NCBI GenBank assembly: GCA_016872515.1
Contig: VGZR01000006.1
Coordinates: 1 to 64,000, forward strand
Source: SAR202 cluster bacterium
GTDB taxonomy: Bacteria > Chloroflexota > Dehalococcoidia > Lucifugimonadales > VGZR01
Direction of reading: 5' to 3'
Length of the DNA: 64,000 nucleotides
Position 1 is the stretch's first letter. Every line of letters starts with the position of its first letter. Under the pieces are notes generated by a model. It had not been told where the DNA came from, searched no databases, and saw only the letters and a list, made by a program, of their open reading frames with translations. This document shows, in pieces, positions 1 to 64,000 of the stretch. A program made the position numbers and the translations under genes.

Positions 1-1
1 C

Positions 2-493
2 GACATCCTGAACGGCGGCGCCGTCAACGTCGCCGACGTCGCCGCCGCCATGTACACCGTCAACGACGCCATCCACAAGTACGCCGACCTGTACACCGGA
101 GCCACCGAGGGGGTCGCAGCCTCGGACCAGGAGGCCGACGGCGCCGGTTCCGGCATGGGCGTCAACGAGGTGCTCTACGGCCTCATGAGTGACGGCGACA
201 AACTCAGCGAACTGACCAAACTAGTGGGCCGCCTGCGCTTCGCCGTCGAGGGCGCCGAGTCCGGCGTAGTCAAAGAGACCGAGGACGAGATCGGCGTCCT
301 TGCCCGCCACTTGCCGGAGCACCACCACATCGCCCGCCTCATCAAGGCCGCCAAGGGGGCCGACCAGCGCAGCACGCGCCTCGCAGAACTCTACCTCCAG
401 CGCTCCTACTACCTCATCCACCAGTCTTTCGCCAAGCTTGGCCAGCTCGAGAAGGAGATCCGCGACCTGGAGTCGGAGGACGCGCCCCTGTAG
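2..493 (+). CDS. C-terminal part of an unrecognised helical protein
   Basis: The reading frame is open from the first bases of the window (D-I-L-N-G-G-A-V upstream of the first ATG at 50), so this is the 3' end of a gene that starts outside. The visible 163 residues are rich in Ala, Glu, Leu and Arg and look mostly alpha-helical. The last 50 residues are charged and could form a coiled coil. No signal peptide, membrane segment or catalytic motif is visible. I do not recognise the family and propose no function. A lipoprotein gene follows on the same strand after about 115 bases. Confidence 0.6.
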   Translation, partial: DILNGGAVNVADVAAAMYTVNDAIHKYADLYTGATEGVAASDQEADGAGSGMGVNEVLYGLMSDGDKLSELTKLVGRLRFAVEGAESGVVKETEDEIGVLARHLPEHHHIARLIKAAKGADQRSTRLAELYLQRSYYLIHQSFAKLGQLEKEIRDLESEDAPL

Positions 494-608
494 GGATTCC
501 TGGCGAAAGCCACATATTTGTCACAACCTCTTTATCCTATCACCACCGCCTTCCTACACATTCCCCTTGAAAATCTCCCCACATAGCCGCAGAATCAAAG
601 TCAAGCTT

Positions 609-1469
609 ATGCAATCTAACCATCTTGGGAAGTTCTTCGTCTGGCTGCTGCCAGTCGCCGTGGTTCTCACGGCACTGGCGCTAGCAGCCTGTTCCAAGAG
701 CGCCGAGCCGACCCCCGCGCCAACCGCTGCCCGGCAGGCAACCCACGTCCTGCAGGCCACCCAGGCGCCGGAGGAGGCCGAGACTCCCCTGCCCTTGCCC
801 ACCGAGCCTACGGCACAGGAGCAAGCGGCCACGTCCACCCCCGAACCCGAGGCCGAGGTAGAGGTCAACCCAACGTTCACCCCGACCCCCGCGGCCATCC
901 CTTCGCCAGCCGCCACCAACACGCCGACGCCCGTACCCCCGACGCCGACGGCCAAGCCAGCAGCGGCGCCCACACCGAGGCCCTCGGCCACACCGACGCC
1001 TACGCCGCTCGGCGAGTTTACGCTCGTGGACGGGTTCGGCTTCACCCTCCGCATAGACGGCCAGGCGGACGTCCAGTCGGCGGGCTGGTCCGAGTCCGAG
1101 CCTTCCGAGTCGCAGGGCCAGGTCCAGTTCCAGTACAGCGGCGTCACCGCCATCCTCATCTGGTTGCCTGCCGTGGACTACACCCCCCAGACCCTCTTGG
1201 AGGAGGCCTACGCGACCCTCCAGGCCACGCGCCCTAGCATCACCTTCACCGCCGTCAGCGAGGCCGACATCCAGGTCTCCGGCCAAACGGGCCGGTTCGG
1301 CGGCTTCTCCGCCTCGTCCGGAGACACCGTCGTAGGCGGCGGGCTGATCGGCACGTGGCTCTGCCCCAGCGCCGATACGGCTTATGTGCTCACAGTGACC
1401 GGCGTTGACTCGGTCACCGTCCAGATCAGGTTCCAACGCCTGCTGGCGAACTTCGAGTGCGCTCCTTAG
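609..1469 (+). CDS. Lipoprotein with Thr/Pro-rich linker
   Basis: The 286-residue product starts MQSNHLGKFF, followed by a hydrophobic signal segment ending in a lipobox (L-A-A-C-S), so it is predicted to be lipid-anchored outside the membrane. Residues about 30-135 form a low-complexity linker of Thr-Pro repeats typical of surface proteins crossing a cell wall. The last 140 residues form a compact domain starting GEFTLVDGFGF, which I cannot assign. The frame is open further upstream, but the ATG at 609 directly before the signal peptide is the only sensible start. The next gene, a secreted repeat protein, begins 25 bases downstream and may be co-transcribed. Confidence 0.75.
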   Translation: MQSNHLGKFFVWLLPVAVVLTALALAACSKSAEPTPAPTAARQATHVLQATQAPEEAETPLPLPTEPTAQEQAATSTPEPEAEVEVNPTFTPTPAAIPSPAATNTPTPVPPTPTAKPAAAPTPRPSATPTPTPLGEFTLVDGFGFTLRIDGQADVQSAGWSESEPSESQGQVQFQYSGVTAILIWLPAVDYTPQTLLEEAYATLQATRPSITFTAVSEADIQVSGQTGRFGGFSASSGDTVVGGGLIGTWLCPSADTAYVLTVTGVDSVTVQIRFQRLLANFECAP

Positions 1470-1494
1470 GCCCCCGTAAACGAGGAGTTAAGCC

Positions 1495-3582
1495 ATGAAA
1501 CGTCTGATGATGCTCACGACCATCGCGGTGGTGACGTTCGCCCTCAGCATCGGCATCGCATCCGCGCAGACACCTTCGCCCGACCCCACCGGCGGCCAGC
1601 CCGGCAGGCCTGGCCCTGGCGGCTGCACCCCAGAGACCTGTCCCACAGGCCCTGGTGGCCCTGGCGGCTGCACTCCAGAGACCTGCCCCACAGGCCCCGA
1701 CGGTCGGTTCCCCGGTGACTGCCCGGTGGGCGACTGTCCCCAGAGGCCTGACGGGGAGTTCGGTGACCTCCCACGCAGCGACGAGGCACGTGAGGCCTTC
1801 GAGCGGGCCAAAGAGCTTGGCCGCGACCAGCTGCGCAGACTCGACCCCGACTCCGCCTTCGACATCATCCGCGATCTAGACGACAAGGCCATCCAAGATC
1901 TCGGCAACGACTTCGTCCGCGGCATCCTCGAGCGCGCCGGCAAGGACGACTTGGCCGGGCTCGGCCGCGACAGGGCGCGCGACTTCGTCGAAAACCTCAA
2001 CCCCGACGACCTCGACCAGCTTGGCCGCGACCGCCTCAAGTCCTTCCTCGATAACCTGGAGGCTGAAGACGTCGCTGGATTCGGCAGGGAGAAGGCGCGT
2101 GAGTTCGTTGAGCACCTGGACACCAACGACCTCAGGGAGTTCGACCCCGAAAAGGCCCGCGAGTTCCTCGGGCAGCTCGACTCCTCCGACCTGGAGCAGT
2201 TCGACAGGGAGAAGCTCCGCGCCTTCGTGGACCGCTTGGAGTCAAAAGACCTGTCCCAGTTCGAAGGCGACAAGGCCAGGGAGTTCATAAGGGGCCTTGA
2301 CCCCAAAGACCTGAAGGAGATGGGGCGCGACAAGCTCAGGGCCTTCGTGGACGGCATCGGCGCCGAAGACATCGGCGGCCTCGACAAGGAGAAGGTGAAA
2401 GCCTTCATCGAGAACCTCGACGCCGCCGACTTCCGCGGCTTCGGGCGCGACAGGGCCAGGGAGTTCATCGAAACCCTCGACCCCAAAGACCTCCCCGGCT
2501 TCGACCCGGAGAAGGCCAGGGCGTTCGTCGACACGCTGGACGCGGAAGACCTCAGCAACTTCGGCCGCGAGAAGGCCCGCGCGTTCGTGGACGGCCTGGT
2601 GCCCGAAGACATTATCGCCGCCGGCCGTGAAAAGGCCAAGGCATTCGTCGAGGAGATGGCTGCAAATGACCTCTCGGCCATCGGGCGCGAAAAAGTACGC
2701 GCCTTCGTGGATGGCCTCGACCCCGAGGACATGCGAGAGTTCGGCCGCGACAAGGTCAGGGGGTTCATCGAGACCTTGAACCCCGATGACATCGCGGAGG
2801 TGGGCCGCGACAAGATCAAGGCGTTCGTAGACGGGGCCGACTTCCGCGACATGCGTGGGTTCGGCAGGGACAAGGTCAAGGCCTTCGTCGAGAACCTGGA
2901 GGCCGAGGACATGCCAGAGTTCGGCCGCGACAAAATCAAGGGCTTCATCGAGTCGTTGGAGGCCGACGACCTCACCGGTGCGGGCCGCGATAGGATCAAA
3001 GCCTTCGTCGAGAACATCGAGGCTGCTGACTTGGGGGAGTTCGACCGTGAAAAGGTCAAGAGATTCGTCTTTACGGTAGAGCAGGCCGACTTCCTCGACT
3101 TCGGCCCCGACAAGGTCAAGGAGCTGGCCGAGGGTTTCCTGTCCCGCGAGATCACGGGCCTGGAGCGCGAGCGCATCGAAGGCATGATGGACGGGCTGGA
3201 CGACGCACACCTCGAGGAGTTCGACCCGGAGCGCCTCGAGGGCATGATGTCCCGGGTTGCCTTCGCCAAGATCAGGGAGATGACCGGCGAGCGCCGCGCC
3301 GTCATCCTGCGCACGCTCGATGCCGACTTCTTCGGCGGCGATGCCCCCGATTTCGAGATGCTGGCCAGGGAGCGAGGAGAGGCGGTTATCAGCTTCGCAC
3401 GTGGCATAGGCGAGGAGGTCCGCGAGGCGCGGCTGGCCGAGGCTGAAGGCCGCTCCAGGTTCCTGGAGATGATTGACCTCTTCGCCGCCCCGGATGACGA
3501 GGCCTCCTCGGGCGAAGCGCTCTTCGAAGAGACGCCTACCAAAGAGTCGCCTGTCGAGGAAACCGAGTCACCAACGCCATAA
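1495..3582 (+). CDS. Secreted protein with 25 tandem 20-residue repeats
   Basis: The 695-residue product has a Sec signal peptide (MKRLMMLTTIAVV, probable cleavage after ASAQ). A Gly/Pro-rich stretch follows with two copies of the Cys-containing motif CTPETCPTGP. From residue about 116 to 615 the protein is built of 25 end-to-end units of exactly 20 residues, of the form F-G-R-D-K-h-K-A-F-h-E-x-L-x-x-E-D-h-x-x (h hydrophobic). The pattern fits one amphipathic helix plus a short loop per unit, which would stack as a solenoid. The C-terminus is acidic with a Thr/Pro/Glu tail. The L-x-x-E-D-L pattern loosely recalls the superhelical MgtE N-domain, but I cannot claim homology. The start has a good upstream GAGGAG-like site. 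Confidence 0.85.
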   Translation: MKRLMMLTTIAVVTFALSIGIASAQTPSPDPTGGQPGRPGPGGCTPETCPTGPGGPGGCTPETCPTGPDGRFPGDCPVGDCPQRPDGEFGDLPRSDEAREAFERAKELGRDQLRRLDPDSAFDIIRDLDDKAIQDLGNDFVRGILERAGKDDLAGLGRDRARDFVENLNPDDLDQLGRDRLKSFLDNLEAEDVAGFGREKAREFVEHLDTNDLREFDPEKAREFLGQLDSSDLEQFDREKLRAFVDRLESKDLSQFEGDKAREFIRGLDPKDLKEMGRDKLRAFVDGIGAEDIGGLDKEKVKAFIENLDAADFRGFGRDRAREFIETLDPKDLPGFDPEKARAFVDTLDAEDLSNFGREKARAFVDGLVPEDIIAAGREKAKAFVEEMAANDLSAIGREKVRAFVDGLDPEDMREFGRDKVRGFIETLNPDDIAEVGRDKIKAFVDGADFRDMRGFGRDKVKAFVENLEAEDMPEFGRDKIKGFIESLEADDLTGAGRDRIKAFVENIEAADLGEFDREKVKRFVFTVEQADFLDFGPDKVKELAEGFLSREITGLERERIEGMMDGLDDAHLEEFDPERLEGMMSRVAFAKIREMTGERRAVILRTLDADFFGGDAPDFEMLARERGEAVISFARGIGEEVREARLAEAEGRSRFLEMIDLFAAPDDEASSGEALFEETPTKESPVEETESPTP
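1840..3339 (+). repeat. 25 x 60-nt in-frame tandem repeat inside the secreted gene
   Basis: Units begin at 1840 and recur every 60 nt without a single indel, ending at 3339. The nucleotide sequence has diverged between units while the protein pattern is retained, so selection acts on the protein. The most regular units lie between about 1960 and 3100. The first two and last three are degenerate. Confidence 0.9.
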
Positions 3583-3594
3583 GCCTGAAGCGAC

Positions 3595-3628
3595 GTAGGG
3601 ACGTCCTGAGGTATCCGAGCGCCCCTAC
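3595..3628. repeat. Degenerate copy of the GTAGGG...CCCCTAC intergenic palindrome
   Basis: It begins GTAGGGACG and ends CGCCCCTAC in the short gap between two converging genes. The two ends are nearly complementary, with one mismatch in nine. The same ends bound the perfect palindromes at 13641-13668 and 25775-25802. It could act as a bidirectional terminator. Confidence 0.5.
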
Positions 3629-3651
3629 GGTTCCCTGAAACTCTCTTTCGC

Positions 3652-4569
3652 CTAGCGGGACGGGCTCCGGGCCAGCAGCGCCTCCACCTCGGCCCGCATC
3701 GGCATGGCGCCCTGCGCACCCGGCTTCGTGACCGCCAGGGCACCCGCCGCGCACCCCCAGCGCACCGCCTCGCTCACCGGCCTGCCCTCAGCCAGCGCCA
3801 CCGTCAGCGCGCCGCCAAAGGCGTCCCCCGCGCCGATGGTGTCCACCACATCCACCTTGAACCCCTGGACATACCCCTGCTCCCGCTTGGACGCGTAGCA
3901 TGCCCCCTGCTCCGCAAGCTTCACCACCACCATGGACACCCCGGCGGCCACCAGCGCCTCCGCCGCCTTGCGCGCCGTCTCCGGCCCGGTGACCTCGATG
4001 CCGGTGAGGAACTGCGCCTCGTTCTGGTTCGGCGTCAGCACGTCCACCGCGCGGTACGCCGTCTTCACCGGCTCCATCGGCGGCGCAGGGTCCCACACCA
4101 CGAGCACGCCGTTGGCCTTGGCATGGCGCGCCGCCTCCAGTGTGACCGAGAAGGGCAGTTCGAGTTGGATCATCAGCGCCCTAGCGCCGCGCATCGCTGC
4201 CTTGGCTGCCTGGAGCTGCGTAGCATCACAGTGGAGGTTCGCCCCGCGCACTTGGACGATATAGTTCTGCCGCTTACCGTCCAGCAGGATGATGGCAATG
4301 CCCGAGGGGTTGTCGGGGTCTTCAGCGATGCCCGATACGTCTATGCCGTCGCGCCGTAGGCCCTCCAGCAACGCAGGGCCGAACGTGTCGCGGCCCACCC
4401 GGCCCACCATCCGCACCGGCCCGCCCATGCGCGACGCCGCCACCGCCTGGTTCGCGCCCTTGCCGCCGGGGGCGGTGTAAAATCGTTCGCCCGTCACCGT
4501 CTCCCCAGGCTGTGGCACACGCTGGGTGAGTCCGATGAAGTTCATGTTAATCCCACCCAGGACGACCAC
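3652..4569 (-). CDS. rbsK: Ribokinase (PfkB family)
   Basis: This product should phosphorylate D-ribose to ribose-5-phosphate with ATP in the cytosol. The 305-residue product has the usual length and both PfkB signatures: GGKGANQAVAASRMGG near residue 35 and DTIGAGDAFGG near residue 245, the latter holding the catalytic Asp and anion hole. N-I-N-M-N-F near the start matches the ribokinase sugar-binding start. A GTG at 4569 is used here. A CTG nine codons upstream would also be in frame. It lies 36 bases after the mscS-like gene on the same strand. No ribose transporter is adjacent, though rpiB occurs at 28 kb. A related PfkB sugar kinase cannot be excluded. Confidence 0.85.
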   Translation of the reverse strand: MVVLGGINMNFIGLTQRVPQPGETVTGERFYTAPGGKGANQAVAASRMGGPVRMVGRVGRDTFGPALLEGLRRDGIDVSGIAEDPDNPSGIAIILLDGKRQNYIVQVRGANLHCDATQLQAAKAAMRGARALMIQLELPFSVTLEAARHAKANGVLVVWDPAPPMEPVKTAYRAVDVLTPNQNEAQFLTGIEVTGPETARKAAEALVAAGVSMVVVKLAEQGACYASKREQGYVQGFKVDVVDTIGAGDAFGGALTVALAEGRPVSEAVRWGCAAGALAVTKPGAQGAMPMRAEVEALLARSPSR

Positions 4570-4605
4570 CGTCGGTGGGTTCGAGGGCTTGCTCAGCGTG
4601 GCCCC

Positions 4606-5778
4606 CTAAGCGTCGGCGTCCATGTCCACGTCCGGAGCGCCCAGCACACCCGTCCGATCGGACGACGCGCTCCGCTTGCCAGCGGACGCCACCGGCTTCT
4701 TCCCATCCTGGGCGTACACGAGCTTCCGCACGGGGTAGTTGATCTCGATGCCGTCTTTCCCGAACCGCTCGTGGAGCCGCTTGACCAGCTCGTGGGTCAC
4801 GAGAAAGCTCTGGACCCTGTCCACTGCCTTGACCACCAGCACGAAGGTGATATTGGAGTCGCCGAACTCCCGGAAGCGCAGCACCGGCTCGAAGGTTTTG
4901 AATATCACGGTGTCCGGCAGGTCCTTGACCAGCCCCTGCGCGACCTCCAGCGCCGTCTGTTCAACTTGCGCCAGGTTGCTCTCGTAGGACACGCCGCAGT
5001 TGAGGACCACGGCCACGTCCTTGGTGGGGATGTCGTAGTTGGTGAAGATGGTGTCCGCCAGCTTCGAGTTCGGGATGCTCACCAGGTTACCCACAGGCGT
5101 GACGATCTTAGTGGACCGCCAGCCGATGTCCTGGATCGTCCCGCTCGGGCCGCCTTGAAGCTCGACGAAGTCCCCCACGGAGATTGCCCGGTCGCTGACC
5201 ATCGCCGCGCTGGCGACGAAGTTGCTCAGCATCGGCTGGAGGGCCAACGCGACGGCGAGGCCGCCGAGGCCCAGGCCCGCGATCAAGGGGCTCAGTTCGA
5301 GTCCCAAGTTGTCCAGTATCAACAGGCCGCCGATGGCATAGATCAACACCGTCAACACGCGCCGGACGATGGGCAGGAGCTTCTCGTCCATGTTGCTCTT
5401 GGTCTTAACGGCGATCTCCTGGCCGTACCAGGTGATGAACGCGCGTATCACCCGAGTTGCGGCCACCATGAGGATGACGAACATGATGACCAGCCAGGTC
5501 TTGGTGACGCCGCCCTGCGTATCGTGCAGCACAGAGATGCTGCTGGCAGCGAGGTACAGGCCCTGGATCAGGATGAAGACGAAGAGCGGGGCCTGGATGG
5601 CGTCAATCAACAGGTCGTCCAGCGTCGTCTTGGTCTTGCGGGTGAACATCTTGGCGACCCGTGAGACAAGCGGATGTACGAGGAGGGCAAGCGCCAGTGC
5701 CCCGCCGAGGATGATGAGGGCGAACAGCGCCTCTCCGGTGAGCGTCCTTTGTGCCCAGTCAGGTATGAGGTTCGACAT
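4606..5778 (-). CDS. MscS-family mechanosensitive ion channel
   Basis: The 390-residue product is an inner-membrane channel that should open on membrane tension and release solutes during osmotic downshock. Five hydrophobic segments fill the first 190 residues. The last carries the Gly/Ala-rich pore-helix pattern (LGLGGLAVALALQPMLSNF). The MscS beta domain follows (SVGDFVELQGGPSGTIQDIGWRST), then the alpha/beta cytosolic domain and a low-complexity tail (residues about 365-390). It is longer than minimal MscS because of extra N-terminal helices, like the YnaI/YbdG types. It precedes rbsK on the same strand. Confidence 0.9.
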   Translation of the reverse strand: MSNLIPDWAQRTLTGEALFALIILGGALALALLVHPLVSRVAKMFTRKTKTTLDDLLIDAIQAPLFVFILIQGLYLAASSISVLHDTQGGVTKTWLVIMFVILMVAATRVIRAFITWYGQEIAVKTKSNMDEKLLPIVRRVLTVLIYAIGGLLILDNLGLELSPLIAGLGLGGLAVALALQPMLSNFVASAAMVSDRAISVGDFVELQGGPSGTIQDIGWRSTKIVTPVGNLVSIPNSKLADTIFTNYDIPTKDVAVVLNCGVSYESNLAQVEQTALEVAQGLVKDLPDTVIFKTFEPVLRFREFGDSNITFVLVVKAVDRVQSFLVTHELVKRLHERFGKDGIEINYPVRKLVYAQDGKKPVASAGKRSASSDRTGVLGAPDVDMDADA

Positions 5779-5873
5779 AGCTAAAGACTCACATAGACCT
5801 CAGAAGTTGGAAGTGTAACGTGGTGGATATTGTACCCACACGCGCTCGGTCAAGCCAGAGCACCCTGCACGAA

Positions 5874-6701
5874 CTAGCGGAACATCCCTTGGGCCAGTAG
5901 CTCCTCGAGCACCTGGGCCACGCCGTCCTGCTCCACCGGCGGCGCCGTCCGGTCTGCCGCCGCCAGCGCCTGCGGCACCGCGCCACCGATAGCGACGCTC
6001 AGGCCGGCCCATCGCAGCATGTCCACGTCGTTGTACCCGTTGCCGAACGCCACCACCTTCTCCCTGCCGATGCCCAGCGGCTTGCAGAGCTGCTCCAGCG
6101 CCTTGTCCTTGCCGCTCCGCGGGTGAAGCACCTCGCAGAACTGCGGCAGCGACCGCGTCACATGCAGCGCCGAATCGAAGATGCCCTGCAGCTGCGACTC
6201 CAGCTTCTCCACCTCTTCCGGGTCGCCCACCGCCACCAGCCGCGTTGGCTCCATCTCGGCCACCTTCGTCAGGTCGCCCACCTCGTTGATGACGACCTCG
6301 TTCCGCCCGCCGTACGCCTCGATCCAGGGCGTCATCTTGTTCACATAGACCTCGTGGCCGTAGTACGCCATGACGTCCCCGCTCCACGCCCGCATCGCGT
6401 CCAGCGCCTCCCGCGTCAGCGCCTCGGTCAGCGGCTGGTGCCAGAACACCTCTTCCGTCGCCGGGTCCGCCAGGTGCGCCCCCTGGAACGACACGATGGG
6501 CGCGGTGACGCCCACCTCCTGCGACTGCTTCACCGCTGAGCGGTACGACCGCCCTGTCGCCAGCGTCACCACCGCGCCGGCCTCCACCACCTGGGCGATG
6601 GCGCGCCGAGTCCGGTCCGAGATAGGGTGCTCCTTGCTGCGGATCGTCCCGTCCACGTCCAGCGCCACGAGCTTGTACGTCTTGCCGGTAGGCTTTGCCA
6701 A
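5874..6701 (-). CDS. HAD-superfamily Cof-type phosphatase
   Basis: The first HAD motif is ALDVDGTI, with nucleophile and acid Asp residues. ATGRS forms motif II, and K-D-K-A-L followed by GNGYNDVDML gives motifs III and IV. The large C2-type cap between motifs II and III marks the Cof/YidA branch, which dephosphorylates sugar phosphates and related small molecules in the cytosol. The substrate cannot be read from the sequence. I prefer the TTG start at 6701 because a GGAGGG site lies 9 bases upstream. A GTG at 6725 would add eight residues but has no good ribosome binding site. Confidence 0.85.
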   Translation of the reverse strand: MAKPTGKTYKLVALDVDGTIRSKEHPISDRTRRAIAQVVEAGAVVTLATGRSYRSAVKQSQEVGVTAPIVSFQGAHLADPATEEVFWHQPLTEALTREALDAMRAWSGDVMAYYGHEVYVNKMTPWIEAYGGRNEVVINEVGDLTKVAEMEPTRLVAVGDPEEVEKLESQLQGIFDSALHVTRSLPQFCEVLHPRSGKDKALEQLCKPLGIGREKVVAFGNGYNDVDMLRWAGLSVAIGGAVPQALAAADRTAPPVEQDGVAQVLEELLAQGMFR

Positions 6702-6732
6702 AGAAAGAGGCCCTCCAAGGCCCACTCCATAT

Positions 6733-6738
6733 TACAAT
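6733..6738 (+). promoter_or_regulatory. -10 box (TACAAT) of the small ORF
   Basis: TACAAT ends 7 nt before the ATG at 6745, so transcription would start at or near the A of the start codon. No convincing -35 is present at 16-18 nt. Confidence 0.45.
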
Positions 6739-6744
6739 ACCCCC

Positions 6745-6831
6745 ATGAAGCTGTCCCCGCGGCGCATCCTCTGGATGCTCATCATCCCTGTCGTCATCGT
6801 CCTCCTCGTCATCGCCGTCCGCGGCAACTAG
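6745..6831 (+). CDS. 28-residue single-span membrane peptide
   Basis: The frame encodes MKLSPRRILW followed by a run of Ile, Leu and Val and ends VRGN: a basic N-terminus and one transmembrane helix. It is read away from the divergent HAD gene. The TACAAT box 7 nt upstream would give a leaderless mRNA, which is the main reason to take it as real. No family is recognised, and it could be a chance ORF in the promoter region of the next gene. Confidence 0.4.
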   Translation: MKLSPRRILWMLIIPVVIVLLVIAVRGN

Positions 6832-6892
6832 CGCCCGTGCTACAATGGCGTCCCCATCCCGCCAGATAGGCGCAGAACAGGCAGGCCAAGCT

Positions 6893-9193
6893 ATGGCAAC
6901 CAAGACAGAGCACAACATCGTCCTCTCCCAGAAGGAGTTCAAGGTCGTCGGCCAGCGGCCCGTCCGCCACGACGGTGTGGACAAGGTCACAGGCCGCGCC
7001 CGCTACGGCGCCGACATCCACCTGTCCGGGATGCTCCACGGCAAAGTGTTCCGCAGCCCCCACGCCCACGCGCGCATCCGCTCCATAGACACCTCCAAGG
7101 CCGAGAAGCTCCCCGGCGTCCTTGCGGTCGTCACCGCCCGCGACCTCGCGCCGGTGGACGACAGCCTGTTCGAGCTGTACGCCGCCTACTGGGTCAGCTT
7201 CCGCTACCTCAGCAATAACGTCCTCGCCGACGGGAAGGTGCTCTACAAAGGCCACGGCGTCGCCGCCGTCGCGGCCACCAGCCCGCATGCCGCCGAGGAA
7301 GCCCTTTCCCTCATCAAGGTGGACTACGAGGTCCTGCCCCACGTGACAGACGTGGAGGAGGCCATGAAGCCGGGCGCGCCCGTCCTCCACGACCGCATCA
7401 TCGCGGCGAACCCGCGCGACCGGTCGCTGGAGGGCACTAACATCGCCCTCCACCACAAGGTCCGCCTCGGCGACGTGGACAAAGGCTTCGCCAAGGCCGA
7501 CGCCGTCGTCGAGCGCGAGTACCGCACCAAAACCGTCCATCAGGGCTACATCGAACCACAGAACGCCACCGCATGGTGGGCACCCGACGACATCCTCACC
7601 ATCTGGTGCAGCAACCAGGGCCACTTCGGCGTCCGCCACGAGACGGCCAAGCTCGTCGGGCTGCCCGAGTCGCGCGTCAAGGTCGTCCCCATGGAGATCG
7701 GCGGCGGCTTCGGCGGAAAAATCACCTGCCACCTGGAGCCCATCGCCGCCGTCCTCTCCCGCAAGGCGGGCCGTCCGGTCAAGATGACCATGTCCCGCGC
7801 AGAGGTCCTGCAGGCCACCGGCCCCACCTGCGGCGGGGTGGTCCGCGTCAAGATAGGCGCCACCAAGGACGGGCGCATCACCGCCGCAAAGGCGTACCTC
7901 GCCTTTGACGCAGGCGCCTATCCCGGCTCCTACGTGGACAACGCCGCCAACTGTATGTTTGCCCCTTACGACATCGAGAACATGTGGATAGACGGCTACG
8001 ACGTCCTCGACAACAAGCCCAAGACCGGGGCTTACCGCGCCCCCGGCACGCCCAACGGCGCCCTCGGCACCGAGACCGTCGTCGAGGAACTGTGCCGCAA
8101 GCTCGGTATGGACCGCCTCGACTTCCGGCTGAAGAACGCCGCCCGCGAGGGCACCCGGAAGGCCGACGGCACCCGCAACCCCCGCATCGGCTTCATCGAG
8201 ACCCTTGAGGCCATCCGCAGTCATGCACACTACAGAGCGCCTCTGGCGGGCTCCGGCCCCAACCGGGGCCGCGGCGTCTCCTTCGGCTACAGCGGCAACG
8301 TCTCCGGCGCGGCTGTCGTGGTCGCCAGCCTTGTCTTCGATGGCAGGATCGCCCTCTCTCTGGGCTCCGTGGACATCGGCGGCACCCGAACCGGCCTCGC
8401 CCAGCAGTTCGCCGAGGTTCTGGGCATCCCCGTGGAGGAGGTCAACCCCCAGGTCGCCGACACCGATACCATCGGCTTCACCGATGTCTCCAGCGGCTCC
8501 AGCTCCGCCTTCAAGAGCGGCTGGGCCGCCTACGAGGCTGGCCAGGATATGAAGCGCCTCCTCATCGCCCGCGCGGCCCACATCTGGGGCGTTCCCGAGA
8601 ACCAGGTGGAGTTCGCCGGAGGCGCCGCCAAGCATAAGACCGACCCCGAGCTTCGCCTGACCCTCAAGGAGCTCGGCGCCTCGATGAACGAGACGGGCGG
8701 CCCCATCGTCGCCCGCGCGGCCATGAATCCCGGCGGCTGGGGCGGCTCCTACTCCGCCAACATCGTGGACGTCCAGGTGGACCCGGAGACCGGCAAGGTG
8801 GACATCCTGCGCTACACCGTATTCCAGGACGCGGGGAAGGCCATCCACCCCAGCTATGTGGAGGGCCAGATGCAGGGTGGCACGGTCCAGGGCATCGGCT
8901 GGGCGCTCTTCGAGGAGTACGTCTTCAACGACAAGGGCGAGATGCTCAACCCCAGCCTGCTCGACTACCGAACGCCCACGCCCTTGGACGTTCCCATGAT
9001 CGACACCGTCATCATCGAGGTCGCCAACCCAGGCCACCCCTACGGCGTCCGTGGCGTCGGCGAGTCCTCCATCGTCCCGCCTCTGCCCGCCATCTCCAAC
9101 GCTATCTACGACGCCATCGGCGTCCGTGTCGCCGAGGTGCCCATGTCCCCCGGGAACGTCGTCAAGGCCATCAAGGGGCAGCGCCGCTCCTGA
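6893..9193 (+). CDS. Xanthine dehydrogenase/CO dehydrogenase-type molybdopterin-binding subunit
   Basis: The 766-residue product is the large subunit of the molybdenum hydroxylase family, which hydroxylates aromatic heterocycles or aldehydes with water as oxygen donor. An a/b hammerhead domain comes first (GARYGADIHLSGMLHGKVFRS without the first residue). The Mo-binding domain includes GGGFGGKI, PGTPNGALGTE and the C-terminal GVGESSIVPPLPAI, whose Glu is the likely catalytic base. The CODH active-site loop is absent, so CO oxidation is unlikely. The start at 6893 is chosen because an earlier ATG at 6845 lies inside a TACAAT promoter box. No FeS or FAD subunit gene is nearby, so partners must be encoded elsewhere. 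Confidence 0.88.
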   Translation: MATKTEHNIVLSQKEFKVVGQRPVRHDGVDKVTGRARYGADIHLSGMLHGKVFRSPHAHARIRSIDTSKAEKLPGVLAVVTARDLAPVDDSLFELYAAYWVSFRYLSNNVLADGKVLYKGHGVAAVAATSPHAAEEALSLIKVDYEVLPHVTDVEEAMKPGAPVLHDRIIAANPRDRSLEGTNIALHHKVRLGDVDKGFAKADAVVEREYRTKTVHQGYIEPQNATAWWAPDDILTIWCSNQGHFGVRHETAKLVGLPESRVKVVPMEIGGGFGGKITCHLEPIAAVLSRKAGRPVKMTMSRAEVLQATGPTCGGVVRVKIGATKDGRITAAKAYLAFDAGAYPGSYVDNAANCMFAPYDIENMWIDGYDVLDNKPKTGAYRAPGTPNGALGTETVVEELCRKLGMDRLDFRLKNAAREGTRKADGTRNPRIGFIETLEAIRSHAHYRAPLAGSGPNRGRGVSFGYSGNVSGAAVVVASLVFDGRIALSLGSVDIGGTRTGLAQQFAEVLGIPVEEVNPQVADTDTIGFTDVSSGSSSAFKSGWAAYEAGQDMKRLLIARAAHIWGVPENQVEFAGGAAKHKTDPELRLTLKELGASMNETGGPIVARAAMNPGGWGGSYSANIVDVQVDPETGKVDILRYTVFQDAGKAIHPSYVEGQMQGGTVQGIGWALFEEYVFNDKGEMLNPSLLDYRTPTPLDVPMIDTVIIEVANPGHPYGVRGVGESSIVPPLPAISNAIYDAIGVRVAEVPMSPGNVVKAIKGQRRS

Positions 9194-9234
9194 CCAGCTT
9201 GCAGAATCGCCCTTCAGGACGCACCAAAAGGCTC

Positions 9235-9263
9235 TGGATAGCTGGGCCTTCCGCTGCTACAAT
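9235..9263 (+). promoter_or_regulatory. Promoter of the ABC export operon
   Basis: TGGATA (9235-9240) is followed after exactly 17 nt by TACAAT (9258-9263). This gives a leader of about 75 nt before the ATPase gene at 9346. Confidence 0.5.
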
Positions 9264-9345
9264 GCATCGTTCGGAAGCGGCTTCGCTAACCTCTCGGGGC
9301 AGCAAACCGTTTATCACCATCGGGCGTAGCTTTCTCTAGCAGGCC

Positions 9346-10374
9346 ATGACCACGACTGAAACACAGCAGGCAACTCAGGACACCGACGGGCTGGCGATAG
9401 AAGTACAGAACGTCACCAAACTCTTCGGCGAGCGCCGCGCCGTGGACGACGTCACCTTCCGCATCCGCAAGGGCGAGATTGTCGGCTTCCTCGGCCCCAA
9501 CGGCTCCGGGAAGACGACCACTATGCGGATGCTCACCTCCTACTACAGCCCCGACGTCGGGCGCATCAAGATTAAGGGCATAGACACGCAGGAGAAGGAC
9601 ATCACCACCCGCGAGTTCATCGGCTACCTGCCCGAGAACAACCCCCTCTACGGCGACCTTCTCGTCAAGGAGTACCTCGACTTCGTCGCCGACGTGCGCG
9701 GCCTCAAAGGGGCCAGGCGCCGCGAGAATATCGCCTCGACGGTGGACGAAGCCGGCCTCCAGGAGTACTACTACCGGCCTGTCAGCACGCTCTCCAAAGG
9801 CTACCGCCAGCGCACCGGCCTCGCCGGCGCCATCCTTCACCGGCCCGACATCCTCATAATGGACGAGCCCACCGAGGGCCTCGACCCCAACCAGCGCGTC
9901 ACCATCCGCGAACTCATCCGCAACCTCGGCCGCGACCGCACCATCATGCTCAGCACCCATGTCCTCCAGGAGATCGAGGGCACCTGTGACCGCCTCCTCG
10001 TCATCAACAAGGGCAAGCTCATCGCCGACGACCCGGTGAAGGAGATCTCCAAGCGCGTTAAGGGCGCCCGCGCCATCCACGTCGAGGTCCAAGGGAAGGA
10101 CGTCGAGGCCGCTCTTGCCAAGCTGGACGGCGTCGCCGCCGTCCATGCCCAGCCTTCGCCGGAGGGCAGGCTCCGCTTCATCCTCGACTACTCCGGCGAC
10201 GCCGACCCGCGGCCCCAGGTGTTCCAGCTCGCCAAGAAGCGCGATTGGGTGCTCTGGGAGCTCCACGAGGTCGAGGCCCGTCTCCAGGACATCTTCCACG
10301 CCCTTACCGTCGAGCAGCAGGCTCCCAAGCCGGAAACGCACGGCCCTTCGAAGTCATCGGAGGACAAGCAGTAG
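9346..10374 (+). CDS. ABC transporter ATP-binding protein (GldA-like)
   Basis: The 342-residue ATPase has Walker A GPNGSGKTTT at residues 50-59, a signature LSKGYRQR near 148 and Walker B ILIMDEP near 166, followed by STHVLQE. After the nucleotide-binding domain is a C-terminal extension typical of ABC-2/GldA ATPases. It powers the fused permease encoded 3 bases downstream. Complexes of this type (GldA-GldF-GldG) are linked to gliding in Bacteroidetes. Elsewhere they are widespread exporters of unknown substrate, so gliding should not be inferred. The Walker and signature motifs are intact. Confidence 0.9.
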   Translation: MTTTETQQATQDTDGLAIEVQNVTKLFGERRAVDDVTFRIRKGEIVGFLGPNGSGKTTTMRMLTSYYSPDVGRIKIKGIDTQEKDITTREFIGYLPENNPLYGDLLVKEYLDFVADVRGLKGARRRENIASTVDEAGLQEYYYRPVSTLSKGYRQRTGLAGAILHRPDILIMDEPTEGLDPNQRVTIRELIRNLGRDRTIMLSTHVLQEIEGTCDRLLVINKGKLIADDPVKEISKRVKGARAIHVEVQGKDVEAALAKLDGVAAVHAQPSPEGRLRFILDYSGDADPRPQVFQLAKKRDWVLWELHEVEARLQDIFHALTVEQQAPKPETHGPSKSSEDKQ

Positions 10375-10377
10375 GGC

Positions 10378-12654
10378 ATGCGCACCTACCTCGCCCTCAT
10401 CCGCAAAGACCTCAAGGCGTACTTCGACCAGCCCACCGGCTACGTTCTGCTCATCCTCTTCGTCGGCATCCTCTCCTACACCTTCTTCCGCGGAGCCTTT
10501 TTCGTCAGGGGAGCATTCGTCACCGATGAGGCGTCCCTGCGCCCCCTCTTCGACATCCTGCCCTTCGTCCTCATGATCGTCGTGCCCGCCGCGTGCATGA
10601 GGCTGTTCGCCGAGGAGCTGCGCGACGGCACTCTCGAGCTCCTGCTGACCCACCCCATCAGGACATGGACCGTCCTGTTCGCCAAGTTCATCGCAGGCCT
10701 CGCCTTCGTCACGGTCGCAATCCTCCTCACCGTAGGCATCCCCCTGTTCCTGCAGTTCGGCGGCAACCTCGACGCCGGCGGCATCGTCGCTCAGTACATC
10801 GGCGCCATCCTCCTCGCCGCATCGTTCGTCGCCATCGGCATGTTCACCTCCGCCATGACCCGGAACCAGATCGTCGTCTTCATCCTGGCCCTGTTCATCA
10901 ACGTCGTCCTCATCCTCATCGGCCTGTCGGGTAACCTGGCCCTCCCGTCCTCCGTCGCCGTGCTCCTACAGGACATCAGCCCGCTCAGCCACTACGCCAA
11001 CATCGCCCGCGGCGTCATTGACCTGCGGGACTTCCTCTACTTCGCCGCCCTCATCTCGACCTTCCTCTGCGGCACTTACCTCCTCGTCCGGGGGCGCACC
11101 CTCAGCCACCACACGGCCTTGTACCGCAACCTTCGGCTCGGCGTCCTCGGCTTCCTCATCGCCAGCATCCTCGTCGGCTGGTTCGGCAACGATATCGGCG
11201 GGCGCTGGGACCTCACCGAGGACAAGCGCTACACCCTCAGCCCTGCCACCCTGGACATCCTGGACGGCCTTGACGACCTGCTCGTCATCAACCTCTATAT
11301 GTCGAAAGACCCGCCCGTCCAGATCGCTACCGTCACCGACGACGTCGAAGCCTTCCTCGCCGACCTAGACTCCAAGTCCGACTTGATACGCCTCGTGCGG
11401 CGCTTCCCCGGCGCCGACCCCTCGAAGGACGAACTTGCCGCGGAGGCCCAGTTGGCCGGCGTACAGCCCCAGCAATTCAATATCCAGACCGAAGACGAAC
11501 TCCAGGTCAAGACCGGCTGGCTTGGCATCACCCTCTCCTACACCAACCAGCGACGCGCCATAGAGTTCGTGGACACCGTGGACGGCTTGGAGTACCGCGT
11601 CGCCGCGCTTACCAGCAGCATGGTCCGCGAGGAGCGCACGACGGTCGGCTTCCTCACCGGCCACGGCGAGCATGATAGGAACAGCGAGATGCTCTTCGTC
11701 ACCGGCCAGCTCCGCGAACAGTATGAACTGGTGGACGTCTCCGCCGACCCGACCGGCCTCCTCGACCTCACTGGCATCGAGATCCTCATCGTCCCAGGCG
11801 GCATCCAACCCCTTTCAGCTCCCGAGCTGGACGCCCTCGACGACTTCTTCGCCCGGGGCGGCAAGGCCATGTTCCTGGTGGACACCACCCAAGTGGACAT
11901 CACAACCTTCAGTCTGGGCGCCACCCAGACCAACCTGCCGCTGTGGCTCAACCGCTACGGCATCTTCGTTCACGACAACGTCGTCCTGGACCTGGGCTCC
12001 AACCAGCAGCTCTCTTTCAGCGCCGGTGGCGGGAGCGTCCTCCTCCCCTACCCCTACTGGCCCAAGGTGCCGGTCGCGCAGAGCGCCACGCACCGCAGGA
12101 TCTCCGGCTCCGTCCAGTCGGTCGTGCTGCCCTGGCCCGCCTCTGTCGAGTTGAGCCAGGAGACGGAGGCACAGCTAGGAGTGGACCGTCACATCGAGCT
12201 GATGAGAACCTCGCCCACAGGCGCCCTCCGGTTCGACTATGGCGACGTCAGCCCCAAACGCGAGACCGCCGAATACGCCGTCGAGCGAGGCGACCTAGGG
12301 GACCAGCTCATGGCCGCCGCAGCCGAGGGCACGGGCACCGCAAGCGGCGCTGCCTGGCGCATCATCGTCGTCGGCGACTCCGATTGGATTACAGACGCTG
12401 CCATTCAGTTCAGCGAGTCCAACATCGCCCTCAGCCTCAACTGGATAGACTGGCTCGCCCAGGACGAGTCTCTCGCACCCATCCGCTCGAAGGTCATCGC
12501 CCAACGGCCGCTCAGGTACGAGAGCCAGGGCCTCAAAGACCTCACGCAGTACGCCAACATGGTCGGCGTCCCTCTCCTCATCGTCCTCTTCGGCGGCTGG
12601 CGCTTCTTCATCCGCCGCAAGACCGGCATGCGGGTGTACAAACGTGAACAGTAG
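10378..12654 (+). CDS. Fused ABC-2 permease and GldG-like periplasmic protein
   Basis: The 758-residue product joins two proteins that are usually separate. Residues 1 to about 240 are an ABC-2/GldF-type permease with six hydrophobic segments and the motif EELRDGTLELLLTHPI. After a further membrane segment near residue 265, residues about 275-710 match the GldG/DUF4350-like auxiliary protein (RYTLSPATLDIL, then GFLTGHGEHD and a FFARGGKAMFLVD segment). A final membrane helix near 735 closes the protein. It overlaps the DUF4340 gene by 11 bases and follows the ATPase by 3, so the three genes form an operon. Such fusions are known in Chloroflexota and other phyla. Confidence 0.85.
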   Translation: MRTYLALIRKDLKAYFDQPTGYVLLILFVGILSYTFFRGAFFVRGAFVTDEASLRPLFDILPFVLMIVVPAACMRLFAEELRDGTLELLLTHPIRTWTVLFAKFIAGLAFVTVAILLTVGIPLFLQFGGNLDAGGIVAQYIGAILLAASFVAIGMFTSAMTRNQIVVFILALFINVVLILIGLSGNLALPSSVAVLLQDISPLSHYANIARGVIDLRDFLYFAALISTFLCGTYLLVRGRTLSHHTALYRNLRLGVLGFLIASILVGWFGNDIGGRWDLTEDKRYTLSPATLDILDGLDDLLVINLYMSKDPPVQIATVTDDVEAFLADLDSKSDLIRLVRRFPGADPSKDELAAEAQLAGVQPQQFNIQTEDELQVKTGWLGITLSYTNQRRAIEFVDTVDGLEYRVAALTSSMVREERTTVGFLTGHGEHDRNSEMLFVTGQLREQYELVDVSADPTGLLDLTGIEILIVPGGIQPLSAPELDALDDFFARGGKAMFLVDTTQVDITTFSLGATQTNLPLWLNRYGIFVHDNVVLDLGSNQQLSFSAGGGSVLLPYPYWPKVPVAQSATHRRISGSVQSVVLPWPASVELSQETEAQLGVDRHIELMRTSPTGALRFDYGDVSPKRETAEYAVERGDLGDQLMAAAAEGTGTASGAAWRIIVVGDSDWITDAAIQFSESNIALSLNWIDWLAQDESLAPIRSKVIAQRPLRYESQGLKDLTQYANMVGVPLLIVLFGGWRFFIRRKTGMRVYKREQ

Positions 12655-13603
12655 GCAGGTAGGTTACGTCCTCATCGCCCTTATCGCCCTCGGCATAGCC
12701 GTGGCCGTCTTCAAGCTGGTGAGCGCGGGAACCGCCGACTCGTCCCTTTCCGGCCTACTTCCCATCGCACCCGACGTCGTGGACCAGGTCGTGCTCAAGT
12801 CCAAGGACAGCGAGGTCAGCCTCAAACGGGTCGGCGAGTCCGCCGACGTATGGCGCGTGGGCCAGCTCAACATAGACCAGGCCCGCTTCCAGGAGTTCTG
12901 GAACACCGTCAAGAAGTTCGACGGCGCGCAGCTCGTCGCTCAGAACAGCGCCAGCCACCTTCGTATGGGCGTGGACGCCGAGAACGGCACCGAGGTGCAG
13001 TTCCTTCTCGGCAACTCTGTTCAAGAGCGCTTCATCGTCGGCATCGGCTCCCAGACCGTCGCCCTCTGCTACCTCCGCCGTGAGGACCGCGACAACGTCT
13101 ATGCCGTCCCCTGCCGCTTCTCCGACCTGTTCGCTTCGGACCCCGACTCCTGGCGCGACCCCACCATCGTCACGATGCCCTTGGAGGTCCTCGGCTCCTT
13201 CACCCTCCGCTACCCGCGCCAGACCCCGGAAGAGGTCATGTCCGTCTCCATCTCCGAGTCGGCCCCCTTCTTCCACCTCCAGACCGACGGAGGCCCCATC
13301 CAGGCCAACACCCAGGCGACAGCTGCTATCCTCGGTGCGGTCCAGACCCTCCGCGCCACCGGCTTTGCCAGCGAAGCGGAGTCCGCCCGCCTCAACTTCG
13401 ACATCCCCGACGCCTCCTTGCTCCTCGAGCCCAAGAAGGGCCTCAACGCCGCCACGCAGCGCATCGTCTTCCTCGAGCGCGACGAGGAGTCCTACTGGGT
13501 CAGGAACACCTCCAGCGCGACCGTGTACATCGTCGGCCGCCAGGTCGTCGAGACCATCCTCCTCCACACCGCCGATCTCCTCGTCCCGGACGAAGGCGGG
13601 TAA
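12644..13603 (+). CDS. DUF4340 membrane-anchored protein
   Basis: The 319-residue product begins with a GTG inside the end of the permease gene and has one N-terminal membrane helix (VLIALIALGIAVAVFKLV). The rest is an exported beta-rich domain in repeated DUF4340-like blocks (VVLKSKDSEVSLKR, VWRVGQLNIDQ, DNVYAVP). DUF4340 proteins regularly accompany GldF/GldG-type transporters, as here. The biochemical role is unknown. It probably forms the outer accessory part of the complex. A perfect palindrome 40 bases after the stop may end the operon. Confidence 0.82.
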   Translation: MNSRQVGYVLIALIALGIAVAVFKLVSAGTADSSLSGLLPIAPDVVDQVVLKSKDSEVSLKRVGESADVWRVGQLNIDQARFQEFWNTVKKFDGAQLVAQNSASHLRMGVDAENGTEVQFLLGNSVQERFIVGIGSQTVALCYLRREDRDNVYAVPCRFSDLFASDPDSWRDPTIVTMPLEVLGSFTLRYPRQTPEEVMSVSISESAPFFHLQTDGGPIQANTQATAAILGAVQTLRATGFASEAESARLNFDIPDASLLLEPKKGLNAATQRIVFLERDEESYWVRNTSSATVYIVGRQVVETILLHTADLLVPDEGG

Positions 13604-13640
13604 GAGGGCCGCCACCTGGGGGTGAGCATTCAGGAAACAC

Positions 13641-13668
13641 GTAGGGGCGGCCAGTTGGCCGCCCCTAC
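13641..13668. repeat. Perfect 28-nt palindrome GTAGGGGCG...CGCCCCTAC
   Basis: Two 13-nt arms (GTAGGGGCGGCCA and its complement) surround the dinucleotide GT. It sits between converging genes. It has the same arm ends and the same GT centre as 25775-25802, so it belongs to a dispersed family and may also act as a terminator. Confidence 0.75.
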
Positions 13669-13693
13669 AAGTATGCCAACCTTGTTCTAAGTT

Positions 13694-14677
13694 CTAGTGC
13701 GCTTGGGCGTAGTGCGCCGCCAAGGCGTCGGCCCCGAAGTCGGCCTCGGTGTCCCGCCACACCGAGTGGATGTGGTTCGCCATGTCCTGCGTGTTGTCGT
13801 ACTCGGCGAAGAACGACGGCCCGTGGATGCGGTAGTAATGCGGCTGCCGTCGGTGCTCGCTGCCAGCCCACGCGAAGTGCAGCCGCTCGAACCCGTCCCG
13901 CTCCACCTTTCGCAGCGCCGCGTCCGCAAGTCCCTTCGCCGCCCGGCCGGCGTAGTTCTTCACCAGCGCCGCCAGCGTCTCCCGCTGGCCCGCCGACATC
14001 GCCCACGCGGGCAACCCAGCAGGCTCCGCGATCTCCACACGACGGCTGGCCCGCGTGAACAAATCGCGCGGCGCCGCCGGATAGATGACCGCCCGCGCCC
14101 GCCGTGCGGCGTCCAAGCCGAGCAGCAGATTCCGGGCCAGGTCCTCCTCGTCCCGCAGAATGCGCTGCCCCCTATGCGGCCCGTGCAGCACCTCGGCTGG
14201 GTTCGACCCCAGGAACAGGGGTGTCGTCAAGACCACCTCGCCGCGAACGACCACCGTGAAGTTCAACGATACGTGGTGACCATCCACACGCCAGCCCCAG
14301 GGCTTGTCTCTGCCCGGCGTTCCGAATACAGTGAAGTAGTACAGCCCAGGGTCACGCCGGTACATGAGTGTCCCGCTCTTCTGCTCGATGCTCTTCAGGA
14401 TGCTCTCCAATTCGAAGATGGCGTTGGCCTGCCGCAGCCCGCGCTCGCTCATGGCGGACGCCATCAGCGCCTCCGACGCCACCAACTGCGCCTCGCTCAT
14501 CTCCCCGCGCGGCAGACCCTTGCGCGCCTTCGGCACGTAGTGCCAGTTCCACCGCTCGCTGTCCTCGAACGCGAAGGTTGCTTTCGCCCGCTGCTCCGGC
14601 GTCAGCGACGCCAGGAACGCCTGCGCCGCCTCCGCCATCGCCTTCGCATCCGCCTTTATCCTTGTGGTCGTCGCCAT
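13694..14677 (-). CDS. DUF3500 family protein
   Basis: The 327-residue product matches the pattern of the DUF3500 family from start to end: FLASLTPEQRAKATF near residue 22, ERWNWHYVPKARKGLP near 41, the central WGWRVDGHHVSLNFT, LFLGSNPAEV, and C-terminal F-A-W-A-G-S-E followed by YRIHGPSFFAEYDNTQ. No signal peptide is seen. The function of the family is not established. The conserved His-His and Glu residues hint at an enzyme. The gene stands alone on the minus strand, facing the ABC operon. Confidence 0.82.
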   Translation of the reverse strand: MATTTRIKADAKAMAEAAQAFLASLTPEQRAKATFAFEDSERWNWHYVPKARKGLPRGEMSEAQLVASEALMASAMSERGLRQANAIFELESILKSIEQKSGTLMYRRDPGLYYFTVFGTPGRDKPWGWRVDGHHVSLNFTVVVRGEVVLTTPLFLGSNPAEVLHGPHRGQRILRDEEDLARNLLLGLDAARRARAVIYPAAPRDLFTRASRRVEIAEPAGLPAWAMSAGQRETLAALVKNYAGRAAKGLADAALRKVERDGFERLHFAWAGSEHRRQPHYYRIHGPSFFAEYDNTQDMANHIHSVWRDTEADFGADALAAHYAQAH

Positions 14678-14767
14678 CTCTCGAACCCTAGGCTCTATGT
14701 TAAATCTCAGGAGCGTGCTGCCTGTCCGAGTACCTCAACCGTTACCTGCGGACGTTTTCTGGAGAAG

Positions 14768-14932
14768 TCAAAAGTGCCGGGAGGCATCCAACACCTCGAT
14801 CCCAACTATTTCCTCATTTGGGCCTAGGTCTATCGCCACGTCTTCATTGATCCGCACAGTGGTTACTTCGGTGGGCCCTGCCTTGAAGCTGATGTAGGCG
14901 GCGTCAACTTAGGGGTCATAGCTAATCTTCAT
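14768..14932 (-). pseudogene. DUF2283 protein relic with in-frame TAA
   Basis: The minus-strand frame reads MKISYDP, then TAA at 14909-14911, then VDAAYISFKAGPTEV and VAIDLGPNEEIVGIEVLDAS. This matches DUF2283 over its whole short length (about 54 residues), with the TAA where an acidic residue normally stands. Its ATG overlaps the stop of the upstream DUF4258 relic (ATGA), the usual arrangement of this toxin-antitoxin-like pair. Base composition is AT-richer than the flanks, suggesting acquired DNA. It is probably dead. Confidence 0.7.
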
Positions 14933-15195
14933 GACTCGCCTCCAAGATAGAACACAAACACCGTTATGACCACTAGGCGTTCAGCCTCCTCTTTCACAAT
15001 GGGCATCACTTGTTTGGTCCCGTAATATCGGTGTTTCCATTCTCACTCAAATCCGAAGTTCTTGCGAAAAGCCTACCTGCCTTGCCTGGCAGGTAGCTGT
15101 TTTCCACTGGCGATGGCAGCTTCTACGTCGTCTCTTGACGCGCCACGGTCGGACATTTGCTGCAGCGCATGGCGGCTAAAGTAAACGGGTTTCAC
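14929..15195 (-). pseudogene. DUF4258 protein relic with two in-frame stops
   Basis: From a GTG at 15195 the frame reads MKPVYFSRHALQQMSDRGAS and continues DDVEAAIASGKQLP, the classic start of DUF4258 toxin-like proteins. A TAG stands at 15073-15075 (codon 41) and a TGA at 15043-15045 (codon 51). The frame continues to a family-like end, ERLVVITVFVFYL. Length (89 codons) and the downstream DUF2283 partner fit the family. Both genes of the pair carry stops, so sequencing error is a less likely cause than decay. Confidence 0.68.
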
Positions 15196-15252
15196 CGAAT
15201 GGTCTCCTTCGCGGCCCCGCGTTCCGGCAGGGTCCTGTGGATCCCCCGTTCG

Positions 15253-16209
15253 CTACTCCCTCACGAGCTTCTGCAGGCTGCGCGGCGCATCCGGCGTGGG
15301 CGTTTGAACCAACTTCATCGCCGTCTTGGCCACCTCGCCGATGTACAAGTCGCCACGCGAGTCCACCGCCATCCCGTGCGGCGCGATGAACTGCCCCTCC
15401 TCTAGCCCGAAGCCCCTGTCCCCCACCCTCGCAAGGCGCTCGCCCTTCGTGGTGTACACGCTGATGCGCGGCCCCAGGTTCGGCGTTTGCCGGTTCACCT
15501 CCATCCCGAAGCCCAGCTCCCCGACGTACACGTGCTGCTCCTTCGAGAGGTAGAGCGCGCACGGCCGATGCATGTTGCCCCATTGCGCCTCGTACTTCCC
15601 CTTGGAGGTGAACACCTGGACGCGGTGGTTCTCCCGATCAGCCACGTACACGTACCCGTCCTTGTCGGTGACGATGTTGTGCGGCAGGTTGAACTCGCCC
15701 GGGTCCGTCCCAGGGGCGCCCCAGGAGAGCAGGTGCCTCCCGTCCGGTGAATACTTATGGACGTTGGCGTTCGCGTACCCGTCTGACACGTAGATGTCGC
15801 CCGTCTTCGGGTCGAGCGCGACGTGGGTGCACTTGCTGAACGGCTTGCCGCTGTACGCCGGCGACGGCTTGCCGGGCACCCCCAGCGTCATCAACACTTT
15901 CCCGTCCAGCGTGCACTTCCGCACCGTGTGGTCGCCGTTGTCTATGCAGAACAGCGTGTCGCCTTCCACTCCCAGGGTCAGCCCGTGCGGGTTCGAGAAG
16001 ACCCCTTCGCCCCAGGACTTGATGAACTTGCCGTCGCGGTCGAACACCATCACCGGGTGCTCGCTGCGCGCGAACACATAGACCCTGTCCTGCGGCCCTA
16101 CCGCCACTCCAGCCACCTCTCGCCACCCCATGCCCTTCGGCACCTTTTCCCAGCCCGTCTCCAGACGGTACGTGAACTTCCCCGAACCCATCTTCAATGC
16201 TGTCTTCAT
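15253..16209 (-). CDS. NHL-repeat beta-propeller protein
   Basis: The 318-residue product is made of about six NHL blades, each with a pattern such as GVAVGPQDRVYVFARSEH, NPHGLTLGVEG, HNIVTDKDGYVYVADRENH and APHGMAVDSRGDLYIGEV, so it should fold as a six-bladed propeller. There is no signal peptide or other domain. NHL propellers bind ligands or act as peptidylglycine-lyase-like enzymes, but no specific activity can be read here. The gene is divergent from the next, disrupted gene. Confidence 0.82.
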   Translation of the reverse strand: MKTALKMGSGKFTYRLETGWEKVPKGMGWREVAGVAVGPQDRVYVFARSEHPVMVFDRDGKFIKSWGEGVFSNPHGLTLGVEGDTLFCIDNGDHTVRKCTLDGKVLMTLGVPGKPSPAYSGKPFSKCTHVALDPKTGDIYVSDGYANANVHKYSPDGRHLLSWGAPGTDPGEFNLPHNIVTDKDGYVYVADRENHRVQVFTSKGKYEAQWGNMHRPCALYLSKEQHVYVGELGFGMEVNRQTPNLGPRISVYTTKGERLARVGDRGFGLEEGQFIAPHGMAVDSRGDLYIGEVAKTAMKLVQTPTPDAPRSLQKLVRE

Positions 16210-16377
16210 CGTTTCAACTCCTCAACGCGGACGGATTATACCAATCCAACTCCCCAGCATGCCGTTCGCCGCTCAGCGAGGTATGCATGCCCCCTTCACC
16301 CTCTGGCGTTGTCCGCCGCCGCCCTTCGTGCTACCCTCTATCCCGCAGCTCAGAATTCATCACGAGTAGGCGGAAAC

Positions 16378-16782
16378 ATGCTCGGAGACAAGCTCGGCGA
16401 AGGCAAGGTCACAGGGATGCGCATCCTCCCCAGCGCGGACGGCCGCATGGTCAAGATGGAGGTCACCTTCCAGAGCCAGGGCAAGCTCCTTGGGATGGAC
16501 TCCCAGAACATGGGCTCCTATGTCGTGTACGAGCGCCTGCCCGGGCAGTTCTACGGCGAGGGACAGGGCATCACCATGACCAGCGAAGGAGAGTCCGCCA
16601 TCTGGCACGGCTTCGGAGTCGGGTAGATGACCGGGAAGGGCATGGGCGTCCGCTGGTCGGCCTGCGTCAACTACCAGGCCCGGGCCGGCAAGCTGGCCCG
16701 CCTCAACAACGTCCTCGGCATGGTCGAGCACGAGACGGACGAGCACGAGAACACGACGGACAAGGTCTGGGAGTGGAAATAG
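16378..16782 (+). pseudogene. Conserved hypothetical gene split by in-frame TAG
   Basis: One continuous frame starts MLGDKLGEGKVTGMRILPSA and ends DKVWEWK at 16782 but carries TAG at 16624-16626, after GFGVG. Both halves look like one small family of unknown function (about 134 residues, beta-rich, with YGEGQGITMTSEGE and ARLNNVLGMVEHE) that I recall from environmental Chloroflexota. The TAG probably replaces a Gln or Arg codon. An ATG directly follows the TAG, so reinitiation could give a second 51-residue peptide. It is either a recent nonsense mutation or a base error. Confidence 0.65.
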
Positions 16783-16801
16783 CGCTGACCGCCGAGGCTA
16801 G

Positions 16802-17275
16802 ATGACACTCTCTCGGAACGGCACCGTCGTCGCCCTGCACCTCTACCTGGGCCACCGCGAGCCTATGCGCTCGGTGGCTCAGGCAGCATTCGTGGCCGGG
16901 CACGGCATTCAGGGCGACCGCCACGCTTCGGCCAACGGCCACGGCCAGAAGCGCCAAGTCCTCCTTATGGACATCGAAACCCTCACAACGCACGGCCTCC
17001 AGCCTGGCCAGCTTCGTGAGAATGTTACTACTCAGGGCATAGACCTAGCCGCCATCCCCGCCGGCAGTCGGCTGGCGCTCGGCGGTACAATCTTGGAAAT
17101 CACCGGCGGCTGCACGCCCTGCTACCGGATGGACGAACTGCGCGACGGTCTCCGCCACCAACTCGAGGAGCGCCGCGGCATCCTCGCCAGAGTCGTGACC
17201 TCCGGCGCCGTCCGCTTCGGCGACACCGTTCAGCCACCCATGCCCGCCTCGGCTGGCAAAGGCGGCCCCGTCTAG
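16802..17275 (+). CDS. MOSC-domain protein
   Basis: The 157-residue product is a stand-alone MOSC (molybdenum cofactor sulfurase C-terminal) domain, with GIQGDRHA, VLLMDIETL, LRENVTTQGIDL and LEITGGCTPCYRM. The Cys pair includes the conserved family cysteine. MOSC proteins bind molybdenum cofactor and move sulfur or act in N-hydroxylated base reduction, as in YiiM. The length fits YiiM-like single-domain members. It may serve the molybdenum hydroxylase at 6893, but the link is only inferred. The gene lies 19 bases after the disrupted gene. Confidence 0.82.
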   Translation: MTLSRNGTVVALHLYLGHREPMRSVAQAAFVAGHGIQGDRHASANGHGQKRQVLLMDIETLTTHGLQPGQLRENVTTQGIDLAAIPAGSRLALGGTILEITGGCTPCYRMDELRDGLRHQLEERRGILARVVTSGAVRFGDTVQPPMPASAGKGGPV

Positions 17276-17304
17276 CCCCCTATTCTTTCCAGGAGAGGTG
17301 AACG

Positions 17305-18222
17305 ATGGACTATCTCGTATGGCTCAACGGCAAGTTCATCCCGCGTAGCGAGGCTAAGATCCCCATAACCGACCGCGGCTTCCGCATGAGCGATGTCGTC
17401 TACGACACGCTCCGCACCTTCAACGGCAAGCTGTTCAAGGTCGAGGAGCATCTGGAGCGCTTCGCCCGCACCCTGAAGTACGTCCGCATCGACCCGGGCA
17501 TCTCCATGGCCGAACTGGAACGCCTGCTCCACGAGACCGTCAAGCGCAACGAGCCGATGCGCCGCCAGGCCAACGACGACTACATGGTCTCGCCCATCGT
17601 CACCCGCGGCAGCGGCTATCCCGTCCACCTGGCCAAGAACCCGACCGTCTCCATCTTCATAGACCCGATAGACTTCGTGCGCTACGCCCCCATCTTCCAC
17701 TCGGGCGGCAGCGCGATCATCCCGAAGGTGCGCACCACCTCCCCTCAGCAGATAGACCCAAAGGCCAAGAACTTCAGCCGCCTCAACTTCGTCCTCGCTG
17801 ACCTGGAGGCCACCGACATAGACCCCGACGCCTTCCCGGTCCTCCTCGACCTGGAGGGGAACGTCGCCGAGAGCATCGGCTCCAACTTCTTCATCGTCTC
17901 CGGCGGCGTCGTCCGGGCCCCCCGCGACAACAGCACCCTCCAGGGCGTCTCCCGCGCCACCGTTTTCGAGCTGTGCGACCAGCTTGGCATCCCCACCGCC
18001 GAGGAGAGCATCCAGCCCTACGACGTGTACAACGCCGACGAGGCCTTCATCAGCAGCACGCCCTACTGCATTCTGCCCATCGGCCGCGTGGACAAGCGCG
18101 ACCTCAATATGAAGGCCCCCGGCCCCATCACGACCCGTATCCTGGCCGCTTGGGGCGAGATGGTCGGCCTCGACATCGTTGACCAGGCCGATCGCCGCGC
18201 CAAAGCCCTCACCATCGGCTAG
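17305..18222 (+). CDS. Class IV PLP aminotransferase
   Basis: The 305-residue product belongs to the fold-type IV family of branched-chain and D-amino-acid transaminases. Visible motifs are ITDRGFRMSDVVYDTLRTF, the PLP-lysine region KAKNFSRLNFVLADLEA, and E-S-I-G-S-N-F-F-I-V with the later RATVFELC phosphate-binding segment. The substrate (branched-chain amino acid, D-alanine or an R-amine) cannot be told from the sequence. A strong AGGAGAGGTG site stands before the ATG. Two tandem hairpins follow the stop. Confidence 0.87.
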   Translation: MDYLVWLNGKFIPRSEAKIPITDRGFRMSDVVYDTLRTFNGKLFKVEEHLERFARTLKYVRIDPGISMAELERLLHETVKRNEPMRRQANDDYMVSPIVTRGSGYPVHLAKNPTVSIFIDPIDFVRYAPIFHSGGSAIIPKVRTTSPQQIDPKAKNFSRLNFVLADLEATDIDPDAFPVLLDLEGNVAESIGSNFFIVSGGVVRAPRDNSTLQGVSRATVFELCDQLGIPTAEESIQPYDVYNADEAFISSTPYCILPIGRVDKRDLNMKAPGPITTRILAAWGEMVGLDIVDQADRRAKALTIG

Positions 18223-18240
18223 ACCATCGAGAGCGGCACG

Positions 18241-18276
18241 CTGGAGAACCCTTTCTGGGCAGAAAAGGTTCTCCAG
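18241..18276 (+). terminator. Hairpin, TTTCT...AGAAA family (copy A)
   Basis: Arms CTGGAGAACC and GGTTCTCCAG enclose TTTCTGGGCAGAAA, giving a 17-bp stem with one C-A mismatch. It lies 18 nt after the aminotransferase stop. There is no long T run, so its role as terminator is inferred from position. Confidence 0.5.
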
Positions 18277-18318
18277 ACCCCTCGAAAAGACTCTGGAACA
18301 TGATGAAGGCAGGGGCGT

Positions 18319-18350
18319 GGGGAACTTCTTCGGTCTAGAAGCAGTTCCCC
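18319..18350 (+). terminator. Second hairpin after the aminotransferase (copy B)
   Basis: Arms GGGGAACT and AGTTCCCC surround a smaller CTTC/GAAG stem, separated by a single mismatch. It follows copy A by 42 nt and precedes the phosphotriesterase gene by about 70 nt. The arms resemble those of the hairpin at 30451-30491. Confidence 0.45.
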
Positions 18351-18421
18351 AGTGCGCGGCCCTTGACGGTGTAGGGGTAGCTTGTTAGCCTTGTCGCCAT
18401 CGTCTTGCGAGGAGGTGTCTT

Positions 18422-19483
18422 TTGCCCAGAGCGCCCAAGTCCAGCCTGTCCGGGATGGCCCAGACCGTGCTCGGCCCTGTGAAGCCCGAGCACCTCGGGG
18501 CCACCATGACCCACGAGCACCTGCTCATAGACTTCGCTTTCATGCTCCAGATGCCCCAGGAGGCGTCGCAGAAGTTCAAGGCGCTCCAGCCCATCACGAT
18601 GGAGAACCTGGGCTGGATCCGCTACAACTGGCTAAGCAATAAGGACAACCTGGAGCTCCTCGACGAAAAGACCGCCATCGAGGAGGCGCGCAAGTACTTC
18701 GTGGCCGGTGGCGGCACCATCGTGGACGCCACCACCATCGGTATCGGCCGCGACCCGCTGGCCCTCACCCGCATCTCCCGCGCCACCGGCCTCAACGTCG
18801 TCATGGGCGCGGGCTTCTACATAGACAAGGTCCATCCTGGCGACATGGCCCAGCGCACCGACGCCGACCTCGCCGCTCAGATGATCAAGGAGATCACCGA
18901 GGGCGTCGGCGACACCCAAGTCAAGGCGGGCATCATCGGCGAGCTCGGCTGCTCCTGGCCCCTCACCGACAACGAGCGCAAGGTCCTCCGCGCCGCCGCC
19001 AAGGCCCAGCAGACCACCGGCGCGCCCGTCCTCATCCACCCTGGCCGCAACGAGGCCGCGCCCCTCGAAATCATCGAGGTCCTCGCTGAGTCCGGCGCCG
19101 ACGTCAGCCGCGTCATCATGGGTCACCTCGACCGCACCGTCTTCGACACTCGCAAGCTCCTCGACCTGGCCAAGACCGGCTGCTTCCTCGAATACGACCT
19201 GTTCGGCAACGAGTCCTCCCACTACCCTCTGCCGGGCTCCCACATGCCCAGCGACGTCCAGCGCTTGGACAACATCCGCCTGCTGGTGGACAAGGGCTAC
19301 GGCGAAAAGGTCGTTGTCGCCCAGGACATCTGCACCAAGCACCGCCTCGTCAAGTACGGCGGCCACGGCTACCACCACATCATCGAGAACATCGTCCCAC
19401 GGATGCGCAAGCGCGGCTTCTCCAACGACGAGGTGGACGCCATCATCGAGGACAACCCTTCGCGCATCCTCACCTTCGCATGA
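18422..19483 (+). CDS. Phosphotriesterase-family metal hydrolase (first paralogue)
   Basis: The 353-residue product is an amidohydrolase-fold enzyme with a binuclear metal site: MTHEHLLID (His-x-His), VKAGIIGELG, LIHPGRN, MGHLDR and VVAQDI (final Asp). The E-L-G after the lysine region resembles E. coli PHP, where Glu bridges the metals. Family members hydrolyse lactones, phosphotriesters or other esters. The natural substrate here is unknown. The TTG start is preferred because AGGAGG lies 6-7 nt upstream and the paralogue at 58929 begins with a matching MPKAGELSG segment. It heads a run of four same-strand genes. Confidence 0.87.
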   Translation: MPRAPKSSLSGMAQTVLGPVKPEHLGATMTHEHLLIDFAFMLQMPQEASQKFKALQPITMENLGWIRYNWLSNKDNLELLDEKTAIEEARKYFVAGGGTIVDATTIGIGRDPLALTRISRATGLNVVMGAGFYIDKVHPGDMAQRTDADLAAQMIKEITEGVGDTQVKAGIIGELGCSWPLTDNERKVLRAAAKAQQTTGAPVLIHPGRNEAAPLEIIEVLAESGADVSRVIMGHLDRTVFDTRKLLDLAKTGCFLEYDLFGNESSHYPLPGSHMPSDVQRLDNIRLLVDKGYGEKVVVAQDICTKHRLVKYGGHGYHHIIENIVPRMRKRGFSNDEVDAIIEDNPSRILTFA

Positions 19484-19495
19484 TAGGTGTATTCC

Positions 19496-19948
19496 ATGAC
19501 AACTACGAGTGACACTGCCAAGACAGAGGCCTTCGTCGGCCGGCTGTTCAACGCGGCCCTGGGCAGCATCGACCTCCTCTCGGTGTACGTCGGCGACCGG
19601 CTGGGACTGTACAAGACGCTGGCTGAAAAAGGCCCTTCCACATCAGCAGAATTGGCCAAGCGTGCCAAGGTGAACGAGCGCTATGCCCGCGGCGGCTCTC
19701 TCATCGTGGCCGACGAGCGCGTCGCAGACACCTTCAACGGCCCTGGCGATGATGCCGAGTGGTTCATGTACGGGGCCAGCATATTCGTCTGCCTTCCCAG
19801 CGGCATGGCCGAGAAGCCGTCCGCCGCCACCGGCACCGGCATGCGGGCCCCGACCTTCAAGCGCTACGCAGCGCAGGCTGGCTTCAGGGACGTGCAGGTC
19901 CTTCCCATCGAGAAGCCATTCTTGCGGTTCTACCGCCTCACACCTTAG
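19496..19948 (+). pseudogene. Methyltransferase-like gene with its catalytic core deleted in frame
   Basis: The first 66 residues (FNAALGSIDLLSVYVGDRLG to ELAKRAKVNERYAR) are the winged-helix start of a SAM-dependent methyltransferase family whose members run about 340-360 residues. The remainder (SLIVADERV, EWFMYGASIFVCLPSGMAE, PTFKRYAAQAGFRDVQVLPI) is the family's C-terminus. The SAM-binding Rossmann domain expected between them is missing at about 19690, yet the frame is intact. The product cannot methylate and may be a remnant or a non-catalytic dimerising fragment. The ATG at 19496 lies 13 bases after the phosphotriesterase stop. Confidence 0.72.
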
Positions 19949-19982
19949 TAATCGCGCAACGCAAAACCATAGGAGGAATTAC

Positions 19983-20453
19983 ATGGGCGTCGTCGAAGAC
20001 AAGCTGAAGAAGTTGGGCATCACCCTGCCGAGGCCCCCGTCGCCGGTGGCGACCTACGTGCCCGCCGTCCGCACGGGCAACCTCGTGTACCTGGCCGGCT
20101 GCGGGCCCGCACCACGGGCCGACGGCTCCATCCCCAAGGGCAAGCTGGGCAAGGATCTGACCATCGAGCAGGGCTACGAGGCTGCAAGGCTCACAGGCAT
20201 CAACCTCCTCGCCCGCATGAAAGACGGCGCGGGCGGTGACCTGGACAGGGTCAAGCGCGTCGTCAAGCTCCTCTCCATGGTCAACTCGGCACCAGACTTC
20301 AACCAGCAACCCAAGGTCGCCAACGGCTGCTCCGACCTCCTCGTCGAGGTCTTCGGCGACAAGGGCAAGCACGCCCGCTCCGCCGTCGGCATGGCCGCCC
20401 TGCCCAACGACATCCCCATCGAGATCGAGGCCATCATCGAGGTCGAGGCCTAA
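19983..20453 (+). CDS. RidA/YjgF-family protein
   Basis: The 156-residue product has the RidA layout: VYLAGCGPAPRADGS, an internal helix GINLLARMKDGAGG, VVKLLSMVNSAPDF, and the C-terminal ARSAVGMAALPNDIPIEIEA with the conserved Arg and Glu. RidA proteins hydrolyse reactive enamine/imine intermediates from PLP enzymes. It is longer than the classic 130-residue RidA and fits the group with an extended N-terminus. An AGGAGG site precedes the ATG. It sits between the truncated methyltransferase and a dehydrogenase. Confidence 0.85.
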   Translation: MGVVEDKLKKLGITLPRPPSPVATYVPAVRTGNLVYLAGCGPAPRADGSIPKGKLGKDLTIEQGYEAARLTGINLLARMKDGAGGDLDRVKRVVKLLSMVNSAPDFNQQPKVANGCSDLLVEVFGDKGKHARSAVGMAALPNDIPIEIEAIIEVEA

Positions 20454-20462
20454 CCAAAACCC

Positions 20463-21491
20463 ATGACAACCGCCAAGAAGCAGGGCGTGTTCCGCCTCAG
20501 CCTCATCGGCTGCGGCGCCCACGCCCTGGACTACCTCTGCCCTCCCCTCTCGAAGCTGCCCGAGGTCGAGTTCGTGGCCTGCTGCGATGTGGACGAGGGC
20601 CGGACCGCCCAGGCCATGCGCTCGTTCGACTTCCAGCGCCCGTATCTCGACTACAACACGATGCTTGCGAAGGAAGACCTGCACGGCGTCGTCATCGCGA
20701 TGCCGCATAGCCGCCTCGCGGGTGCCGCGGTCGCCGCTCTCCGCGCAGGCCGCAACGTCTTCATCGAAAAGCCCATGGCCGCAAGCCCGGCCGAGGCCCG
20801 CGAGATGCGCGATGCCGCCAAGAAGTCCGGCGCTTCGCTCATGGTCGGCTACTGCGAGCGCTTCGCCGAGGGCCGCCGCATCATGAAACGCCTCATCAGT
20901 GAGGGCGCCATCGGCGACATCGTCAACGTTAACGCCGCCAAAGGCTCCCCGCCCCTGCTGACCGGCTGGCAGAGCGACCCAGCCATGGGGGGCGGCCCCA
21001 TCCGATGGGTCGGCTCGCACGTGACTGACCAGGTACTGTGGATGGTCGGCTCCGAGCCGGAGCGCGTCACCGCCGACATCGCCTGGCGGCCCAAAGGCGG
21101 CGTGGAGCAGGACGTCTCGTATACCATCCGCTTCAAGAACGGCGTCCTGGCGAGCTTCCTGTGCTCCCAGCAGGTGGGCGCGGTGGACTTCGTCGAGGTC
21201 TTCGGCACCAAGGGCCGCGTCCGTGCTGAGTGGCCTCCCGAGTACTCCACCATCCCCGGCGACACCGTCACCGTCCAGAGCGCCGTCGTCCCCGCCTACG
21301 CCAACCCAACGACCATCGTGCCCGGCGCGCCCCACCCGTCCAATATGTATGCCGCCGAACTCAAGGAGTGGCTCGCCTCCCTCAAGGAGCGCCGACCGCC
21401 CGCCGTCACCATCGAAGACGGCAACGCCGTCGTCACCATCCTCGATGCCGTGTACCGCTCCGCCCGCTCGGGCAGCCCTGTAACCCTTTAG
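20463..21491 (+). CDS. Gfo/Idh/MocA-family oxidoreductase
   Basis: The 342-residue product has an N-terminal Rossmann fold (SLIGCGAHALDYL), the family lysine motif EKPMAASPAEA near residue 100, and a C-terminal beta-sheet domain (GGGPIRWVGSHVTDQVLW). Enzymes of this family oxidise or reduce sugars and cyclitols with NAD(P). The exact substrate is unknown. It starts 9 bases after the RidA gene and ends the four-gene run. No sugar transporter is nearby. Confidence 0.85.
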   Translation: MTTAKKQGVFRLSLIGCGAHALDYLCPPLSKLPEVEFVACCDVDEGRTAQAMRSFDFQRPYLDYNTMLAKEDLHGVVIAMPHSRLAGAAVAALRAGRNVFIEKPMAASPAEAREMRDAAKKSGASLMVGYCERFAEGRRIMKRLISEGAIGDIVNVNAAKGSPPLLTGWQSDPAMGGGPIRWVGSHVTDQVLWMVGSEPERVTADIAWRPKGGVEQDVSYTIRFKNGVLASFLCSQQVGAVDFVEVFGTKGRVRAEWPPEYSTIPGDTVTVQSAVVPAYANPTTIVPGAPHPSNMYAAELKEWLASLKERRPPAVTIEDGNAVVTILDAVYRSARSGSPVTL

Positions 21492-21503
21492 CCAACAGAC
21501 CCG

Positions 21504-22271
21504 CTACTGAGCTGTCCAGGCGCCGTCCAGGCTGAGCGCGTGGCCGTTGACGTAGGAAGCCGCGTCCGAGCAAAGCCACAGCACTGCAGCGGCGATCTCC
21601 TCGGCTGCCGCCACGCGGCCCACAGGGTGCAGCGCGGCCGACTCGGCCGGGCTTCGCGACGACTCCGGCCCCCAGTGCCGGTCGAACATCGGAGTCACGA
21701 CGCTGGCCGGGCATAACGCGTTGACCCGTATGTGTTCCCGCGCGTACTCCAGCGCCGCGGCCTTCGTCAGCCCCACGACGCCGTGCTTGGCCGCCGTGTA
21801 GGCCGACGTATTCGGGTAAGCCACCAGGCCGAGGACTGAGGACATGTTCACGATGCCCCCGCCGCCCTGCCTGACCATGTGCGGCAGTTCGTACTTCATA
21901 CAAAGCCACACACTCTTGAGGTTCACGTCAATCACGCGGTCCCACTCCTCCACCGAATAGTCAGCAGTGGGGATGCCCGGCCCTTCCACGCCCGCGTTGT
22001 TGAACGCGCAGTCCAGCCGCCCGAACGCCTGCACCGTCCGCGCCACCATCGCCTCCACCTCCCCCAACTGTGTCACATCCGTCCGCACGAAGATGGCTTC
22101 GCCGCCTGCTCTATGGATGGCCTCCACCGTCGCCTCACCTTCAACTTGCCGCCGCGCGGCCACAGCCAGGCGCGCGCCCTCTGCTGCGAAAGCCACCGCC
22201 GCCGCGCGGCCGATGCCCACGTTCCCTCCGGTCACCAGAGCTACCTTACCCTCGAACCGCTTCACATGCAC
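21504..22271 (-). CDS. Short-chain dehydrogenase/reductase
   Basis: The 255-residue classical SDR has the cofactor motif TGGNVGIG, NNAGVEG, catalytic Ser region MSSVLG and Tyr-x-x-x-Lys (AYTAAKHGVVGL). The end segment NGHALSLDGAWTA is typical. It should oxidise or reduce a small alcohol/ketone using NAD(P). The GTG at 22271 begins 3 bases after the end of the FAD oxidoreductase gene, so the two are probably translated together. A second GTG two codons later is equally possible. Confidence 0.86.
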   Translation of the reverse strand: MHVKRFEGKVALVTGGNVGIGRAAAVAFAAEGARLAVAARRQVEGEATVEAIHRAGGEAIFVRTDVTQLGEVEAMVARTVQAFGRLDCAFNNAGVEGPGIPTADYSVEEWDRVIDVNLKSVWLCMKYELPHMVRQGGGGIVNMSSVLGLVAYPNTSAYTAAKHGVVGLTKAAALEYAREHIRVNALCPASVVTPMFDRHWGPESSRSPAESAALHPVGRVAAAEEIAAAVLWLCSDAASYVNGHALSLDGAWTAQ

Positions 22272-22274
22272 TCC

Positions 22275-23441
22275 TCACGCCAGCACCGCCAGCGGATACT
22301 TCGATCGCATCAAGTTGCCCGTCCGGAACCGGTCCAGACCTAGGATCGAGACGTCTATCGTCGTCTCGCCCTTCACGATAAGCTCGGCCATCGTCTGCCC
22401 CACCATGGGCGACAACTTGAACCCATGCCCGCTGAACCCCACCGCCAGGTACAGCCCCTCGATGCCTTCGACCCGGCCCAGGACGGGGTGCCAGTCCGGC
22501 GTCACGTCGAACAGCCCAGACCATCCACCGCGGTAGTACGCGCCTGCCAGCCGCGGCATCCGCGCGACCAGCCGCTTCGTCGAGTCCTCCATCGCTATCC
22601 AGTCCACGCCCTGGTTGTACCCGTCGGGGGACGGTACCGGCTCCTCGCCCACGCCGACGAGCGTCAGTCCCGCCGAGTCCGGCCGTGCCGACAGTCCGTT
22701 CACCACGTCGCCGATGGTCGGGTGGTCGGGCAGCGCCTCCGACGGCCTCCGCAGCGTCACCACCTGGTGCCGCACGCACTCCAGCGGCACATCCACACCC
22801 AGTGCAGCCAACATCGGCTGCGACCATACTCCTGTCGCCACCACGACCGTCCGCGTCGCCACTCGCCCGTCCCCGGTCACCACACCCGCCACCTTCCCAT
22901 CCTCCACCTCAATGCTTCCCACTGGCGTGCCTGTCCGCACCGCTGCCCCCATCTCCTGCGCTTTCCGGGCATATCCCGTCGCCACGAGGTACGGGTCGGC
23001 ATAGCCCGACTCAGGCTCGTATGCGCACGCCTCACCCTCAGAGAAGGTGAACCATCCCGATGCCATCGGGACCATGCCGTCCGCGTCCACGACTGCCGTA
23101 TCCACCCCCACCCGCTGCTGCATCGCCACGTTCTCACGCAACGCACGCCCGTACTCGGGCTGTGCCACCAGAAGATACCCCGTCCGCACATACCCCGACG
23201 GCCCTCCCGTCACCTCCTCGAAGTGTCTGAACACCGCGAGGCTTTCCCACGCCATCCGCGCCGTCACCTCGTTCGAATAGTGCATCCGCAGTATGGCCAT
23301 GGAGCGCCCGGTCGAACCGCCAGCCAGCGTCCCCGACTCCAGCAGCAGCGCCTGCCGCATGCCCATCGAGGCCAGGTTATACAGGATGCTGCACCCCATC
23401 ACCCCTCCACCGGCCACCACCACGTCCGCCGTGTTGTTCAT
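22275..23441 (-). CDS. FAD-dependent amino-acid/sarcosine oxidase-type oxidoreductase
   Basis: The 388-residue product starts with a dinucleotide-binding motif (VVVAGGGVMGCSILYNLA) and has the DAO-fold features GSTGRSMAILR, the second FAD contact TRTVVVATGVWS and the C-terminal GLYLAVGFSGHGFKLSP. This pattern matches glycine/sarcosine/D-amino-acid oxidases and dehydrogenases, which oxidise secondary or D-amines. The real substrate is unknown. It is the middle gene of a minus-strand run: antiporter, this gene, SDR. Confidence 0.86.
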   Translation of the reverse strand: MNNTADVVVAGGGVMGCSILYNLASMGMRQALLLESGTLAGGSTGRSMAILRMHYSNEVTARMAWESLAVFRHFEEVTGGPSGYVRTGYLLVAQPEYGRALRENVAMQQRVGVDTAVVDADGMVPMASGWFTFSEGEACAYEPESGYADPYLVATGYARKAQEMGAAVRTGTPVGSIEVEDGKVAGVVTGDGRVATRTVVVATGVWSQPMLAALGVDVPLECVRHQVVTLRRPSEALPDHPTIGDVVNGLSARPDSAGLTLVGVGEEPVPSPDGYNQGVDWIAMEDSTKRLVARMPRLAGAYYRGGWSGLFDVTPDWHPVLGRVEGIEGLYLAVGFSGHGFKLSPMVGQTMAELIVKGETTIDVSILGLDRFRTGNLMRSKYPLAVLA

Positions 23442-23459
23442 CTCTCCTCCATGCCGTGC

Positions 23460-25709
23460 CTACGGCGTACTAGAACCTCTCGCCACGAGCAACACGACAA
23501 GCGCGATGACCGCCGCCACGGCCACGACCGCCGCCGCGTACACCGCCAGGTGCGGGTGTCCCTTCACCACGCTCGGCGGCCAACTTTTGATCTGCCGCAC
23601 CCGTACATGTCCGAAGTGGTCCACATACACCTCCTCCTCGCCCACGTCCGTCGCGGCCATCGAGGGCGCGCGGAACGCCAGCGTCACTTTGTAGTACCCC
23701 TGATGCTCTGCCACATCCTTCACCTCGAAGGTCACAAGGCGCTTCCCTAGCCTGCGCTGGTAAGGCGTCCGGTCGTCCACCATCGCCGAAAGTGCGATGA
23801 TCTCCGCCTCGCTGCTGGTGATGCGGCGCAGTCCATCAGCCAAGTGCATGTGTCCCTCGTGCAGCGCTGCGTCAACTGGTCCCGGTTGAACCGGCGCGGC
23901 AGGTGGGGGTGCGGCAACTGTGCTTGTCCTCTCCGCTCCGCCGAGTAAGGTGCTGCTGAAAGTGCTCACCAAAAAGCCGTGCACTCTCCGCAGCGCGCGG
24001 AACGCCAGGAACGCCGCCAACGCCAGGAGGATGAACGGCAGCGGCGTCGAGATGCTCCCCAGCGACAGCAGCTGCGCGATGAACGGCAGCGACCACAGCG
24101 TCACCAACACCACGATAAGCACCACCAACGAGTCCCGGATGACCCCGCGCAACCGCTCCTGCACCCACCGCGCCGACGCTCCGCGCCGCAGCAATAGGTA
24201 CGATGCGAAGGCGTCCGCCAGCTCCCGCAGGTTGAACCACACCGCCAGCGCCGACGGCACGCACAGCAGCAGCGTCCCGCCCCCCACCATCAGTCCGACC
24301 ACGTCCTCAGAAAGCCTCGTCGCCCGTGACATCGCCGGCGCGAACCCGCCCACGAACGTCCCGGCTTCCACCACCACCGCGATGATGAGCACGTTGATGA
24401 GCACCGTCACCGCGGGGCCGCGCACCCTCTGCCGTAGCTCCTGATCCAGGGTCAGTCCACGCCGAAAGTCCCGCGCCGCCCCCGAAACGCTGCCTGCGTA
24501 CTCCCGCACGAGGGCGGGGGACCGCTTCTCAAAGAAGTCCGCCACCCGGTCCGCCAACCGCGCCAGGTACGGGTACACCAGCGATGTCACCGCCGTCACC
24601 ACGGCGATCAGCTGATAGACGAACCCGCCGATGGCCCCGTAGGCCACCCCGACCTTCACCATGGCAAGCGAGAACTCTCCGACCTGCGGCATCCCCATGC
24701 CGACGTGCAGCGCCACCCGGCCCGACCGCCCCGCCACGATGCTCCCCAGCGTGTTCGCCACCACCTTCCCCAGGATGAACACCACCGAAATGATAAGTGC
24801 AGGCAGCAGGTGCTCGGGTATCGTATGCACGTTTATCAGCATCCCGATGGACACGAAGAATACCGCGCCGAACATGTCCCGGATGGGCGAGATGGACCGC
24901 GTCACCACCTCCGCCTCGTCCGTGTCGCCGATGATGGCCCCGACGAGGAACGCGCCCGCGGCGGCGGACAGGCCGAGCGACTGGCCCAGCAGCGCCAGCG
25001 AGAAGCACAGCGCCAGCGACACCAGGATCATCGTCTCCGTCGAGCGGAACTTCGCCACGTAATGCACGATGCGGTGCACTACCACCGCGCCCAGCGCCAG
25101 CGCCGCCACGCCGAAGATGGCCAGCTTCGCCAGCAGCTCGCCGATGTCCCCGAGGTCGGCCGTGCCCGTGCTCGCCACGCCCGACAGCAGCGTCAGCATG
25201 ATAACTGCGGCGAAGTCCTCCACCACCAGGATGCCCACGATGAGCTTGCCGGATGTGGACGTCAGCCGCCCTGTGTCCACCAGCACCTTCACCAGGATCG
25301 CCGAGCTGCTGATGGAGAGCGCCGCCCCCAGGAAGATGGACTCCAGCGTCGTCCAGCCCAGGAACCGGCCCGCCTGGTAGCCCACCGACACCATCAGCAA
25401 CATCTCGATGGTCCCGATGAGCAGCACCGTCAGCCCCACCTGCCGGATGCGCCGCCATCCGAACTCTAGCCCCACCGTGTACAGCAGCAGCACCAAGCCC
25501 AGTTCCGCCAGGAGCCGGATGATCTCCACATCCTCGACAGGCGGTTTGGGGAAGGTGAACGGGCCGACCAGCACGCCCGCCACCAGGTAGCCCAAGATGG
25601 GCGGCAGTTTCAGCCGCCGGAAGAGGACGACCGCGGCCCCCGCGACCGCCATGATGATGGCGAAGTCGCGGATGAGGATGAACTCTGCGGGAACGTCGAA
25701 CGTGAACAT
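23460..25709 (-). CDS. CPA2 cation/proton antiporter with unusual C-terminal extension
   Basis: Residues 1 to about 385 are a Kef/CPA2 antiporter with about twelve membrane segments (GYLVAGVLVGPFTFP, LFLGAALSISSSAILVKVL, GAFLVGAIIGDTDEAE). The usual TrkA-N nucleotide-binding domain is missing. Instead there are about four further membrane helices (residues about 420-590), a soluble stretch with EAEIIALSAMVDDRTPYQRR and VTFEVKDVAEHQGYYKVTL, and a last membrane helix near the end. The length (749) exceeds the family norm. It should exchange K+ or Na+ for protons at the inner membrane. The purpose of the extension is unknown. Confidence 0.82.
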   Translation of the reverse strand: MFTFDVPAEFILIRDFAIIMAVAGAAVVLFRRLKLPPILGYLVAGVLVGPFTFPKPPVEDVEIIRLLAELGLVLLLYTVGLEFGWRRIRQVGLTVLLIGTIEMLLMVSVGYQAGRFLGWTTLESIFLGAALSISSSAILVKVLVDTGRLTSTSGKLIVGILVVEDFAAVIMLTLLSGVASTGTADLGDIGELLAKLAIFGVAALALGAVVVHRIVHYVAKFRSTETMILVSLALCFSLALLGQSLGLSAAAGAFLVGAIIGDTDEAEVVTRSISPIRDMFGAVFFVSIGMLINVHTIPEHLLPALIISVVFILGKVVANTLGSIVAGRSGRVALHVGMGMPQVGEFSLAMVKVGVAYGAIGGFVYQLIAVVTAVTSLVYPYLARLADRVADFFEKRSPALVREYAGSVSGAARDFRRGLTLDQELRQRVRGPAVTVLINVLIIAVVVEAGTFVGGFAPAMSRATRLSEDVVGLMVGGGTLLLCVPSALAVWFNLRELADAFASYLLLRRGASARWVQERLRGVIRDSLVVLIVVLVTLWSLPFIAQLLSLGSISTPLPFILLALAAFLAFRALRRVHGFLVSTFSSTLLGGAERTSTVAAPPPAAPVQPGPVDAALHEGHMHLADGLRRITSSEAEIIALSAMVDDRTPYQRRLGKRLVTFEVKDVAEHQGYYKVTLAFRAPSMAATDVGEEEVYVDHFGHVRVRQIKSWPPSVVKGHPHLAVYAAAVVAVAAVIALVVLLVARGSSTP

Positions 25710-25774
25710 CGTGCGTCCTTCGGCCCAATGATGATGCTATATCTGGCCAGCTATGGCAACAGCGCCTTGTACCT

Positions 25775-25802
25775 GTAGGGGCGAGGCGTGCCTCGCCCCT
25801 AC
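25775..25802. repeat. Perfect 28-nt palindrome GTAGGGGCG...CGCCCCTAC
   Basis: Arms GTAGGGGCGAGGC and its complement surround GT. It lies in the divergent gap between the antiporter and the SDR gene, so it is not only a terminator here. Outer nine bases and centre are the same as at 13641-13668, while the four inner bases of each arm differ but remain complementary. Confidence 0.75.
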
Positions 25803-25814
25803 CCAGCGGGCGTC

Positions 25815-25843
25815 TTTACCAGAGTGGCTACTGGCCCTATGAT
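25815..25843 (+). promoter_or_regulatory. Promoter of the SDR gene at 25880
   Basis: TTTACC (25815-25820) and TATGAT (25838-25843) are separated by 17 nt. The predicted leader is about 30 nt and contains an AGGAG site before the ATG. Confidence 0.5.
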
Positions 25844-25879
25844 TCGACCCAGCGAAACCACACCCACAGGAGCAGCGCC

Positions 25880-26665
25880 ATGCGACTCAAAGACAGGGTA
25901 GCCCTCATCACCGGCGGCGGCTCCGGCATCGGCCGCGCCACGGCCCTCCTTTTCGCCAGGGAGGGCGCAAAGGTCGTGGTGGCCGACCTAGCCGCCAAGA
26001 ACGCCAAGGCCGTCGCCAAGGAGGTCCGCGCCGCAGGGGGTGCCGCCACGCCCGTCGCGGGCGACGTCACCTCCCCCAAAGACGCCGAGGCTATGGTCAA
26101 GGCCGCCGTCAGCGCCTACGGGCGGCTCCAGGTCCTCGTCAACAGCGCGGGCATCAGCGCCCGCCAGGCGCCGCCAGGCGCGCCGCACGAGGTCGTCTGG
26201 GACAAGGTCATCGGCGTCAACCTCAAGGGCACCTACCTCGTCTCGTGGTACGCCGTCACCGAAATCGCCAAGGCTGGCGGCGGCGCCATCGTCAACCTCG
26301 GCTCCATCATGTCCCTCGTGGCGTACCCGCTGGGCGTGCAGGTCTGGGGCGGCGCCATGACTGGCTTCAACCCCTACAACCCCTCCAAAGGGGCGGTGTT
26401 GCAACTCACCCGCAACATGGCCGTCCACTTCGCCAAGCAGAACATCCGCGTCAACTGCATCTGCCCCGGCTTCGTCGTCTCGCCGCTCACCGAGAAGCTG
26501 CTCAACGACCCAGAGGCGAACAAGGCACTCACCGAGAAGCACCCCATCGGACGCCTGGGCACGCCGGAGGACATCGCTAACGCCGCCCTCTTCCTCGCCT
26601 CCGACGAGTCCGCCTTCATGACCGGCGCGCCCCTCATCGTGGACGGCGGCTACACGGCGGTGTAG
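25880..26665 (+). CDS. Short-chain dehydrogenase/reductase
   Basis: The 261-residue classical SDR has TGGGSGIG near residue 12, NSAGIS, Ser region LGSIMS and the catalytic pair in NPYNPSKGAVLQL. The cofactor-adjacent acidic residue in VVADLA suggests NAD preference. An insertion (PLGVQVWGGAMTGF) before the catalytic Tyr is slightly longer than usual. The gene has its own promoter and stands alone. It resembles 3-oxoacyl-ACP reductase-like or sugar alcohol dehydrogenases, and no finer call is safe. Confidence 0.87.
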   Translation: MRLKDRVALITGGGSGIGRATALLFAREGAKVVVADLAAKNAKAVAKEVRAAGGAATPVAGDVTSPKDAEAMVKAAVSAYGRLQVLVNSAGISARQAPPGAPHEVVWDKVIGVNLKGTYLVSWYAVTEIAKAGGGAIVNLGSIMSLVAYPLGVQVWGGAMTGFNPYNPSKGAVLQLTRNMAVHFAKQNIRVNCICPGFVVSPLTEKLLNDPEANKALTEKHPIGRLGTPEDIANAALFLASDESAFMTGAPLIVDGGYTAV

Positions 26666-26702
26666 TTGTACAGGTACAGAAAGAAGAGCAGGCAGGGCGC
26701 AG

Positions 26703-27248
26703 ATGCTTCATGCAGAGTTAGTAAAGGCCATCGCCGATGTGCTCAAGGACTTCGATGCCGAGGGTCCAATTCACAAGAACTTCAAGCCGGGTATTGGACC
26801 GTTCGGTGAACCGCAAATCCTTCGGGAAATTGCGAGGCGGCTGTCAAGCCGTGGAGTATCAGCTCAGACCAAAAGAACTCCCGATATGGATGTGCAGGGC
26901 GATTGGGCCTTGGAATTCAAGATTGTTCGGCCATTTGGTGACAACGGGAGGGAAGCCGAAAATTGGAGTGTCAATCTCTTACACCCATATGTTGGCAACG
27001 TAAGCATTATCGGCGATGCTATTAAACTATCCACTCTACGTGGCTATCAGCACAAAGGTCTTTTTGTAATTGGTTACGAGCATGACCCGCCGAAGATTTC
27101 TCTAGACCCTCTCCTTTCTTCATATGAACTGATTGCCACGAGGGTGATGAGTATTTCTTTGAGTGAGAGAGTCGAAGAGAGGAGAAACCAGTTAGTACAC
27201 CCAGAGCATCAAGTGTTGCGGTGTATTGGCTGGGAGTTGAGACTATGA
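26703..27248 (+). CDS. Hypothetical AT-rich gene, PD-(D/E)XK nuclease-like
   Basis: The 181-residue product contains TPDMDVQGDWALEFKIVRP, with an Asp followed at a suitable distance by Glu-x-Lys, the pattern of PD-(D/E)XK nuclease cores. It continues AENWSVNLLHPYVGN and SIIGDAIKL, which I recall as a conserved stretch in scattered bacterial hypothetical proteins. The DNA is clearly AT-richer than both neighbours and uses codons such as ATT, TTT and AAA that are rare here, so the gene was probably acquired. No methylase or other defence gene adjoins it. A nuclease role is an inference. Confidence 0.6.
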   Translation: MLHAELVKAIADVLKDFDAEGPIHKNFKPGIGPFGEPQILREIARRLSSRGVSAQTKRTPDMDVQGDWALEFKIVRPFGDNGREAENWSVNLLHPYVGNVSIIGDAIKLSTLRGYQHKGLFVIGYEHDPPKISLDPLLSSYELIATRVMSISLSERVEERRNQLVHPEHQVLRCIGWELRL

Positions 27249-27293
27249 CTTTCGGCTGGTGTCACATCTCGTTGATGCAGTGCTATTGAACCC

Positions 27294-28142
27294 TCAATCT
27301 CCTGTTTGACTATACACCGCCACCCTGCTCGACCACACCTCGCCTGCGATGCCGTCCAGCGCATCGTTGCCTGGCCGGTCCACGGCCAGACGCCGCGACA
27401 GTAGCCGCTCGCCGAGCCCATCCAGCGCAGGGCAGCGCTTCACGAACTCGGCCAGGGTGTGCTTTTCTCCCCCCAGGAGCACGTAGTCCGGCGTCCGGCC
27501 CGCCGAGACGAACACGCCCTCCACCACGCTGCACGCCGCGTCGTACAGCTCCCGCACCAGCCGCTCGCGGCTCCGCTCGTACCGCCGCTGCGACGACCCG
27601 CCCGCGCGGTGCCGCGCCTTCACGTACCGTGACCCCGTCTTCGACACCACGACCTCCTCGCCCTCCAGCACCGCCACCGCGTACCGGCCCAGCCGCAGCA
27701 GCACGACGCCGACCGTCGGCCTGCTCTCGAGCAGCGCCTTCAGCGGCCCGGCCTCCATCCGGTCGAACGCCTCATCCTTTTGCAGCGGGAACGGCGGCGC
27801 CACGGCCATGCCGCCTGCATCGCCCCAGAACAGCGCCGCGCCCATATCGCTCTCCCCGATGGCTTCCAGCATCGCCGCCGCCTCGGGCCTAACCGCAGCG
27901 GCCCTCACCCCTTCGGCTCCGCCGTGGAGCCGAAGGCCCTTCCCCATGGATGGGGGAGGGGTCGGCACCACCCTTCGCCCCGTGAGGGGAGAGGGCTTTT
28001 GCGACGCTGGTCGCCGCAAAGCGGTGAGGGCGTCCGGCGTCAGGTACAGGCTGTGGCTATACTCGCCGCCGGACGCCATCTCGCCCAGCAGCCGCACCAG
28101 CTTCGCCTTCCTGACCGTCAGCCTCTGTGTTATCTCAAACAC
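27294..28142 (-). CDS. Vms1/VLRF1-like release-factor (peptidyl-tRNA hydrolase) protein
   Basis: The product has the eRF1-like VLRF1 core: VGVVLLRLGRYAVAVLEGEE, then SRYVKARHRAGGSSQRRYER. The second segment resembles the Gly-Gly/Ser-x-Gln catalytic loop of Vms1/ANKZF1 and bacterial VLRF1 proteins, which cleave peptidyl-tRNA on stalled large subunits. A later DYVLLGGEKHTLAEFV segment also fits. I place the start at a GTG (28142); a longer form from 28220 would overlap the rpiB start and promoter. Residues about 38-81 come from a palindromic element inserted in the gene (separate entry). The family call is by motif memory, with moderate confidence. Confidence 0.65.
   Translation of the reverse strand: MFEITQRLTVRKAKLVRLLGEMASGGEYSHSLYLTPDALTALRRPASQKPSPLTGRRVVPTPPPSMGKGLRLHGGAEGVRAAAVRPEAAAMLEAIGESDMGAALFWGDAGGMAVAPPFPLQKDEAFDRMEAGPLKALLESRPTVGVVLLRLGRYAVAVLEGEEVVVSKTGSRYVKARHRAGGSSQRRYERSRERLVRELYDAACSVVEGVFVSAGRTPDYVLLGGEKHTLAEFVKRCPALDGLGERLLSRRLAVDRPGNDALDGIAGEVWSSRVAVYSQTGD
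27901..28031. mobile_element. 131-bp palindromic (MITE-like) element within a coding region
   Basis: The segment begins GCCCTCACC and ends GGTGAGGGC, a perfect 9-nt terminal inverted repeat. Inside is an 11-bp hairpin (27910-27936, arms CCTTCGGCTCC), a CCCC-ATGG-GGGG stem and a GTGAGGGGAGAGGG segment resembling the intergenic repeats at 29251 and 60008. It carries no gene of its own. The host frame passes through it without a stop, coding a Pro/Arg-rich stretch (PSPLTGRRVVPTPPPSMGKG) that looks unlike the rest of the protein. Confidence 0.65.
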
Positions 28143-28162
28143 ACCCGCGCTCCTGATTGCTG

Positions 28163-28191
28163 TTGACGCTGGGTTGCACGAATCATACACT
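28163..28191 (+). promoter_or_regulatory. Promoter of rpiB
   Basis: TTGACG (28163-28168), a 17-nt spacer and TACACT (28186-28191) form a near-consensus promoter. The leader is about 20 nt, with GGAAGGAAGG as ribosome binding site. Confidence 0.65.
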
Positions 28192-28218
28192 CCACTACTA
28201 GGAAGGAAGGTCAGTCCC

Positions 28219-28671
28219 ATGCGTGTTGTTATCGGCGCAGATCACGGCGGGTTTCCCCTCAAGGTCGAGCTTGTCCCCCTGTTGGAGAAGCTGGGCCACC
28301 AGGTCGTGGACGTGGGCGCCCACGCCTACGAAGCAGCCGACGACTATCCCGACTTCGCCTTGGCCGTCGCCCGCACCGTCGCCTCCGGTAAGGCCGAGCG
28401 CGGCATCATGGTCTGCGGCAGCGGCGTCGGCGCAGCCGTCGCAGCCAACAAGGTCAAGGGCGTCCGCGCCTCCGTCTGCCACGATACCTATTCCGCCCAT
28501 CAGGGCGTCGAGCACGACGACATGAATGTCCTCTGCCTCGGCGCGCGCATCGTCGGCGGCGAGGTCGCCAAGGAGTTGGTCACAGCCTTCCTCTCCGCCA
28601 GGTTCAGCGGTGAGGCCCGCCATAAGCGCCGCCTCCAGAAGGTCCTCGACGCCGAGGCCAAAGGGAGCTAA
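28219..28671 (+). CDS. rpiB: Ribose-5-phosphate isomerase B
   Basis: The 150-residue enzyme interconverts ribose-5-phosphate and ribulose-5-phosphate in the pentose phosphate pathway. It shows IGADHGGFPLK at the start, DYPDFALAVA, the active-site GIMVCGSGVGAAVAANK and VCHDTYSAHQGVEHDDMNVL, including the catalytic Cys and the phosphate-binding residues. The length matches the family. The related RpiB-type allose-6-phosphate or galactose-6-phosphate isomerases cannot be fully excluded. A DinB-like gene follows after 14 bases. Confidence 0.92.
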   Translation: MRVVIGADHGGFPLKVELVPLLEKLGHQVVDVGAHAYEAADDYPDFALAVARTVASGKAERGIMVCGSGVGAAVAANKVKGVRASVCHDTYSAHQGVEHDDMNVLCLGARIVGGEVAKELVTAFLSARFSGEARHKRRLQKVLDAEAKGS

Positions 28672-28685
28672 CGAGGGAGGGATAC

Positions 28686-29219
28686 ATGGACCTGCGAGAC
28701 TCCGTCGTCCAGACCATGGAGCGTACCAGGAAGCGCACCCTCGACGCCGTCGGCGGCCTCACCGATGCCCAGCTCCGCTGGCGGCCAGGCCCCGACGCCA
28801 ACCACGTCGGCTTCTTCCTCTTCCACATCTTCCGCGCCGAGGACCGCTACGCGCACCGCTGGCTCAGCCAGAAGGGCGAGGTCTGGTTCAAGCAGGGCTA
28901 CGCAGCCAGGCACAAGCTTCCCGTTCAGCCGCCCGACCAGGACTCGCCCCTCAACTCCGGCAATAGCTGGACGTCCCAACAGGTCGGCGACTTCCAGGTG
29001 CCTCCCCTCAAAGACCTCCTCGCCTACGCCGATGCCGTCCGCAAGAGTTCCGTGGAGTTCGTCCGCGGCGTGGACATCACCCGCCTGGACGACCGCCCCA
29101 ACCCCAAGCTGCCCGAAATGACCGTCACCCGCTACCTCCAGAACTGCTTCTCTCACGAGATCGAGCACCAGGCGCAAGTCGAGTACATCCTCGGCCTGAT
29201 GAAGTCCAAGAACGCTTAG
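28686..29219 (+). CDS. DinB-superfamily protein
   Basis: The 177-residue product is a four-helix-bundle DinB/DUF664-like protein. His in FFLFHIFRAEDRYAHRWL and the C-terminal pair in SHEIEHQAQVEYILGLM form the likely three-His metal site. Family members include thiol-dependent S-transferases and proteins of unknown role. GAGGGA upstream of the ATG supports the start. The gene is probably co-transcribed with rpiB. No substrate can be proposed. Confidence 0.8.
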   Translation: MDLRDSVVQTMERTRKRTLDAVGGLTDAQLRWRPGPDANHVGFFLFHIFRAEDRYAHRWLSQKGEVWFKQGYAARHKLPVQPPDQDSPLNSGNSWTSQQVGDFQVPPLKDLLAYADAVRKSSVEFVRGVDITRLDDRPNPKLPEMTVTRYLQNCFSHEIEHQAQVEYILGLMKSKNA

Positions 29220-29250
29220 TCAAGGTCGTGCTGGCAGGGGCGGTGGTGCT

Positions 29251-29315
29251 CCCTCTCCCTTGAGGGGAGAGGCCTGTCCCGATTCGCCGCGGCGAATCGG
29301 GACGAGGGTGAGGGT
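29251..29315. repeat. Intergenic repeat with perfect 28-nt palindrome
   Basis: A CCTCTCCC/GGGAGAGG hairpin (29252-29272) is followed by a fully self-complementary 28-mer (29276-29303) with ends GTCCCGA and TCGGGAC, then GAGGGTGAGGGTGA. The ends recur in the element at 31323-31457, and the flanking motifs recur at 60008. It fills most of the gap before the sialidase gene. Confidence 0.6.
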
Positions 29316-29347
29316 GATCCCAGGGACCACAGTGGATATGTGCTGAG

Positions 29348-30448
29348 TTGAAACTCGTCGTCGAGGGCGTCATTTCCCGTCGCAAGGGCCGTGGCGCCTA
29401 CATGGCCGCCATCACCTCGCTGCCCGATGGCAATCTCATCGCCTGCCAGTTCGTCGGCAAGTCCCTCGCCTCCTCCGACAACCACATCGAGGTGCTGCGC
29501 TCCGTTGACGGCGGCGCCACGTGGAGCAACGAGGGGAGCACCCACGGCGGAGGTCCGCCCGCCGACGGTTGGGCCTACCGCGCGCCGCACATCTACGCCG
29601 TCCCCGGTGGGCGCCTCATGCTCACCGCCACCCGCTTCGACACCAGCCGCCAGGCGCAGACCTTCGACCCGAAGACCCACGAGCTTCAGCACCCTGAGTT
29701 GCTCATCTTTTGGTCGGACGACGTGGGCCGCACATGGTCGTCGCCGCAGGTCATCCCTGTCCCATTGCCGCGCGAGCGGTACACCACCAACGGCGCAGGC
29801 GTCTTCTTTCAACTTGCCCCCGACCGCTGGATGTACCCCATCGAGACGTGGAAGCCCGTCGGCTACAAGGGCCCGCCCGACCAGATGGCCGCCGCCCTCT
29901 TCTCCTCCGACCAGGGCCGCACCTGGGGCGAACTCACCGTCGTCGCCCACGACCCAGCCCACAACCTGCTCTACTGGGACCACACCGGCACGGTCTTGCC
30001 CGACGGCCGCATCTACATCATGGCCTGGACGCACCGCTACTCTGCCAACGAAGACCTGCCCAACCACTACGTCGTCTCGTCAGACCAGGGCCGCACCTGG
30101 TCGCAGCCCATGCCCACGAACCTCCCCGGCCAGGCCTGCGCGCCCGTCGCTCTGCCCGATGGCCGAGTAGTGACCATCTACAACCACCGGCGGCAGCCCG
30201 CGGGCGTCCGCGCCGCCGTCACCCGCGACCTCGTCCGCTACGACCTCGACAACGAAGTCGTCTTGTTCGATGCAGGCAAGGAGGACCTCTTGGGCAGCCC
30301 CGACCCGTCGAACGTCCTCGCCGTCAACATGGCACAAGGCTTCGGCAAACCCGGCGGCGTCCTGCTCCCCGACGGCGCCGTCATGGCCTACTACTGGGGC
30401 ACCGTGGACGGCATCAGCCACACCCGTTGGGCCCGCCTGCAGCCCTGA
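29348..30448 (+). CDS. Sialidase-fold (BNR/Asp-box) protein
   Basis: The 366-residue product has four Asp-boxes, SVDGGATW, SDDVGRTW, SSDQGRTW and again SSDQGRTW, spaced as in six-bladed sialidase propellers. Other matching pieces are the Arg-rich start (ISRRKGRGAY) and a late WALR-like end (HTRWARLQ). No signal peptide is present, so it would be cytosolic as annotated. Not all Asp-box proteins are sialidases. The substrate could be another sugar acid or polymer. The TTG start is used because no better in-frame start lies upstream. Confidence 0.75.
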   Translation: MKLVVEGVISRRKGRGAYMAAITSLPDGNLIACQFVGKSLASSDNHIEVLRSVDGGATWSNEGSTHGGGPPADGWAYRAPHIYAVPGGRLMLTATRFDTSRQAQTFDPKTHELQHPELLIFWSDDVGRTWSSPQVIPVPLPRERYTTNGAGVFFQLAPDRWMYPIETWKPVGYKGPPDQMAAALFSSDQGRTWGELTVVAHDPAHNLLYWDHTGTVLPDGRIYIMAWTHRYSANEDLPNHYVVSSDQGRTWSQPMPTNLPGQACAPVALPDGRVVTIYNHRRQPAGVRAAVTRDLVRYDLDNEVVLFDAGKEDLLGSPDPSNVLAVNMAQGFGKPGGVLLPDGAVMAYYWGTVDGISHTRWARLQP

Positions 30449-30450
30449 CG

Positions 30451-30491
30451 CTATGGAGGAACTTCCTTCTGTAGAAGAAGTTCCCCCATAG
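30451..30491 (+). terminator. Hairpin, TTCTGTAGAA family (copy C)
   Basis: Arms CTATGG and CCATAG plus GGAACTTC/GAAGTTCC enclose TTCTGTAGAA, with one A-C mismatch and one bulged C. It starts 3 nt after the sialidase stop and lies between converging genes. Confidence 0.5.
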
Positions 30492-30502
30492 CCCCTTCAA
30501 CG

Positions 30503-31267
30503 TCAGCGCCACCGCTCCATGTCATCTTGCGGCTCGTAGCCGATGAGCTTCCTGGCTCCTTCGATATCCCAGAACCGCCAGGTGTTCTTTGACACCCCGT
30601 ACACGATGCCGAACCGCACGCTCTCCGGTGCCTCCAGGCACCGCTCCACCTGGTGCACCAGGTCGCGGTGCGACAGGATAGTGGCGAACTGCCTGATGGT
30701 CATCGGCTTACCCTCTTTGTTCACCGTCCCGATGCGCATGCACAGCACCGAGATGCCGTGCTTCTCCGAGTAGAAACGGCCTGTGGCCTCGCCAAACGCC
30801 TTTCCTATCCCGTACGGGCTGTCCGGGCGGATCGGCATGTCCACCGTCACCCGCCGCAGCATCTTTGGGTTTAGACCTTTGTAGTCGCCCGCCACGATAC
30901 TCCTGTACGGTTCGTCGAACTCCCACATCCCCGCGGCGTGGTTCGAGCTGGCGAACACGATGCGCTTCACTCCAGCCTGCCGCGCCGCCTCGAAGGCGTT
31001 GTATGTTGCCGGGATGTTGTTGCCGTACACCTGCTCCCAGGTGCTCTCCACCTGGATGAGTGCGGCGAGGTCCACCACCGAGTCGATGCCCTCGAACGCA
31101 GGCTGGATGGCGGCGAAGTCGCGCATGTCCGCGATGTGCGTCGGGATATGTTCGGACGGCCTGATGTCCACGCCGCTCATGTCGTACTTGTGCCCGAGCC
31201 CTCGGGCCACGATGCCGCCGATGAGCCCCGAACTCCCCGTGATGAGCACCTTCTTCTTCCGAGCCAT
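30503..31267 (-). CDS. NAD-dependent epimerase/dehydratase (extended SDR)
   Basis: The 254-residue product starts with a Rossmann motif (ITGSSGLIGGIVARGL), has VVDLAALIQV, the Ser/Asn region VFASSNHAAGM and catalytic Tyr-x-x-x-Lys in SPYGIGKAFGE. The sequence resembles uronate dehydrogenase and small NAD-dependent epimerases rather than the 330-residue GalE type. It probably acts on a sugar or sugar acid in the cytosol. The ATG at 31267 has AGGAGAG upstream. It faces the sialidase gene. Confidence 0.84.
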   Translation of the reverse strand: MARKKKVLITGSSGLIGGIVARGLGHKYDMSGVDIRPSEHIPTHIADMRDFAAIQPAFEGIDSVVDLAALIQVESTWEQVYGNNIPATYNAFEAARQAGVKRIVFASSNHAAGMWEFDEPYRSIVAGDYKGLNPKMLRRVTVDMPIRPDSPYGIGKAFGEATGRFYSEKHGISVLCMRIGTVNKEGKPMTIRQFATILSHRDLVHQVERCLEAPESVRFGIVYGVSKNTWRFWDIEGARKLIGYEPQDDMERWR

Positions 31268-31322
31268 GACCCTCTCCTAAAAAATAATGCCCTCTCTTCT
31301 GCACGCTCATGCCCCCTCACCC

Positions 31323-31457
31323 TTGTCATTCTGAGGCGGAGGCCGCAGCCGACGACCGAAGAATGAGGTCAGAAGGGGATGACAGTGCATCAAAGCGAGA
31401 GGCACCAGCCGTGAAACCAGATTCTTCGTCCCGATGCGTCGGGACTCAGAATGACAA
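31323..31457. mobile_element. 135-bp MITE-like element with 13-bp inverted ends
   Basis: TTGTCATTCTGAG at 31323-31335 and its exact complement at 31445-31457 bound the element. Inside are GAAGAAT/ATTCTTC arms and the hairpin GTCCCGATGCGTCGGGAC (31428-31445), whose arms match the palindrome at 29276-29303. It carries no gene and lies in the gap between the epimerase and exosortase loci. Confidence 0.7.
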
Positions 31458-31475
31458 AGAAATGCGATTCCCCTC

Positions 31476-32036
31476 CTAGACCCTGTACCCTGGCCCACCG
31501 ACACCAGGGGCCACGGCCACCGGCGTGCCTTGCCGCACCCTCGGCAGCCAGTACCACAGACACCACGCACCGGCGGCCAGCGCGGGCAGCAGCCCCCAAT
31601 AGACCGTGTACAGGCTCGACACCAGCGTTTCCACCCACGAAGGCGAGTCGCCCCTGGCCGCCCACACATAACCGTGTGGCAGCAGCATCACTGCCACCGC
31701 GTGCGTCACGAATAGCCCTGCCAAGAAGGTGACCAGCCAGCCGACGCGCGACAGGGGCCGCACGTCCACCGCCGCCAGCACCAGCACGACCATCAGCACC
31801 AACCCGTAGTGCAGCGTCAGCCCGCGCACCGACACCGGCTGGGCGAACAGCTCGTGCTCGAGCAAGATGTACGTGCCTATCGCGCGCATCGCCACGCCGT
31901 CCGGTGCGGCCGGGCGCGCCACCGCCACAAGCGCCTCGTTGTACGGCTCCGCCAGCCCGATCCACACCATGGCGATGAGCAACAAGAGTACCAGCGCCCG
32001 GAAGCAGAACGTCAGCAACCTAGCGTGCCCGAGCAT
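31476..32036 (-). CDS. Membrane protein linked to the exosortase gene
   Basis: The 186-residue product has four hydrophobic segments (starting ALVLLLLIAMVWIGLAEPYN, then YGLVLMVVLVLAAVDV, VTFLAGLFVTHAVAVMLL and LVSSLYTVYWGLLPALAA). It overlaps the end of the exosortase gene by 17 bases, so the two are translationally coupled. Small membrane partners of exosortases, as for XrtH, are known, and this gene probably plays such a part. I cannot assign it to a named family. Confidence 0.65.
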   Translation of the reverse strand: MLGHARLLTFCFRALVLLLLIAMVWIGLAEPYNEALVAVARPAAPDGVAMRAIGTYILLEHELFAQPVSVRGLTLHYGLVLMVVLVLAAVDVRPLSRVGWLVTFLAGLFVTHAVAVMLLPHGYVWAARGDSPSWVETLVSSLYTVYWGLLPALAAGAWCLWYWLPRVRQGTPVAVAPGVGGPGYRV

Positions 32037-32550
32037 GCGCCACCCGTTCTACCCACACCAGCCAAAGCACGATGGCCAAGAGGATCATCGCCGTCTGCCA
32101 CACCAAGAGGTGCGCGATGCCGAGGTACTGCGGGTAAGCCTGGCCGACCCAGAACAGGCTGGCGATGCGCAGGACGTTCACCGCCGTCAGCACCACCAGG
32201 CCCATGAGCACGCCGAGGCCCTTGGCTCGCCACGGCGACGGGTACGCCGCCACCGCGCCCGCGTACAGCACCAGCGGCCCGATGGCGGTGCACTCGGCCA
32301 CCACGCTGACAGCAAAGTCGTCCGATGCAAGGATGGTACCCCTGACCGTCGTGGACGCGCCCAGCACGTTCAGCGTCGCGCTGCTCCACCGCGCCGTCCA
32401 CCGGGCGATGGCCTCGATCCAGCCGCCGCCCAGGAACCCAGCGTACACGCCCAGGGCCAGGAGCAAGCTGCCCGCCACGATGAACCACGACACCATCACC
32501 CGCCGTCCCAGCGGGCCGAAGGGGCCGCGTCCTGTCCCAAGCCTCAGCAT
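32020..32550 (-). CDS. Exosortase/archaeosortase-family transpeptidase
   Basis: The 176-residue multi-pass membrane protein carries all three catalytic residues of the exosortase family: Cys87 in AECTAIGPLVLY, Arg128 in NVLRIASLFW and His147 in IAHLLVWQ. Exosortases cleave and re-anchor exported proteins bearing a C-terminal sorting tail (PEP-CTERM and variants). The length and the membrane partner fit the short XrtH-like types. No protein with such a tail is seen in this window, so the substrate lies elsewhere. Confidence 0.8.
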   Translation of the reverse strand: MLRLGTGRGPFGPLGRRVMVSWFIVAGSLLLALGVYAGFLGGGWIEAIARWTARWSSATLNVLGASTTVRGTILASDDFAVSVVAECTAIGPLVLYAGAVAAYPSPWRAKGLGVLMGLVVLTAVNVLRIASLFWVGQAYPQYLGIAHLLVWQTAMILLAIVLWLVWVERVAHARAR

Positions 32551-32589
32551 GGCGCAATTATAGCGGATCCCATCACCCTGCCCGCCCGT

Positions 32590-32618
32590 TTGTCATCCCG
32601 TGCCTTCGCAGATACAAT
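32590..32618 (+). promoter_or_regulatory. Promoter of alaS, leaderless arrangement
   Basis: TTGTCA (32590-32595), a 17-nt spacer and TACAAT (32613-32618) are followed by the ATG at 32626, only 7 nt after the -10 box. Transcription should therefore start at or next to the start codon. Confidence 0.7.
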
Positions 32619-32625
32619 CTTTCGT

Positions 32626-35277
32626 ATGATGACCGGACACCAGATACGCGAAGCCTTCCTCAAGTACTTCGAGAGCCAGGCTCACCTCCGCGTGGCCAGC
32701 TCCTCCCTCATTCCTGTCGGCGACCCGACGCTGTTGCTCACCACCGCCGGCATGGTCCAGTTCAAGCCCTACTTCGCGGGCCACGCCGCACCGCCCAACC
32801 GGCGCCTCACCTCGTCCCAGAAGTCCTTCCGCACGGTGGACATCGACGAGGTGGGCGACGCCACGCACCTCACACTGTTCGAGATGTTGGGCAACTTCAG
32901 CATCGGCGACTACTTCAAGGAGGGCGCCATCAAGTACGCTCTCGAGTGCCTCGCCACCGTCATGGGCTTGCCCAAGGAGCGCTTCGCCATCACCATCCAC
33001 ACGTCAGACGACGACGCGGGCGCGCTCTGGCGGAAGGCGGGTATCCCCGCGAAGCGCATCTACAAGTTCGGCGACAAGCACAACTGGTGGGGCCCGGCAG
33101 GGCTAGAAGGGCCCTGCGGCCCGTGCAGCGAGCTGCACTACGACTTCGGCGCGGACAAGGGCTGCCAGAAGCCGAACTGCGGCCCCAACTGCGACAACGC
33201 GATGCCCAACGGCGGCCCCTGCAACCGCTTCGTCGAGCTATGGAACCTCGTCTTCATGCAGTTCTACCACCACCTCGACGGGAAGCGCACGCCCCTGCCC
33301 GCGCCCAGCGTGGACACCGGCATGGGCTTGGAGCGTCTGGCCGTCGTCCTGCAGGGCGTCAAGACCATCTACGAGACCGACCTGTTCACGCCCCTCCTCA
33401 ATGAGGTCGCCCGCATCTCCGGCAAGAAGTACAGCGCCGACCCCGAAACCTCCTACGCCATGCGGGTCGTCGTCGAGCACGGCCGCAGCGCCTCCTTCCT
33501 CATCGCCGACGGGGTCGTTCCGGGCAACGAGGGCCGCGGCTACGTGCTGCGCCGCGTCGTCCGCCGGGCCATCCGCCACGGCCGTAAGTTGGGCCTCGAC
33601 CAGGCCTTCCTCGGCAGCGTCGCCGCTGTGGTCATCCGCGACATGGGCGAGTCCTATCCCGAACTGCGCCAGCAAGAGAACTTCGTTAAGACGGTCCTGG
33701 GCCTAGAGGAAGAACGCTTCCAACAGGTCTTCCAGAACGGCTATGCTGTGCTTACCGACGCGCTCCAGTCGGGCGGCAGGCTCGGCGGCGACCTCGTCTT
33801 CAAGCTCTGGGACACCTACGGCTTCCCGGTGGAGATGACGCAGGAGATAGCGCGCGAGAAGGGCCTCGAGGTTGATTTGGACGGCTTCAAGCGCGAGATG
33901 GAGGCGCAGCGTGAGCGGGCCCGTGCCTCGGCCAAGTTCGGCGGCGACCTGTCCAAGATCAAAGTGTATGAAAGCCTCGGGGCCGGAGGCGTCCAGTTCC
34001 TCGGCTACACCCAGCTTGTGGCGAAGTCGGTGGTGGTCGGCCTTCTGGCTGAGAACCAGGTGGTCAACGAGGTCGCGGAGGGCCAGGAGATCGAGGTGGT
34101 GCTGCGCGAGACGCCCCTCTACCCCGAGGGCGGCGGCCAGGTCGGCGACGGCGGCCAGGTCATCAGCGATGCCTGCCGGGTGGATGTCCACGACACGCAG
34201 ACGGTCATGCACGGCCTCATCGTCCACTTCGGCAAGGTGGCCAAGGGCAAGCTAGCGCTCGGCGACGCCGTCGAGGCGGTCGTCAATCCCGTCCGGCGCG
34301 AGGACACCGCCCGCAACCACACAGCTACGCACCTGCTGCACGCGGCGCTGCGCCAGGTGCTGGGCACCCACGTCCGGCAGGCCGGCTCGCTGGTCGCCCC
34401 GGACAGGCTCCGCTTCGACTTCACCCACGTCCAGCCCGTCACGCGCGACGAGCTTTGGACGGTGCAGCACCTGGTCAACGAGAAGATACGGCAGAATGCC
34501 CGCGTCCTGCACGGCGAGGACACCTACACCTCGGCCATCCGGCGCGGCGCCCTCGCCTTCTTCGGCGACAAGTACGAGGAGCGGGTGCGGCTCGTCGAGA
34601 TCGCCAACGGCGAGACCTTCAGCTTCGAGGTGTGCGGCGGCACCCACGTCCGCCACACCGGCGAGCTGGGCGCCCTTTACATCCTTGGCGAGGCCGGCAT
34701 CGGCGCGGGCGTCCGCCGCATCGAGGCCGTCAGCGGCCGCGCAGCCGAGAAGCTGGTCTGGGAGCGGTTCGGCCGCGAGGACCGCCTCGCCCAATCGCTC
34801 CAGACGACGCCCGCCGAGATGGAGGAGCGCATCAAGCGGCTGATGGAGGAAGGCGAGGCGATGAAGCGCCAGGCCGAGGCCGTGAGCCGCAAGGCGGCGC
34901 TCCAGTCCGCCGAGGGACTGCTAACGGCCAAGCGACAGGTGGACGGGGTCACGGTGCTGGCCGCCAGGGTAGCGAACGCCGATGCCGATGGGCTGAGGGA
35001 GATCGGAGACTGGCTCCGCGACAAGCTGGGCAGCGGCGTGGTCGTGCTCGGCTCGGTCATCGAGGATAGGCCGCTGCTCATCGCCATGGTCACACCGGAC
35101 CTGGTGCAGCGCGGGGTCAACGCCGCCGACATCGCCCGCGGCGCGGCCAAGGCCATGGAGGGCGGCGGCGGCGGCAGGCCCGACGTGGCCCAGGCGGGCG
35201 GCAAGCTCCCTGAAAAGCTCGACGAGGCCCTAGCCCGCGTTCCCGACCTCGTCAAGCCCAAGGCTTCCAAAACCTAG
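32626..35277 (+). CDS. alaS: Alanyl-tRNA synthetase
   Basis: The 883-residue enzyme charges tRNA-Ala. The class II core holds motif 1 to 3 pieces (LTSSQKSFRTVDIDEVG, LWNLVFMQFY, GMGLERLAVVLQG). The editing domain has NHTATHLLHAAL and CGGTHVRHTGELG, with the His/Cys metal ligands. The C-terminal C-Ala domain ends with the glycine-rich GGGGGRPDVAQAGG. The length is typical. The start is fixed by the promoter just upstream. ruvX follows after 5 bases, forming an operon as in many bacteria. Confidence 0.96.
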   Translation: MMTGHQIREAFLKYFESQAHLRVASSSLIPVGDPTLLLTTAGMVQFKPYFAGHAAPPNRRLTSSQKSFRTVDIDEVGDATHLTLFEMLGNFSIGDYFKEGAIKYALECLATVMGLPKERFAITIHTSDDDAGALWRKAGIPAKRIYKFGDKHNWWGPAGLEGPCGPCSELHYDFGADKGCQKPNCGPNCDNAMPNGGPCNRFVELWNLVFMQFYHHLDGKRTPLPAPSVDTGMGLERLAVVLQGVKTIYETDLFTPLLNEVARISGKKYSADPETSYAMRVVVEHGRSASFLIADGVVPGNEGRGYVLRRVVRRAIRHGRKLGLDQAFLGSVAAVVIRDMGESYPELRQQENFVKTVLGLEEERFQQVFQNGYAVLTDALQSGGRLGGDLVFKLWDTYGFPVEMTQEIAREKGLEVDLDGFKREMEAQRERARASAKFGGDLSKIKVYESLGAGGVQFLGYTQLVAKSVVVGLLAENQVVNEVAEGQEIEVVLRETPLYPEGGGQVGDGGQVISDACRVDVHDTQTVMHGLIVHFGKVAKGKLALGDAVEAVVNPVRREDTARNHTATHLLHAALRQVLGTHVRQAGSLVAPDRLRFDFTHVQPVTRDELWTVQHLVNEKIRQNARVLHGEDTYTSAIRRGALAFFGDKYEERVRLVEIANGETFSFEVCGGTHVRHTGELGALYILGEAGIGAGVRRIEAVSGRAAEKLVWERFGREDRLAQSLQTTPAEMEERIKRLMEEGEAMKRQAEAVSRKAALQSAEGLLTAKRQVDGVTVLAARVANADADGLREIGDWLRDKLGSGVVVLGSVIEDRPLLIAMVTPDLVQRGVNAADIARGAAKAMEGGGGGRPDVAQAGGKLPEKLDEALARVPDLVKPKASKT

Positions 35278-35282
35278 ACACC

Positions 35283-35696
35283 ATGCGCATCATGGCCCTG
35301 GACGTCGGCGACCGCCGCATCGGCGTCGCCCTCAGCGACCCCCTTCTGCTGATGGCCTCGCCGTTGACAGCAATCGTGCGTAGGACGCTGTCCGCAGACA
35401 TAGACGCCATCCTGCGCCTGGCGTCGGAGAACGAGATCGGCGACATCGTCGTCGGCGTCCCCATCTCCCTCTTGGGGCGCAAAGGCCCCCAGGCTCAGAC
35501 GTGCCTCGCCTTCGCCAAGGCGCTGTCCCAGCAGGCGCCGGTGCCCGTGCACACCCACGACGAGCGGTTCTCCACCTTCGAAGCCGAGCGCAGGCTTCGC
35601 GACGCGGGCGCCAAGCCCAGCCGCGACAAGGGCCGCGTGGACGCAGCCGCCGCCGCGGTGATCCTGCAGGGCTACCTGGACAAACGGCGCCGGTAG
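35283..35696 (+). CDS. ruvX: Holliday-junction resolvase-like nuclease
   Basis: The 137-residue product is a RuvX/YqgF protein with the RNase H-like fold: MRIMALDVGDRRIGVALSD at the start (first catalytic Asp), VVGVPISLLGRKGPQ, and the C-terminal DERFSTFEAERRL and VDAAAAAVILQGYL with the remaining acidic residues. These proteins process pre-16S rRNA and may act on DNA junctions. The link to alaS is common and supports the call. Confidence 0.93.
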   Translation: MRIMALDVGDRRIGVALSDPLLLMASPLTAIVRRTLSADIDAILRLASENEIGDIVVGVPISLLGRKGPQAQTCLAFAKALSQQAPVPVHTHDERFSTFEAERRLRDAGAKPSRDKGRVDAAAAAVILQGYLDKRRR

Positions 35697-35750
35697 GTGG
35701 TTCCTAGCACTACTGCCTGATACAGCCGATTTTGATAGACTCTACCGACC

Positions 35751-36340
35751 ATGTTTAACAAAGCTGCCTTGCGCCCTCTTCCCACCCTCGGTATTCTCCT
35801 GTTCGTCCTCGCCAGCTGTGGTGAGTCCACAGCGGTTGCGTCGCCGACCCTGGTGGCGTCCAGTCAGCGCCGATCGAGACGAGGCTACGCGGGGTGCCGC
35901 TGCCCGGCGACCAGGACGGCGTCCGCGCCGCCTTCGAGGGGCTGCCGCGCGATGCAACGTCTGAGGAGCGCGATCCCACTCGCTACGCGGCCTACTACCG
36001 ACAGTCTGGCTCATCTCTGCCCGACGCCCAAATCATCGCGATGGACGTCGCGAACGGTGACTTCTTCCCGGCCGGCTCGATCGCTTCCGACATCATCGCT
36101 ATCTTCGCGACCTGCGCCGACTGGACAGTCATGGGCACAGGGACCGAGGAAGGCCTGGCCTGGGTCGAGTACAACACGACGGCGACAGACGCGGCCTCCG
36201 GGGCGAGCCAGCTGATGTATATCGTTCAGTGGGGCCATCCGGAGAGTTCCTGGGTCTTTGGCGTGCAGGTCGAGGACCCAGGGCAGCTGATAGCGGTGCT
36301 GGACGCGTTCTTAGTCGCGGTGCGGATCGGGCCTCTCTAG
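35751..36340 (+). pseudogene. Lipoprotein gene with a single-base frameshift
   Basis: The first frame starts MFNKAALRPLPTLGILLFVL and continues with a lipobox (L-A-S-C), but turns into nonsense-like sequence after about residue 36. A second frame, open from about 35825 to 36340, reads sensibly from VQSAPIETRLRGVPLPGDQD to the end (AVLDAFLVAVRIGPL). A one-base change near 35855-35865 would join them into a protein of about 195 residues. The domain is unrecognised. It is either a real frameshift or an assembly error. Confidence 0.6.
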
Positions 36341-36349
36341 CTCGCCTGC

Positions 36350-36355
36350 TATACT
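36350..36355 (+). promoter_or_regulatory. -10 box (TATACT) of aroE
   Basis: TATACT ends 8 nt before the GTG start at 36363, another probable leaderless start. No clear -35 lies 16-18 nt upstream. Confidence 0.5.
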
Positions 36356-36362
36356 TAGCCTT

Positions 36363-37226
36363 GTGACGCGCTACATCGGGCTTCTCGGCCATCCACTATC
36401 CCATTCCATCTCGCCGGCGTTCCAGCAGGCCGCTCTCGACCACCATGGGTTGCCTGTCACGTTCGAGGCGTGGTCGACGCCGCCGCAACGCCTGGGCGAT
36501 GCTCTCGCTCGGCTCCGCCGGGAGGACTGTCTCGGCGCGGGAGTCACGATCCCCCACAAGGAGACCGTGCTGCGGCTCGTGGACGAGTCCGACCCGCTCG
36601 CCCGCTCCATCGGCGCCGTCAACACCATCATCAACCAGAAGGGCCGCCTCAAGGGGCACAACACCGACGCGATTGGGCTGTTGCGCGCCCTCAAGGAGAA
36701 GGCGGGGTTCGTGCCCAAGGACAAACGTGTCCTGCTTCTGGGCGCGGGCGGTGCTGCGCGGGCTGCAGCCTTCAGCTTCGTCCGCGAGAACGCCCGCTCC
36801 GTCATCATCGCCAACCGCAACGCCGTCCGGGCGATGAACCTCGCCGACGACCTTAGCCACAACGGGACCTTCGTCACTGCCGTTCTCACGGACCGCGGCT
36901 CCCTGGCCATGCACGCCCGGAACGCCGACCTCATCGTCAACGCCACCTCTATGGGCATGAGGGGCGGCGGGGCCGAGGGCGAGTCGCCCCTAGCCGCCGA
37001 GCTCATCACTCCGAACTCCCTAGTCTTCGACATGGTCTATAACCCGCCCATGACGCCGCTGCTCCAAGCAGCCAAGGCGATGGGCACTCGGACGCTGGGC
37101 GGCCTGCCGATGCTTATTTACCAGGGTGCGGAGGGGTTTGAGCTGTGGACGGGCAAGCCCGCACCTATCGAGGTGATGTTCAAGGCGGGCGAAGCAGCCC
37201 TGGCCGCCATATCCGCGCGCCGGTGA
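36363..37226 (+). CDS. aroE: Shikimate dehydrogenase
   Basis: The 287-residue enzyme reduces 3-dehydroshikimate to shikimate with NADPH. It shows GLLGHPLSHSISPAFQQAAL (shikimate-binding Ser pair), TIPHKETV with the catalytic Lys, GAVNTIIN, HNTDAIGLLRAL with the catalytic Asp, the nucleotide motif LGAGGAARAAAFSF and NATSMGM. The GTG start fits the leaderless promoter. It is followed after 4 bases by the fused aroK-aroB gene, so three aromatic-pathway steps are made together. Confidence 0.94.
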   Translation: MTRYIGLLGHPLSHSISPAFQQAALDHHGLPVTFEAWSTPPQRLGDALARLRREDCLGAGVTIPHKETVLRLVDESDPLARSIGAVNTIINQKGRLKGHNTDAIGLLRALKEKAGFVPKDKRVLLLGAGGAARAAAFSFVRENARSVIIANRNAVRAMNLADDLSHNGTFVTAVLTDRGSLAMHARNADLIVNATSMGMRGGGAEGESPLAAELITPNSLVFDMVYNPPMTPLLQAAKAMGTRTLGGLPMLIYQGAEGFELWTGKPAPIEVMFKAGEAALAAISARR

Positions 37227-37230
37227 CGAG

Positions 37231-38889
37231 ATGAAGGCGAACATCTTCCTGACGGGCTTCTCGGGCACTGGCAAGACCACCGTGGGTCGCGGGGTGGCCC
37301 GCCGCATGGGATGGGTCTATGTGGACACGGACGAAGAGATCGCGCGTGCCACGGGGCGGACCATCGCCGATGTTTTCTCCAAGGACGGCGAGGCCCAATT
37401 CCGCCAGCTCGAAAGCCGCTGCCTGGCCGACGTGTGCGGCCGCGAGCGCCAGGTCGTCTCCACCGGCGGCGGCATCGTTACACGGATACGCAACCGCGAC
37501 CTCATGGCGCGCAGCGGTCTCGTCGTGTGCCTCGAGGCCACTCCCGAGACCATCTTTGAGCGTTTGTCCGAGCAGAACGCCAGCGCTGAGACGGCCGAGG
37601 TGCGGCCCCTACTGCAGGGTACCGACCCCGCCGAGCGCATCCGCGCGCTGAAGGCGAAGCGGCAGCGCCACTACTCCCGCGCCCACTGGACAGTTCACAC
37701 CGACCGGCTCTCGCCTCAGGCGGCCGCCGAAGAGGTCGTCCGTGCCTGGCGGCTCCTCGCGGGACTCGGCACCGACGACCTGTCGCTCCCCGACGCTGAT
37801 GTGGCCGCGACCGTGCGAACGGCCTCGGGCGACTACCCCGTCTGGGTCGGCTGGGATCTGATTGCCAAGTTCGGGGACAAGTCCAAGCAGGTCATCTCGC
37901 CGCGCGCGGCTTACTTCATCACCGACGAGGGCGCGTACCGCCATGCGCGGCGCGCTCAGGTCTCGATGGAGGCGGCGGGCGTGCCGTCGCATCTTTTCGT
38001 CGCGCCGTCGGGTGAGGCGCACAAGACGCTCGCGACGGTGCGCATGATGTACGACTGGCTGGCGTCGCGGCGTGCCGAACGCGGCCACCTCGTCGTCGCC
38101 GTTGGGGGCGGCGTGGTGGGCGACGTGGCCGGATTCGCGGCGGCCACGTACCTGCGCGGGATGCCCTTCGCTCAGGTGCCGACGACGCTCCTTGCCATGA
38201 TGGATGCTTCTATCGGCGGCAAGGCCGGCGTTGACCACCCTCAGGGTAAAAACCTCGTCGGTGCCTTCCACCAGCCGAAGTTCGTCCTGGCGGATGTGGC
38301 CACACTCGAGACGTTGCCGAAGCGCGAGCTGGCCGCTGGCTGGGCCGAGGCCATCAAGCATGCGCTCATAATGGACGAGCCGTTGCTTCACACCTTCGAG
38401 CAGCATGGCAAGGCTGTCCGCGCACTCGAACGCGAGACAACAGCGGACGTGGTCCGCAGGAGCGTCGCCATTAAGGCGCGAGTCGTCTCGCAGGACGAGC
38501 GCGAGACTCTGGGCATCCGGACCCTGCTGAACTACGGCCACACGGTCGGCCACGCCATCGAGGCCGTGACCGGCTACACGCAGTACCTCCACGGCGAGGC
38601 GGTCGCCATCGGCATGATGGCCGCCGCTCATATCAGTCGCGAGCTGGGGATGCTTTCTCCCAAAGACGTAGCACGGCAGAGGGCAGTGTTGGAAGCTTAC
38701 GATCTGCCAGTTTTGCTGCGCGGCGTGGACACCGACGCCATCCTCGCTGCCACCCGGATGGACAAGAAGACTGTGGGAAAACGCGTCAACTGGGTGCTGC
38801 TCGACCGAATCGGTCATGCCGCCGTCCGTTCCGATGTGCCGCCGGAGGCCGTTCGGAGGGCCGTCGCCCAAGTCTCCTCGGAGTCCTGA
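37231..38889 (+). CDS. aroKB: Fused shikimate kinase and 3-dehydroquinate synthase
   Basis: The 552-residue product joins two enzymes. Residues 1 to about 175 are shikimate kinase (P-loop GFSGTGKTTVG, DTDEEI, GGGIVTR, RPLL lid). Residues about 190-552 are dehydroquinate synthase with VVAVGGGVVGDVAGFAAATY, TTLLAMMDASIGGKAGVD, the metal-ligand region ELAAGWAEAIKH and NYGHTVGHAIE plus LHGEAVAIGM. They catalyse steps 5 and 2 of the shikimate pathway. AroK-AroB fusions are known from several phyla. Both halves keep their active-site residues. tgt starts 4 bases downstream. Confidence 0.95.
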   Translation: MKANIFLTGFSGTGKTTVGRGVARRMGWVYVDTDEEIARATGRTIADVFSKDGEAQFRQLESRCLADVCGRERQVVSTGGGIVTRIRNRDLMARSGLVVCLEATPETIFERLSEQNASAETAEVRPLLQGTDPAERIRALKAKRQRHYSRAHWTVHTDRLSPQAAAEEVVRAWRLLAGLGTDDLSLPDADVAATVRTASGDYPVWVGWDLIAKFGDKSKQVISPRAAYFITDEGAYRHARRAQVSMEAAGVPSHLFVAPSGEAHKTLATVRMMYDWLASRRAERGHLVVAVGGGVVGDVAGFAAATYLRGMPFAQVPTTLLAMMDASIGGKAGVDHPQGKNLVGAFHQPKFVLADVATLETLPKRELAAGWAEAIKHALIMDEPLLHTFEQHGKAVRALERETTADVVRRSVAIKARVVSQDERETLGIRTLLNYGHTVGHAIEAVTGYTQYLHGEAVAIGMMAAAHISRELGMLSPKDVARQRAVLEAYDLPVLLRGVDTDAILAATRMDKKTVGKRVNWVLLDRIGHAAVRSDVPPEAVRRAVAQVSSES

Positions 38890-38893
38890 GACA

Positions 38894-40072
38894 TTGAACA
38901 GGGATGTCTTCACGCTCCTGGCCACCGACGGCGGTGCGAGGGCAGGCGTCCTCAAGACCAGTCACGGCGACGTCCACACCCCTGCATTCATGCCGGTCGC
39001 CACGCAAGGCTCCGTCAAGGCGCTCGACCCCGCCGACCTCAAGGCTATCGGTGCAGATATCATCCTGAGCAACACCTACCACCTGTACCTCCGTCCTGGC
39101 GTGGAGCTGGTGGAACGCTTCGGTGGGTTGCACCGTTTCATGGGCTGGAGCGGGCCGATCCTCACCGACAGTGGGGGCTTCCAGGGATTCAGCCTCGAGC
39201 CGCTGCGTGAGATGACCGAGGAGGGCATCACGTTCAAGTCCCACCTCGACGGCAGCCTCCATACCTTCACGCCTGAGGCGGTGGTGCGTCACCAGGAGCG
39301 ACTCAGCTCCGACATCGCCATGCCGTTGGATGTCTGCGTCGCCCTGCCTGCCAAGTGGGAGGCCGTGGAGGCGGGCGTGGAGCGCACGGGCCGGTGGGCC
39401 GAGCGGTCGCGCAAGGCGCACTCCCGCGCAAACCAACTTCTCTTCGGCATTGTGCAGGGAGGCTTGTACCCTGACTTGAGGCAGCGCTCGGTCAGCTTCT
39501 TGACCGGCCTCGGCTTCCCAGGCTACGCCATCGGCGGCTTGAGCGTCGGCGAGTCCAAGGAAGATATGTACCGCCTCACGGGCTTGACCACCGGCATGCT
39601 GCCCCGGGAATCGCCCCGCTACCTGATGGGCGTCGGTTCACCAGAAGACCTCGTGGAGTGCGTCGCACGCGGGATAGACATGTTCGACTGCGTGCTGCCG
39701 ACCCGCACGGCTCGAAACGGCGCTCTGTACGTGCCTCAGGGCCGCCTGAACATAGACGCCGCACCCTTCCGCACCATGGACAAGCCAGTGGAGGAAGGCT
39801 GCGACTGCTATACCTGCCAGAACTTCTCAGCAGCCTACCTCCATCACCTGTTCAGGTCCAAGGAGCTGCTGGCCTACCGCCTTGCCTCGATTCACAACCT
39901 GCGCTTCATCCTCCGCCTCATGGAGCAGATGCGTGGGGCCATCGTGTCAGGCACCTTTGGAGAGTTCCGCGTGAAGTTCCTCTCCGGCTTCATCCCCCCC
40001 GACGAGGACGCGCGCGAAGCGCAGCGTGAGAAGTGGTTGACAGCACGGTCGCGTCGCGCGGAAGAGGGCTAG
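38894..40072 (+). CDS. tgt: tRNA-guanine transglycosylase
   Basis: The 392-residue enzyme exchanges guanine 34 of certain tRNAs for the queuosine precursor. It has TPAFMPVATQGSVKAL, ILSNTYHLYLRPG, GIVQGGLYPDLR, GGLSVGE, FDCVLPTRTARNG with the nucleophilic Asp region, and the zinc site CDCYTCQNFSAAYLHHLF. The TTG start lies 4 bases after aroKB. The frame is open upstream but overlaps aroKB. One oddity is DSGGFQGFSL, where the usual Val after Gln is Gly. Confidence 0.94.
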   Translation: MNRDVFTLLATDGGARAGVLKTSHGDVHTPAFMPVATQGSVKALDPADLKAIGADIILSNTYHLYLRPGVELVERFGGLHRFMGWSGPILTDSGGFQGFSLEPLREMTEEGITFKSHLDGSLHTFTPEAVVRHQERLSSDIAMPLDVCVALPAKWEAVEAGVERTGRWAERSRKAHSRANQLLFGIVQGGLYPDLRQRSVSFLTGLGFPGYAIGGLSVGESKEDMYRLTGLTTGMLPRESPRYLMGVGSPEDLVECVARGIDMFDCVLPTRTARNGALYVPQGRLNIDAAPFRTMDKPVEEGCDCYTCQNFSAAYLHHLFRSKELLAYRLASIHNLRFILRLMEQMRGAIVSGTFGEFRVKFLSGFIPPDEDAREAQREKWLTARSRRAEEG

Positions 40073-40103
40073 CAGGCCACGGAGCCGGCACTCCGGAAAA
40101 ACA

Positions 40104-40131
40104 GAGGGGCGGGCCATCGGGCCCGCCCCTC
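40104..40131. terminator. Bidirectional terminator between tgt and MoaD
   Basis: A perfect 12-bp stem (GAGGGGCGGGCC and complement) with loop ATCG lies between converging genes. On the minus strand it is followed by TGTTTTTCC, a good rho-independent signal for the MoaD gene. Confidence 0.7.
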
Positions 40132-40157
40132 CTTGTTCGCGGAGAAATGACTTGGGG

Positions 40158-40436
40158 CTAGCCGCCCGCGACGGCGGGCACGATGCTGATTTCGTCGCCA
40201 GCCTTGGTTGCTGTCTTCAAGCCTTGGAGGAACCGCACGTCTTCGCCGTTCAGGTAGATATTCACGAAGTTCCGCAGAGCGCCGCTGTCGTCGCACAGCC
40301 GGGCTTGGATGCCAGGGTAGCTGGCATTCAGCGCTACGATGACCTCGCCAAGGTTTCCGCCGTCCACCCCCACCCTATCCTGGCCGCTGGTGAGGCGGCG
40401 CAGGGGTGTCGGAATCCGCACAGTGATGTTGCCCAT
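40158..40436 (-). CDS. MoaD/ThiS-family sulfur carrier
   Basis: The 92-residue ubiquitin-like product ends in Ala-Gly-Gly (VPAVAGG), the C-terminus that is activated as a thiocarboxylate. The beta-grasp body has VRIPTPLRRLT, FVNIYLNGEDVRFLQGL and GDEISIVP. Stand-alone carriers near thrC and NIL genes are thought to feed sulfur into amino-acid synthesis rather than molybdopterin, and the neighbours here fit. Molybdopterin synthase use is still possible because the window contains molybdoenzyme genes. Confidence 0.85.
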   Translation of the reverse strand: MGNITVRIPTPLRRLTSGQDRVGVDGGNLGEVIVALNASYPGIQARLCDDSGALRNFVNIYLNGEDVRFLQGLKTATKAGDEISIVPAVAGG

Positions 40437-40485
40437 TACCTGAATAACCTCCGATGTGTCTCCGATACCTTGGACTAGGGACGGT

Positions 40486-40734
40486 CTAGCCTTCCACGAC
40501 GTCGCCGACGACCGAGTCCACCCGCACCCCCGTCGTGGTAACCCAATTCAACCCACGCTCTATCTCTGCCTCGTCACCTTCCAACTCCAGTACCACCCAG
40601 CCCATGTCATCGCGGACGTTAGCCCGGCGGATGTTCGTGATGACTTTGAACTTCTGGCCCAACTGGTAAGTCACCGGCTGCTTGATCATGTCCTGGGGAA
40701 ATGTAAACTTGACTCGCTTAGTTATCTTGGCCAT
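40486..40734 (-). CDS. NIL-domain protein
   Basis: The 82-residue product is a single NIL domain (ACT-like ferredoxin fold) as found at the end of MetN: VKFTFPQDMIKQPVTYQLGQ, FKVITNIRRANVRDDMGWVVLELEGDE and GLNWVTTTGVRVD. In anaerobes, stand-alone NIL proteins accompany sulfur-assimilation genes for homocysteine or cysteine. It lies between threonine synthase and the MoaD-like carrier on the same strand, supporting a sulfur or methionine-related role. Confidence 0.85.
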   Translation of the reverse strand: MAKITKRVKFTFPQDMIKQPVTYQLGQKFKVITNIRRANVRDDMGWVVLELEGDEAEIERGLNWVTTTGVRVDSVVGDVVEG

Positions 40735-40802
40735 GGCACCTATCCCCTCGATATCGGTCTGCTCAGCGTTTACGGCTCGGCCTGGAAAGGCGATATGGAG
40801 TT

Positions 40803-42029
40803 TTACCGTGCGGCCAGGGCTTTCTGGAATGTCGCGTAGTCAGGTGTAGTGTGGATGGGGTTGACGACACTTTCCACAGCCTCCAGCGTCTTCAAGCCGT
40901 TGCCAGTGACGTAAGCCACGGTGACCTCGTCCGGGTGGATTATACCCTGCTTGGCGAGGATGCGGAGCGCGGAGATGACGACGCCTCCAGCGGTCTCGGT
41001 GAAGATGCCCTCGGTCTCGGCCAGAAGTCTGATACCCTCGACCACCTCCGGCTCGGGTACGGCCAGACAGGAGCCTTTGGTCGCGCTGGCGGTCTTGAGG
41101 GCGTAGAAACCGTCGGCAGGGTTGCCGATGGCAAGGGACTTGGCGATAGTGTTGGGCTTGACAGGGCGGACATGGAGGCTGCCCTGGCCGTAGGCCTCGA
41201 CGATGGGGGAGCAGCCGGCGGCCTGGGCCAGGTGCATCTTGGTGTTGGGCTTCTCGATGAGGCCTACGTCCCCCATCTCCTTGAAGCCCTTCCATATCTT
41301 CGTGTAGAGGGAGCCGGAGGCAGCCGGGACGATGCACCGGTCAGGGGCGCGCCAACCGAGCTGCTCGGCGACCTCGTAGCCGAGGGTCTTACTGCCCTCG
41401 GCGTAGTAGGGGCGCATGTTGATGTTGACGAACGCCCAACGGTGGTTATCGGCCAGCTCGCTGCACAGACGGTTGACCTGGTCGTAGGTGCCGTCCACAG
41501 CAACGAGGGTGGCGCCGTAGATAGCCGCTCCGATAATCTTGCCCTTCTCCAGGTCAGCTGGGAAGAAGACCATCGTCTTCATGCCGGCCTTCGCGCCGTG
41601 GGCGGCGACCGCGCCGGCCAAGTTGCCAGTCGAGGCGCAGGCGAGGACCTCGAACTCGAACTCCAGAGCCTTATTGGTGGCGACGGAAACGACACGGTCC
41701 TTGAAGGAGAAGGACGGGTTGACGCTATCGTTCTTGACATAGAGGTTGTTCAGGCCAAGGAGGCGGCCGAGGTTCTTTGCCCTGACCAACGGGGTGTAGC
41801 CAGTGCCCATGTCCACGCCGCCTTTGTTAAGGTCGGCGGGCAGGAGCTGCCAGTAGCGCCACATCGAGAGGGGGCCTTTCGCGATGGTGTCGCGGCTGAT
41901 GTCGCGGGCGATGGCGTCGTAGTCGTAGGAGACCTCAAGCGGGCCGAAGCAGAACTCGCAGACGTGGTGAGGCTCAACGGGATACTCGTTGCCGCACTCA
42001 CGGCAGGTCAGGCACTTGACGTAGGACAA
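40803..42029 (-). CDS. thrC: Threonine synthase
   Basis: The 408-residue PLP enzyme should convert O-phosphohomoserine to threonine. The N-terminus is a rubredoxin-like zinc knuckle (CLTCRECGNEYP and CEFCFGPLEV) seen in the long threonine-synthase class. PLP Lys lies in SFSFKDRVVSVATN, followed by CASTGNLAGAVAAHGAKAG and the glycine loop PAASGSLYTKIWKGF. The NIL and MoaD genes downstream suggest the locus may be wired to sulfur amino-acid metabolism, since cysteate and cystathionine enzymes share this fold. Threonine synthase is the best call. Confidence 0.9.
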   Translation of the reverse strand: MSYVKCLTCRECGNEYPVEPHHVCEFCFGPLEVSYDYDAIARDISRDTIAKGPLSMWRYWQLLPADLNKGGVDMGTGYTPLVRAKNLGRLLGLNNLYVKNDSVNPSFSFKDRVVSVATNKALEFEFEVLACASTGNLAGAVAAHGAKAGMKTMVFFPADLEKGKIIGAAIYGATLVAVDGTYDQVNRLCSELADNHRWAFVNINMRPYYAEGSKTLGYEVAEQLGWRAPDRCIVPAASGSLYTKIWKGFKEMGDVGLIEKPNTKMHLAQAAGCSPIVEAYGQGSLHVRPVKPNTIAKSLAIGNPADGFYALKTASATKGSCLAVPEPEVVEGIRLLAETEGIFTETAGGVVISALRILAKQGIIHPDEVTVAYVTGNGLKTLEAVESVVNPIHTTPDYATFQKALAAR

Positions 42030-42215
42030 CTGCGCTCCTCCGGTTCAGGTCAGGGCAGGCTAGGCCTTGTTGCGATAGGCGCATACAGGGCCCCACAAAG
42101 CATCCATGCTACCTGGTGGTTGCAGCACAGTCAAGGCGCGGAGGCCATGCGCATGGGAAGCAAGGCCTGGCCACGCACCCTGGCACCGCCCTTGTGAGCC
42201 TCCGGCCCGGGGGGC

Positions 42216-42221
42216 TATACT
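42216..42221 (+). promoter_or_regulatory. -10 box (TATACT) of the LON-domain gene
   Basis: TATACT ends 12 nt before the ATG at 42233, giving a very short leader of about 5 nt. The 200-base gap upstream holds nothing else that I can identify. Confidence 0.4.
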
Positions 42222-42232
42222 CGCTGCGAAGG

Positions 42233-42910
42233 ATGGCGAGGCCTTCACTGATGGCCGGCACGACACGACGACTCCCACTCTTCCCGCTGAACACGGTGCT
42301 CTTCCCGAATGCCGCGCTCCCGCTGCAAATCTTCGAGGAGCGGTACAAACTGATGCTGCGCGACTGCCTTCAAGGAGACTCGTCGTTCGGGGTCGTGCTT
42401 ATCAGGTCGGGGTCGGAGGTCGGCGAGCCGTCTGAGCCGTACTCCGTGGGCACCGTCGCACGGATCACACAGGTGAGCGACGCTGGCGAGGGGAAGATTT
42501 TCGTCTCGGCGGTGGGGCAGCAGCGGTTCCGCATCGTCGAAATCGTACAGACGCGGCCATACATGACGGCCGAAGTGGAGTTGCTGGAAGAGGCGACCGT
42601 CGCCGGTCAGCCAGACCTACCCAGCCCAGACACCGAGGTGATACGGCGCGGCGCGGCGCGTTACGTGCAGCTCACGTTGGGCCTGGGAGGTGGATGGATC
42701 ACCAAGCTGAAGCTGCCTGTGGATGATACGTTCCTCTCCTACTACCTGCCGAAGCTCCTCCAGGTCGAGATGCCTCACAAGCAGGCGCTGCTGGAATTGC
42801 CGTCCACGGCGCTGCGACTGGGCGCGGAGCAGGCCATCCTGGAAGCCCAGACCCCCGAACTGCACGCCCGCCTCACGAAGGAACTCCTTTCCAAGTTTGC
42901 CCGTAACTAG
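42233..42910 (+). CDS. LON N-terminal-domain (substrate-binding) protein
   Basis: The 225-residue product is the LON substrate-binding domain without protease: LPLFPLNTVLFPNAALPLQIFEER split around the family's conserved P-L-Q-I-F-E-x-R-Y, then SFGVVLIRSGSE, VGTVARITQV and GQQRFRIVEI, followed by a helical C-terminal half. Such proteins are common in bacteria and may serve as adaptors. The role is unproven. ATG 42233 sits just after a -10 box; an in-frame ATG at 42251 is a second option. Confidence 0.85.
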   Translation: MARPSLMAGTTRRLPLFPLNTVLFPNAALPLQIFEERYKLMLRDCLQGDSSFGVVLIRSGSEVGEPSEPYSVGTVARITQVSDAGEGKIFVSAVGQQRFRIVEIVQTRPYMTAEVELLEEATVAGQPDLPSPDTEVIRRGAARYVQLTLGLGGGWITKLKLPVDDTFLSYYLPKLLQVEMPHKQALLELPSTALRLGAEQAILEAQTPELHARLTKELLSKFARN

Positions 42911-42915
42911 GCGAC

Positions 42916-42953
42916 TGTGGAGGGCCTCTTTCTGTAGAAACAGGCCCTCCACA
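42916..42953 (+). terminator. Hairpin, TTTCTGTAGAAA family (copy D)
   Basis: Arms TGTGGAGGGCCT and AGGCCCTCCACA enclose TTTCTGTAGAAA, with one C-C mismatch. It starts 6 nt after the LON-domain gene stop. Confidence 0.55.
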
Positions 42954-42978
42954 CACCTCTCCAGTAAGACACATGGCA

Positions 42979-43017
42979 CGCCGGTGGGGGAGGCCCATCG
43001 GTCCTCCCCCACCGGCG
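42979..43017. terminator. Second strong hairpin after the LON-domain gene
   Basis: A perfect 15-bp stem (CGCCGGTGGGGGAGG and complement) has a 9-nt loop, CCCATCGGT. The CATCGG loop core is also present in the terminator at 40104-40131. No T run follows. Confidence 0.55.
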
Positions 43018-43096
43018 TCTCGCGAGCCTTCTCGAAGGGTTAGGGGAAAAGCTTCTTCCGCAGAGCGACGTTCTACCAGTGGCCCAAGAGCTGACC

Positions 43097-43102
43097 TATA
43101 AT
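43097..43102 (+). promoter_or_regulatory. -10 box (TATAAT) before the SnoaL-like gene
   Basis: A consensus TATAAT lies 35 nt before the ATG at 43138. No good -35 is present at the usual distance. Confidence 0.45.
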
Positions 43103-43137
43103 CTCTGCTTGCTAGTCGAGTCATGCGGAGGCAGGGA

Positions 43138-43560
43138 ATGAAGTACAAGAAGCTCGTGCAAGAGTACCTGAAGGCGTGGGGCAATGGTGACTTCAAGGCG
43201 TTGGAGAAGACATGCGCGCCGGACTTTGTCCTGGATGACCCCGACGGCGGCCCCGTGACGCGCGAGGGGCTGAAGGACTTCTTGGTGAAGCTCAGGAAAA
43301 GGGTACCGGGCGGAAAGCCTCCATTTGTGGAGAACGTGGACGTCATCGGCGATAAGGAGTGGAGAAATGCCTACTGCTGGTGGACGATCCCAGGAAGCGG
43401 ACTGACCGGCACCGGCCTCATCACAGCGTCGGACAGGGGGGTACTCTCTGAGCGTGTGACGTACTACTGCAAACTCCCAGGCAAGGGTCTTGCACGGAAG
43501 AGCCTCGCTACACGCTCGCGTGCGAAGACAACGGCGAGGCAGAAACGGGCGGCGGGATGA
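43138..43560 (+). CDS. SnoaL/NTF2-like protein
   Basis: The 140-residue product has the cone-shaped NTF2-like pattern: VQEYLKAWGNGDFKALEKTC, then PDFVLDDPDGGPVTREGLKD and a beta-rich second half. Members act as small isomerases, hydrolases or binding proteins. No catalytic set is clear here. The tail is basic (RSRAKTTARQKRAA). ATG 43138 is chosen because GGAGG lies 8 bases upstream. The gene overlaps rlmB by 4 bases (ATGA). Confidence 0.75.
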   Translation: MKYKKLVQEYLKAWGNGDFKALEKTCAPDFVLDDPDGGPVTREGLKDFLVKLRKRVPGGKPPFVENVDVIGDKEWRNAYCWWTIPGSGLTGTGLITASDRGVLSERVTYYCKLPGKGLARKSLATRSRAKTTARQKRAAG

Positions 43561-44315
43561 CGAGTGGCCCCGGCCAGTACATCGAGGGGCGCCACCCTGT
43601 CCTAGAGGCGTTGAAATCGGGCCGCGCCATCAACAGGATCCTGATAGCCAGGGACGCCGGTAGGCACGGCATCATCGCCGAGATCTTGCGCCTGGCGCGC
43701 CAAGGCCGCATCCCCGTGGAGACGGTTGACGCGCGGGCGCTCGAGCGCATCGGCGCCACCGGCCATGCGCAGGGCGTGCTGGCCCTCGCAGCCGCCAAGG
43801 CTTACTCCACGCTCGACGACCTTCTGGAGCGGTCGCGCTCGCTGAATGAGCCACCGCTGTACGTGCTCTTGGACGGCATCGAGGACCCGCACAACCTTGG
43901 CGCCATCATCCGGACGGCGAACACGGCGGGGGTGCACGGCGTGGTGGTGCCGTCGCGGCGCGCGGCCGGGCTGACCCCGGCGGTCGAGCGGGCGTCGGCT
44001 GGCGCCCTGGAGTACGTGCCGGTGGCGCGGGTGGCCAATATCCACCAGGCGATGCGGGACCTGGGCGAGCACGGCGTCTGGACGGTGGGGCTGGACGCGG
44101 ACGCCGACCGCGACTACAACACGGCGGACTACCGCCTGCCGACGGCGCTGGTCATCGGCGGCGAGGGCAAGGGGCTGTCGCGGCTCACGCGGGAGCTGTG
44201 CGACGTGGTGGTGCGCATCCCGATGCGGGGAGAGATCGCGTCCCTGAACGCCTCCGTCGCGGGGGCGCTGGTAATGTACGAGGCGATGCGCCAGCGGGCG
44301 GGCCAGTGCTCCTAG
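43557..44315 (+). CDS. rlmB: 23S rRNA 2'-O-methyltransferase RlmB (TrmH family)
   Basis: The 252-residue SpoU-family enzyme should methylate G2251 of 23S rRNA. An N-terminal substrate-binding domain (GRHPVLEALKSGRAINRILI) precedes the knotted methyltransferase with LLDGIEDPHNLGAIIRTAN (motif 1 Asn/Arg), VIGGEGKGLSRLTRELCD (motif 2) and IPMRGEIASLNASVAGAL (motif 3). Length and layout match RlmB. Its 3' end overlaps the converging aminotransferase gene by 4 bases. Confidence 0.92.
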   Translation: MTSGPGQYIEGRHPVLEALKSGRAINRILIARDAGRHGIIAEILRLARQGRIPVETVDARALERIGATGHAQGVLALAAAKAYSTLDDLLERSRSLNEPPLYVLLDGIEDPHNLGAIIRTANTAGVHGVVVPSRRAAGLTPAVERASAGALEYVPVARVANIHQAMRDLGEHGVWTVGLDADADRDYNTADYRLPTALVIGGEGKGLSRLTRELCDVVVRIPMRGEIASLNASVAGALVMYEAMRQRAGQCS

Positions 44316-45517
44316 CCCTGCAGCGCGCCCTCGCGGGCGAAGACGTCGGCGAGGCGGGCGATGCCCTCGTGGATCTCCTCGGGGGTGTTGTAGCCGAAGC
44401 AGAGGCGGGCGTAGTTCTTGCCGGTGACGCCATCGGGAGCGAACATCGGGCCGGGGATGTAGCCGACCTCGTCTTTGAGGGCAATGTCGCGCAGCTTCAC
44501 TAGGTCGGTGCCCTCCGCCATCTTGAGCCAGATGAAGAGGCCACCCATGGGACGGCTCCAGGTGGCCTGGGAGCCGAAGTTCTCGCCGAGGGCGGCTAGC
44601 ATGGCGTCGCGGCGGGCACGTTGGACGTCGTTGATCTCGGGGATGTGCTTGTCAAGGTGTTTGAGGGCATAGCGGTGAACAGCGAGAGCGGTGAACTGGT
44701 TGACGCCGCTGCCGCTCTTGACGGCGCGGAGGCGGTCCACTACGGCGGTTGGCGCAGCGATGTAGCCGATCCTCATGCCGGGGGCGATGGTCTTGGAGAA
44801 GGACGAGACGTACATGACGTGGCCTGCGCCGTCGAGTGACCAGAGCGAGGGCGGGACGTCGCCGTCGTAGCGGAGGTCAACGTAGCAGTCGTCCTCCAGG
44901 ATGGGCACGCCGTGCTTTTGGGCGACGCGAACGATGGCCTTGCGGCGCTCAAAGGGCATGGTCCATCCCTGGGGGTTGTGATAGGTCGGGATGGTGTAGA
45001 TGAGCTTGGGGCGCTTGCCCTGCTGCTGGGCGCGGACGATGGCGGAGTCGAGAGCGTCGGGCAGCATGCCGTCAGCGTCGCAGGGGATGCCACGGACGTC
45101 GGCGCGGAAGCGGCGCATGGTGACGAGGGTGCCCTGGTAGAAGTAGTCCTCGGTGAGGACGACATCGCCGACGTCCAGCAGGGCCTCCAGGGCCATGTAG
45201 ATGGGTTGGCTGGAGCCGTCGCCGAGGATGATGTCGTCGGGCGAGACGTTGATGGCGCGTTCGCGGGCCAGCTTCTCGGCCACGTACTGGCGCAGCGGCG
45301 GGTAGCCCTGAAGGTGGGGATAGACCGCGAGGTTCGCCCCCTCCTCGTCCAGAGCCTCACGAAGGCTTTCGACCAGGTCGTCGAGCGGGAGTGAGTGGGG
45401 GTCGGGATAGGCGATGGCGAAGTCGTATTTGCCGCGCTTGACGACCGTGCGGTCGCGCGGCGGCGGCGCCGTCTTGGCGTAGAGGCGCTCAAAATCGAGG
45501 TGCCGGGCTTCGCCCAT
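44312..45517 (-). CDS. Fold-type I PLP aminotransferase (MocR/LysN-like)
   Basis: The 401-residue enzyme resembles 2-aminoadipate/aromatic aminotransferases of the MocR-related group but lacks the DNA-binding domain. It shows LQGYPPLRQYVAEKL, GDGSSQPIYMALEALLD, YTIPTYHNPQGWTM, the Asp of LEDDCYVDLRYDG and PLP Lys in SSFSKTIAPGMRIGYIAAP. It exchanges an amino group between an amino acid and 2-oxoglutarate. The donor is uncertain. Confidence 0.88.
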   Translation of the reverse strand: MGEARHLDFERLYAKTAPPPRDRTVVKRGKYDFAIAYPDPHSLPLDDLVESLREALDEEGANLAVYPHLQGYPPLRQYVAEKLARERAINVSPDDIILGDGSSQPIYMALEALLDVGDVVLTEDYFYQGTLVTMRRFRADVRGIPCDADGMLPDALDSAIVRAQQQGKRPKLIYTIPTYHNPQGWTMPFERRKAIVRVAQKHGVPILEDDCYVDLRYDGDVPPSLWSLDGAGHVMYVSSFSKTIAPGMRIGYIAAPTAVVDRLRAVKSGSGVNQFTALAVHRYALKHLDKHIPEINDVQRARRDAMLAALGENFGSQATWSRPMGGLFIWLKMAEGTDLVKLRDIALKDEVGYIPGPMFAPDGVTGKNYARLCFGYNTPEEIHEGIARLADVFAREGALQG

Positions 45518-45593
45518 CGGGTCCCTCCCACATCAAGGTCACCGGGTTCACAGTTCTAAAGTGTAGCAGGTTGGACGTATCCCCCTACCCCAT

Positions 45594-46037
45594 TCAGGGC
45601 GAATGGGCCAGGCGGCTCGGCAGCTCGACGACGGCCTGGCCCGTGATGGTCTTGGCACCCTGGGCGTTCTCGGTCCAGACGTCGCAGGCGACGAGATGGT
45701 GGCCATCCTCGACGTATTTGCGGGTGACGCGCCCCTTACAGAAGAGGGGCGTGTCGGGCAGGTCGAGGTCGCGGTAGCGCACGGTGAGGCTGCGCAGCAT
45801 GCCGCCCTCGCCGACCCAGCCGGCGAGCATCTGGGAGAGGAAGGCAGTCTTAAGGGCACCGTGAAGGATGACGTCAGGCAGGCCCACGCCACGGGCAGCC
45901 TGTTGGTCGTAGTGGAAGACGTTGAAGTCGCCCGACGCGCCCGCGTACATCACGAGCTGCCGCCGCGTCGGGTGCTTGACCAGCACGGGCAGGTCGGTCC
46001 CTTCGGTGATGCCGTCATAGTGAGCTTGGGTAGTCAT
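45594..46037 (-). CDS. MaoC-like hotdog hydratase (C-terminal-type subunit)
   Basis: The 147-residue hotdog protein has the catalytic Asp/His pair of MaoC hydratases in YAGASGDFNVFHYDQQAA and the following HGALKTAFLSQML. It should hydrate an enoyl-CoA or similar thioester. The gene overlaps the next upstream gene by 4 bases. That gene encodes the FAS1-like partner, and the two are expected to form a heterodimeric dehydratase like HadAB. Confidence 0.85.
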   Translation of the reverse strand: MTTQAHYDGITEGTDLPVLVKHPTRRQLVMYAGASGDFNVFHYDQQAARGVGLPDVILHGALKTAFLSQMLAGWVGEGGMLRSLTVRYRDLDLPDTPLFCKGRVTRKYVEDGHHLVACDVWTENAQGAKTITGQAVVELPSRLAHSP

Positions 46038-46504
46038 GCTTTCCGTGCCTCTGGCTCATACCACGCCACGGTGTTGCGTTGGGTCGCCACGAGTTTCCCG
46101 TGCTGGTTGGTGTAGCGGAACTCGGTGGTGACCATGAGCATGTCCCCTACCCTGCCCTGCTTGTCCGTCATGTCGGTGATGCGAGCGGCGACGGTGATGC
46201 GGTCTCCGACGCGCACCTTCTCGAAGAACTGCCACTCAGTGCCCGCGTCCAGAAGGCCTTCATACGGATTCTTCCAGTCGGCCTTGTGCGGCCCGGCGAA
46301 CAGCGAGACCAGGAACGTGGGTGGAACCGCCAGGCCGTCGGACGACTGTGCGCCTGGCTCATTGTCAGCGTACCACCTTGGCCCTTCGTCGTTGAGGGTG
46401 CGGACGAAGCGCAAGACGGCGCCCCGCTCGACATCGTAGGTCATCGGCTCGGACCAGACACCGATGACAGCGTCGCGGGCGGCCTGCGGCACTTTCGCTG
46501 CCAC
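46034..46504 (-). CDS. FAS1-like/MaoC N-terminal hotdog dehydratase subunit
   Basis: The 156-residue product is a MaoC_dehydrat_N-type hotdog protein, with DNEPGAQSSDGLAVPPTFLV, GTEWQFFEKVRVGDRITVAA and TTEFRYTNQHGKLVATQRNT. It lacks the catalytic pair and so forms the non-catalytic half of a heterodimer with the downstream MaoC-like subunit. The substrate may be a fatty acyl, mesaconyl or related CoA ester. It follows pcrA by 2 bases on the same strand. Confidence 0.83.
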   Translation of the reverse strand: MAAKVPQAARDAVIGVWSEPMTYDVERGAVLRFVRTLNDEGPRWYADNEPGAQSSDGLAVPPTFLVSLFAGPHKADWKNPYEGLLDAGTEWQFFEKVRVGDRITVAARITDMTDKQGRVGDMLMVTTEFRYTNQHGKLVATQRNTVAWYEPEARKA

Positions 46505-46506
46505 GC

Positions 46507-48807
46507 CTAGCCGACCTTTTCCAGACGGGCGAAGCTGAGGAGCAACCGCTTGACCCCGTTGCCGTCCTTGAAGACGACGGTGACCTCGACGTCGGCCCCC
46601 GTAGGCTTACTGGCCATGACGACCCCTTCGCCGAACTTGGCGTGGCGCACCTTGTCGCCGACGGTGAAGGCGGCAACCGGCTTGGCCTTGGTGCTGCTAT
46701 CTGCTTGAGACGCACGGTCCGTTTCACCATGCGGTGCGTCCGTCGAGTCAGCGTCCCGCGACGCGAGCCGGGTCGGCACGAACCCCGGCGGGCGGACGCG
46801 GCCCGTAGAAGCGGTGGCAGCCCCAGCGGACAAGGCCGCCGACCGCAGTACGCCCGCGCGCGAGGAGACGATCGCCTCCTTTGGGATGTCGGCGAGGAAC
46901 CGCGACGGCAGGTTCGGCTCGGAGCCGCCACGAAACCCCCGGCGGAAGGCGCGCAGCAGATACAGCCGTTCCTTCGCCCGTGTGACGCCCACGTAGCAGA
47001 GGCGGCGCTCCTCCTCCATCTCCTCCTGACTCTCCATGGAGCGCGAGTGGGGCAGGATGCCCTCCTCCATGCCGACGATGAACACCGCGGAGAACTCCAG
47101 CCCCTTGGCCTGATGCAACGTGATGAGGGTGATGGCGTCACTGCGGTCCTGGAGGTTGTCGGTGTCGCTGACGAGGGCTAGCCGCTCCAGGAAGGCGGTC
47201 AGGCCCTCGTTGGAGGGCATCTCCACGTAGTCTTTCGCGGTGCTGCGGAGCTCCTGGACGTTCTCCCAGCGCTCCTCGCCCTGTTCGGCCTCGTCGAGGA
47301 CATGGGCCTTGTACCCCGTGCGCTCCAGGACGAGGTCAACCAACTCGACGAGGTTCTTTGAGTCGGCCTGCTCCTGGAGCTTGATGATGAGGTCACGGAA
47401 GTTGGTGAGGGCCTGCACGGCGCGGGGCGCGAGTTGGACGCCGGGCTGGCCGTCGGGCGCCTGCAACGCGCCGACGGCCTGGAACATGGACGTGCCCAGC
47501 TCGCGGGATAGGCGGGTCAATTCATCCAAGGTGCGGTCGCCGATACCGCGCGGCGGGACGTTGACGACGCGGGCCAGGCTGGCGTCGTCGTCCGGGTTGG
47601 CGACGAGGCGCATGTAGGCGATGAGGTCCTTTATCTCCTGGCGCTGGTAGAAGCGGAGGCTGCCGACCAGTTGGTACGGCACGCCGTAGCGTAGGCACGC
47701 CTCCTCCAGCGCGCGCGACTGAGCATTGACACGGTACATGACGGCGATGTCGCCGAGCTTATGATCCTCACGCGCCAGCGCCTGCACCTCGCGCAGCACC
47801 GTCTGCGCCTCCTCCTGTTCGTCATACGCCTCGGCCACGACGATGGGCACGCCCTTGGCGTTGCTGGTCCACAGCGCCTTCTCGACGCGCTGCTCGTTCT
47901 GAGCGATGAGGCCGCTGGCCGCCTCCAGGATGGTCTTAGTGGAGCGGTAGTTCTCCTCCAGGGCGATGATCTTGGCATCGGGGTAGTCGTGCTGGAAGCT
48001 GAGGATGTTGCGGATGTCGGCGTTGCGCCACGAGTAGATGGATTGGTCGGGGTCGCCGACGACGCAGAGGTTGCGGTGGACCTGTGCGAGTTGGCGGGCG
48101 ATGGCGTACTGGACGATATTAGTGTCCTGGAACTCGTCTATCATCAGGTGCAAGAACCGCTTCTGGTACTTGGCCGCGGCGTCCGGCGCCTTGTCGAACA
48201 GGTAGTAGGTCTTCAACAAGAGGTCGTCGAAGTCAAGCGCCGAGGCGGCCGCCAGGAGCTTGCCGTACCGCTCGAAGACCTTCGCCACAATCTCGTCGAA
48301 GTAGTTGCGCCGGTTCAGCCGGAACCCCTCGGCGTCGAGCAGTTGGCTCTTGGCGCCGGAGATGGCCGAGAGGATGGCGCGGGGCGCGAACTGCTTTGGG
48401 TCTACGCCGGTCTCTTTCATCGCTCGCTTGATGATGGAGACCTGGTCGTCATCGTCATAGATGGTGAAGTCACGGGAGAGTTTGATGGCCTCACCCTCGC
48501 GGCGCAGCACGGCGGCGCAGAAGGTGTGGAAGGTGGACGCGGTCAGTTCGCGGGATGCAGGACCGAGAAGCCGCTCCAGGCGCTCCTTCATCTCGCGCGC
48601 GGCCTTGTTCGTGAAGGTGACGGCGGCGATGCGGTGCGGGCTGACGCCGCAGATGCGGACGAGGTAGGCGATGCGGTGGGTGATGACTCGCGTCTTACCG
48701 CTGCCCGGACCGGCGACGATGAGGAGCGGGCCTTGGATGTGCTCGATGGCTTCGCGTTGCGGCGCGTTCAGGCCTTTGAGGAGGTTTTCAGCACTCGCGT
48801 TCGACAC
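46507..48807 (-). CDS. pcrA: ATP-dependent DNA helicase (PcrA/UvrD family)
   Basis: The 766-residue superfamily 1 helicase unwinds DNA 3' to 5' in repair and replication-conflict resolution. All motifs are present: GPGSGKTRVITHR (I), DEFQDTN (II), GDPDQSIYSWRNAD (III), LEENYRST (IV), TLHQAKGLEFSAVFIVG (V) and CYVGVTRAKERLYLL (VI). A tudor-like tail (FTVGDKVRHAKFGEGVVMA) binds RNA polymerase in homologues. The GTG start lies 7 nt after a TATAAT box, so the mRNA is probably leaderless. Confidence 0.94.
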   Translation of the reverse strand: MSNASAENLLKGLNAPQREAIEHIQGPLLIVAGPGSGKTRVITHRIAYLVRICGVSPHRIAAVTFTNKAAREMKERLERLLGPASRELTASTFHTFCAAVLRREGEAIKLSRDFTIYDDDDQVSIIKRAMKETGVDPKQFAPRAILSAISGAKSQLLDAEGFRLNRRNYFDEIVAKVFERYGKLLAAASALDFDDLLLKTYYLFDKAPDAAAKYQKRFLHLMIDEFQDTNIVQYAIARQLAQVHRNLCVVGDPDQSIYSWRNADIRNILSFQHDYPDAKIIALEENYRSTKTILEAASGLIAQNEQRVEKALWTSNAKGVPIVVAEAYDEQEEAQTVLREVQALAREDHKLGDIAVMYRVNAQSRALEEACLRYGVPYQLVGSLRFYQRQEIKDLIAYMRLVANPDDDASLARVVNVPPRGIGDRTLDELTRLSRELGTSMFQAVGALQAPDGQPGVQLAPRAVQALTNFRDLIIKLQEQADSKNLVELVDLVLERTGYKAHVLDEAEQGEERWENVQELRSTAKDYVEMPSNEGLTAFLERLALVSDTDNLQDRSDAITLITLHQAKGLEFSAVFIVGMEEGILPHSRSMESQEEMEEERRLCYVGVTRAKERLYLLRAFRRGFRGGSEPNLPSRFLADIPKEAIVSSRAGVLRSAALSAGAATASTGRVRPPGFVPTRLASRDADSTDAPHGETDRASQADSSTKAKPVAAFTVGDKVRHAKFGEGVVMASKPTGADVEVTVVFKDGNGVKRLLLSFARLEKVG

Positions 48808-48813
48808 GTAGAG

Positions 48814-48819
48814 ATTATA
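48814..48819 (-). promoter_or_regulatory. -10 box (TATAAT, minus strand) of pcrA
   Basis: ATTATA on the plus strand is TATAAT on the minus strand and ends 7 nt before the GTG start at 48807. TAGTCA lies 18 nt further up as a weak -35. Confidence 0.55.
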
Positions 48820-48987
48820 GCAACGCGAAAGCTTAGATGACTATTTCCTAAGGCAATCTTTGCGCTGTTCCAGGCGATTGCTTCCTCTGCGGATGTGACG
48901 TTAAGATGTCCCTTCACCTTCCTCACGCTCGTTTTGGACAAGCACGGTTGTCTGTAGACTCACTTTTGGTAGCTGAGGACACTCTTC

Positions 48988-50307
48988 TTGCAGACCGATA
49001 CCGGCGTCATACAAGACCTGGTACTCATTTTCGCAATGGCGGCCGGAGCAGGAGTCCTGGCTCATTGGCTCAAACAGCCGGTGGTCCTGGGCTACCTTGT
49101 TGCCGGCGTCATCGTTGGACCGTTCACTCCGGGCCCCAAGGCTGAGCTCGAGTCCTTCCGCTTCCTCACAGAGATTGGGGTGGCGTTGCTCCTCTTCGTG
49201 ATGGGCGCCAGTATGGCACCCGAACGTTTTCGTCAAGTCGGCAGAGTAGTGCTTGTGGGTGGACTGCTTCAGGTCCTATTCACTCTTTCCGTTGGTCTCG
49301 CTCTTATTCCTCTTCTCAGTCTCGACCTCAAGCAAGGAGTCCTCCTTGGAGCTATCCTGGCCCAGTCAAGCAGTGCTGTGATCATCAAGGTACTTGAGAG
49401 CCGGGGCGAGACTGAATCGCTTCATGGCCGTATTGCCGTCGGCATGAGTGTCGTCCAGGATGTGTCATCGGCACCGTTGCTATTGATGCTCCTCGTTTTC
49501 TTCGGGGAAAGCTCTGCCACAGCTGCCTCACTTGGACTGGTGATTGCCGAAGTCTTTGGGCTTGCAGCGGCCACGTACATCTTAGGCAGGTTGCTCTGGT
49601 CGAGGATCTTGGACTGGGTTGGCCGCTTCGGCTCCGGCGAGTTGACTCTGCTTACCACTCTAGCCCTCGCCCTTGGAGGCGCCTTGGTCGTGAGTGCACT
49701 GGGACTTTCTTTCGCTGTCGGCGCGTTCCTCGCGGGGCTGGTCGTGGCCGGTTCCACTTACCGGCAGGATGCCATCGCGCGGATACTCCCTCTGCGTGAC
49801 ATCTTCGCCGCTCTCTTCTTCGTCTCCATAGGAATACTGTTGGATCCTGCGGTAATCATCCAGCAGCCCTGGGCTCTCCTCGGCCTGCTGGCAGCTGTCA
49901 TCGTCGCCAAAGGGCTGGTCTCGACCGGAGTTGTATCGCTCTTTCGCTATCCGCTGGCAACCGCACTGCTTTCCGGGCTTTTGCTGGCACAGATGGGAGA
50001 ATTCGCATTTATCTTGGCGAACATTGGCTTGGACAGAGCGGCCATTGATGAGTCGCTGTTCTCGCTCATCATAGCGGCCGCCATCATCAGTATCGCGGTG
50101 AACTCACTCGTCCTGGACTCGGCGTCTCCTGTGCTGACCACTCTCGCGAGAGTGGTCAGATTACCGCTGCTGGTGAGACATGTCCGTAGGCACGTCCCCT
50201 GGCACCAGTATGCTCCGCGCCCGCCCGTTTCCAAAGGTAGTCCTCAGCCACCTATGGCAAACGATATGCAGAAGGCATCGCACAGGGTCGATGAAGATGA
50301 GGCCTAG
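48988..50307 (+). CDS. CPA2 cation/proton antiporter
   Basis: The 439-residue membrane protein has about twelve helices and Kef-type motifs: KQPVVLGYLVAGVIVGPFTP, the acidic E-I-G-V-A-L-L-L-F turn, LLGAILAQSSSAVIIKVLES, and SFAVGAFLAGLVVAGSTYRQ. It should exchange K+ or Na+ for H+. No TrkA domain follows the transport unit. The TTG start is used because a stop lies six codons upstream. Codon use is less GC-biased than that of the neighbours. It is distinct from the long antiporter at 23460. Confidence 0.88.
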   Translation: MQTDTGVIQDLVLIFAMAAGAGVLAHWLKQPVVLGYLVAGVIVGPFTPGPKAELESFRFLTEIGVALLLFVMGASMAPERFRQVGRVVLVGGLLQVLFTLSVGLALIPLLSLDLKQGVLLGAILAQSSSAVIIKVLESRGETESLHGRIAVGMSVVQDVSSAPLLLMLLVFFGESSATAASLGLVIAEVFGLAAATYILGRLLWSRILDWVGRFGSGELTLLTTLALALGGALVVSALGLSFAVGAFLAGLVVAGSTYRQDAIARILPLRDIFAALFFVSIGILLDPAVIIQQPWALLGLLAAVIVAKGLVSTGVVSLFRYPLATALLSGLLLAQMGEFAFILANIGLDRAAIDESLFSLIIAAAIISIAVNSLVLDSASPVLTTLARVVRLPLLVRHVRRHVPWHQYAPRPPVSKGSPQPPMANDMQKASHRVDEDEA

Positions 50308-51236
50308 GCGATGAAGATAGGTGTCTTCTTCGTGATAAGGCGCTTCTCGGCGGCGATGGCGTCGCGGAGGTATTTGGGCAGGCTGAACATGCCGCGATGG
50401 GTCACGCCGTCGTAGTAGCGCAAGGGGTAGGTGACCCGAGCGGCGATGCGCTTGTCCACCTGCGCGGGCGTGAGCCGCCGCGGGTCGGGGCCGAGCGAGC
50501 CGAAGACGAAGCCCCAGGTGGTCTGAAAGGCGGGGATGAACGATTCGCACTGGCCGAAGACCGGGAACACGCTCGCCAACGTCTTGGCGATGGCCGTGAA
50601 GCAGTTCTTCGCGTACACCGGCCCGGTGGGGCCTGACTGGGCGACCATCATGCCGTTGGGGTTGAGGCGGCGCTTGATGAGGCGGTAGAACTCTTGGGTG
50701 AAGAGCTGCCAGGCCGGGCCTGCCTCCAGCGGGTCGGGCACGTCCACCACCACGACGTCGAAACGCTCCTTGGTCTGTTCCAGGTACTTCAGCGCGTCTT
50801 CGTGACGCAGTTCAAGCCTTGGGTCGTCGAAGGCGCCGCGGTGGAAGACCTGGAGGTGCTTATGGCACAGCTCGACGACCTTCTCGTCTATGTCCACCAT
50901 GACCACGCGCTCGACGGAGCGGTGAGAGAGGGCCTCACGGGCCGTCGCACCCTCGCCGCCGCCTGCGATGAACACACGCTTCGGGTTGGGATGCGCGATC
51001 ATGCTCGGCTGGACGAGGGCCTCATGGAAGATGAACTCGTCGGCCTCGGAGGACTGGCTCTTATCGTCTAGCACCAGGATACGGCCGAGCGCGGCGGTGT
51101 CATGGACAACGACGTGCTGGTAAGGGGTCTTGCCGTCATAGAGCTTGCGCTTGACGAGATAACCGGCGACGAGCCCAGGGGAGACGATCTCAAAATGCCA
51201 GCGTTCGCCGGCCTTCGGCGCGGGTGGCCGCTTCAT
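50304..51236 (-). CDS. speE: Spermidine synthase
   Basis: The 310-residue aminopropyltransferase makes spermidine from putrescine and decarboxylated SAM. It has YQHVVVHDTAALGRILVLDD, QSSEADEFIFHEALVQPSM, the nucleotide-binding VFIAGGGEGATAREAL, and D-V-P-D-P near residue 160. Length and order match the family. It follows speD by 3 bases on the same strand. A few bacterial SpeE proteins prefer other polyamines. Confidence 0.93.
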   Translation of the reverse strand: MKRPPAPKAGERWHFEIVSPGLVAGYLVKRKLYDGKTPYQHVVVHDTAALGRILVLDDKSQSSEADEFIFHEALVQPSMIAHPNPKRVFIAGGGEGATAREALSHRSVERVVMVDIDEKVVELCHKHLQVFHRGAFDDPRLELRHEDALKYLEQTKERFDVVVVDVPDPLEAGPAWQLFTQEFYRLIKRRLNPNGMMVAQSGPTGPVYAKNCFTAIAKTLASVFPVFGQCESFIPAFQTTWGFVFGSLGPDPRRLTPAQVDKRIAARVTYPLRYYDGVTHRGMFSLPKYLRDAIAAEKRLITKKTPIFIA

Positions 51237-51239
51237 GGG

Positions 51240-51626
51240 CTAGGTCCTGTTGGCGACGAGGCTGGACGCCGCGACCTGGGAGATGATGCCGCGCTTGATC
51301 TCGGTGAGTTTGGGACGCTTGCAGCGGAGTTGCTCGATGATGTGGCGGGCAGCATTCTTGGGGTCGAGGGCGACGCCGCAGGTGAAGATGTCTGCAGCGG
51401 CATAGCCGAACTCGGGCCAGGTGTGGATGGATATGTGGGACTCGGCGATGGCGAGGATGCCGGTGACGCCTTGCGGGGAGAACTTATGGAACGATTTGCC
51501 GACGATGGTGACGCCGGCTTTTTCAGCGGCCCAGACCATGGCCTGCTCGACGTGGTGAAGGTCGTCCAGCAGTCCGGGGTCGCATTCCTGTAGTTCGAGA
51601 AGGAGATGTACACCTAGCGCATTCAA
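51240..51626 (-). CDS. speD: S-adenosylmethionine decarboxylase proenzyme
   Basis: The 128-residue proenzyme has the self-cleavage site AESHISIHTWPEFGYAA, where the Ser after Glu becomes the pyruvoyl group, and the later Cys in DIFTCGVALDP. It supplies decarboxylated SAM to SpeE. A TTG is the first usable start, since TGA directly precedes it. The start GVHLLLELQECDP matches family proteins. The two genes form the polyamine operon. Confidence 0.94.
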   Translation of the reverse strand: MNALGVHLLLELQECDPGLLDDLHHVEQAMVWAAEKAGVTIVGKSFHKFSPQGVTGILAIAESHISIHTWPEFGYAAADIFTCGVALDPKNAARHIIEQLRCKRPKLTEIKRGIISQVAASSLVANRT

Positions 51627-51699
51627 TCACCCGCCCCCCTGTCGAGATTTGGCACTGGGCCGGACGCCCGACACGGCGCCGTCCTTCGCACAGAGAGCA

Positions 51700-51727
51700 A
51701 TTATACACTCCTCCCCTCCTCCCGCAA
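51700..51727 (-). promoter_or_regulatory. Promoter of the speD-speE operon
   Basis: On the minus strand TTGCGG is followed after 16 nt by TATAAT (plus coordinates 51700-51705). The leader is about 70 nt. Confidence 0.5.
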
Positions 51728-51796
51728 TACATCTCCCGACCCTTCACAGTTTTCTCGCGGCTCCGTATCGTGTTACCCTTCCCGTGGTTTTCTGCC

Positions 51797-53329
51797 ATGA
51801 CAAACAAGATGCGCGCAATCATCATCGGCGCCGGCCACAATGGCTTGGTGACCGCCGCCTACCTGGCGAGGGCTGGGCTCGATGTCCTAGTGCTGGAGCG
51901 CCGGGACATCGTGGGCGGCGCGTGCGTCACCGAGGAGCTCTTCCCTGGCTTTCGGGTGTCGAGTTGCTCCTACATCTGCCACATGCTCCAGAGCAAGGTC
52001 ATCGATGACCTGGAGCTTCGTAAGCACGGCTTCGAGGTGCATCCGGTTGACCCGTACCGGTTCCAGCCGTTCCCCAATGGCCGGTACATGCTGCTGTGGC
52101 AGGACCACGAGCGCACCGCGGAGGAGGCGGGGCGCATCAGCCGTCGCGACGGCCAGCGCGTCCGCGACTTCTACGCCTTTTGGGGACGCGCGGCCGGCAT
52201 CCTGCATCGCTACTTCCTGAAAGAACCGCCGACGCTGGCCGAGGTGGCCCGCGCCGTGCAAGGCACACCCGACGAGCCCGCCTTCGAACGCATGTTGACG
52301 GGCTCCATCGCCGACCTGGTGGAGGAGCACTTCGAATCGGAAGAGGTGCGTGCAACCTTCCTGGACGCCCAGGATGCAGGCGACCCGCGCGCGCCGGGCA
52401 GCATCGCCGCGATGGGCTACATCATGTGCGACATCTTCACTGAGTTGCGCAACTGGGGCATCCCCCACGGTGGAATGGGCGGCATCACGCAGGCGATGGC
52501 CAGCGCCGCCCGCGCCCACGGCGTGGAGATTCGGACGGGCGTCGAGGTTCGCCGCATCGCGGTGGGACGTGGGCGAGCAACAGGGGTCGTCCTCGCATCG
52601 GGGGAGACGCTGCCCGCCGACGTCGTCGTCTCCAACGCCGACCCGAAGCGTACCTTCTTGGCGCTGCTCGATGCTGCTGACCTGCCGGAAGGTCTTGCAG
52701 ACGGAGTCGGGCGGCTGAAGAGCAACGTCGCTTACTTCAAGTTCCACTGCGCCCTCAGGCGGTTGCCCGACTTCACCCGTTACCTCGGCGCGCGTTACGA
52801 CCTCCGCTTCCTGACCCAGGTGCGCATCTGTCCGTCGGTCGGCTACTTCGAGCAGGCATGGAACGAGGCTCGCAACGGCATCCCGCCAGCCCATCCGGTG
52901 ATGCACATCCAGGTCCCGTCGGTGCTGGACAAGTCCCTCACTGCTCCTGGCACGCACGTCATGTCGGTATGGGGCCTTTACGCGCCGGTGCATCCGCACG
53001 GCGGCACATGGGATGAACTACGCGAACAGGCAGGGCGCAACATCATCGAGACCATCAGCCAGTACGCGCCCGACTTCAAAGAGTGCATCGTGGACTGGCA
53101 ACTCTTTACGCCGTTGGACCTGGAGCGGCGCAACTACCTCACCGACGGCAACATCCGGCACCTGGACATCGTGCCAGGCCAGATGTTCTCGCTGCGCCCA
53201 GGCTACCGCACGCCAGTCGCAGGCTTGTATCTTTGTGGCGCGGGGACGCATCCTGGCGGCGAAGTCACCGGTGCGCCGGGCCACAATGCTGCCCACGCCA
53301 TCTTGCGCGACATGCGGAGAGTCAAATAA
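51797..53329 (+). CDS. FAD-dependent oxidoreductase, PYROXD2/phytoene-desaturase-like
   Basis: The 510-residue product begins with an FAD-binding motif (AIIIGAGHNGLVTAAYLARA), then RRDIVGGACVTEELFPGF, and ends with the family's second FAD contact (GLYLCGAGTHPGGEVTGAPG). The central HGGMGGITQAMASAARAHG matches PYROXD2-type proteins, relatives of carotenoid desaturases. No other carotenoid gene is near, so carotenoid synthesis is not supported. It may act in redox of another lipid or amine. AlaX follows after 35 bases. Confidence 0.86.
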   Translation: MTNKMRAIIIGAGHNGLVTAAYLARAGLDVLVLERRDIVGGACVTEELFPGFRVSSCSYICHMLQSKVIDDLELRKHGFEVHPVDPYRFQPFPNGRYMLLWQDHERTAEEAGRISRRDGQRVRDFYAFWGRAAGILHRYFLKEPPTLAEVARAVQGTPDEPAFERMLTGSIADLVEEHFESEEVRATFLDAQDAGDPRAPGSIAAMGYIMCDIFTELRNWGIPHGGMGGITQAMASAARAHGVEIRTGVEVRRIAVGRGRATGVVLASGETLPADVVVSNADPKRTFLALLDAADLPEGLADGVGRLKSNVAYFKFHCALRRLPDFTRYLGARYDLRFLTQVRICPSVGYFEQAWNEARNGIPPAHPVMHIQVPSVLDKSLTAPGTHVMSVWGLYAPVHPHGGTWDELREQAGRNIIETISQYAPDFKECIVDWQLFTPLDLERRNYLTDGNIRHLDIVPGQMFSLRPGYRTPVAGLYLCGAGTHPGGEVTGAPGHNAAHAILRDMRRVK

Positions 53330-53364
53330 GGCGGCCCCGTGGCCGTTTCTATGGAGAAGGATGT

Positions 53365-54075
53365 ATGACCGAGGTGCTCTGCTACACCGACAGCTATCTG
53401 AAAGAGTTCGATGCCAAGGTTGCCTCGGCTGCGGCCAACGGCGTGGTGCTCGACCGCACGGCCTTCTACCCGGGCGGGGGCGGCCAGCCCTCGGACACAG
53501 GTATCTTCCACGCCGGTGGTGCCCAGTACAAGGTCACGAAGCTCTCTCGGGTAGAGGGCCAGCTTGTCCACGAGATGGAGGGGACGCCGCCCGCCGTGGG
53601 TCAGGCCGTCCACGGCGTCGTGGACTGGGACCGCCGCTACCAGCTCATGCGCACGCACACGGCGCTCCACATCCTTTGCGGCGTTATCTGGCGGGACTTC
53701 GGCGTCCAGGTCACCGGCGGCGACATGAAGACGCTGGCCGCCCGCATGGACTTCGAGTTGGAGAGTATGTCCGCCACCTTCGCGCAGGAGGTAGAGGCCA
53801 AGATCAACGCCGAGGTCGCGGCCGCTCGTCCCATCGCCATCAAGACGCTGCCTCGCGAGGAGGCGTTCCAGATCCCTGACCTCATCCGCACCAAAATCAA
53901 CCTGCTTCCGCCCACCATCCAGCAAGTGCGTGTGGTCGAAATCGTTGGCCTGGACATGCAGGCCGACGGCGGCACCCATGTCGCGAACACCCGCGAGGTC
54001 GGCCGCATCCGCGTCGTCGGCCACGAGAGCAAAGGCCGCATCAACAAGCGCCTCCGCATCGAGGTGGACGCTTAG
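53365..54075 (+). CDS. Stand-alone alanyl-tRNA editing protein (AlaX-like)
   Basis: The 236-residue product removes Ser or Gly wrongly attached to tRNA-Ala. It matches the AlaRS editing half: YPGGGGQPSDTGIF, the His pair in THTALHILCGVIW, and DGGTHVANTREVGRI. The position that is Cys in CGGTHV of AlaRS is Asp here, which may change the metal site or mark a subgroup. Length fits AlaX-M. Full-length AlaRS is encoded at 32626. Confidence 0.88.
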   Translation: MTEVLCYTDSYLKEFDAKVASAAANGVVLDRTAFYPGGGGQPSDTGIFHAGGAQYKVTKLSRVEGQLVHEMEGTPPAVGQAVHGVVDWDRRYQLMRTHTALHILCGVIWRDFGVQVTGGDMKTLAARMDFELESMSATFAQEVEAKINAEVAAARPIAIKTLPREEAFQIPDLIRTKINLLPPTIQQVRVVEIVGLDMQADGGTHVANTREVGRIRVVGHESKGRINKRLRIEVDA

Positions 54076-54130
54076 CTTCTCTCCCCTGACTCCTGGGCCG
54101 GGTTGAAAAGGCGTGCTAAATTGTGCATCA

Positions 54131-54159
54131 CAAACCCATACCCTCTGGGTAGGGGTTTG
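54131..54159 (+). promoter_or_regulatory. Probable copper-repressor operator before csoR
   Basis: CAAACCCATACCC, a TCT centre and GGGTAGGGGTTTG form a 13+3+13 inverted repeat with one mismatch. It lies 16 nt before the csoR ATG. G/C-tract inverted repeats with a TACCC...GGGTA core are typical of CsoR/RcnR-family operators, so self-repression of the operon is likely. Confidence 0.65.
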
Positions 54160-54174
54160 AGTCAGGAGGCGAAC

Positions 54175-54481
54175 ATGGCGATGAAACAAAACGGAACAAA
54201 GCCGAAGCCACATCTGTCAGAGGCCAAGCGGGCCGCGCTCAAGCGGCTGAACTACATGGGGGGGGCACTTGGTCGGTGTGCGGAAGATGGTGGATGAGGA
54301 CAAGTACTGCGTGGGCATCCTCAAACAGACGTTCGCGGTGCGGCGGGCCATCAAGAAGCTTGAAGCGCGACTGTTGGACGGCCACCTGCACTCGTGCGTC
54401 CTGACAGGCATCAAGTACGGGCGGCAGGAGCAGGTGCTGGAGGAACTACTCGAACTGTACGCCCTATCGGAGAGAAGTTAG
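54175..54481 (+). pseudogene. csoR: CsoR-family metal-sensing repressor with frameshift in a G8 run
   Basis: Frame one reads from the ATG at 54175 through LSEAKRAALKRLNYMGG and then goes out of frame at a run of eight G (54257-54264). Frame two continues GVRKMVDEDKYCVGILKQ and GHLHSCVLTGIKYG to 54481. With seven G the two join as a normal repressor of about 101 residues. The copper ligands Cys, His and Cys are present. An AGGAGG site precedes the ATG. The G run may be a sequencing error, a phase-variable switch or a true mutation. Confidence 0.78.
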
Positions 54482-54487
54482 ATAACT

Positions 54488-56902
54488 ATGAAGCCCGTCG
54501 TCACTCCTCAGGCGCCTGGGAGCGGGTCCGGCAAGGCGAAGGACCCGGTATGTGGGATGGTGGTCGAGAAGTCCACCCCGCTGACGGCCAAGCAGGGCGG
54601 GCGCACCTACTACTTCTGCAGCACAGGTTGTGTGCGCACCTTCGAGTCTCCCGAGCAGGAGATGAAAGCGATGCGCCGGCGCGTATCCATCGCTTTGACA
54701 GGGGTCTTCGCCATCGCGGCCCTGCGGGCGGCAGCGTTCATCGCCTTGGCCGCTGGCGCAACCATCGTGACATGGGTGCCGCTCCCTGCCCTACCCTGGC
54801 TCACGTGGGGCCGCCTGTTGTTCGTCATCGTCACGCCCGTGCAGTTCATCGGCGGCTGGTCCTTCTACAAAGGCGCCTGGGCGGCCATCCGGACCCGCAA
54901 CATCAACATGGACTTCCTCATCGCCTTGGGCACGACAACCGCGTACATCTACAGCGTCTTCGTCGTGTTCTTCCCGAGCCTGCTTCCCGTGGACGTGGAG
55001 GAGCGGGACGTCTATTTCGAGGTCTCGGCAGTTATCATCGCCTTCGTGCTCCTCGGCAAGTGCATGGAGGAGGCCATCAAGAAGCGCTCCTCAGCGGCGG
55101 TCAGAAAGCTCATGGACCTGCGCCCCGCCACCGCACGAGTGGTCCGCGACGGCGCGGAGGTCGAGATTCCCGCCGAGGCCATCATGGTGGATGAAACCGT
55201 CGTCGTACGGCCGGGAGAGAAGATCCCCACCGACGGTGTAATCATCGAAGGGACCTCTGCCGCGGACGAGTCCATGCTCACCGGCGAGTCCATGCCCGTG
55301 GAGAAGTCGCTTGGCGCCAAGGTCATCGGCGGCACACTGAACAAGACGGGCCTGCTGCGCTTCCGGGCCACGCGCGTCGGCTCGGAGACCGCACTGGACC
55401 AGATCATCAAGCTGGTCGAGGAGGCGCAGACCAGCACAGCGAAGATCCAACGCCTCGCCGACCAGGTGACCGGCTTCTTCGTCCCCGCGGTGGTGACGAT
55501 GGCGGCGCTGGCCTTCGCTGGTTGGTGGATCGCAGGCGAGTTCCCAACAGGTCTGCTGGCGTTCATCGCGGTGCTCATCATCTCCTGCCCCTGTGCTCTC
55601 GGCATCGCAACGCCGGCTGCCCTGATGGTGGGCGTCGGAAAGGGGGCGGAGGCTGGCATCCTAATCCGTGGCGCTGAGATACTAGAGCGGGCCCAGAAGC
55701 TGACGACCATCGTCTTCGACAAGACCGGCACCCTCACCCGCGGGCAGCCCGCTGTGACCGACGTGCGGGTTCTCGCCGAGTGGCCTGAACCTGAGCTGCT
55801 GCGCTTCGCGGCGACGGTCGAAGCAGGATCGGAGCACCCTCTTGCGCGGGCAATCGTAGCCGCCGCGAGCCACCGAAACCTAGACGTCCCGGCTGTCACT
55901 CAATTCGCTGCAATCCCAGGACACGGCATCCAGGGTCAGGTCGCTGGGCACACGGTGCTCATGGGGAACCGGCGCTTGATGGCGAGAGAAGGTATCGTGA
56001 CCGCAGGCGCCGAGGAAGCGATGTCCACCCTGGAGGCGCAGGGAAAGACAGTTGTGCTCATCGCCGTTGACGGCAAGCTCGCGGGCATCGTCGCCGTGGC
56101 GGACACCATCAAGCCGGAGGCGCAGGAAGCGCTCGACGCGCTCCGCAGCCAGGGCTTGGGCCTCGTCATGCTCACGGGCGACAACCCGCGCACCGCGCAG
56201 GCAATCGCTAAAGAACTCGGCATCGAGCGGGTCATCGCCGAGGTGCTCCCCTCCCAAAAAGCCGAGGTCATCCACGGGCTGCAGCAGCAGGGCGAGGTCG
56301 TGGGCATGGTCGGCGACGGAGTGAACGACGCGCCTGCCCTAGCGACCGCGGACATCGGCATCGCCATCGGCTCCGGCTCGGACGTCGCCAAGGAGACCGG
56401 CGGCATCATCCTCATCCGGGACGACGTCCGCGACGTGGCGACGAGCATCCGCCTCTCTCGGGCGACGATGCGAAAGATCAAGCAGAACCTCTTCTGGGCG
56501 CTGGGCTACAACTCGGCCGCCATCCCCATCGCGGCCGTTGGGCTGCTCAACCCCATCATCGCCGCGGCGGCCATGGCGCTAAGCTCGCTATCCGTCATCG
56601 TCAACTCGGCCCTTCTCAAGCGCGCGAAGGTCTCCGAGATGCAGGGAGCACTGCTCTTCGAAGTCCCTCTGGCCATGAAGCAGGACACAAAGGAGACAGG
56701 CATGAAGATTCCGCTGCTCAGCAAGTCCACCCCGAAGGCCACCGACCCTGTCTGCGGGATGCAGGTGGGTACAGCCAAGCCGCCAGGCGGCACGAAGGAA
56801 CACAAGGGGCAGGCCTACTACTTCTGCAGCTCTGGCTGCAAGGCTGCATTCGGCAAGGACCCGGAGTCGTTTCTTTCGGGCCAACACAAGCCAGCGATGT
56901 GA
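54488..56902 (+). CDS. copA: Copper-type P1B ATPase with N- and C-terminal YHS domains
   Basis: The 804-residue pump exports metal, most likely Cu(I). It has [14 protein letters not shown] (metal site), [17 protein letters not shown] with the phosphorylated Asp, [19 protein letters not shown], and the last helices with YN and [16 protein letters not shown], which mark the CopA group. Instead of HMA domains it has a YHS domain at residues about 17-55 ([11 protein letters not shown] to YFCSTGC) and a second at the C-terminus (DPVCGMQVG to YFCSSGC). It follows csoR by 6 bases in one operon. Confidence 0.92.
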
Positions 56903-56919
56903 CGCTGAACCGCTCCCGT

Positions 56920-56948
56920 TTGACCTGGGGCTTCGGCTCCACGATAAT
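56920..56948 (+). promoter_or_regulatory. Promoter of tRNA-Leu
   Basis: TTGACC (56920-56925), a 17-nt spacer and GATAAT (56943-56948) stand about 35 nt before the tRNA. Confidence 0.65.
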
Positions 56949-56983
56949 ACGTCCGCGCACCGTCGCGGTGCTGGGCGTGGCGC

Positions 56984-57071
56984 GCCGAAGTGGCGGAACG
57001 GTAGACGCGACGGTCTCAAAAACCGTTGGGCCGCAAGGCCCGTGTGGGTTCGATTCCCTCCTTCGGCACCA
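56984..57071 (+). tRNA. tRNA-Leu (CAA)
   Basis: The acceptor stem GCCGAAG/CTTCGGC closes the molecule. The anticodon loop CTCAAAA gives CAA, the decoder of TTG. The long variable arm (GGGCCGCAAGGCCC) and TTCGATT T-loop confirm a type II leucine tRNA. CCA is encoded at 57069-57071. Confidence 0.93.
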
Positions 57072-57092
57072 ATCAAAGGGTCGCGTGCAGGT

Positions 57093-57698
57093 ATGTTCTC
57101 CCAGCTAGCCGTTGACGAGCACACGCACCTGCGGCCGTTCGAAGTGGCGGACGCGGAAGCGGCGTTCGGGCTGGTGGACGCGAACCGGCCCCACCTACGG
57201 CGGTGGCTGCCGTGGGTGGACACCGCAACGTCCGTGGAAGATACCCGGGCCTTCTTCAAGAGCTCCCAGGAGCAGGGCGATGCCCGGACGAACCTGTACG
57301 TGGGCATCTGGCACCGCGGCGAATTGGCGGGCTCCATCAGTTTCTATTGGATAGATACCCACAACCGGTGCGCGGCCATCGCCTACGTGCTTGCAGAACG
57401 GTTCCAAGGGCGCGGCCTGGTGACGAAGGCATGCCGGACGCTGGTGAGCTACGGCTTCACGGAGGTGGGGCTAAACCGGCTGGAGATACGTGCGGCGGCA
57501 GAGAACACCCGGAGCCGCGCGGTCGCGGAACGGCTCGGGTTCACGGTCGAGGGCATCGCTCGGCAGGAGCAGCGGCTCCAGGACCGGTACGTGGACATGG
57601 TGGTGTACCCGATGCTGGCGCCAGAGTGGCGCGCCGCATCGGGCCGAACCGAGGGCGTCCTCGGCAGAGTCGAAACGGCAGGAGGCAAACATGGCTAA
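57093..57698 (+). CDS. GNAT-family N-acetyltransferase (RimJ/RimL-like)
   Basis: The 201-residue product has the ribosomal-protein acetyltransferase pattern: HTHLRPFEVADAEAAF, the strand ELAGSISFYWID, the acetyl-CoA loop AERFQGRGLVTKACRTLV and LNRLEIRAAAENTRSRAVAE. It transfers acetyl from acetyl-CoA to a protein N-terminus or small amine. The substrate is not known. It starts 21 bases after the tRNA and overlaps the kelch lipoprotein gene by 8 bases. Confidence 0.85.
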   Translation: MFSQLAVDEHTHLRPFEVADAEAAFGLVDANRPHLRRWLPWVDTATSVEDTRAFFKSSQEQGDARTNLYVGIWHRGELAGSISFYWIDTHNRCAAIAYVLAERFQGRGLVTKACRTLVSYGFTEVGLNRLEIRAAAENTRSRAVAERLGFTVEGIARQEQRLQDRYVDMVVYPMLAPEWRAASGRTEGVLGRVETAGGKHG

Positions 57699-58890
57699 GT
57701 CGTGGACGTGGTTGGCGGTGTTGTCCATCGTTGTCCTCGCGGTCTTTTTGGCAGCATGCGGCGGCGGAGCGGCCGCCCCCGGTTCGGCCCAGGAGAGTAG
57801 CGGAGAACAGTCGAACTCACAGCAGGAGCAGCAGCGGGGCCAGCCCTCCAAGGTCAGCGGAAAGTTCACCATCGCGTCGGAGAAGATGACGGACGCGCGC
57901 CGGGACCACGTGGCCGTGGTGCTATCGGATGGGCGCGTGCTGGCGGTGGGCGGCCGCGGCAAGGGTTCGACGCAGCGGACGCCCATCTTGCTGACAGCGG
58001 AGGTATGGGACCCCGGGACGGGGCAGTGGGCGCGGGCGGGCGAGATGGCCGAGAAGCGGGAGATTTTCACCGGCCACGTCCTGAACGACGGGCGCGTGTT
58101 CGTCATCGGCGGCGCGGACAACCGGCATGAGCCCATGAGAACGACGGAACTGTGGGACCCGGCCTCGGCTACATGGAGCGCAGGCCCGAAGATGAAGGTG
58201 GCGCGGTGGAAGCACGCCTCGGTGGTGCTGAAGGACGGGAACGTCCTGATTGTAGGTGGGATAGACCTGAGCCTCGACCCGGGTGTTGAGGTGTTCGACC
58301 CTGCAGCCAACACCTTGACCACCGTGGCGAAGATGTCCGAGGGGCGGGCGCGGCATACGGCGACCCTGCTTCAAGACGGGCGCGTGCTGGTGACGGGAGG
58401 CGGCAAAGACGTCGGCCCCACGTTCAGCGCGACTGCGGAGATCTACGACCCTGCGGGCGACGCGTGGTCGGCGGCAGGCTCCATGAGCGAAACGCGCACT
58501 CAGCACACCGCGACCCTGCTCCAGGACGGGCGGGTGCTGATAGTGGGCGGCTTGACGATGACCAGCGGCGGCAGCGTCAACCGGCTGGCGTCGGCGCAGA
58601 TCTACGACCCGGCAGGAAACACATGGTCGAAGACCGGCTCGCTGTCTGTGGGGCGGAGCGGCCACGCGACCATCCTGCTCCCCGACCGGCGGGTGCTGGT
58701 GGCTGGCGGCGTCGGGTTGAGCAGCACGGAGATCTGGGACCCGGCGACCGGCACGTGGTCGGCTGGGCCGGCGATGGTCGAGGACCGCTCGTACTTCTCC
58801 ATCGTCGCCCTCAAAAGCGGCGCGGTCTTCGCTTTGGGCGGCCAGCGTGGGGATACGCTATCCAACACAGGCGAGACGTTCCAGCCTTAG
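57691..58890 (+). CDS. Kelch-repeat lipoprotein (first paralogue)
   Basis: The 399-residue product has a lipoprotein signal (LAVFLAACGGG) and then a propeller of about six kelch repeats. Each has a DGRVLVxGG-type strand pair and an E-x-Y/W-D-P-A turn (for example HTATLLQDGRVLVTGGG and AEIYDPAGDAWSAAGSM). It would sit on the outer face of the membrane and bind ligand or protein. Galactose-oxidase-like chemistry is possible but no copper ligands are evident. A close relative lies at 60438. Confidence 0.85.
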   Translation: MAKSWTWLAVLSIVVLAVFLAACGGGAAAPGSAQESSGEQSNSQQEQQRGQPSKVSGKFTIASEKMTDARRDHVAVVLSDGRVLAVGGRGKGSTQRTPILLTAEVWDPGTGQWARAGEMAEKREIFTGHVLNDGRVFVIGGADNRHEPMRTTELWDPASATWSAGPKMKVARWKHASVVLKDGNVLIVGGIDLSLDPGVEVFDPAANTLTTVAKMSEGRARHTATLLQDGRVLVTGGGKDVGPTFSATAEIYDPAGDAWSAAGSMSETRTQHTATLLQDGRVLIVGGLTMTSGGSVNRLASAQIYDPAGNTWSKTGSLSVGRSGHATILLPDRRVLVAGGVGLSSTEIWDPATGTWSAGPAMVEDRSYFSIVALKSGAVFALGGQRGDTLSNTGETFQP

Positions 58891-58928
58891 GGCAAACAGA
58901 CTTCGCGAAGCAAGGATAGGCGCGGAAG

Positions 58929-59987
58929 ATGCCGAAAGCGGGGGAACTCTCAGGCAAAGTGCAGACGGTGCTTGGGCCCATCGCCCCAGGAGCGCTGGGC
59001 GTCACGCTCATGCACGAGCACATCCTCATAGACGCGGGCTGCTACTTCTCGATGCCTGAGGAGGCGAGCCGTCGTGCCTACGTGGACGCGCCGGTGACGA
59101 TGGACATGCTCGGGAAGCTGGCCGGCTTCTGGGGAACGAACCGCGACAACACGCGGCTGTACGGCGTCGAGCAGGCGACGCGCGAGGTGATGGAGTACAG
59201 GCTGGAGGGTGGCTGCTCCATCGTGGACACGACCAGCATCGGCCTGGCCCGCGACCCTCTGGCGCTGGCACGCATCTCCCGCTCGACCGGCCTCAACATC
59301 ATCATGGGCACCAGCTACTACGTCGCGCTCTCGCACCCCGCCGATATGGACCGTCACAGTGAAGCTCAGCTCGCCGAGCAGATCATCCGCGACGTGACCG
59401 CCGGCGTTGGCGGCACCGGCATCAAGGCGGGCGTCATCGGCGAGGTGGGCAACACCTGGCCGCCCATCGCCAACGAGGTCAAGGCGCTGCGTGCGTCCGT
59501 GCAGGCACAGCGGGAAACAGGCGCGCCCATCCTTATCCACCCAGGCTTCCACCCCGATTCGCTGTCCTACATCGTGGACGTTCTAGTGAAGGCAGGCGCA
59601 CCGATGGACCAGACCATCATTGGCCATCTCGACATCTTCGACCACAAGCCGTTGAAGGCGCTGGCCAAGTCGGGCTGCTACCTTGAGTTTGACACGTTCA
59701 ACAACGAGGACACGCAGTTCGGCGATGTGGGCAACCAGCCGTTCTCGCCCCCGAGCGACGTGCAGCGGATGGAGAAGGTCGAGTACCTCATCGCCGAGGG
59801 GTACGAGGACCGCGTCGTCATCGCGCAGGACATCTTTCTGAAGCAGCAGACGGTGCAGTACGGCGGCAAGGGGTACGCCCACATCCTTCGAAACATGCTG
59901 CCCAGGATGCGGAAACGCGGGTTCACCGAGCGGCAAATCCACAAGCTCATGGTCGAAAACCCCGCCCGCGTCCTGACCTTTAGGTAG
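58929..59987 (+). CDS. Phosphotriesterase-family metal hydrolase (second paralogue)
   Basis: The 352-residue product is clearly related to the enzyme at 18422: MPKAGELSGKVQTVLGPIAP, LMHEHILIDAG (His-x-His), IKAGVIGEVG, LIHPGFH, IGHLDI and VIAQDI supply the metal ligands. Its substrate is unknown, and both copies keep the binuclear site. It follows the kelch lipoprotein gene by 38 bases and may be co-transcribed with it. Confidence 0.87.
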   Translation: MPKAGELSGKVQTVLGPIAPGALGVTLMHEHILIDAGCYFSMPEEASRRAYVDAPVTMDMLGKLAGFWGTNRDNTRLYGVEQATREVMEYRLEGGCSIVDTTSIGLARDPLALARISRSTGLNIIMGTSYYVALSHPADMDRHSEAQLAEQIIRDVTAGVGGTGIKAGVIGEVGNTWPPIANEVKALRASVQAQRETGAPILIHPGFHPDSLSYIVDVLVKAGAPMDQTIIGHLDIFDHKPLKALAKSGCYLEFDTFNNEDTQFGDVGNQPFSPPSDVQRMEKVEYLIAEGYEDRVVIAQDIFLKQQTVQYGGKGYAHILRNMLPRMRKRGFTERQIHKLMVENPARVLTFR

Positions 59988-60007
59988 GGGATAGCAGACG
60001 GGAGGTT

Positions 60008-60052
60008 TATCCCCTCCTCCCCCTCGAGGGGGGAGGACTGAGGTGGGGGTGA
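60008..60052. repeat. Intergenic repeat, CTCCCCCTCGAGGGGGGAG type
   Basis: CCTCCCCCTCGAGGGGGGAGG-like hairpin arms (written here in part) are followed by GACTGAGGTGGGGGTGACC. The order hairpin, then a GAGG-GTGA stretch, matches the repeat at 29251-29315 and part of the element at 27901-28031. Confidence 0.5.
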
Positions 60053-60068
60053 CCCAACCACTCAGCCG

Positions 60069-60097
60069 TTGACACCCATACGGCCCACGGCTACCAT
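60069..60097 (+). promoter_or_regulatory. Promoter of tRNA-Phe
   Basis: Consensus TTGACA (60069-60074), a 17-nt spacer and TACCAT (60092-60097) precede the tRNA by 9 nt. Confidence 0.7.
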
Positions 60098-60106
60098 TGA
60101 ATCTGC

Positions 60107-60179
60107 GCCGAGGTAGCTCAGTAGGTAGAGCACGGCACTGAAAATGCCGGTGTCGTCAGTTCGATTCTGACCCTCGGCA
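60107..60179 (+). tRNA. tRNA-Phe (GAA)
   Basis: Acceptor GCCGAGG/CCTCGGC, D-arm AGCTCAGTAGGTAGAGC, anticodon loop CTGAAAA (GAA) and T-arm GTCAGTTCGATTCTGAC are all regular. The sequence continues ACCT, so the full CCA end is not encoded. Confidence 0.93.
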
Positions 60180-60221
60180 CCTGCCCGAGCCCGCCATCCT
60201 CCTCAGTCACCCGTGGCCGGG

Positions 60222-60227
60222 TATAAT
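60222..60227 (+). promoter_or_regulatory. -10 box (TATAAT) of tRNA-Gly
   Basis: Consensus TATAAT lies 12 nt before the tRNA. No clear -35 is visible, and co-transcription with tRNA-Phe is also possible. Confidence 0.5.
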
Positions 60228-60238
60228 ACAAGCAGCGA

Positions 60239-60313
60239 GCGGAAGTGGCTCAGTGGTAGAGCATCTCCTTGCCAAGGAGAGGGTCGCGGGTTCAAATCCC
60301 GTCTTCCGCTCCA
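60239..60313 (+). tRNA. tRNA-Gly (GCC)
   Basis: Acceptor GCGGAAG/CTTCCGC, D-arm GGCTCAGTGGTAGAGC, anticodon loop TTGCCAA (GCC) and T-arm GCGGGTTCAAATCCCGT are regular. CCA is encoded at 60311-60313. The last 31 bases are part of a 33-bp sequence repeated at 61674. Confidence 0.94.
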
Positions 60314-60315
60314 AA
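60283..60315 (+). repeat. 33-bp direct repeat, copy within tRNA-Gly
   Basis: This is the T-arm, 3' acceptor half, CCA and two following A of tRNA-Gly. It is identical over 33 bases to 61674-61706. Duplication of a tRNA 3' end on both sides of a segment is the usual footprint of tRNA-targeted integration. Confidence 0.8.
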
Positions 60316-60437
60316 ACCATGTACCCCGACAGCCCTGGACGAGTAATCGGTTCCAGGGCCTTTTCGTAACCACTCTTGATGGGTCTCCGTACGAGCGTTT
60401 GACAACCCCAGTCCCCACCACCCCCTAGGGAGGCAAG

Positions 60438-61637
60438 ATGAAACGGGCTATTTCGGGCTTACTATTGGCGGCAGGGCTCGCGGCCCTCATATCGTGCTCG
60501 GGCAGTCCGGCCGCAACCGCGCCGGCCGAGGTTGCGTCGAAAGAGGCTGTCAAAGCACAGGCGACGGTGGGCCAGTCCACCTCCGAGCAACCCTCCTCTG
60601 CTGCTTCAACCGTCAAAGGGACACCAGGCAAGTTCGCCCGCATAGAAGACCTGAAGGTCCTTCGGGAGTCGCCGTCCGCAGCCCTGCTCCCCGACGGGCG
60701 CGTCCTGGTCATGGGCGGGCGGACAAGGGCCGGGGGCTATTGGCTGCAGTACGAGCAGAGCGCCGAAGCCTTCGACTTCGCCACCGGCAAGTGGTCGCTG
60801 ATCAACGACATGAACGGGAAGCGGGCCGATGCGGCCAGCATCGTCCTGAAGGACGGCCGGATCCTCGTGGCAGGCGGCGAAGGCCCTCAGAACATCCCGA
60901 TCACATCCGCCGAGCTCTACGACCCGGCGACTGGCGCCTGGACGCCCACGGGCCCGATGAACAACGCCCGAGACCTGACGGATGCCGTGCTGCTCCAGGA
61001 CGGCAGGGTGCTGCTGGCCGGAGGCCGTTCCGAGACTCTGGGCCTCGACAGCAGTGTGGAGATCTACGACCCGCAGACGGGCCAGTGGACGCTCGTGGCG
61101 CCCATGGCCGAGGCTCGGATGGACCACACGACCACGCTGCTTCAGGATGGCAGAGTGCTAGTCACGGGCGGAGGCAAGGTGGACGGCCCTTACCTGAAGA
61201 GCGCGGAGGCGTACGACCCTGCCACCGACACGTGGTCGCCTGCAGGCGAGATGAGCCAGAGCCGCGCCGCCCACACGGCGGTCCTCCTCAACGACGGCAG
61301 GGTGCTGGTCGTCGGCGGGCGGGGCAAGCGGCTGTCCGCCGACATCTGGGACCCGGCCACCAACTCCTTCACCGCCACAGGCTCCACCAGTGTCGCGCGG
61401 GCTGACCACAGCATGACCCTGCTTCCTGACGGGCGCGTCATCGTCATCGGAGGGGCGGGCAACCGGGACTCGTCCGAGATATGGGATCCCGCGACGGGCC
61501 AGTGGACGATGGGCCCGACGATGGAGATCGCCCGCTACAACCACGGTGCCGTAGTACTTGCCGACGGCCGCATCGTCGTGGTCGGCGGCAACAGCGCCGA
61601 GGGGATGACCATCTCCGCGGAGATCTATACGCCCTGA
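60438..61637 (+). CDS. Kelch-repeat lipoprotein (second paralogue)
   Basis: The 399-residue product has a lipoprotein signal ending LAALISCSGS and a propeller of about six kelch repeats (DGRVLVMGGRT, DGRILVAGGEG, DGRVLLAGGRS, DGRVLVTGGGK, DGRVLVVGGRG, DGRVIVIGGAG). It is the same length and layout as the protein at 57691, with clear divergence. It lies alone between the intact tRNA-Gly and a copy of that tRNA's 3' end. GGGAGG precedes the ATG. Confidence 0.86.
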   Translation: MKRAISGLLLAAGLAALISCSGSPAATAPAEVASKEAVKAQATVGQSTSEQPSSAASTVKGTPGKFARIEDLKVLRESPSAALLPDGRVLVMGGRTRAGGYWLQYEQSAEAFDFATGKWSLINDMNGKRADAASIVLKDGRILVAGGEGPQNIPITSAELYDPATGAWTPTGPMNNARDLTDAVLLQDGRVLLAGGRSETLGLDSSVEIYDPQTGQWTLVAPMAEARMDHTTTLLQDGRVLVTGGGKVDGPYLKSAEAYDPATDTWSPAGEMSQSRAAHTAVLLNDGRVLVVGGRGKRLSADIWDPATNSFTATGSTSVARADHSMTLLPDGRVIVIGGAGNRDSSEIWDPATGQWTMGPTMEIARYNHGAVVLADGRIVVVGGNSAEGMTISAEIYTP

Positions 61638-61673
61638 GGTAGGCGGCCAGGCGTAGGCAGCAGCGTTGGCGGA

Positions 61674-61706
61674 GTCGCGGGTTCAAATCCCGTCTTCCGC
61701 TCCAAA
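61674..61706 (+). repeat. 33-bp direct repeat, orphan 3' fragment of tRNA-Gly
   Basis: The sequence GTCGCGGGTTCAAATCCCGT continues with CTTCCGCTCCAAA, matching 60283-60315 exactly. Directly upstream stands GGCGGA, resembling the 5' acceptor bases, and further up AGCAGCG, also present before the real tRNA. The fragment may therefore be a tRNA copy whose D- and anticodon arms were deleted. Confidence 0.8.
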
Positions 61707-61715
61707 CAAAAAGAC

Positions 61716-61750
61716 ATAGGGGGCCTGAGATTGTTCCCAGGCCCCCCTAT
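61716..61750 (+). terminator. Hairpin after the tRNA fragment
   Basis: Arms ATAGGGGGCCTG and CAGGCCCCCCTAT pair with one bulged base around a 10-nt loop. The preceding bases are A-rich (CAAACAAAAAG). It probably ends transcripts from the kelch gene. Confidence 0.55.
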
Positions 61751-61887
61751 CTATTGCCTCAATCGCCCGCTTCCTATGTCTCCCTTGCACTCTTCATTCT
61801 CCATGATACCCTTGCCTAGACGTGAAGATATGGCAAACGGTATCTTGGTGTAGAATCTGTGCCGAAACCAAGACAGGAGTAAGCACC

Positions 61888-62232
61888 ATGCCACTAAGAA
61901 GGGCCATTGTTCTACTTGCCTGGTTGTCTGCATCTAGCCTCTTAGCTACTGCTTGTTCCAAGGGTCCTGAACCCGAGATTATAGGCGTTACCGCTCACGA
62001 CGCTGCACCAGATTTCGATTACACAGTCTGGGTGGACTGTACTGTCAGGAATAACGGCGACGATGGAAGTATTGAAGTCTCTGCTTCCTTGACCGGAGGG
62101 GGCCGATGGATTAAGCGAGACACCGTCTTTGTCGCCGAAAATAGTGAGAGGAAAGTGACCTTAGAGTTTCCCGAAGTGGAGCTTTTAGGGGCTGGGCCGA
62201 GTGGCTACGAATACAATTGCAGCGCCCAATAA
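61888..62232 (+). CDS. Small lipoprotein, AT-richer than neighbours
   Basis: The 114-residue product has a signal ending LLATACSKGPEP (lipobox) and a beta-rich body with VWVDCTVRNNGDDGSIEVSA and VFVAENSERKVTLEFPEVEL, a pattern seen in small CARDB-like or FxLYD-like adhesion modules. AGGAG lies upstream of the ATG. Base composition is lower in GC than its neighbours, hinting at recent arrival. The function is unknown. Confidence 0.7.
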   Translation: MPLRRAIVLLAWLSASSLLATACSKGPEPEIIGVTAHDAAPDFDYTVWVDCTVRNNGDDGSIEVSASLTGGGRWIKRDTVFVAENSERKVTLEFPEVELLGAGPSGYEYNCSAQ

Positions 62233-62244
62233 ACCCCACATCTC

Positions 62245-62919
62245 CTAGGGTTTCGCGAGCTCGTCGAACACCCGAAGCCATGTCGCGTCGTCGCCCTTGC
62301 CGTAGCCGTCGCGATAGACGATGACGCCGTCACGGCCAAAGGCGAGCTTGGTGGACTGAACGCGGACGTTGAGGTCGGCCAGCATGCGCGGCCCAGCCGT
62401 GGCCACAGGCCAGGGGTAGCCTTGCTGCTGGCGGTACGCCTCTAGCTCCTCGATGGTCTCGCTGGGATCAACGCTGACGGAGTAGAAGGCGACCGCGTCC
62501 TGGTACTGCGGGTAGAGTTTCTTCATGCGCCGCAACTCGGCGCGACAGGTCGGTCACCACGTCGCCATGAAGAAGAGGAAAACCGGCTTTCCCTCGGCGA
62601 GAAGGTCAGCAGACGTCTTCGTAGAGCCGTCGGCGAGGCGGATGGAGAAGTCGGGGATGTGGTCGCCGACCTGGTTGCCCACCTTAGCGGCGGGGGCCTG
62701 CGTCGGCTCAGTGGGTGCGGTCGTGGGACTCGGGGCGGCCTCCCCTGCCCTGCCCTCGACGGCGATAGCGGTTGCCTGGGCAGCAGGCGTGTCCTGCGCC
62801 GCGGGTGCAGCCGGGGCAGCCCCACCGCAGGCGACGGCGAGAACCACGGCTGCCACGAAGGGCAACCACGACACTCGCTGCCATATCCCGCTCTTGTTCA
62901 CCGGTCTCATCTTGACCAT
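62245..62919 (-). CDS. TlpA-like thioredoxin lipoprotein with TGA at the first redox Cys (candidate selenoprotein)
   Basis: From the ATG at 62919 (AGGAG four bases upstream) the frame codes a signal peptide with Cys31, a Pro/Ala/Thr linker, and an AhpC-TSA/TlpA domain: GDHIPDFSIRLADGSTKTSA and PVFLFFMATW. Codon 122 is TGA (plus 62554-62556), followed by P-T-C-R-A-E-L and a normal thioredoxin-fold remainder (FYSVSVDPSETIEELEAYR, STKLAFGRDGVIVYRDG) to 62245. The TGA stands exactly at the first Cys of the family's W-C-P-T-C motif, so read-through as selenocysteine would give a U-x-x-C redox centre. If not decoded, the gene is a pseudogene. The exported enzyme would reduce or oxidise thiols. Confidence 0.7.
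62527..62553 (-). promoter_or_regulatory. SECIS-like hairpin directly after the TGA
   Basis: On the minus strand, 10 nt after the TGA comes GCGCCG, loop AGTTG, CGGCGC: six G-C pairs with the loop starting 16 nt after the TGA and G as its second base. This meets the loose bacterial SECIS pattern as I remember it. The stem also follows from the codons for R-A-E-L-R-R in a GC-rich gene, so it may be fortuitous. Confidence 0.4.
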
Positions 62920-63009
62920 TTTACTCCTGTTCCCGGCCCGCGGATGCGCCCTGGCGTTAGACTCGGCCTTCTGGGTCTCATACAATGGGCGAAGGCAAGG
63001 TGTGAGCAC

Positions 63010-63675
63010 GTGCAACAGGCGGAAACGGCACAAGAGTCCCCCAGGCGGCCCTCAACCAAGAAGGTGCTGGCCATCGCGGCCGCAGCCGTTGCGCTGGCCG
63101 CGTTCCTGGCGCTGCTCTCGTGGGGGCTAATCAGCAAGGCGCCTGTGACCGGGCTGAGCGGCATGACCCGTGTGGAAAAGCCCGCGCCCGAGTTCGCCTT
63201 GCCGACCTTCGACGGCGGCACGTTCCGCCTGTCCGAGCATCTTGGCAAGCCCGTCGTCATCAACTTTTGGGCGTCGTGGTGCCCGCCGTGCCGGGACGAG
63301 GCGCTCGTGTTGGAGGAGGCCTGGCGCGAGTACGCGCCTCGGGGCGTCGTGTTTGTGGGCGTGGACATCCAGGATATGGAGGCCGACGCGGCGGCGTATC
63401 TGCGCGAGTTCGCCATCACCTACCCCAACGGGCGCGACGTGGACGGCAAGGTCACGGTGGACTATGGGGTCATCGGACTCCCGGTGACGTTCTTCATCGG
63501 TGAGGATGGAACCGTGGTGCGCCGCTGGGTCGGCGCGGTGCGCCCGGCGGAGCTGCGGGCCTGGGTCGAATCGCTGATTGCCGGAGAGACGCCAGCGGGC
63601 GAGACGCCGGGCGAGAATCCGGACAAGTTCTTCCGGCTCGGGCAGGACAAGCTGGAGCAGAAGCCGTCGGAATAG
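63010..63675 (+). CDS. TlpA/ResA/CcmG-like membrane-anchored thioredoxin
   Basis: The 221-residue product has one N-terminal membrane helix (VLAIAAAAVALAAFLALLSW) and an exported thioredoxin fold with PAPEFALPTFDGGTFRLSEH, the redox motif WASWCPPCRDEA (Cys91, Cys94), FVGVDIQDMEADAAAYLRE and the cis-Pro region GVIGLPVTFFI. Such proteins reduce cytochrome c or other exported disulfides. The tail is Glu/Pro/Gly-rich. The GTG start is chosen because TGA closes the frame used by the upstream ATG. It is divergent from the TGA-containing relative, 90 bases away. Confidence 0.87.
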   Translation: MQQAETAQESPRRPSTKKVLAIAAAAVALAAFLALLSWGLISKAPVTGLSGMTRVEKPAPEFALPTFDGGTFRLSEHLGKPVVINFWASWCPPCRDEALVLEEAWREYAPRGVVFVGVDIQDMEADAAAYLREFAITYPNGRDVDGKVTVDYGVIGLPVTFFIGEDGTVVRRWVGAVRPAELRAWVESLIAGETPAGETPGENPDKFFRLGQDKLEQKPSE

Positions 63676-63684
63676 GAGCTGCGC

Positions 63685-64000
63685 ATGTACGTGGCCCTGG
63701 GAGCGGTGCGCATCAAGCCAGGGATGAGAGACAGGTTCGTGAAGGCCCTGGAAGAACACGCGCGACGTTCGCGGACGGAAGAGCCAGGCTGCCTGCGGTT
63801 CGAGCTAGTGCAGGACGGGAACGACCCCGACGTGGTGTGGTTCTACGAGGTCTGTACGGATGCGGCAGCTTTCGAGGCGCACAAGCGAACGGACCACTTC
63901 TTCGCCTGGCAGAAGCGCGAGAAGGCGCTGGCGGTGGGCGTGCTGCCTGGCTCGTTCGAAGGCGGCCTTACGATTTATCCGAAGGACGAGGAATGGGATA
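63685..64000 (+). CDS. Antibiotic biosynthesis monooxygenase (ABM) family protein, cut by window end
   Basis: The visible 105 residues start MYVALGAVRIKPGMRDRFVK and continue EEPGCLRFELVQDG and VWFYEVCTDAAAFEAHKRTD, followed by HFFAW: the dimeric ferredoxin-like fold of YgiN-type quinol monooxygenases. AGGAG stands 6 bases before the ATG. It starts 9 bases after the thioredoxin gene. The family includes cofactor-free oxygenases and many of unknown role. Confidence 0.83.
   Translation, partial: MYVALGAVRIKPGMRDRFVKALEEHARRSRTEEPGCLRFELVQDGNDPDVVWFYEVCTDAAAFEAHKRTDHFFAWQKREKALAVGVLPGSFEGGLTIYPKDEEWD

Follow-up and report, generated by a model that had tools for sequence, protein, structure and literature searches.

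A two-gene module of a SAR202-type Chloroflexota bacterium encoding a lipoprotein and a secreted protein of 20-residue repeats with a predicted alpha-solenoid fold

The window analysed here comprises 64,000 nucleotides (positions 1 to 64,000 of contig VGZR01000006.1, assembly GCA_016872515.1) from a SAR202 cluster bacterium of the phylum Chloroflexota. It contains two consecutive forward-strand genes, encoding a lipoprotein and a secreted repeat protein, whose features are collected in Table 1. A preliminary description of the downstream gene had claimed a signal peptide and CTPETCPTGP repeats, and both are present, the former read from the sequence (MKRLMM...ASA before Q) and the latter found in two copies by TRF (1611-1697). 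That description missed the upstream lipoprotein gene, which is well supported as part of one module with the repeat gene. Two promoter-like sites were detected in the region (shuffle mean 0.2), whereas a search for terminator-like sites gave none, either between the genes or downstream of them.

Table 1. Features of the lipoprotein and repeat genes, in window coordinates.
Feature	Position	Strand	Details
Sigma-70-like promoter match, weak	567..595	+	9/12 consensus matches; just upstream of the lipoprotein gene
Lipoprotein gene	609..1469	+	Lipobox LAAC (Cys 690-692), Pro/Thr-rich linker, C-terminal domain
Lipoprotein C-terminal domain	1008..1466	+	Alignment A7: 15 sequences, with 30-46% identity to the window
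Secreted repeat gene (predicted alpha-solenoid)	1495..3582	+	695 aa; start codon 25 nt past the lipoprotein stop
Sec-type signal peptide, aa 1-24	1495..1566	+	Sequence reading: MKRLMMLTTIAVVTFALSIGIASA before Q
Pro/Gly low-complexity spacer with six Cys, aa 25-95 (71 residues)	1567..1779	+	
15-residue GGCTPETCPTGP-type repeat, two copies	1611..1697	+	TRF: period 45, 1.9 copies, 95% matches
Degenerate first unit, aa 96-115	1780..1839	+	Helical in the model (its residues 7-18 and 21-25)
25 units of 20 residues, aa 116-615	1840..3339	+	Predicted helix A ~3-12, short helix B ~15-20
Last unit, C-terminal cap (L/V)xxLxA(D/N)FF, aa 596-615	3280..3339	+	Gap-free alignment with relatives
Acidic tail, aa 616-695 (80 residues)	3340..3579	+	Low model confidence

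The array is made of contiguous units without a single indel, in agreement with the 25 perfectly spaced repeats initially counted at 1840-3339 (residues 116-615); the count was right, but a degenerate 26th unit ahead of them (residues 96-115) had been overlooked. The identity of the protein to itself at a lag of 20 residues is 0.383, against a mean of 0.085 and a maximum of 0.127 over 2000 shuffles. Between neighbouring units, codon positions 1, 2 and 3 are identical at 0.59, 0.65 and 0.51, compared with 0.33, 0.28 and 0.44 expected from base composition, which makes third positions nearly random. Among 1942 pairs of homologous positions that share an amino acid, the fraction with the same codon is 0.653, versus 0.640 expected from codon usage (0.718 versus 0.642 among neighbouring units alone, n=181 pairs). 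Since codon agreement lies about at the codon-usage expectation, the units were duplicated long ago, and selection has preserved their residue pattern. The view of an old array under protein-level selection is thus a fair one, with synonymous sites randomised and second codon positions the most conserved. The same comparison of codons among units gives no trace of recent homogenisation in the window array, in which 20 of the 25 units have Asp at position 17. The array of one relative (L037; CAJWSY010000012.1, 3-2885) holds at least 46 units, including an eight-unit block duplicated almost identically, a sign of recent segmental duplication, in contrast to the window array.

The fold was predicted with AlphaFold2 for residues 90-660 from an alignment of eight sequences. 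The model has a mean pLDDT of 83.7 and a pTM of 0.69, with pLDDT of at least 90 at 306 of the 571 residues; the core lies mostly above 90, and the final 50 modelled residues are placed without confidence. Nearly every unit is modelled as a helix of about 10 residues (positions ~3-12) followed by a second of 4-7 residues (~15-20), so that the single helix plus loop proposed in the preliminary description gives way to two helices. The 20-residue unit is therefore predicted to be a tiny helical hairpin, and the tandem units, each with at least two stacked helices, form a confidently modelled alpha-solenoid, as far as a prediction alone can place the protein in that class. A disordered chain, raised earlier as the outcome that would speak against a solenoid, is not what the model gives. 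Fold searches against the PDB and viral proteins with Foldseek and VIA-align returned generic solenoids only, with no standout, and the match lists are headed by ARM, importin, HEAT, ankyrin and designed repeats. TM scores do not exceed 0.28 among the best 50 matches of each Foldseek list, and the best VIA-align match has a Z of 7.8 and an rmsd of 7.7 over 333 residues, values of Z below 13 being uninformative for repeats according to the tool. The earlier suggestion of an unfamiliar extracellular solenoid stands on the signal peptide, the modelled fold, the lack of a credible match in Pfam, NCBIfam or the PDB, and the generic nature of the HEAT/ARM-like fold matches.

Profile searches of Pfam and NCBIfam, proposed in the preliminary description as a check for known families, yielded no credible match, and a PDB sequence search gave none for the window protein or for one relative. 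Weak Pfam/NCBIfam matches (E 1e-5 to 1e-3) were rejected as periodicity artefacts since decoys score higher. A reversed-array decoy matched an unrelated Pfam family at up to 44.4 bits (cut-off 29, E=1.5e-11) and a column-permuted array reached 36.2 bits (cut-off 24.5), in neither case with any single stretch passing. For Phage_int_SAM_1 (PF02899), the whole protein stands at 23.1 bits versus a cut-off of 22.3; no stretch passes, and decoys clear the cut-offs of other families with margins of as much as 15 bits. According to this decoy control, E-values among periodic repeat proteins are inflated, and homology in this family therefore rests on register, the C-terminal block and synteny.

Units of the relatives, for example LGGDKLADMTMNMGADNFMA, hold the 20-residue register, with hydrophobic residues at positions 1, 9, 13 and 18 in at least 92% of units and at position 6 in 60-93% (four arrays counted). 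In most members, the C-terminal 100-odd residues align gap-free to the LDA(D/N)FF cap (alignments A1 and A4), with about 20% identity of relatives to the window in this block; in alignment A3, built from shifted array pieces, MAFFT inserts a three-unit gap into the C-terminal region of most rows. The relatives range over 31-65% GC, and spacers of differing composition occupy the equivalent place in their repeat proteins. One locus (L051; G063:C4, minus strand, 1-1053) has 21-residue units and a GMPPPS-type spacer behind a lipoprotein gene. Three genomes (G023, G072 and G084) encode a very acidic version of the repeat protein; at loci L013, L005 and L018 (G084, G023), repeats of (V/F)EEPVYEEP or GDM make up the spacer, the array has an extreme content of Asp/Glu, and such arrays might bind cations. 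A short (x)LF motif (IDLF, IELF, KELF, AGLF, KGLF or SLF) recurs close to the C-terminal end, some tens of residues past the cap, in the window tail, at the 3' end of L018, and in L009, L010, L007, L024 and L004.

The distribution of the family is narrow. Within the order, profile A4 matches 14 of 98 genomes, one being the window's own and 13 belonging to the 97 others, and phmmer with the window protein matches 15 of 98, including one in G054 (E=8e-4) that was dropped as spurious, covering the Pro-rich start and having a stop inside. Across the class, profile A1 finds 4 of 393 genomes at E<=1e-6, namely the window's own, G017, G175 and G214, the last two being further repeat-bearing genomes beyond the order, from other families. 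The lipoprotein profile A7 matches 3 of 400 genomes across the phylum, all in the window's order. A short-pattern search of all bacteria and archaea returned seven loci in six genomes, all SAR202, Dehalococcoidia or Chloroflexi MAGs. Phage and plasmid records contain no match to the module, and none of 230 pattern stretches in IMG/VR is a relative. Either module gene occurs in 20 of the 98 genomes, and in a comparison uncorrected for phylogeny or completeness and based on the rounded sizes of the source table, carriers are smaller (median 1.5 versus 2.2 Mb, Mann-Whitney p=7e-5) and account for 19 of 61 genomes of up to 2.3 Mb versus 1 of 37 larger ones. The module is thus concentrated in small SAR202-type genomes, with the window's own (2.28 Mb, 65% GC) among the larger carriers.

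The gene pair recurs in related bacteria. A lipoprotein homologue lies directly upstream in all eight loci that show the start of a repeat gene together with repeats (the window, G046, G084, G044, G080, G063, G175 and G214). Conversely, 15 of 18 full-length lipoprotein genes (16 from one profile search, together with G175 and G214) immediately precede a gene that opens with a signal peptide and low-complexity sequence. Such a downstream gene is absent behind a lipoprotein paralogue on G037:C33; on G037:C11 the following gene opens with a signal peptide and a short Pro-rich stretch but runs into a stop codon 54 nt short of the end of the contig, and on G070:C6 the contig ends too soon after the lipoprotein gene to tell. 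Among the 98 genomes, 8 hold both genes, 6 the repeat gene only, 6 the lipoprotein gene only and 78 neither (Fisher p=4e-5, uncorrected for phylogeny); lipoprotein matches of A5 with E above 1e-15, and one of 7e-16, cover lipobox and Pro/Thr linker only and were left out of the counts. Both the protein architecture and the two-gene module are well supported by these data.

The lipoprotein assignment follows from a signal peptide ending in the lipobox Cys, which is invariant in all six aligned relatives, and the C-terminal domain of the family carries two further invariant Cys. No Pfam family scores above cut-off for the upstream lipoprotein, and its profiles find nothing credible in the PDB. 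One of 15 family members has a weak match to PsbP_2 (E=0.018), a sequence-level hint of a PsbP-like fold; an AlphaFold2 model from two sequences (pLDDT 36.8) is uninformative on fold.

Complete arrays are rarely seen because contigs end inside the repeat gene. According to the frame coordinates, 18 of the 19 contigs of other genomes that bear parts of a repeat gene break off within its frame, with G046:C324 as the single exception. Likewise, a contig end lies within 1.8 kb downstream of 16 of the 17 lipoprotein genes outside the window, where the number of contigs and the size of the genomes predict 1.35. Arrays of the three relatives measured hold units identical at the amino-acid level, and simple spacers together with near-identical units probably defeat assembly; the window array may be complete owing to its drifted units. 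The module may thus have been overlooked owing to truncated genes in genome assemblies.

With the repeats, the signal peptide, the lipobox and the recurrence of the pair all directly observed, we favour, at a probability of roughly one half, the reading that the repeat protein is a surface rod or adhesin of SAR202-type Chloroflexota, tethered by its lipoprotein partner on monoderm cells that lack peptidoglycan. The first gene would supply a membrane anchor with a Pro/Thr stalk and a small disulphide-type domain. The second would supply an exported rod, beginning with a flexible, disordered low-complexity spacer, whose stiff body of stacked two-helix units, a predicted solenoid, would be closed by the conserved C-terminal cap. 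Held at the cell surface by the lipoprotein, the rod would serve as a long arm for adhesion or spacing, its length set by the number of units. In cultured SAR202, as PMC10444878 describes them, cells are monoderm, without peptidoglycan synthesis, and have an S-layer-like outer layer. The repeat protein itself lacks an anchor: neither an LPXTG motif nor a hydrophobic anchor was seen on reading the tail (residues 616-695). The lipoprotein is the natural candidate for a tether, because an anchorless exported protein needs a partner in such a cell. From these features we infer binding of the rod by the lipoprotein, its surface location and an adhesive or spacer role, and likewise the "surface fibre" of the preliminary description; the protein may also be released from the cell. 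A more specific version, in which a lineage-specific rod with some of the shortest natural two-helix units is held by a dedicated lipoprotein family on cells without peptidoglycan, varies in length through recombination and is hidden by short-read assembly breaks, is put forward tentatively, as a possibility against the odds.

Four other explanations were weighed. The first is a secreted capture protein, whose solenoid groove would bind extended peptides or organic matter and pass them to the lipoprotein for nutrient uptake. ARM or TPR grooves may be cited as analogues, the fold matches include ARM and importin-type peptide binders, the Asp at unit position 17 recurs like a ladder (20 of 25 units), and SAR202 bacteria are discussed as users of dissolved organic matter. 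These matches are generic, however (Foldseek TM below 0.3 among the matches listed, VIA Z no higher than 7.8), units vary freely at surface positions, and an unsystematic look at the neighbours showed no transporter adjoining the module, which together make capture unlikely. A subunit of an S-layer-like surface lattice, instead of a single arm, would accord with a long, repetitive, secreted protein and with the isolates described in PMC10444878 as having a layer outside the membrane and no peptidoglycan genes. The module is nevertheless unlikely to be a general S-layer protein, because it is absent from most genomes searched (either gene in just 20/98), and array length and spacer composition differ more strongly than a lattice subunit could well tolerate; we regard this explanation as quite doubtful. 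Still less probable is a fast-varying surface decoy against phages or grazers, its length and units reshuffled by recombination: relatives do show identical units and block duplications (the eight units of L037) and contig breaks within the array, as strain variation could cause, but the window array is free of recent homogenisation and no phage or plasmid record matches.

An antisense frame of 751 aa (window 1488-3743, minus strand) spans the entire repeat gene, and relatives' arrays are likewise faced by antisense frames, shorter ones. Open antisense frames are a usual by-product of such codon use, which is probably what this one is. That it is the true gene, or the array an accident of codon bias, is scarcely credible despite the length of the open frame and is already refuted, short of proteomics, by the relatives, since the sense protein is conserved across 31-65% GC with its C-terminal block aligned, the signal peptide and upstream partner are conserved, and third codon positions are free with second positions the most conserved.

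The tethered rod, if correct, would give a first handle on how such cells display proteins on the outside. In addition, a two-helix unit of 20 residues, below the common length of solenoid repeats, could serve protein design. Assembly bias matters as well: the gene is cut in nearly every relative's metagenome assembly, and annotation surveys would consequently hardly meet whole copies. The alpha-solenoid class itself is known. A literature search of open-licence PMC papers found no description of such a protein among the papers listed; the searches gave no account of the 20-residue unit, of its export alongside low-complexity spacers, of a lipoprotein family dedicated to it or of confinement to a single lineage. 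The newest element is the two-gene module with an unreported lipoprotein family directly upstream.

Among known systems, TPR, PPR, ANK, HEAT and ARM units span about 33-47 residues, a length not matched by the exact 20-residue period of the window array, and the unit is indeed shorter than common solenoid repeats, as had been noted at the outset. HEAT and armadillo proteins, which provide the best Foldseek and VIA-align matches, share stacked antiparallel helices in an extended superhelix; they differ in unit length (about 37-47 versus 20 residues), no sequence relation was found, the match level is generic, and the repeat protein is secreted. The intracellular MgtE_N domain is built of short acidic amphipathic helices forming a superhelix, and the likeness to the repeat protein lies in such helices and in a weak, sub-threshold score (PF03448, 22.9 bits versus a cut-off of 25.9, no stretch passing alone). 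The window protein, in contrast, is secreted and has no CBS or MgtE transmembrane domain in Pfam or NCBIfam searches, and genuine MgtE_N proteins are encoded elsewhere in the window's genome. HeliScrew4 (PDB 9zem) is the sole PDB chain under E=0.01 with the family profile (E=1.1e-4), a match obtained from the relatives' profile, not the window protein, and subject to the inflated scores of periodic queries. Its helical units, of the LxPEQ(I/F)AAL type, are very short too, the inspected stretch reading as units of about 8 residues versus 20 in the window array; a literature search did not find a paper on it, and with the same caution about scores it comes closest to a precedent for helical units this compact. 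Short helical solenoid units are also found in LRV (24 residues) and mTERF proteins. Neither gives a profile match to the repeat protein, and with mTERF units of about 30 residues (PMC4005652), the 20-residue unit of the SAR202 protein is shorter still.

Follow-up and report, generated by a model that had tools for sequence, protein, structure and literature searches.

The gene at positions 62919–62245 on the minus strand of the SAR202 DNA stretch analysed here (the window; 64,000 nucleotides) almost certainly encodes a selenoprotein, in which the internal TGA at codon 122 is read as selenocysteine (Sec). This reading, put forward in the original prediction, is supported by the Sec machinery of the genome, by homologues with TGA or Cys at the same codon and by a hairpin under RNA-level selection; the frame, the machinery, the conserved UGA, the covarying SECIS hairpin and the fold were all computed here. 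The gene starts with an ATG at 62919 and consists of 224 codons and a TAG stop in a single frame. Its sole internal stop is the TGA at 62556–62554 (minus strand), which is located within FFMATW-U-PTCRAEL (TGA translated as a residue) and was assigned from the sequence directly and from homologues. The TGA provides the first residue of a U-x-x-C redox motif (U of WUPTC), and the second residue is Cys125, encoded by a TGT codon (62545–62547, minus strand). Translation bears out the predicted full-length frame with one stop, a TGA at the first Cys of W-C-P-T-C. The codon number 122 and the positions 62554–62556 had been given correctly, and the strand, which had been left unstated, is the minus strand.

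From its N terminus, the encoded protein has a signal peptide containing the lipobox-like sequence LAVAC-G (Cys31; 62818–62919, minus strand), then a linker rich in Pro, Ala and Thr, and then a thioredoxin domain, as read from the translation and Pfam matches. The signal peptide is a probable lipoprotein export signal, and a simple pattern search of 131 homologous frames detects a lipobox-like motif N-terminal to the domain in 80. The ribosome binding site, predicted to be good, is visible in the sequence as AGGAG, 4 nt ahead of the ATG.

The genome (2.28 Mb in 91 contigs; 94% complete) encodes the complete Sec trait, comprising SelA, SelB, SelD and tRNA-Sec. The selA, selB and selD genes are matched at 2.6e-165, 1.4e-106 and 1.2e-120, respectively, and the tRNA-Sec with the anticodon UCA is found by both Rfam (70 bits) and ARAGORN. 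All four components that the original prediction proposed to look for are thus present. Moreover, selD carries an in-frame TGA of its own, at CAGUAAK.

Homologues were fetched and aligned from 250 genomes of the order, which includes SAR202. The close homologues match the selenoprotein over the full domain, and nearly all of them contain exactly one internal stop, a TGA. The TGA at codon 122 is shared by 131 distinct homologues, nearly all from the same order and together representing about 95 genomes, and Cys125 is retained in each of the 131. Beyond the order, a search of 400 genomes from across the phylum yielded two further UGA forms only (G417 and G305). A separate search for relatives in genome_contigs returned a single locus, from a SAR202 MAG. 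Codon 122 encodes Cys in six members of the subfamily (L033, L049, L061, L062, L125 and L126) and Trp (TGG) in one homologue (L080, from G249). The expectation that homologues carry either TGA or Cys at this codon therefore holds with the single exception of Trp, and no different or additional stop occurs in any listed homologue.

This distribution bears on the possibility that the gene is a pseudogene or the product of a sequencing or assembly error, in which a chance TGA at a Cys codon would leave a truncated, non-functional protein. A single substitution suffices to turn TGC or TGT into TGA, and a comparable hairpin follows 2.6–12% of the TGA triplets in the window by chance. Against this explanation, the same TGA recurs in the 131 distinct homologues, the hairpin covaries and no break interrupts the frame on either side of the TGA; the last point had been predicted and is borne out by the homologues across the full domain. 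Because a genome of the same genus (L025) and 93 other genomes have the same TGA, a sequencing error is very unlikely. The pseudogene or error explanation is refuted by the homologues, and the chance that it nevertheless applies is very small.

The SECIS hairpin (GCGCCG-AGUUG-CGGCGC; 62527–62543, minus strand) starts 10 nt after the TGA and was characterized by its fold, covariation and codon bias. It is formed by a 6-pair stem and the 5-nt loop AGUUG, which begins 16 nt past the TGA, with an MFE of -12.0 kcal/mol. Re-folding reproduced the predicted 10-nt offset, six-pair all-GC stem, 5-nt loop and 16-nt spacing. The published bSECIS rule specifies a loop of 3–9 nt, a stem of 4–16 bp, a spacing of 16–37 nt and an MFE of at most -7.5, as well as a G among the first two loop bases with G or U as the next base (PMC13188914). 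The window hairpin agrees with this rule (6 bp, 5-nt loop, spacing 16, MFE -12.0), as had been anticipated for the loose bacterial SECIS rule. The window contains 1547 TGA triplets, of which 12% satisfy a comparable SECIS rule and 2.6% are followed by at least six contiguous Watson-Crick pairs. The hairpin taken alone is therefore weak evidence for selenocysteine and was rejected as proof. The finding exceeds chance because the 131 distinct homologues keep the TGA at the same codon together with a covarying hairpin.

All six pairs of the hairpin form in 119 of the 131 TGA sequences, and five pairs form in the other 12. The hairpin occurs in two registers, the second of which has a single bulged base in its 3' strand. 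Covariation was assessed for the main register on 37 distinct sequences, using shuffled and slid controls. In this set, 98.6% of the cells are paired, compared with 80.7% in shuffled and at most 56% in slid controls, and both bases of the pair are changed in 35 cells, compared with 8.3 in shuffled controls. Compensatory changes are observed in five of the six pairs. Codon usage is also constrained. The Leu in the loop is encoded by TTG or TTA in all 108 cases, and TTR accounts for only 16% of the Leu codons in the rest of these genes. The preceding Glu is encoded by GAG in 121 of 121 cases, compared with 63% of Glu codons elsewhere in the same genes. Where the Glu is replaced, the codon is GCG or TCG, so that the loop G is kept. 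The hairpin is under RNA-level selection, and the protein code alone is insufficient to account for the covariation and codon bias. In the six Cys members of the subfamily, only 1–4 hairpin pairs are retained. In one of these (L062), the GAGTTG loop persists above a decayed stem, which is what a lost SECIS element should leave behind.

The distribution of Sec and Cys forms was compared with that of selA. Of the 95 listed genomes with the UGA form, 88 have a selA that scores over the cut-off. The seven UGA genomes without a full selA comprise six that are 60–83% complete and one with a partial match only. The UGA–selA association is significant relative to the remaining genomes of the order by Fisher's test (p = 1.2e-4, uncorrected for relatedness). 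The Cys forms of two genomes (G245, 97% complete; G151, 91% complete) occur where no selA scores over the cut-off. The family f35 has the Cys form, though most of its genomes retain selA.

These data also speak to a reading of the UGA that would involve no selenium, whether through simple read-through, a code-4-type tRNA, the insertion of Cys or Trp, or a stop that gives a short regulatory product. Some read-through occurs in all bacteria, and one tandem copy from G249 (L080) encodes Trp at codon 122. However, TGA is found only at the catalytic Cys position in the aligned homologues, once per domain, the genome has all of the Sec machinery, the SECIS hairpin covaries, and Cys replaces TGA in the two near-complete genomes without selA over the cut-off. 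A reading of this kind is thus highly improbable. L080 itself retains a complete SECIS hairpin, and either Sec was lost recently in this copy or its TGG is a sequencing error.

In a quick tree with canonical Cys TlpA proteins as the root, five changes are enough; support is moderate and several branches are long. As judged from the sequences, a history of one Sec gain, three changes to Cys and one change to Trp would fit this tree. The L061 locus of f35 has the same neighbourhood as the window gene (aminotransferase, SDR, ABM monooxygenase and a divergent Cys TlpA; translations read), and L061 and the window gene therefore represent a syntenic Sec/Cys pair. In the window, the divergent neighbour (63010–63675, plus strand) is a Cys-containing TlpA/ResA-like protein with the sequence WASWCPPC and Pfam matches to AhpC-TSA and Redoxin. 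The divergent pair of a selenoprotein-family gene and a Cys TlpA gene is also found at L025, L049 and L061, and the neighbouring TlpA is a candidate partner of the selenoprotein. In many genomes of the order, from several families, the selenoprotein gene and selA share a contig and lie roughly 8–15 kb apart (for example, G035, G038, G181–G184, G187–G195, G019 and G032). In the genome of the window, selA is not near the selenoprotein gene, and the regions between the two genes in several other genomes gave no pointer to function.

The selenoprotein is probably a lipoprotein that is exported and works as a thiol-disulfide oxidoreductase, combining a ResA-like fold with a Sec/Cys pair. Its structure, modelled with Cys in place of Sec, is predicted with a mean pLDDT of 84.7 (>90 in the domain). 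The best Foldseek match is of the ResA type (4nmu_D, rmsd 1.8, TM-score 0.89 by target length), CcmG is also among the best matches, and a profile search matches ResA and DsbE, which together identify a ResA/TlpA-type thioredoxin fold. The protein does not reach the cut-offs of the NCBIfam models for ResA and DsbE. The UPTC sequence constitutes a CxxC/UxxC-type active site. The cis-Pro of canonical TlpA proteins is absent at the aligned position, where the Sec forms have Ser (100), Ala (20), Met (7) or Pro (1), and the six Cys forms have Ser or Asp; all eight canonical Cys TlpA paralogues aligned with the subfamily have Pro. Since the cis-proline shapes substrate binding in thioredoxins, its replacement suggests that the chemistry may differ. 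The description 'TlpA-like' in the original prediction thus holds for the fold and the motif, but canonical TlpA/ResA have a cis-proline that is missing from this subfamily.

The main functional rival of the oxidoreductase reading assigns a different chemistry to the same selenoprotein, that of a peroxidase or peroxiredoxin-like reductase in which Sec122 would reduce peroxides and Cys125 would resolve the intermediate. Consistent with this role, the top Pfam match is AhpC-TSA (with Redoxin also matched), Ser or Ala replaces the canonical cis-Pro in 120 of the 131 Sec forms, and UxxC proteins of pfam00578 have been named Prx-like (PMC2398784). However, the WUxxC motif and the best structural matches, ResA and CcmG, are of the thiol-disulfide oxidoreductase type, and the peroxiredoxin motif (PxxxTxxC/PxxxTxxU) is absent from the sequence, which reads FFMATWUPTC instead. 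Peroxidase-like activity is accordingly a possible but rather unlikely role.

From these features we infer Sec incorporation, lipidation and the chemistry of the oxidoreductase as follows. SelA and SelD would produce Sec-tRNA(UCA), which SelB would bring to UGA122 under the guidance of the hairpin that starts 10 nt after it. The ribosome would insert selenocysteine at this codon rather than terminate. The full protein would then be exported and lipid-anchored, and would act outside the cytoplasm as a thiol/selenol-disulfide oxidoreductase. Sec122 is the putative nucleophile and Cys125 the putative resolving residue, and the oxidized form would contain an Se–S bond. A CcdA/DsbD-type electron donor was searched for, and the genome (94% complete) gave no DsbD_TM match.

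The window gene belongs to an already known kind, the UxxC selenoproteins with TlpA, redoxin or Prx-like folds. The UxxC selenoproteins of the Global Ocean Sampling data include 321 sequences of COG0526 (Trx-like 1), 225 of pfam00578 (Prx-like 1) and 68 of pfam08534 (Prx-like 3) (PMC2398784), and a 2026 inventory lists the UxxC families cd02966 (thiol-disulfide isomerase-like), PF00578 and PF08534 (PMC13188914). The earlier statement that redox-active UxxC selenoproteins are known in thioredoxin-like families is confirmed by both sources. The window protein resembles the Trx-like 1 and cd02966 selenoproteins in its thioredoxin fold, the Sec at the first position of UxxC, its occurrence in marine-type bacteria and its Cys homologues, but its subfamily, compared with them by description only, lacks the cis-Pro, includes tandem copies and two-Sec fusions and is concentrated in one order. 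It shares Pfam assignments and the Sec motif with the Prx-like 1 or Prx-like thiol:disulfide oxidoreductase (pfam00578) and Redoxin (PF08534) selenoproteins, likewise compared by description only, whereas its structure is closest to ResA. ResA, TlpA and CcmG (DsbE) have in common with it the fold, the WxxxC-type motif and extracytoplasmic anchoring (predicted for the window protein), but Sec replaces the nucleophilic Cys, Ser or Ala replaces the cis-Pro and the scores are below the NCBIfam ResA and DsbE cut-offs.

Relative to the published families, compared by description only, the order-wide spread, the cis-Pro replacement, the tandem copies and the double-Sec fusions seem to be additions. 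Among the open-access papers searched, none joined SAR202 and selenoproteins. The chances are about even that these surface selenoproteins constitute a clade of their own that spans the order, in which Sec faces Ser or Ala in place of the thioredoxin cis-proline, and that this clade grew through tandem duplication and through fusions giving lipoproteins with two Sec domains. Such a clade would imply an extracytoplasmic redox function that depends on selenium and is peculiar to SAR202-type Chloroflexota. The analysis adds a well-supported selenoprotein subfamily to a widespread and mostly uncultured lineage. Standard annotation would miss the genes of this subfamily or break them in two at the active site. 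Its Sec, Cys and Trp versions, including one syntenic Cys form, provide a natural series for following Sec gain and loss alongside the RNA signal.

Tandem selenoprotein copies are found at 30 of the 100 fetched loci, with Sec codons 0.7–1.4 kb apart on the same strand (for example, three copies at L050, and L034 and L035). Three loci (L048 in G018, L106 in G163 and L114 in G165) contain two thioredoxin domains in single open frames of about 470–520 codons, connected by a Pro/Thr-rich linker, with one TGA per domain at UPxC. Their sequences indicate that they are probable two-selenocysteine lipoproteins.

Four further AhpC-TSA-type genes of the same genome contain one in-frame TGA each (L145, L147, L148 and L152 on contigs C8, C5, C8 and C7, with the motifs TSGUTDQ, VFUGIC, SWUACR and YCUINC, respectively). 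Each TGA is at or adjoins the expected redox position, and possible SECIS hairpins are seen by eye after several of them. These four genes, selD and the window gene are six selenoprotein candidates of the genome. A SECIS model built from the family, including the window sequence, gave no other clear match in the genome despite these other TGA-containing redox genes; the model is therefore family-specific and not a general SECIS detector. Near the selenoprotein gene, the window also encodes a Kelch-repeat lipoprotein (60438–61637), and a similar Kelch-type protein adjoins the tRNA-Sec gene on contig C11 (L001, 1–969).
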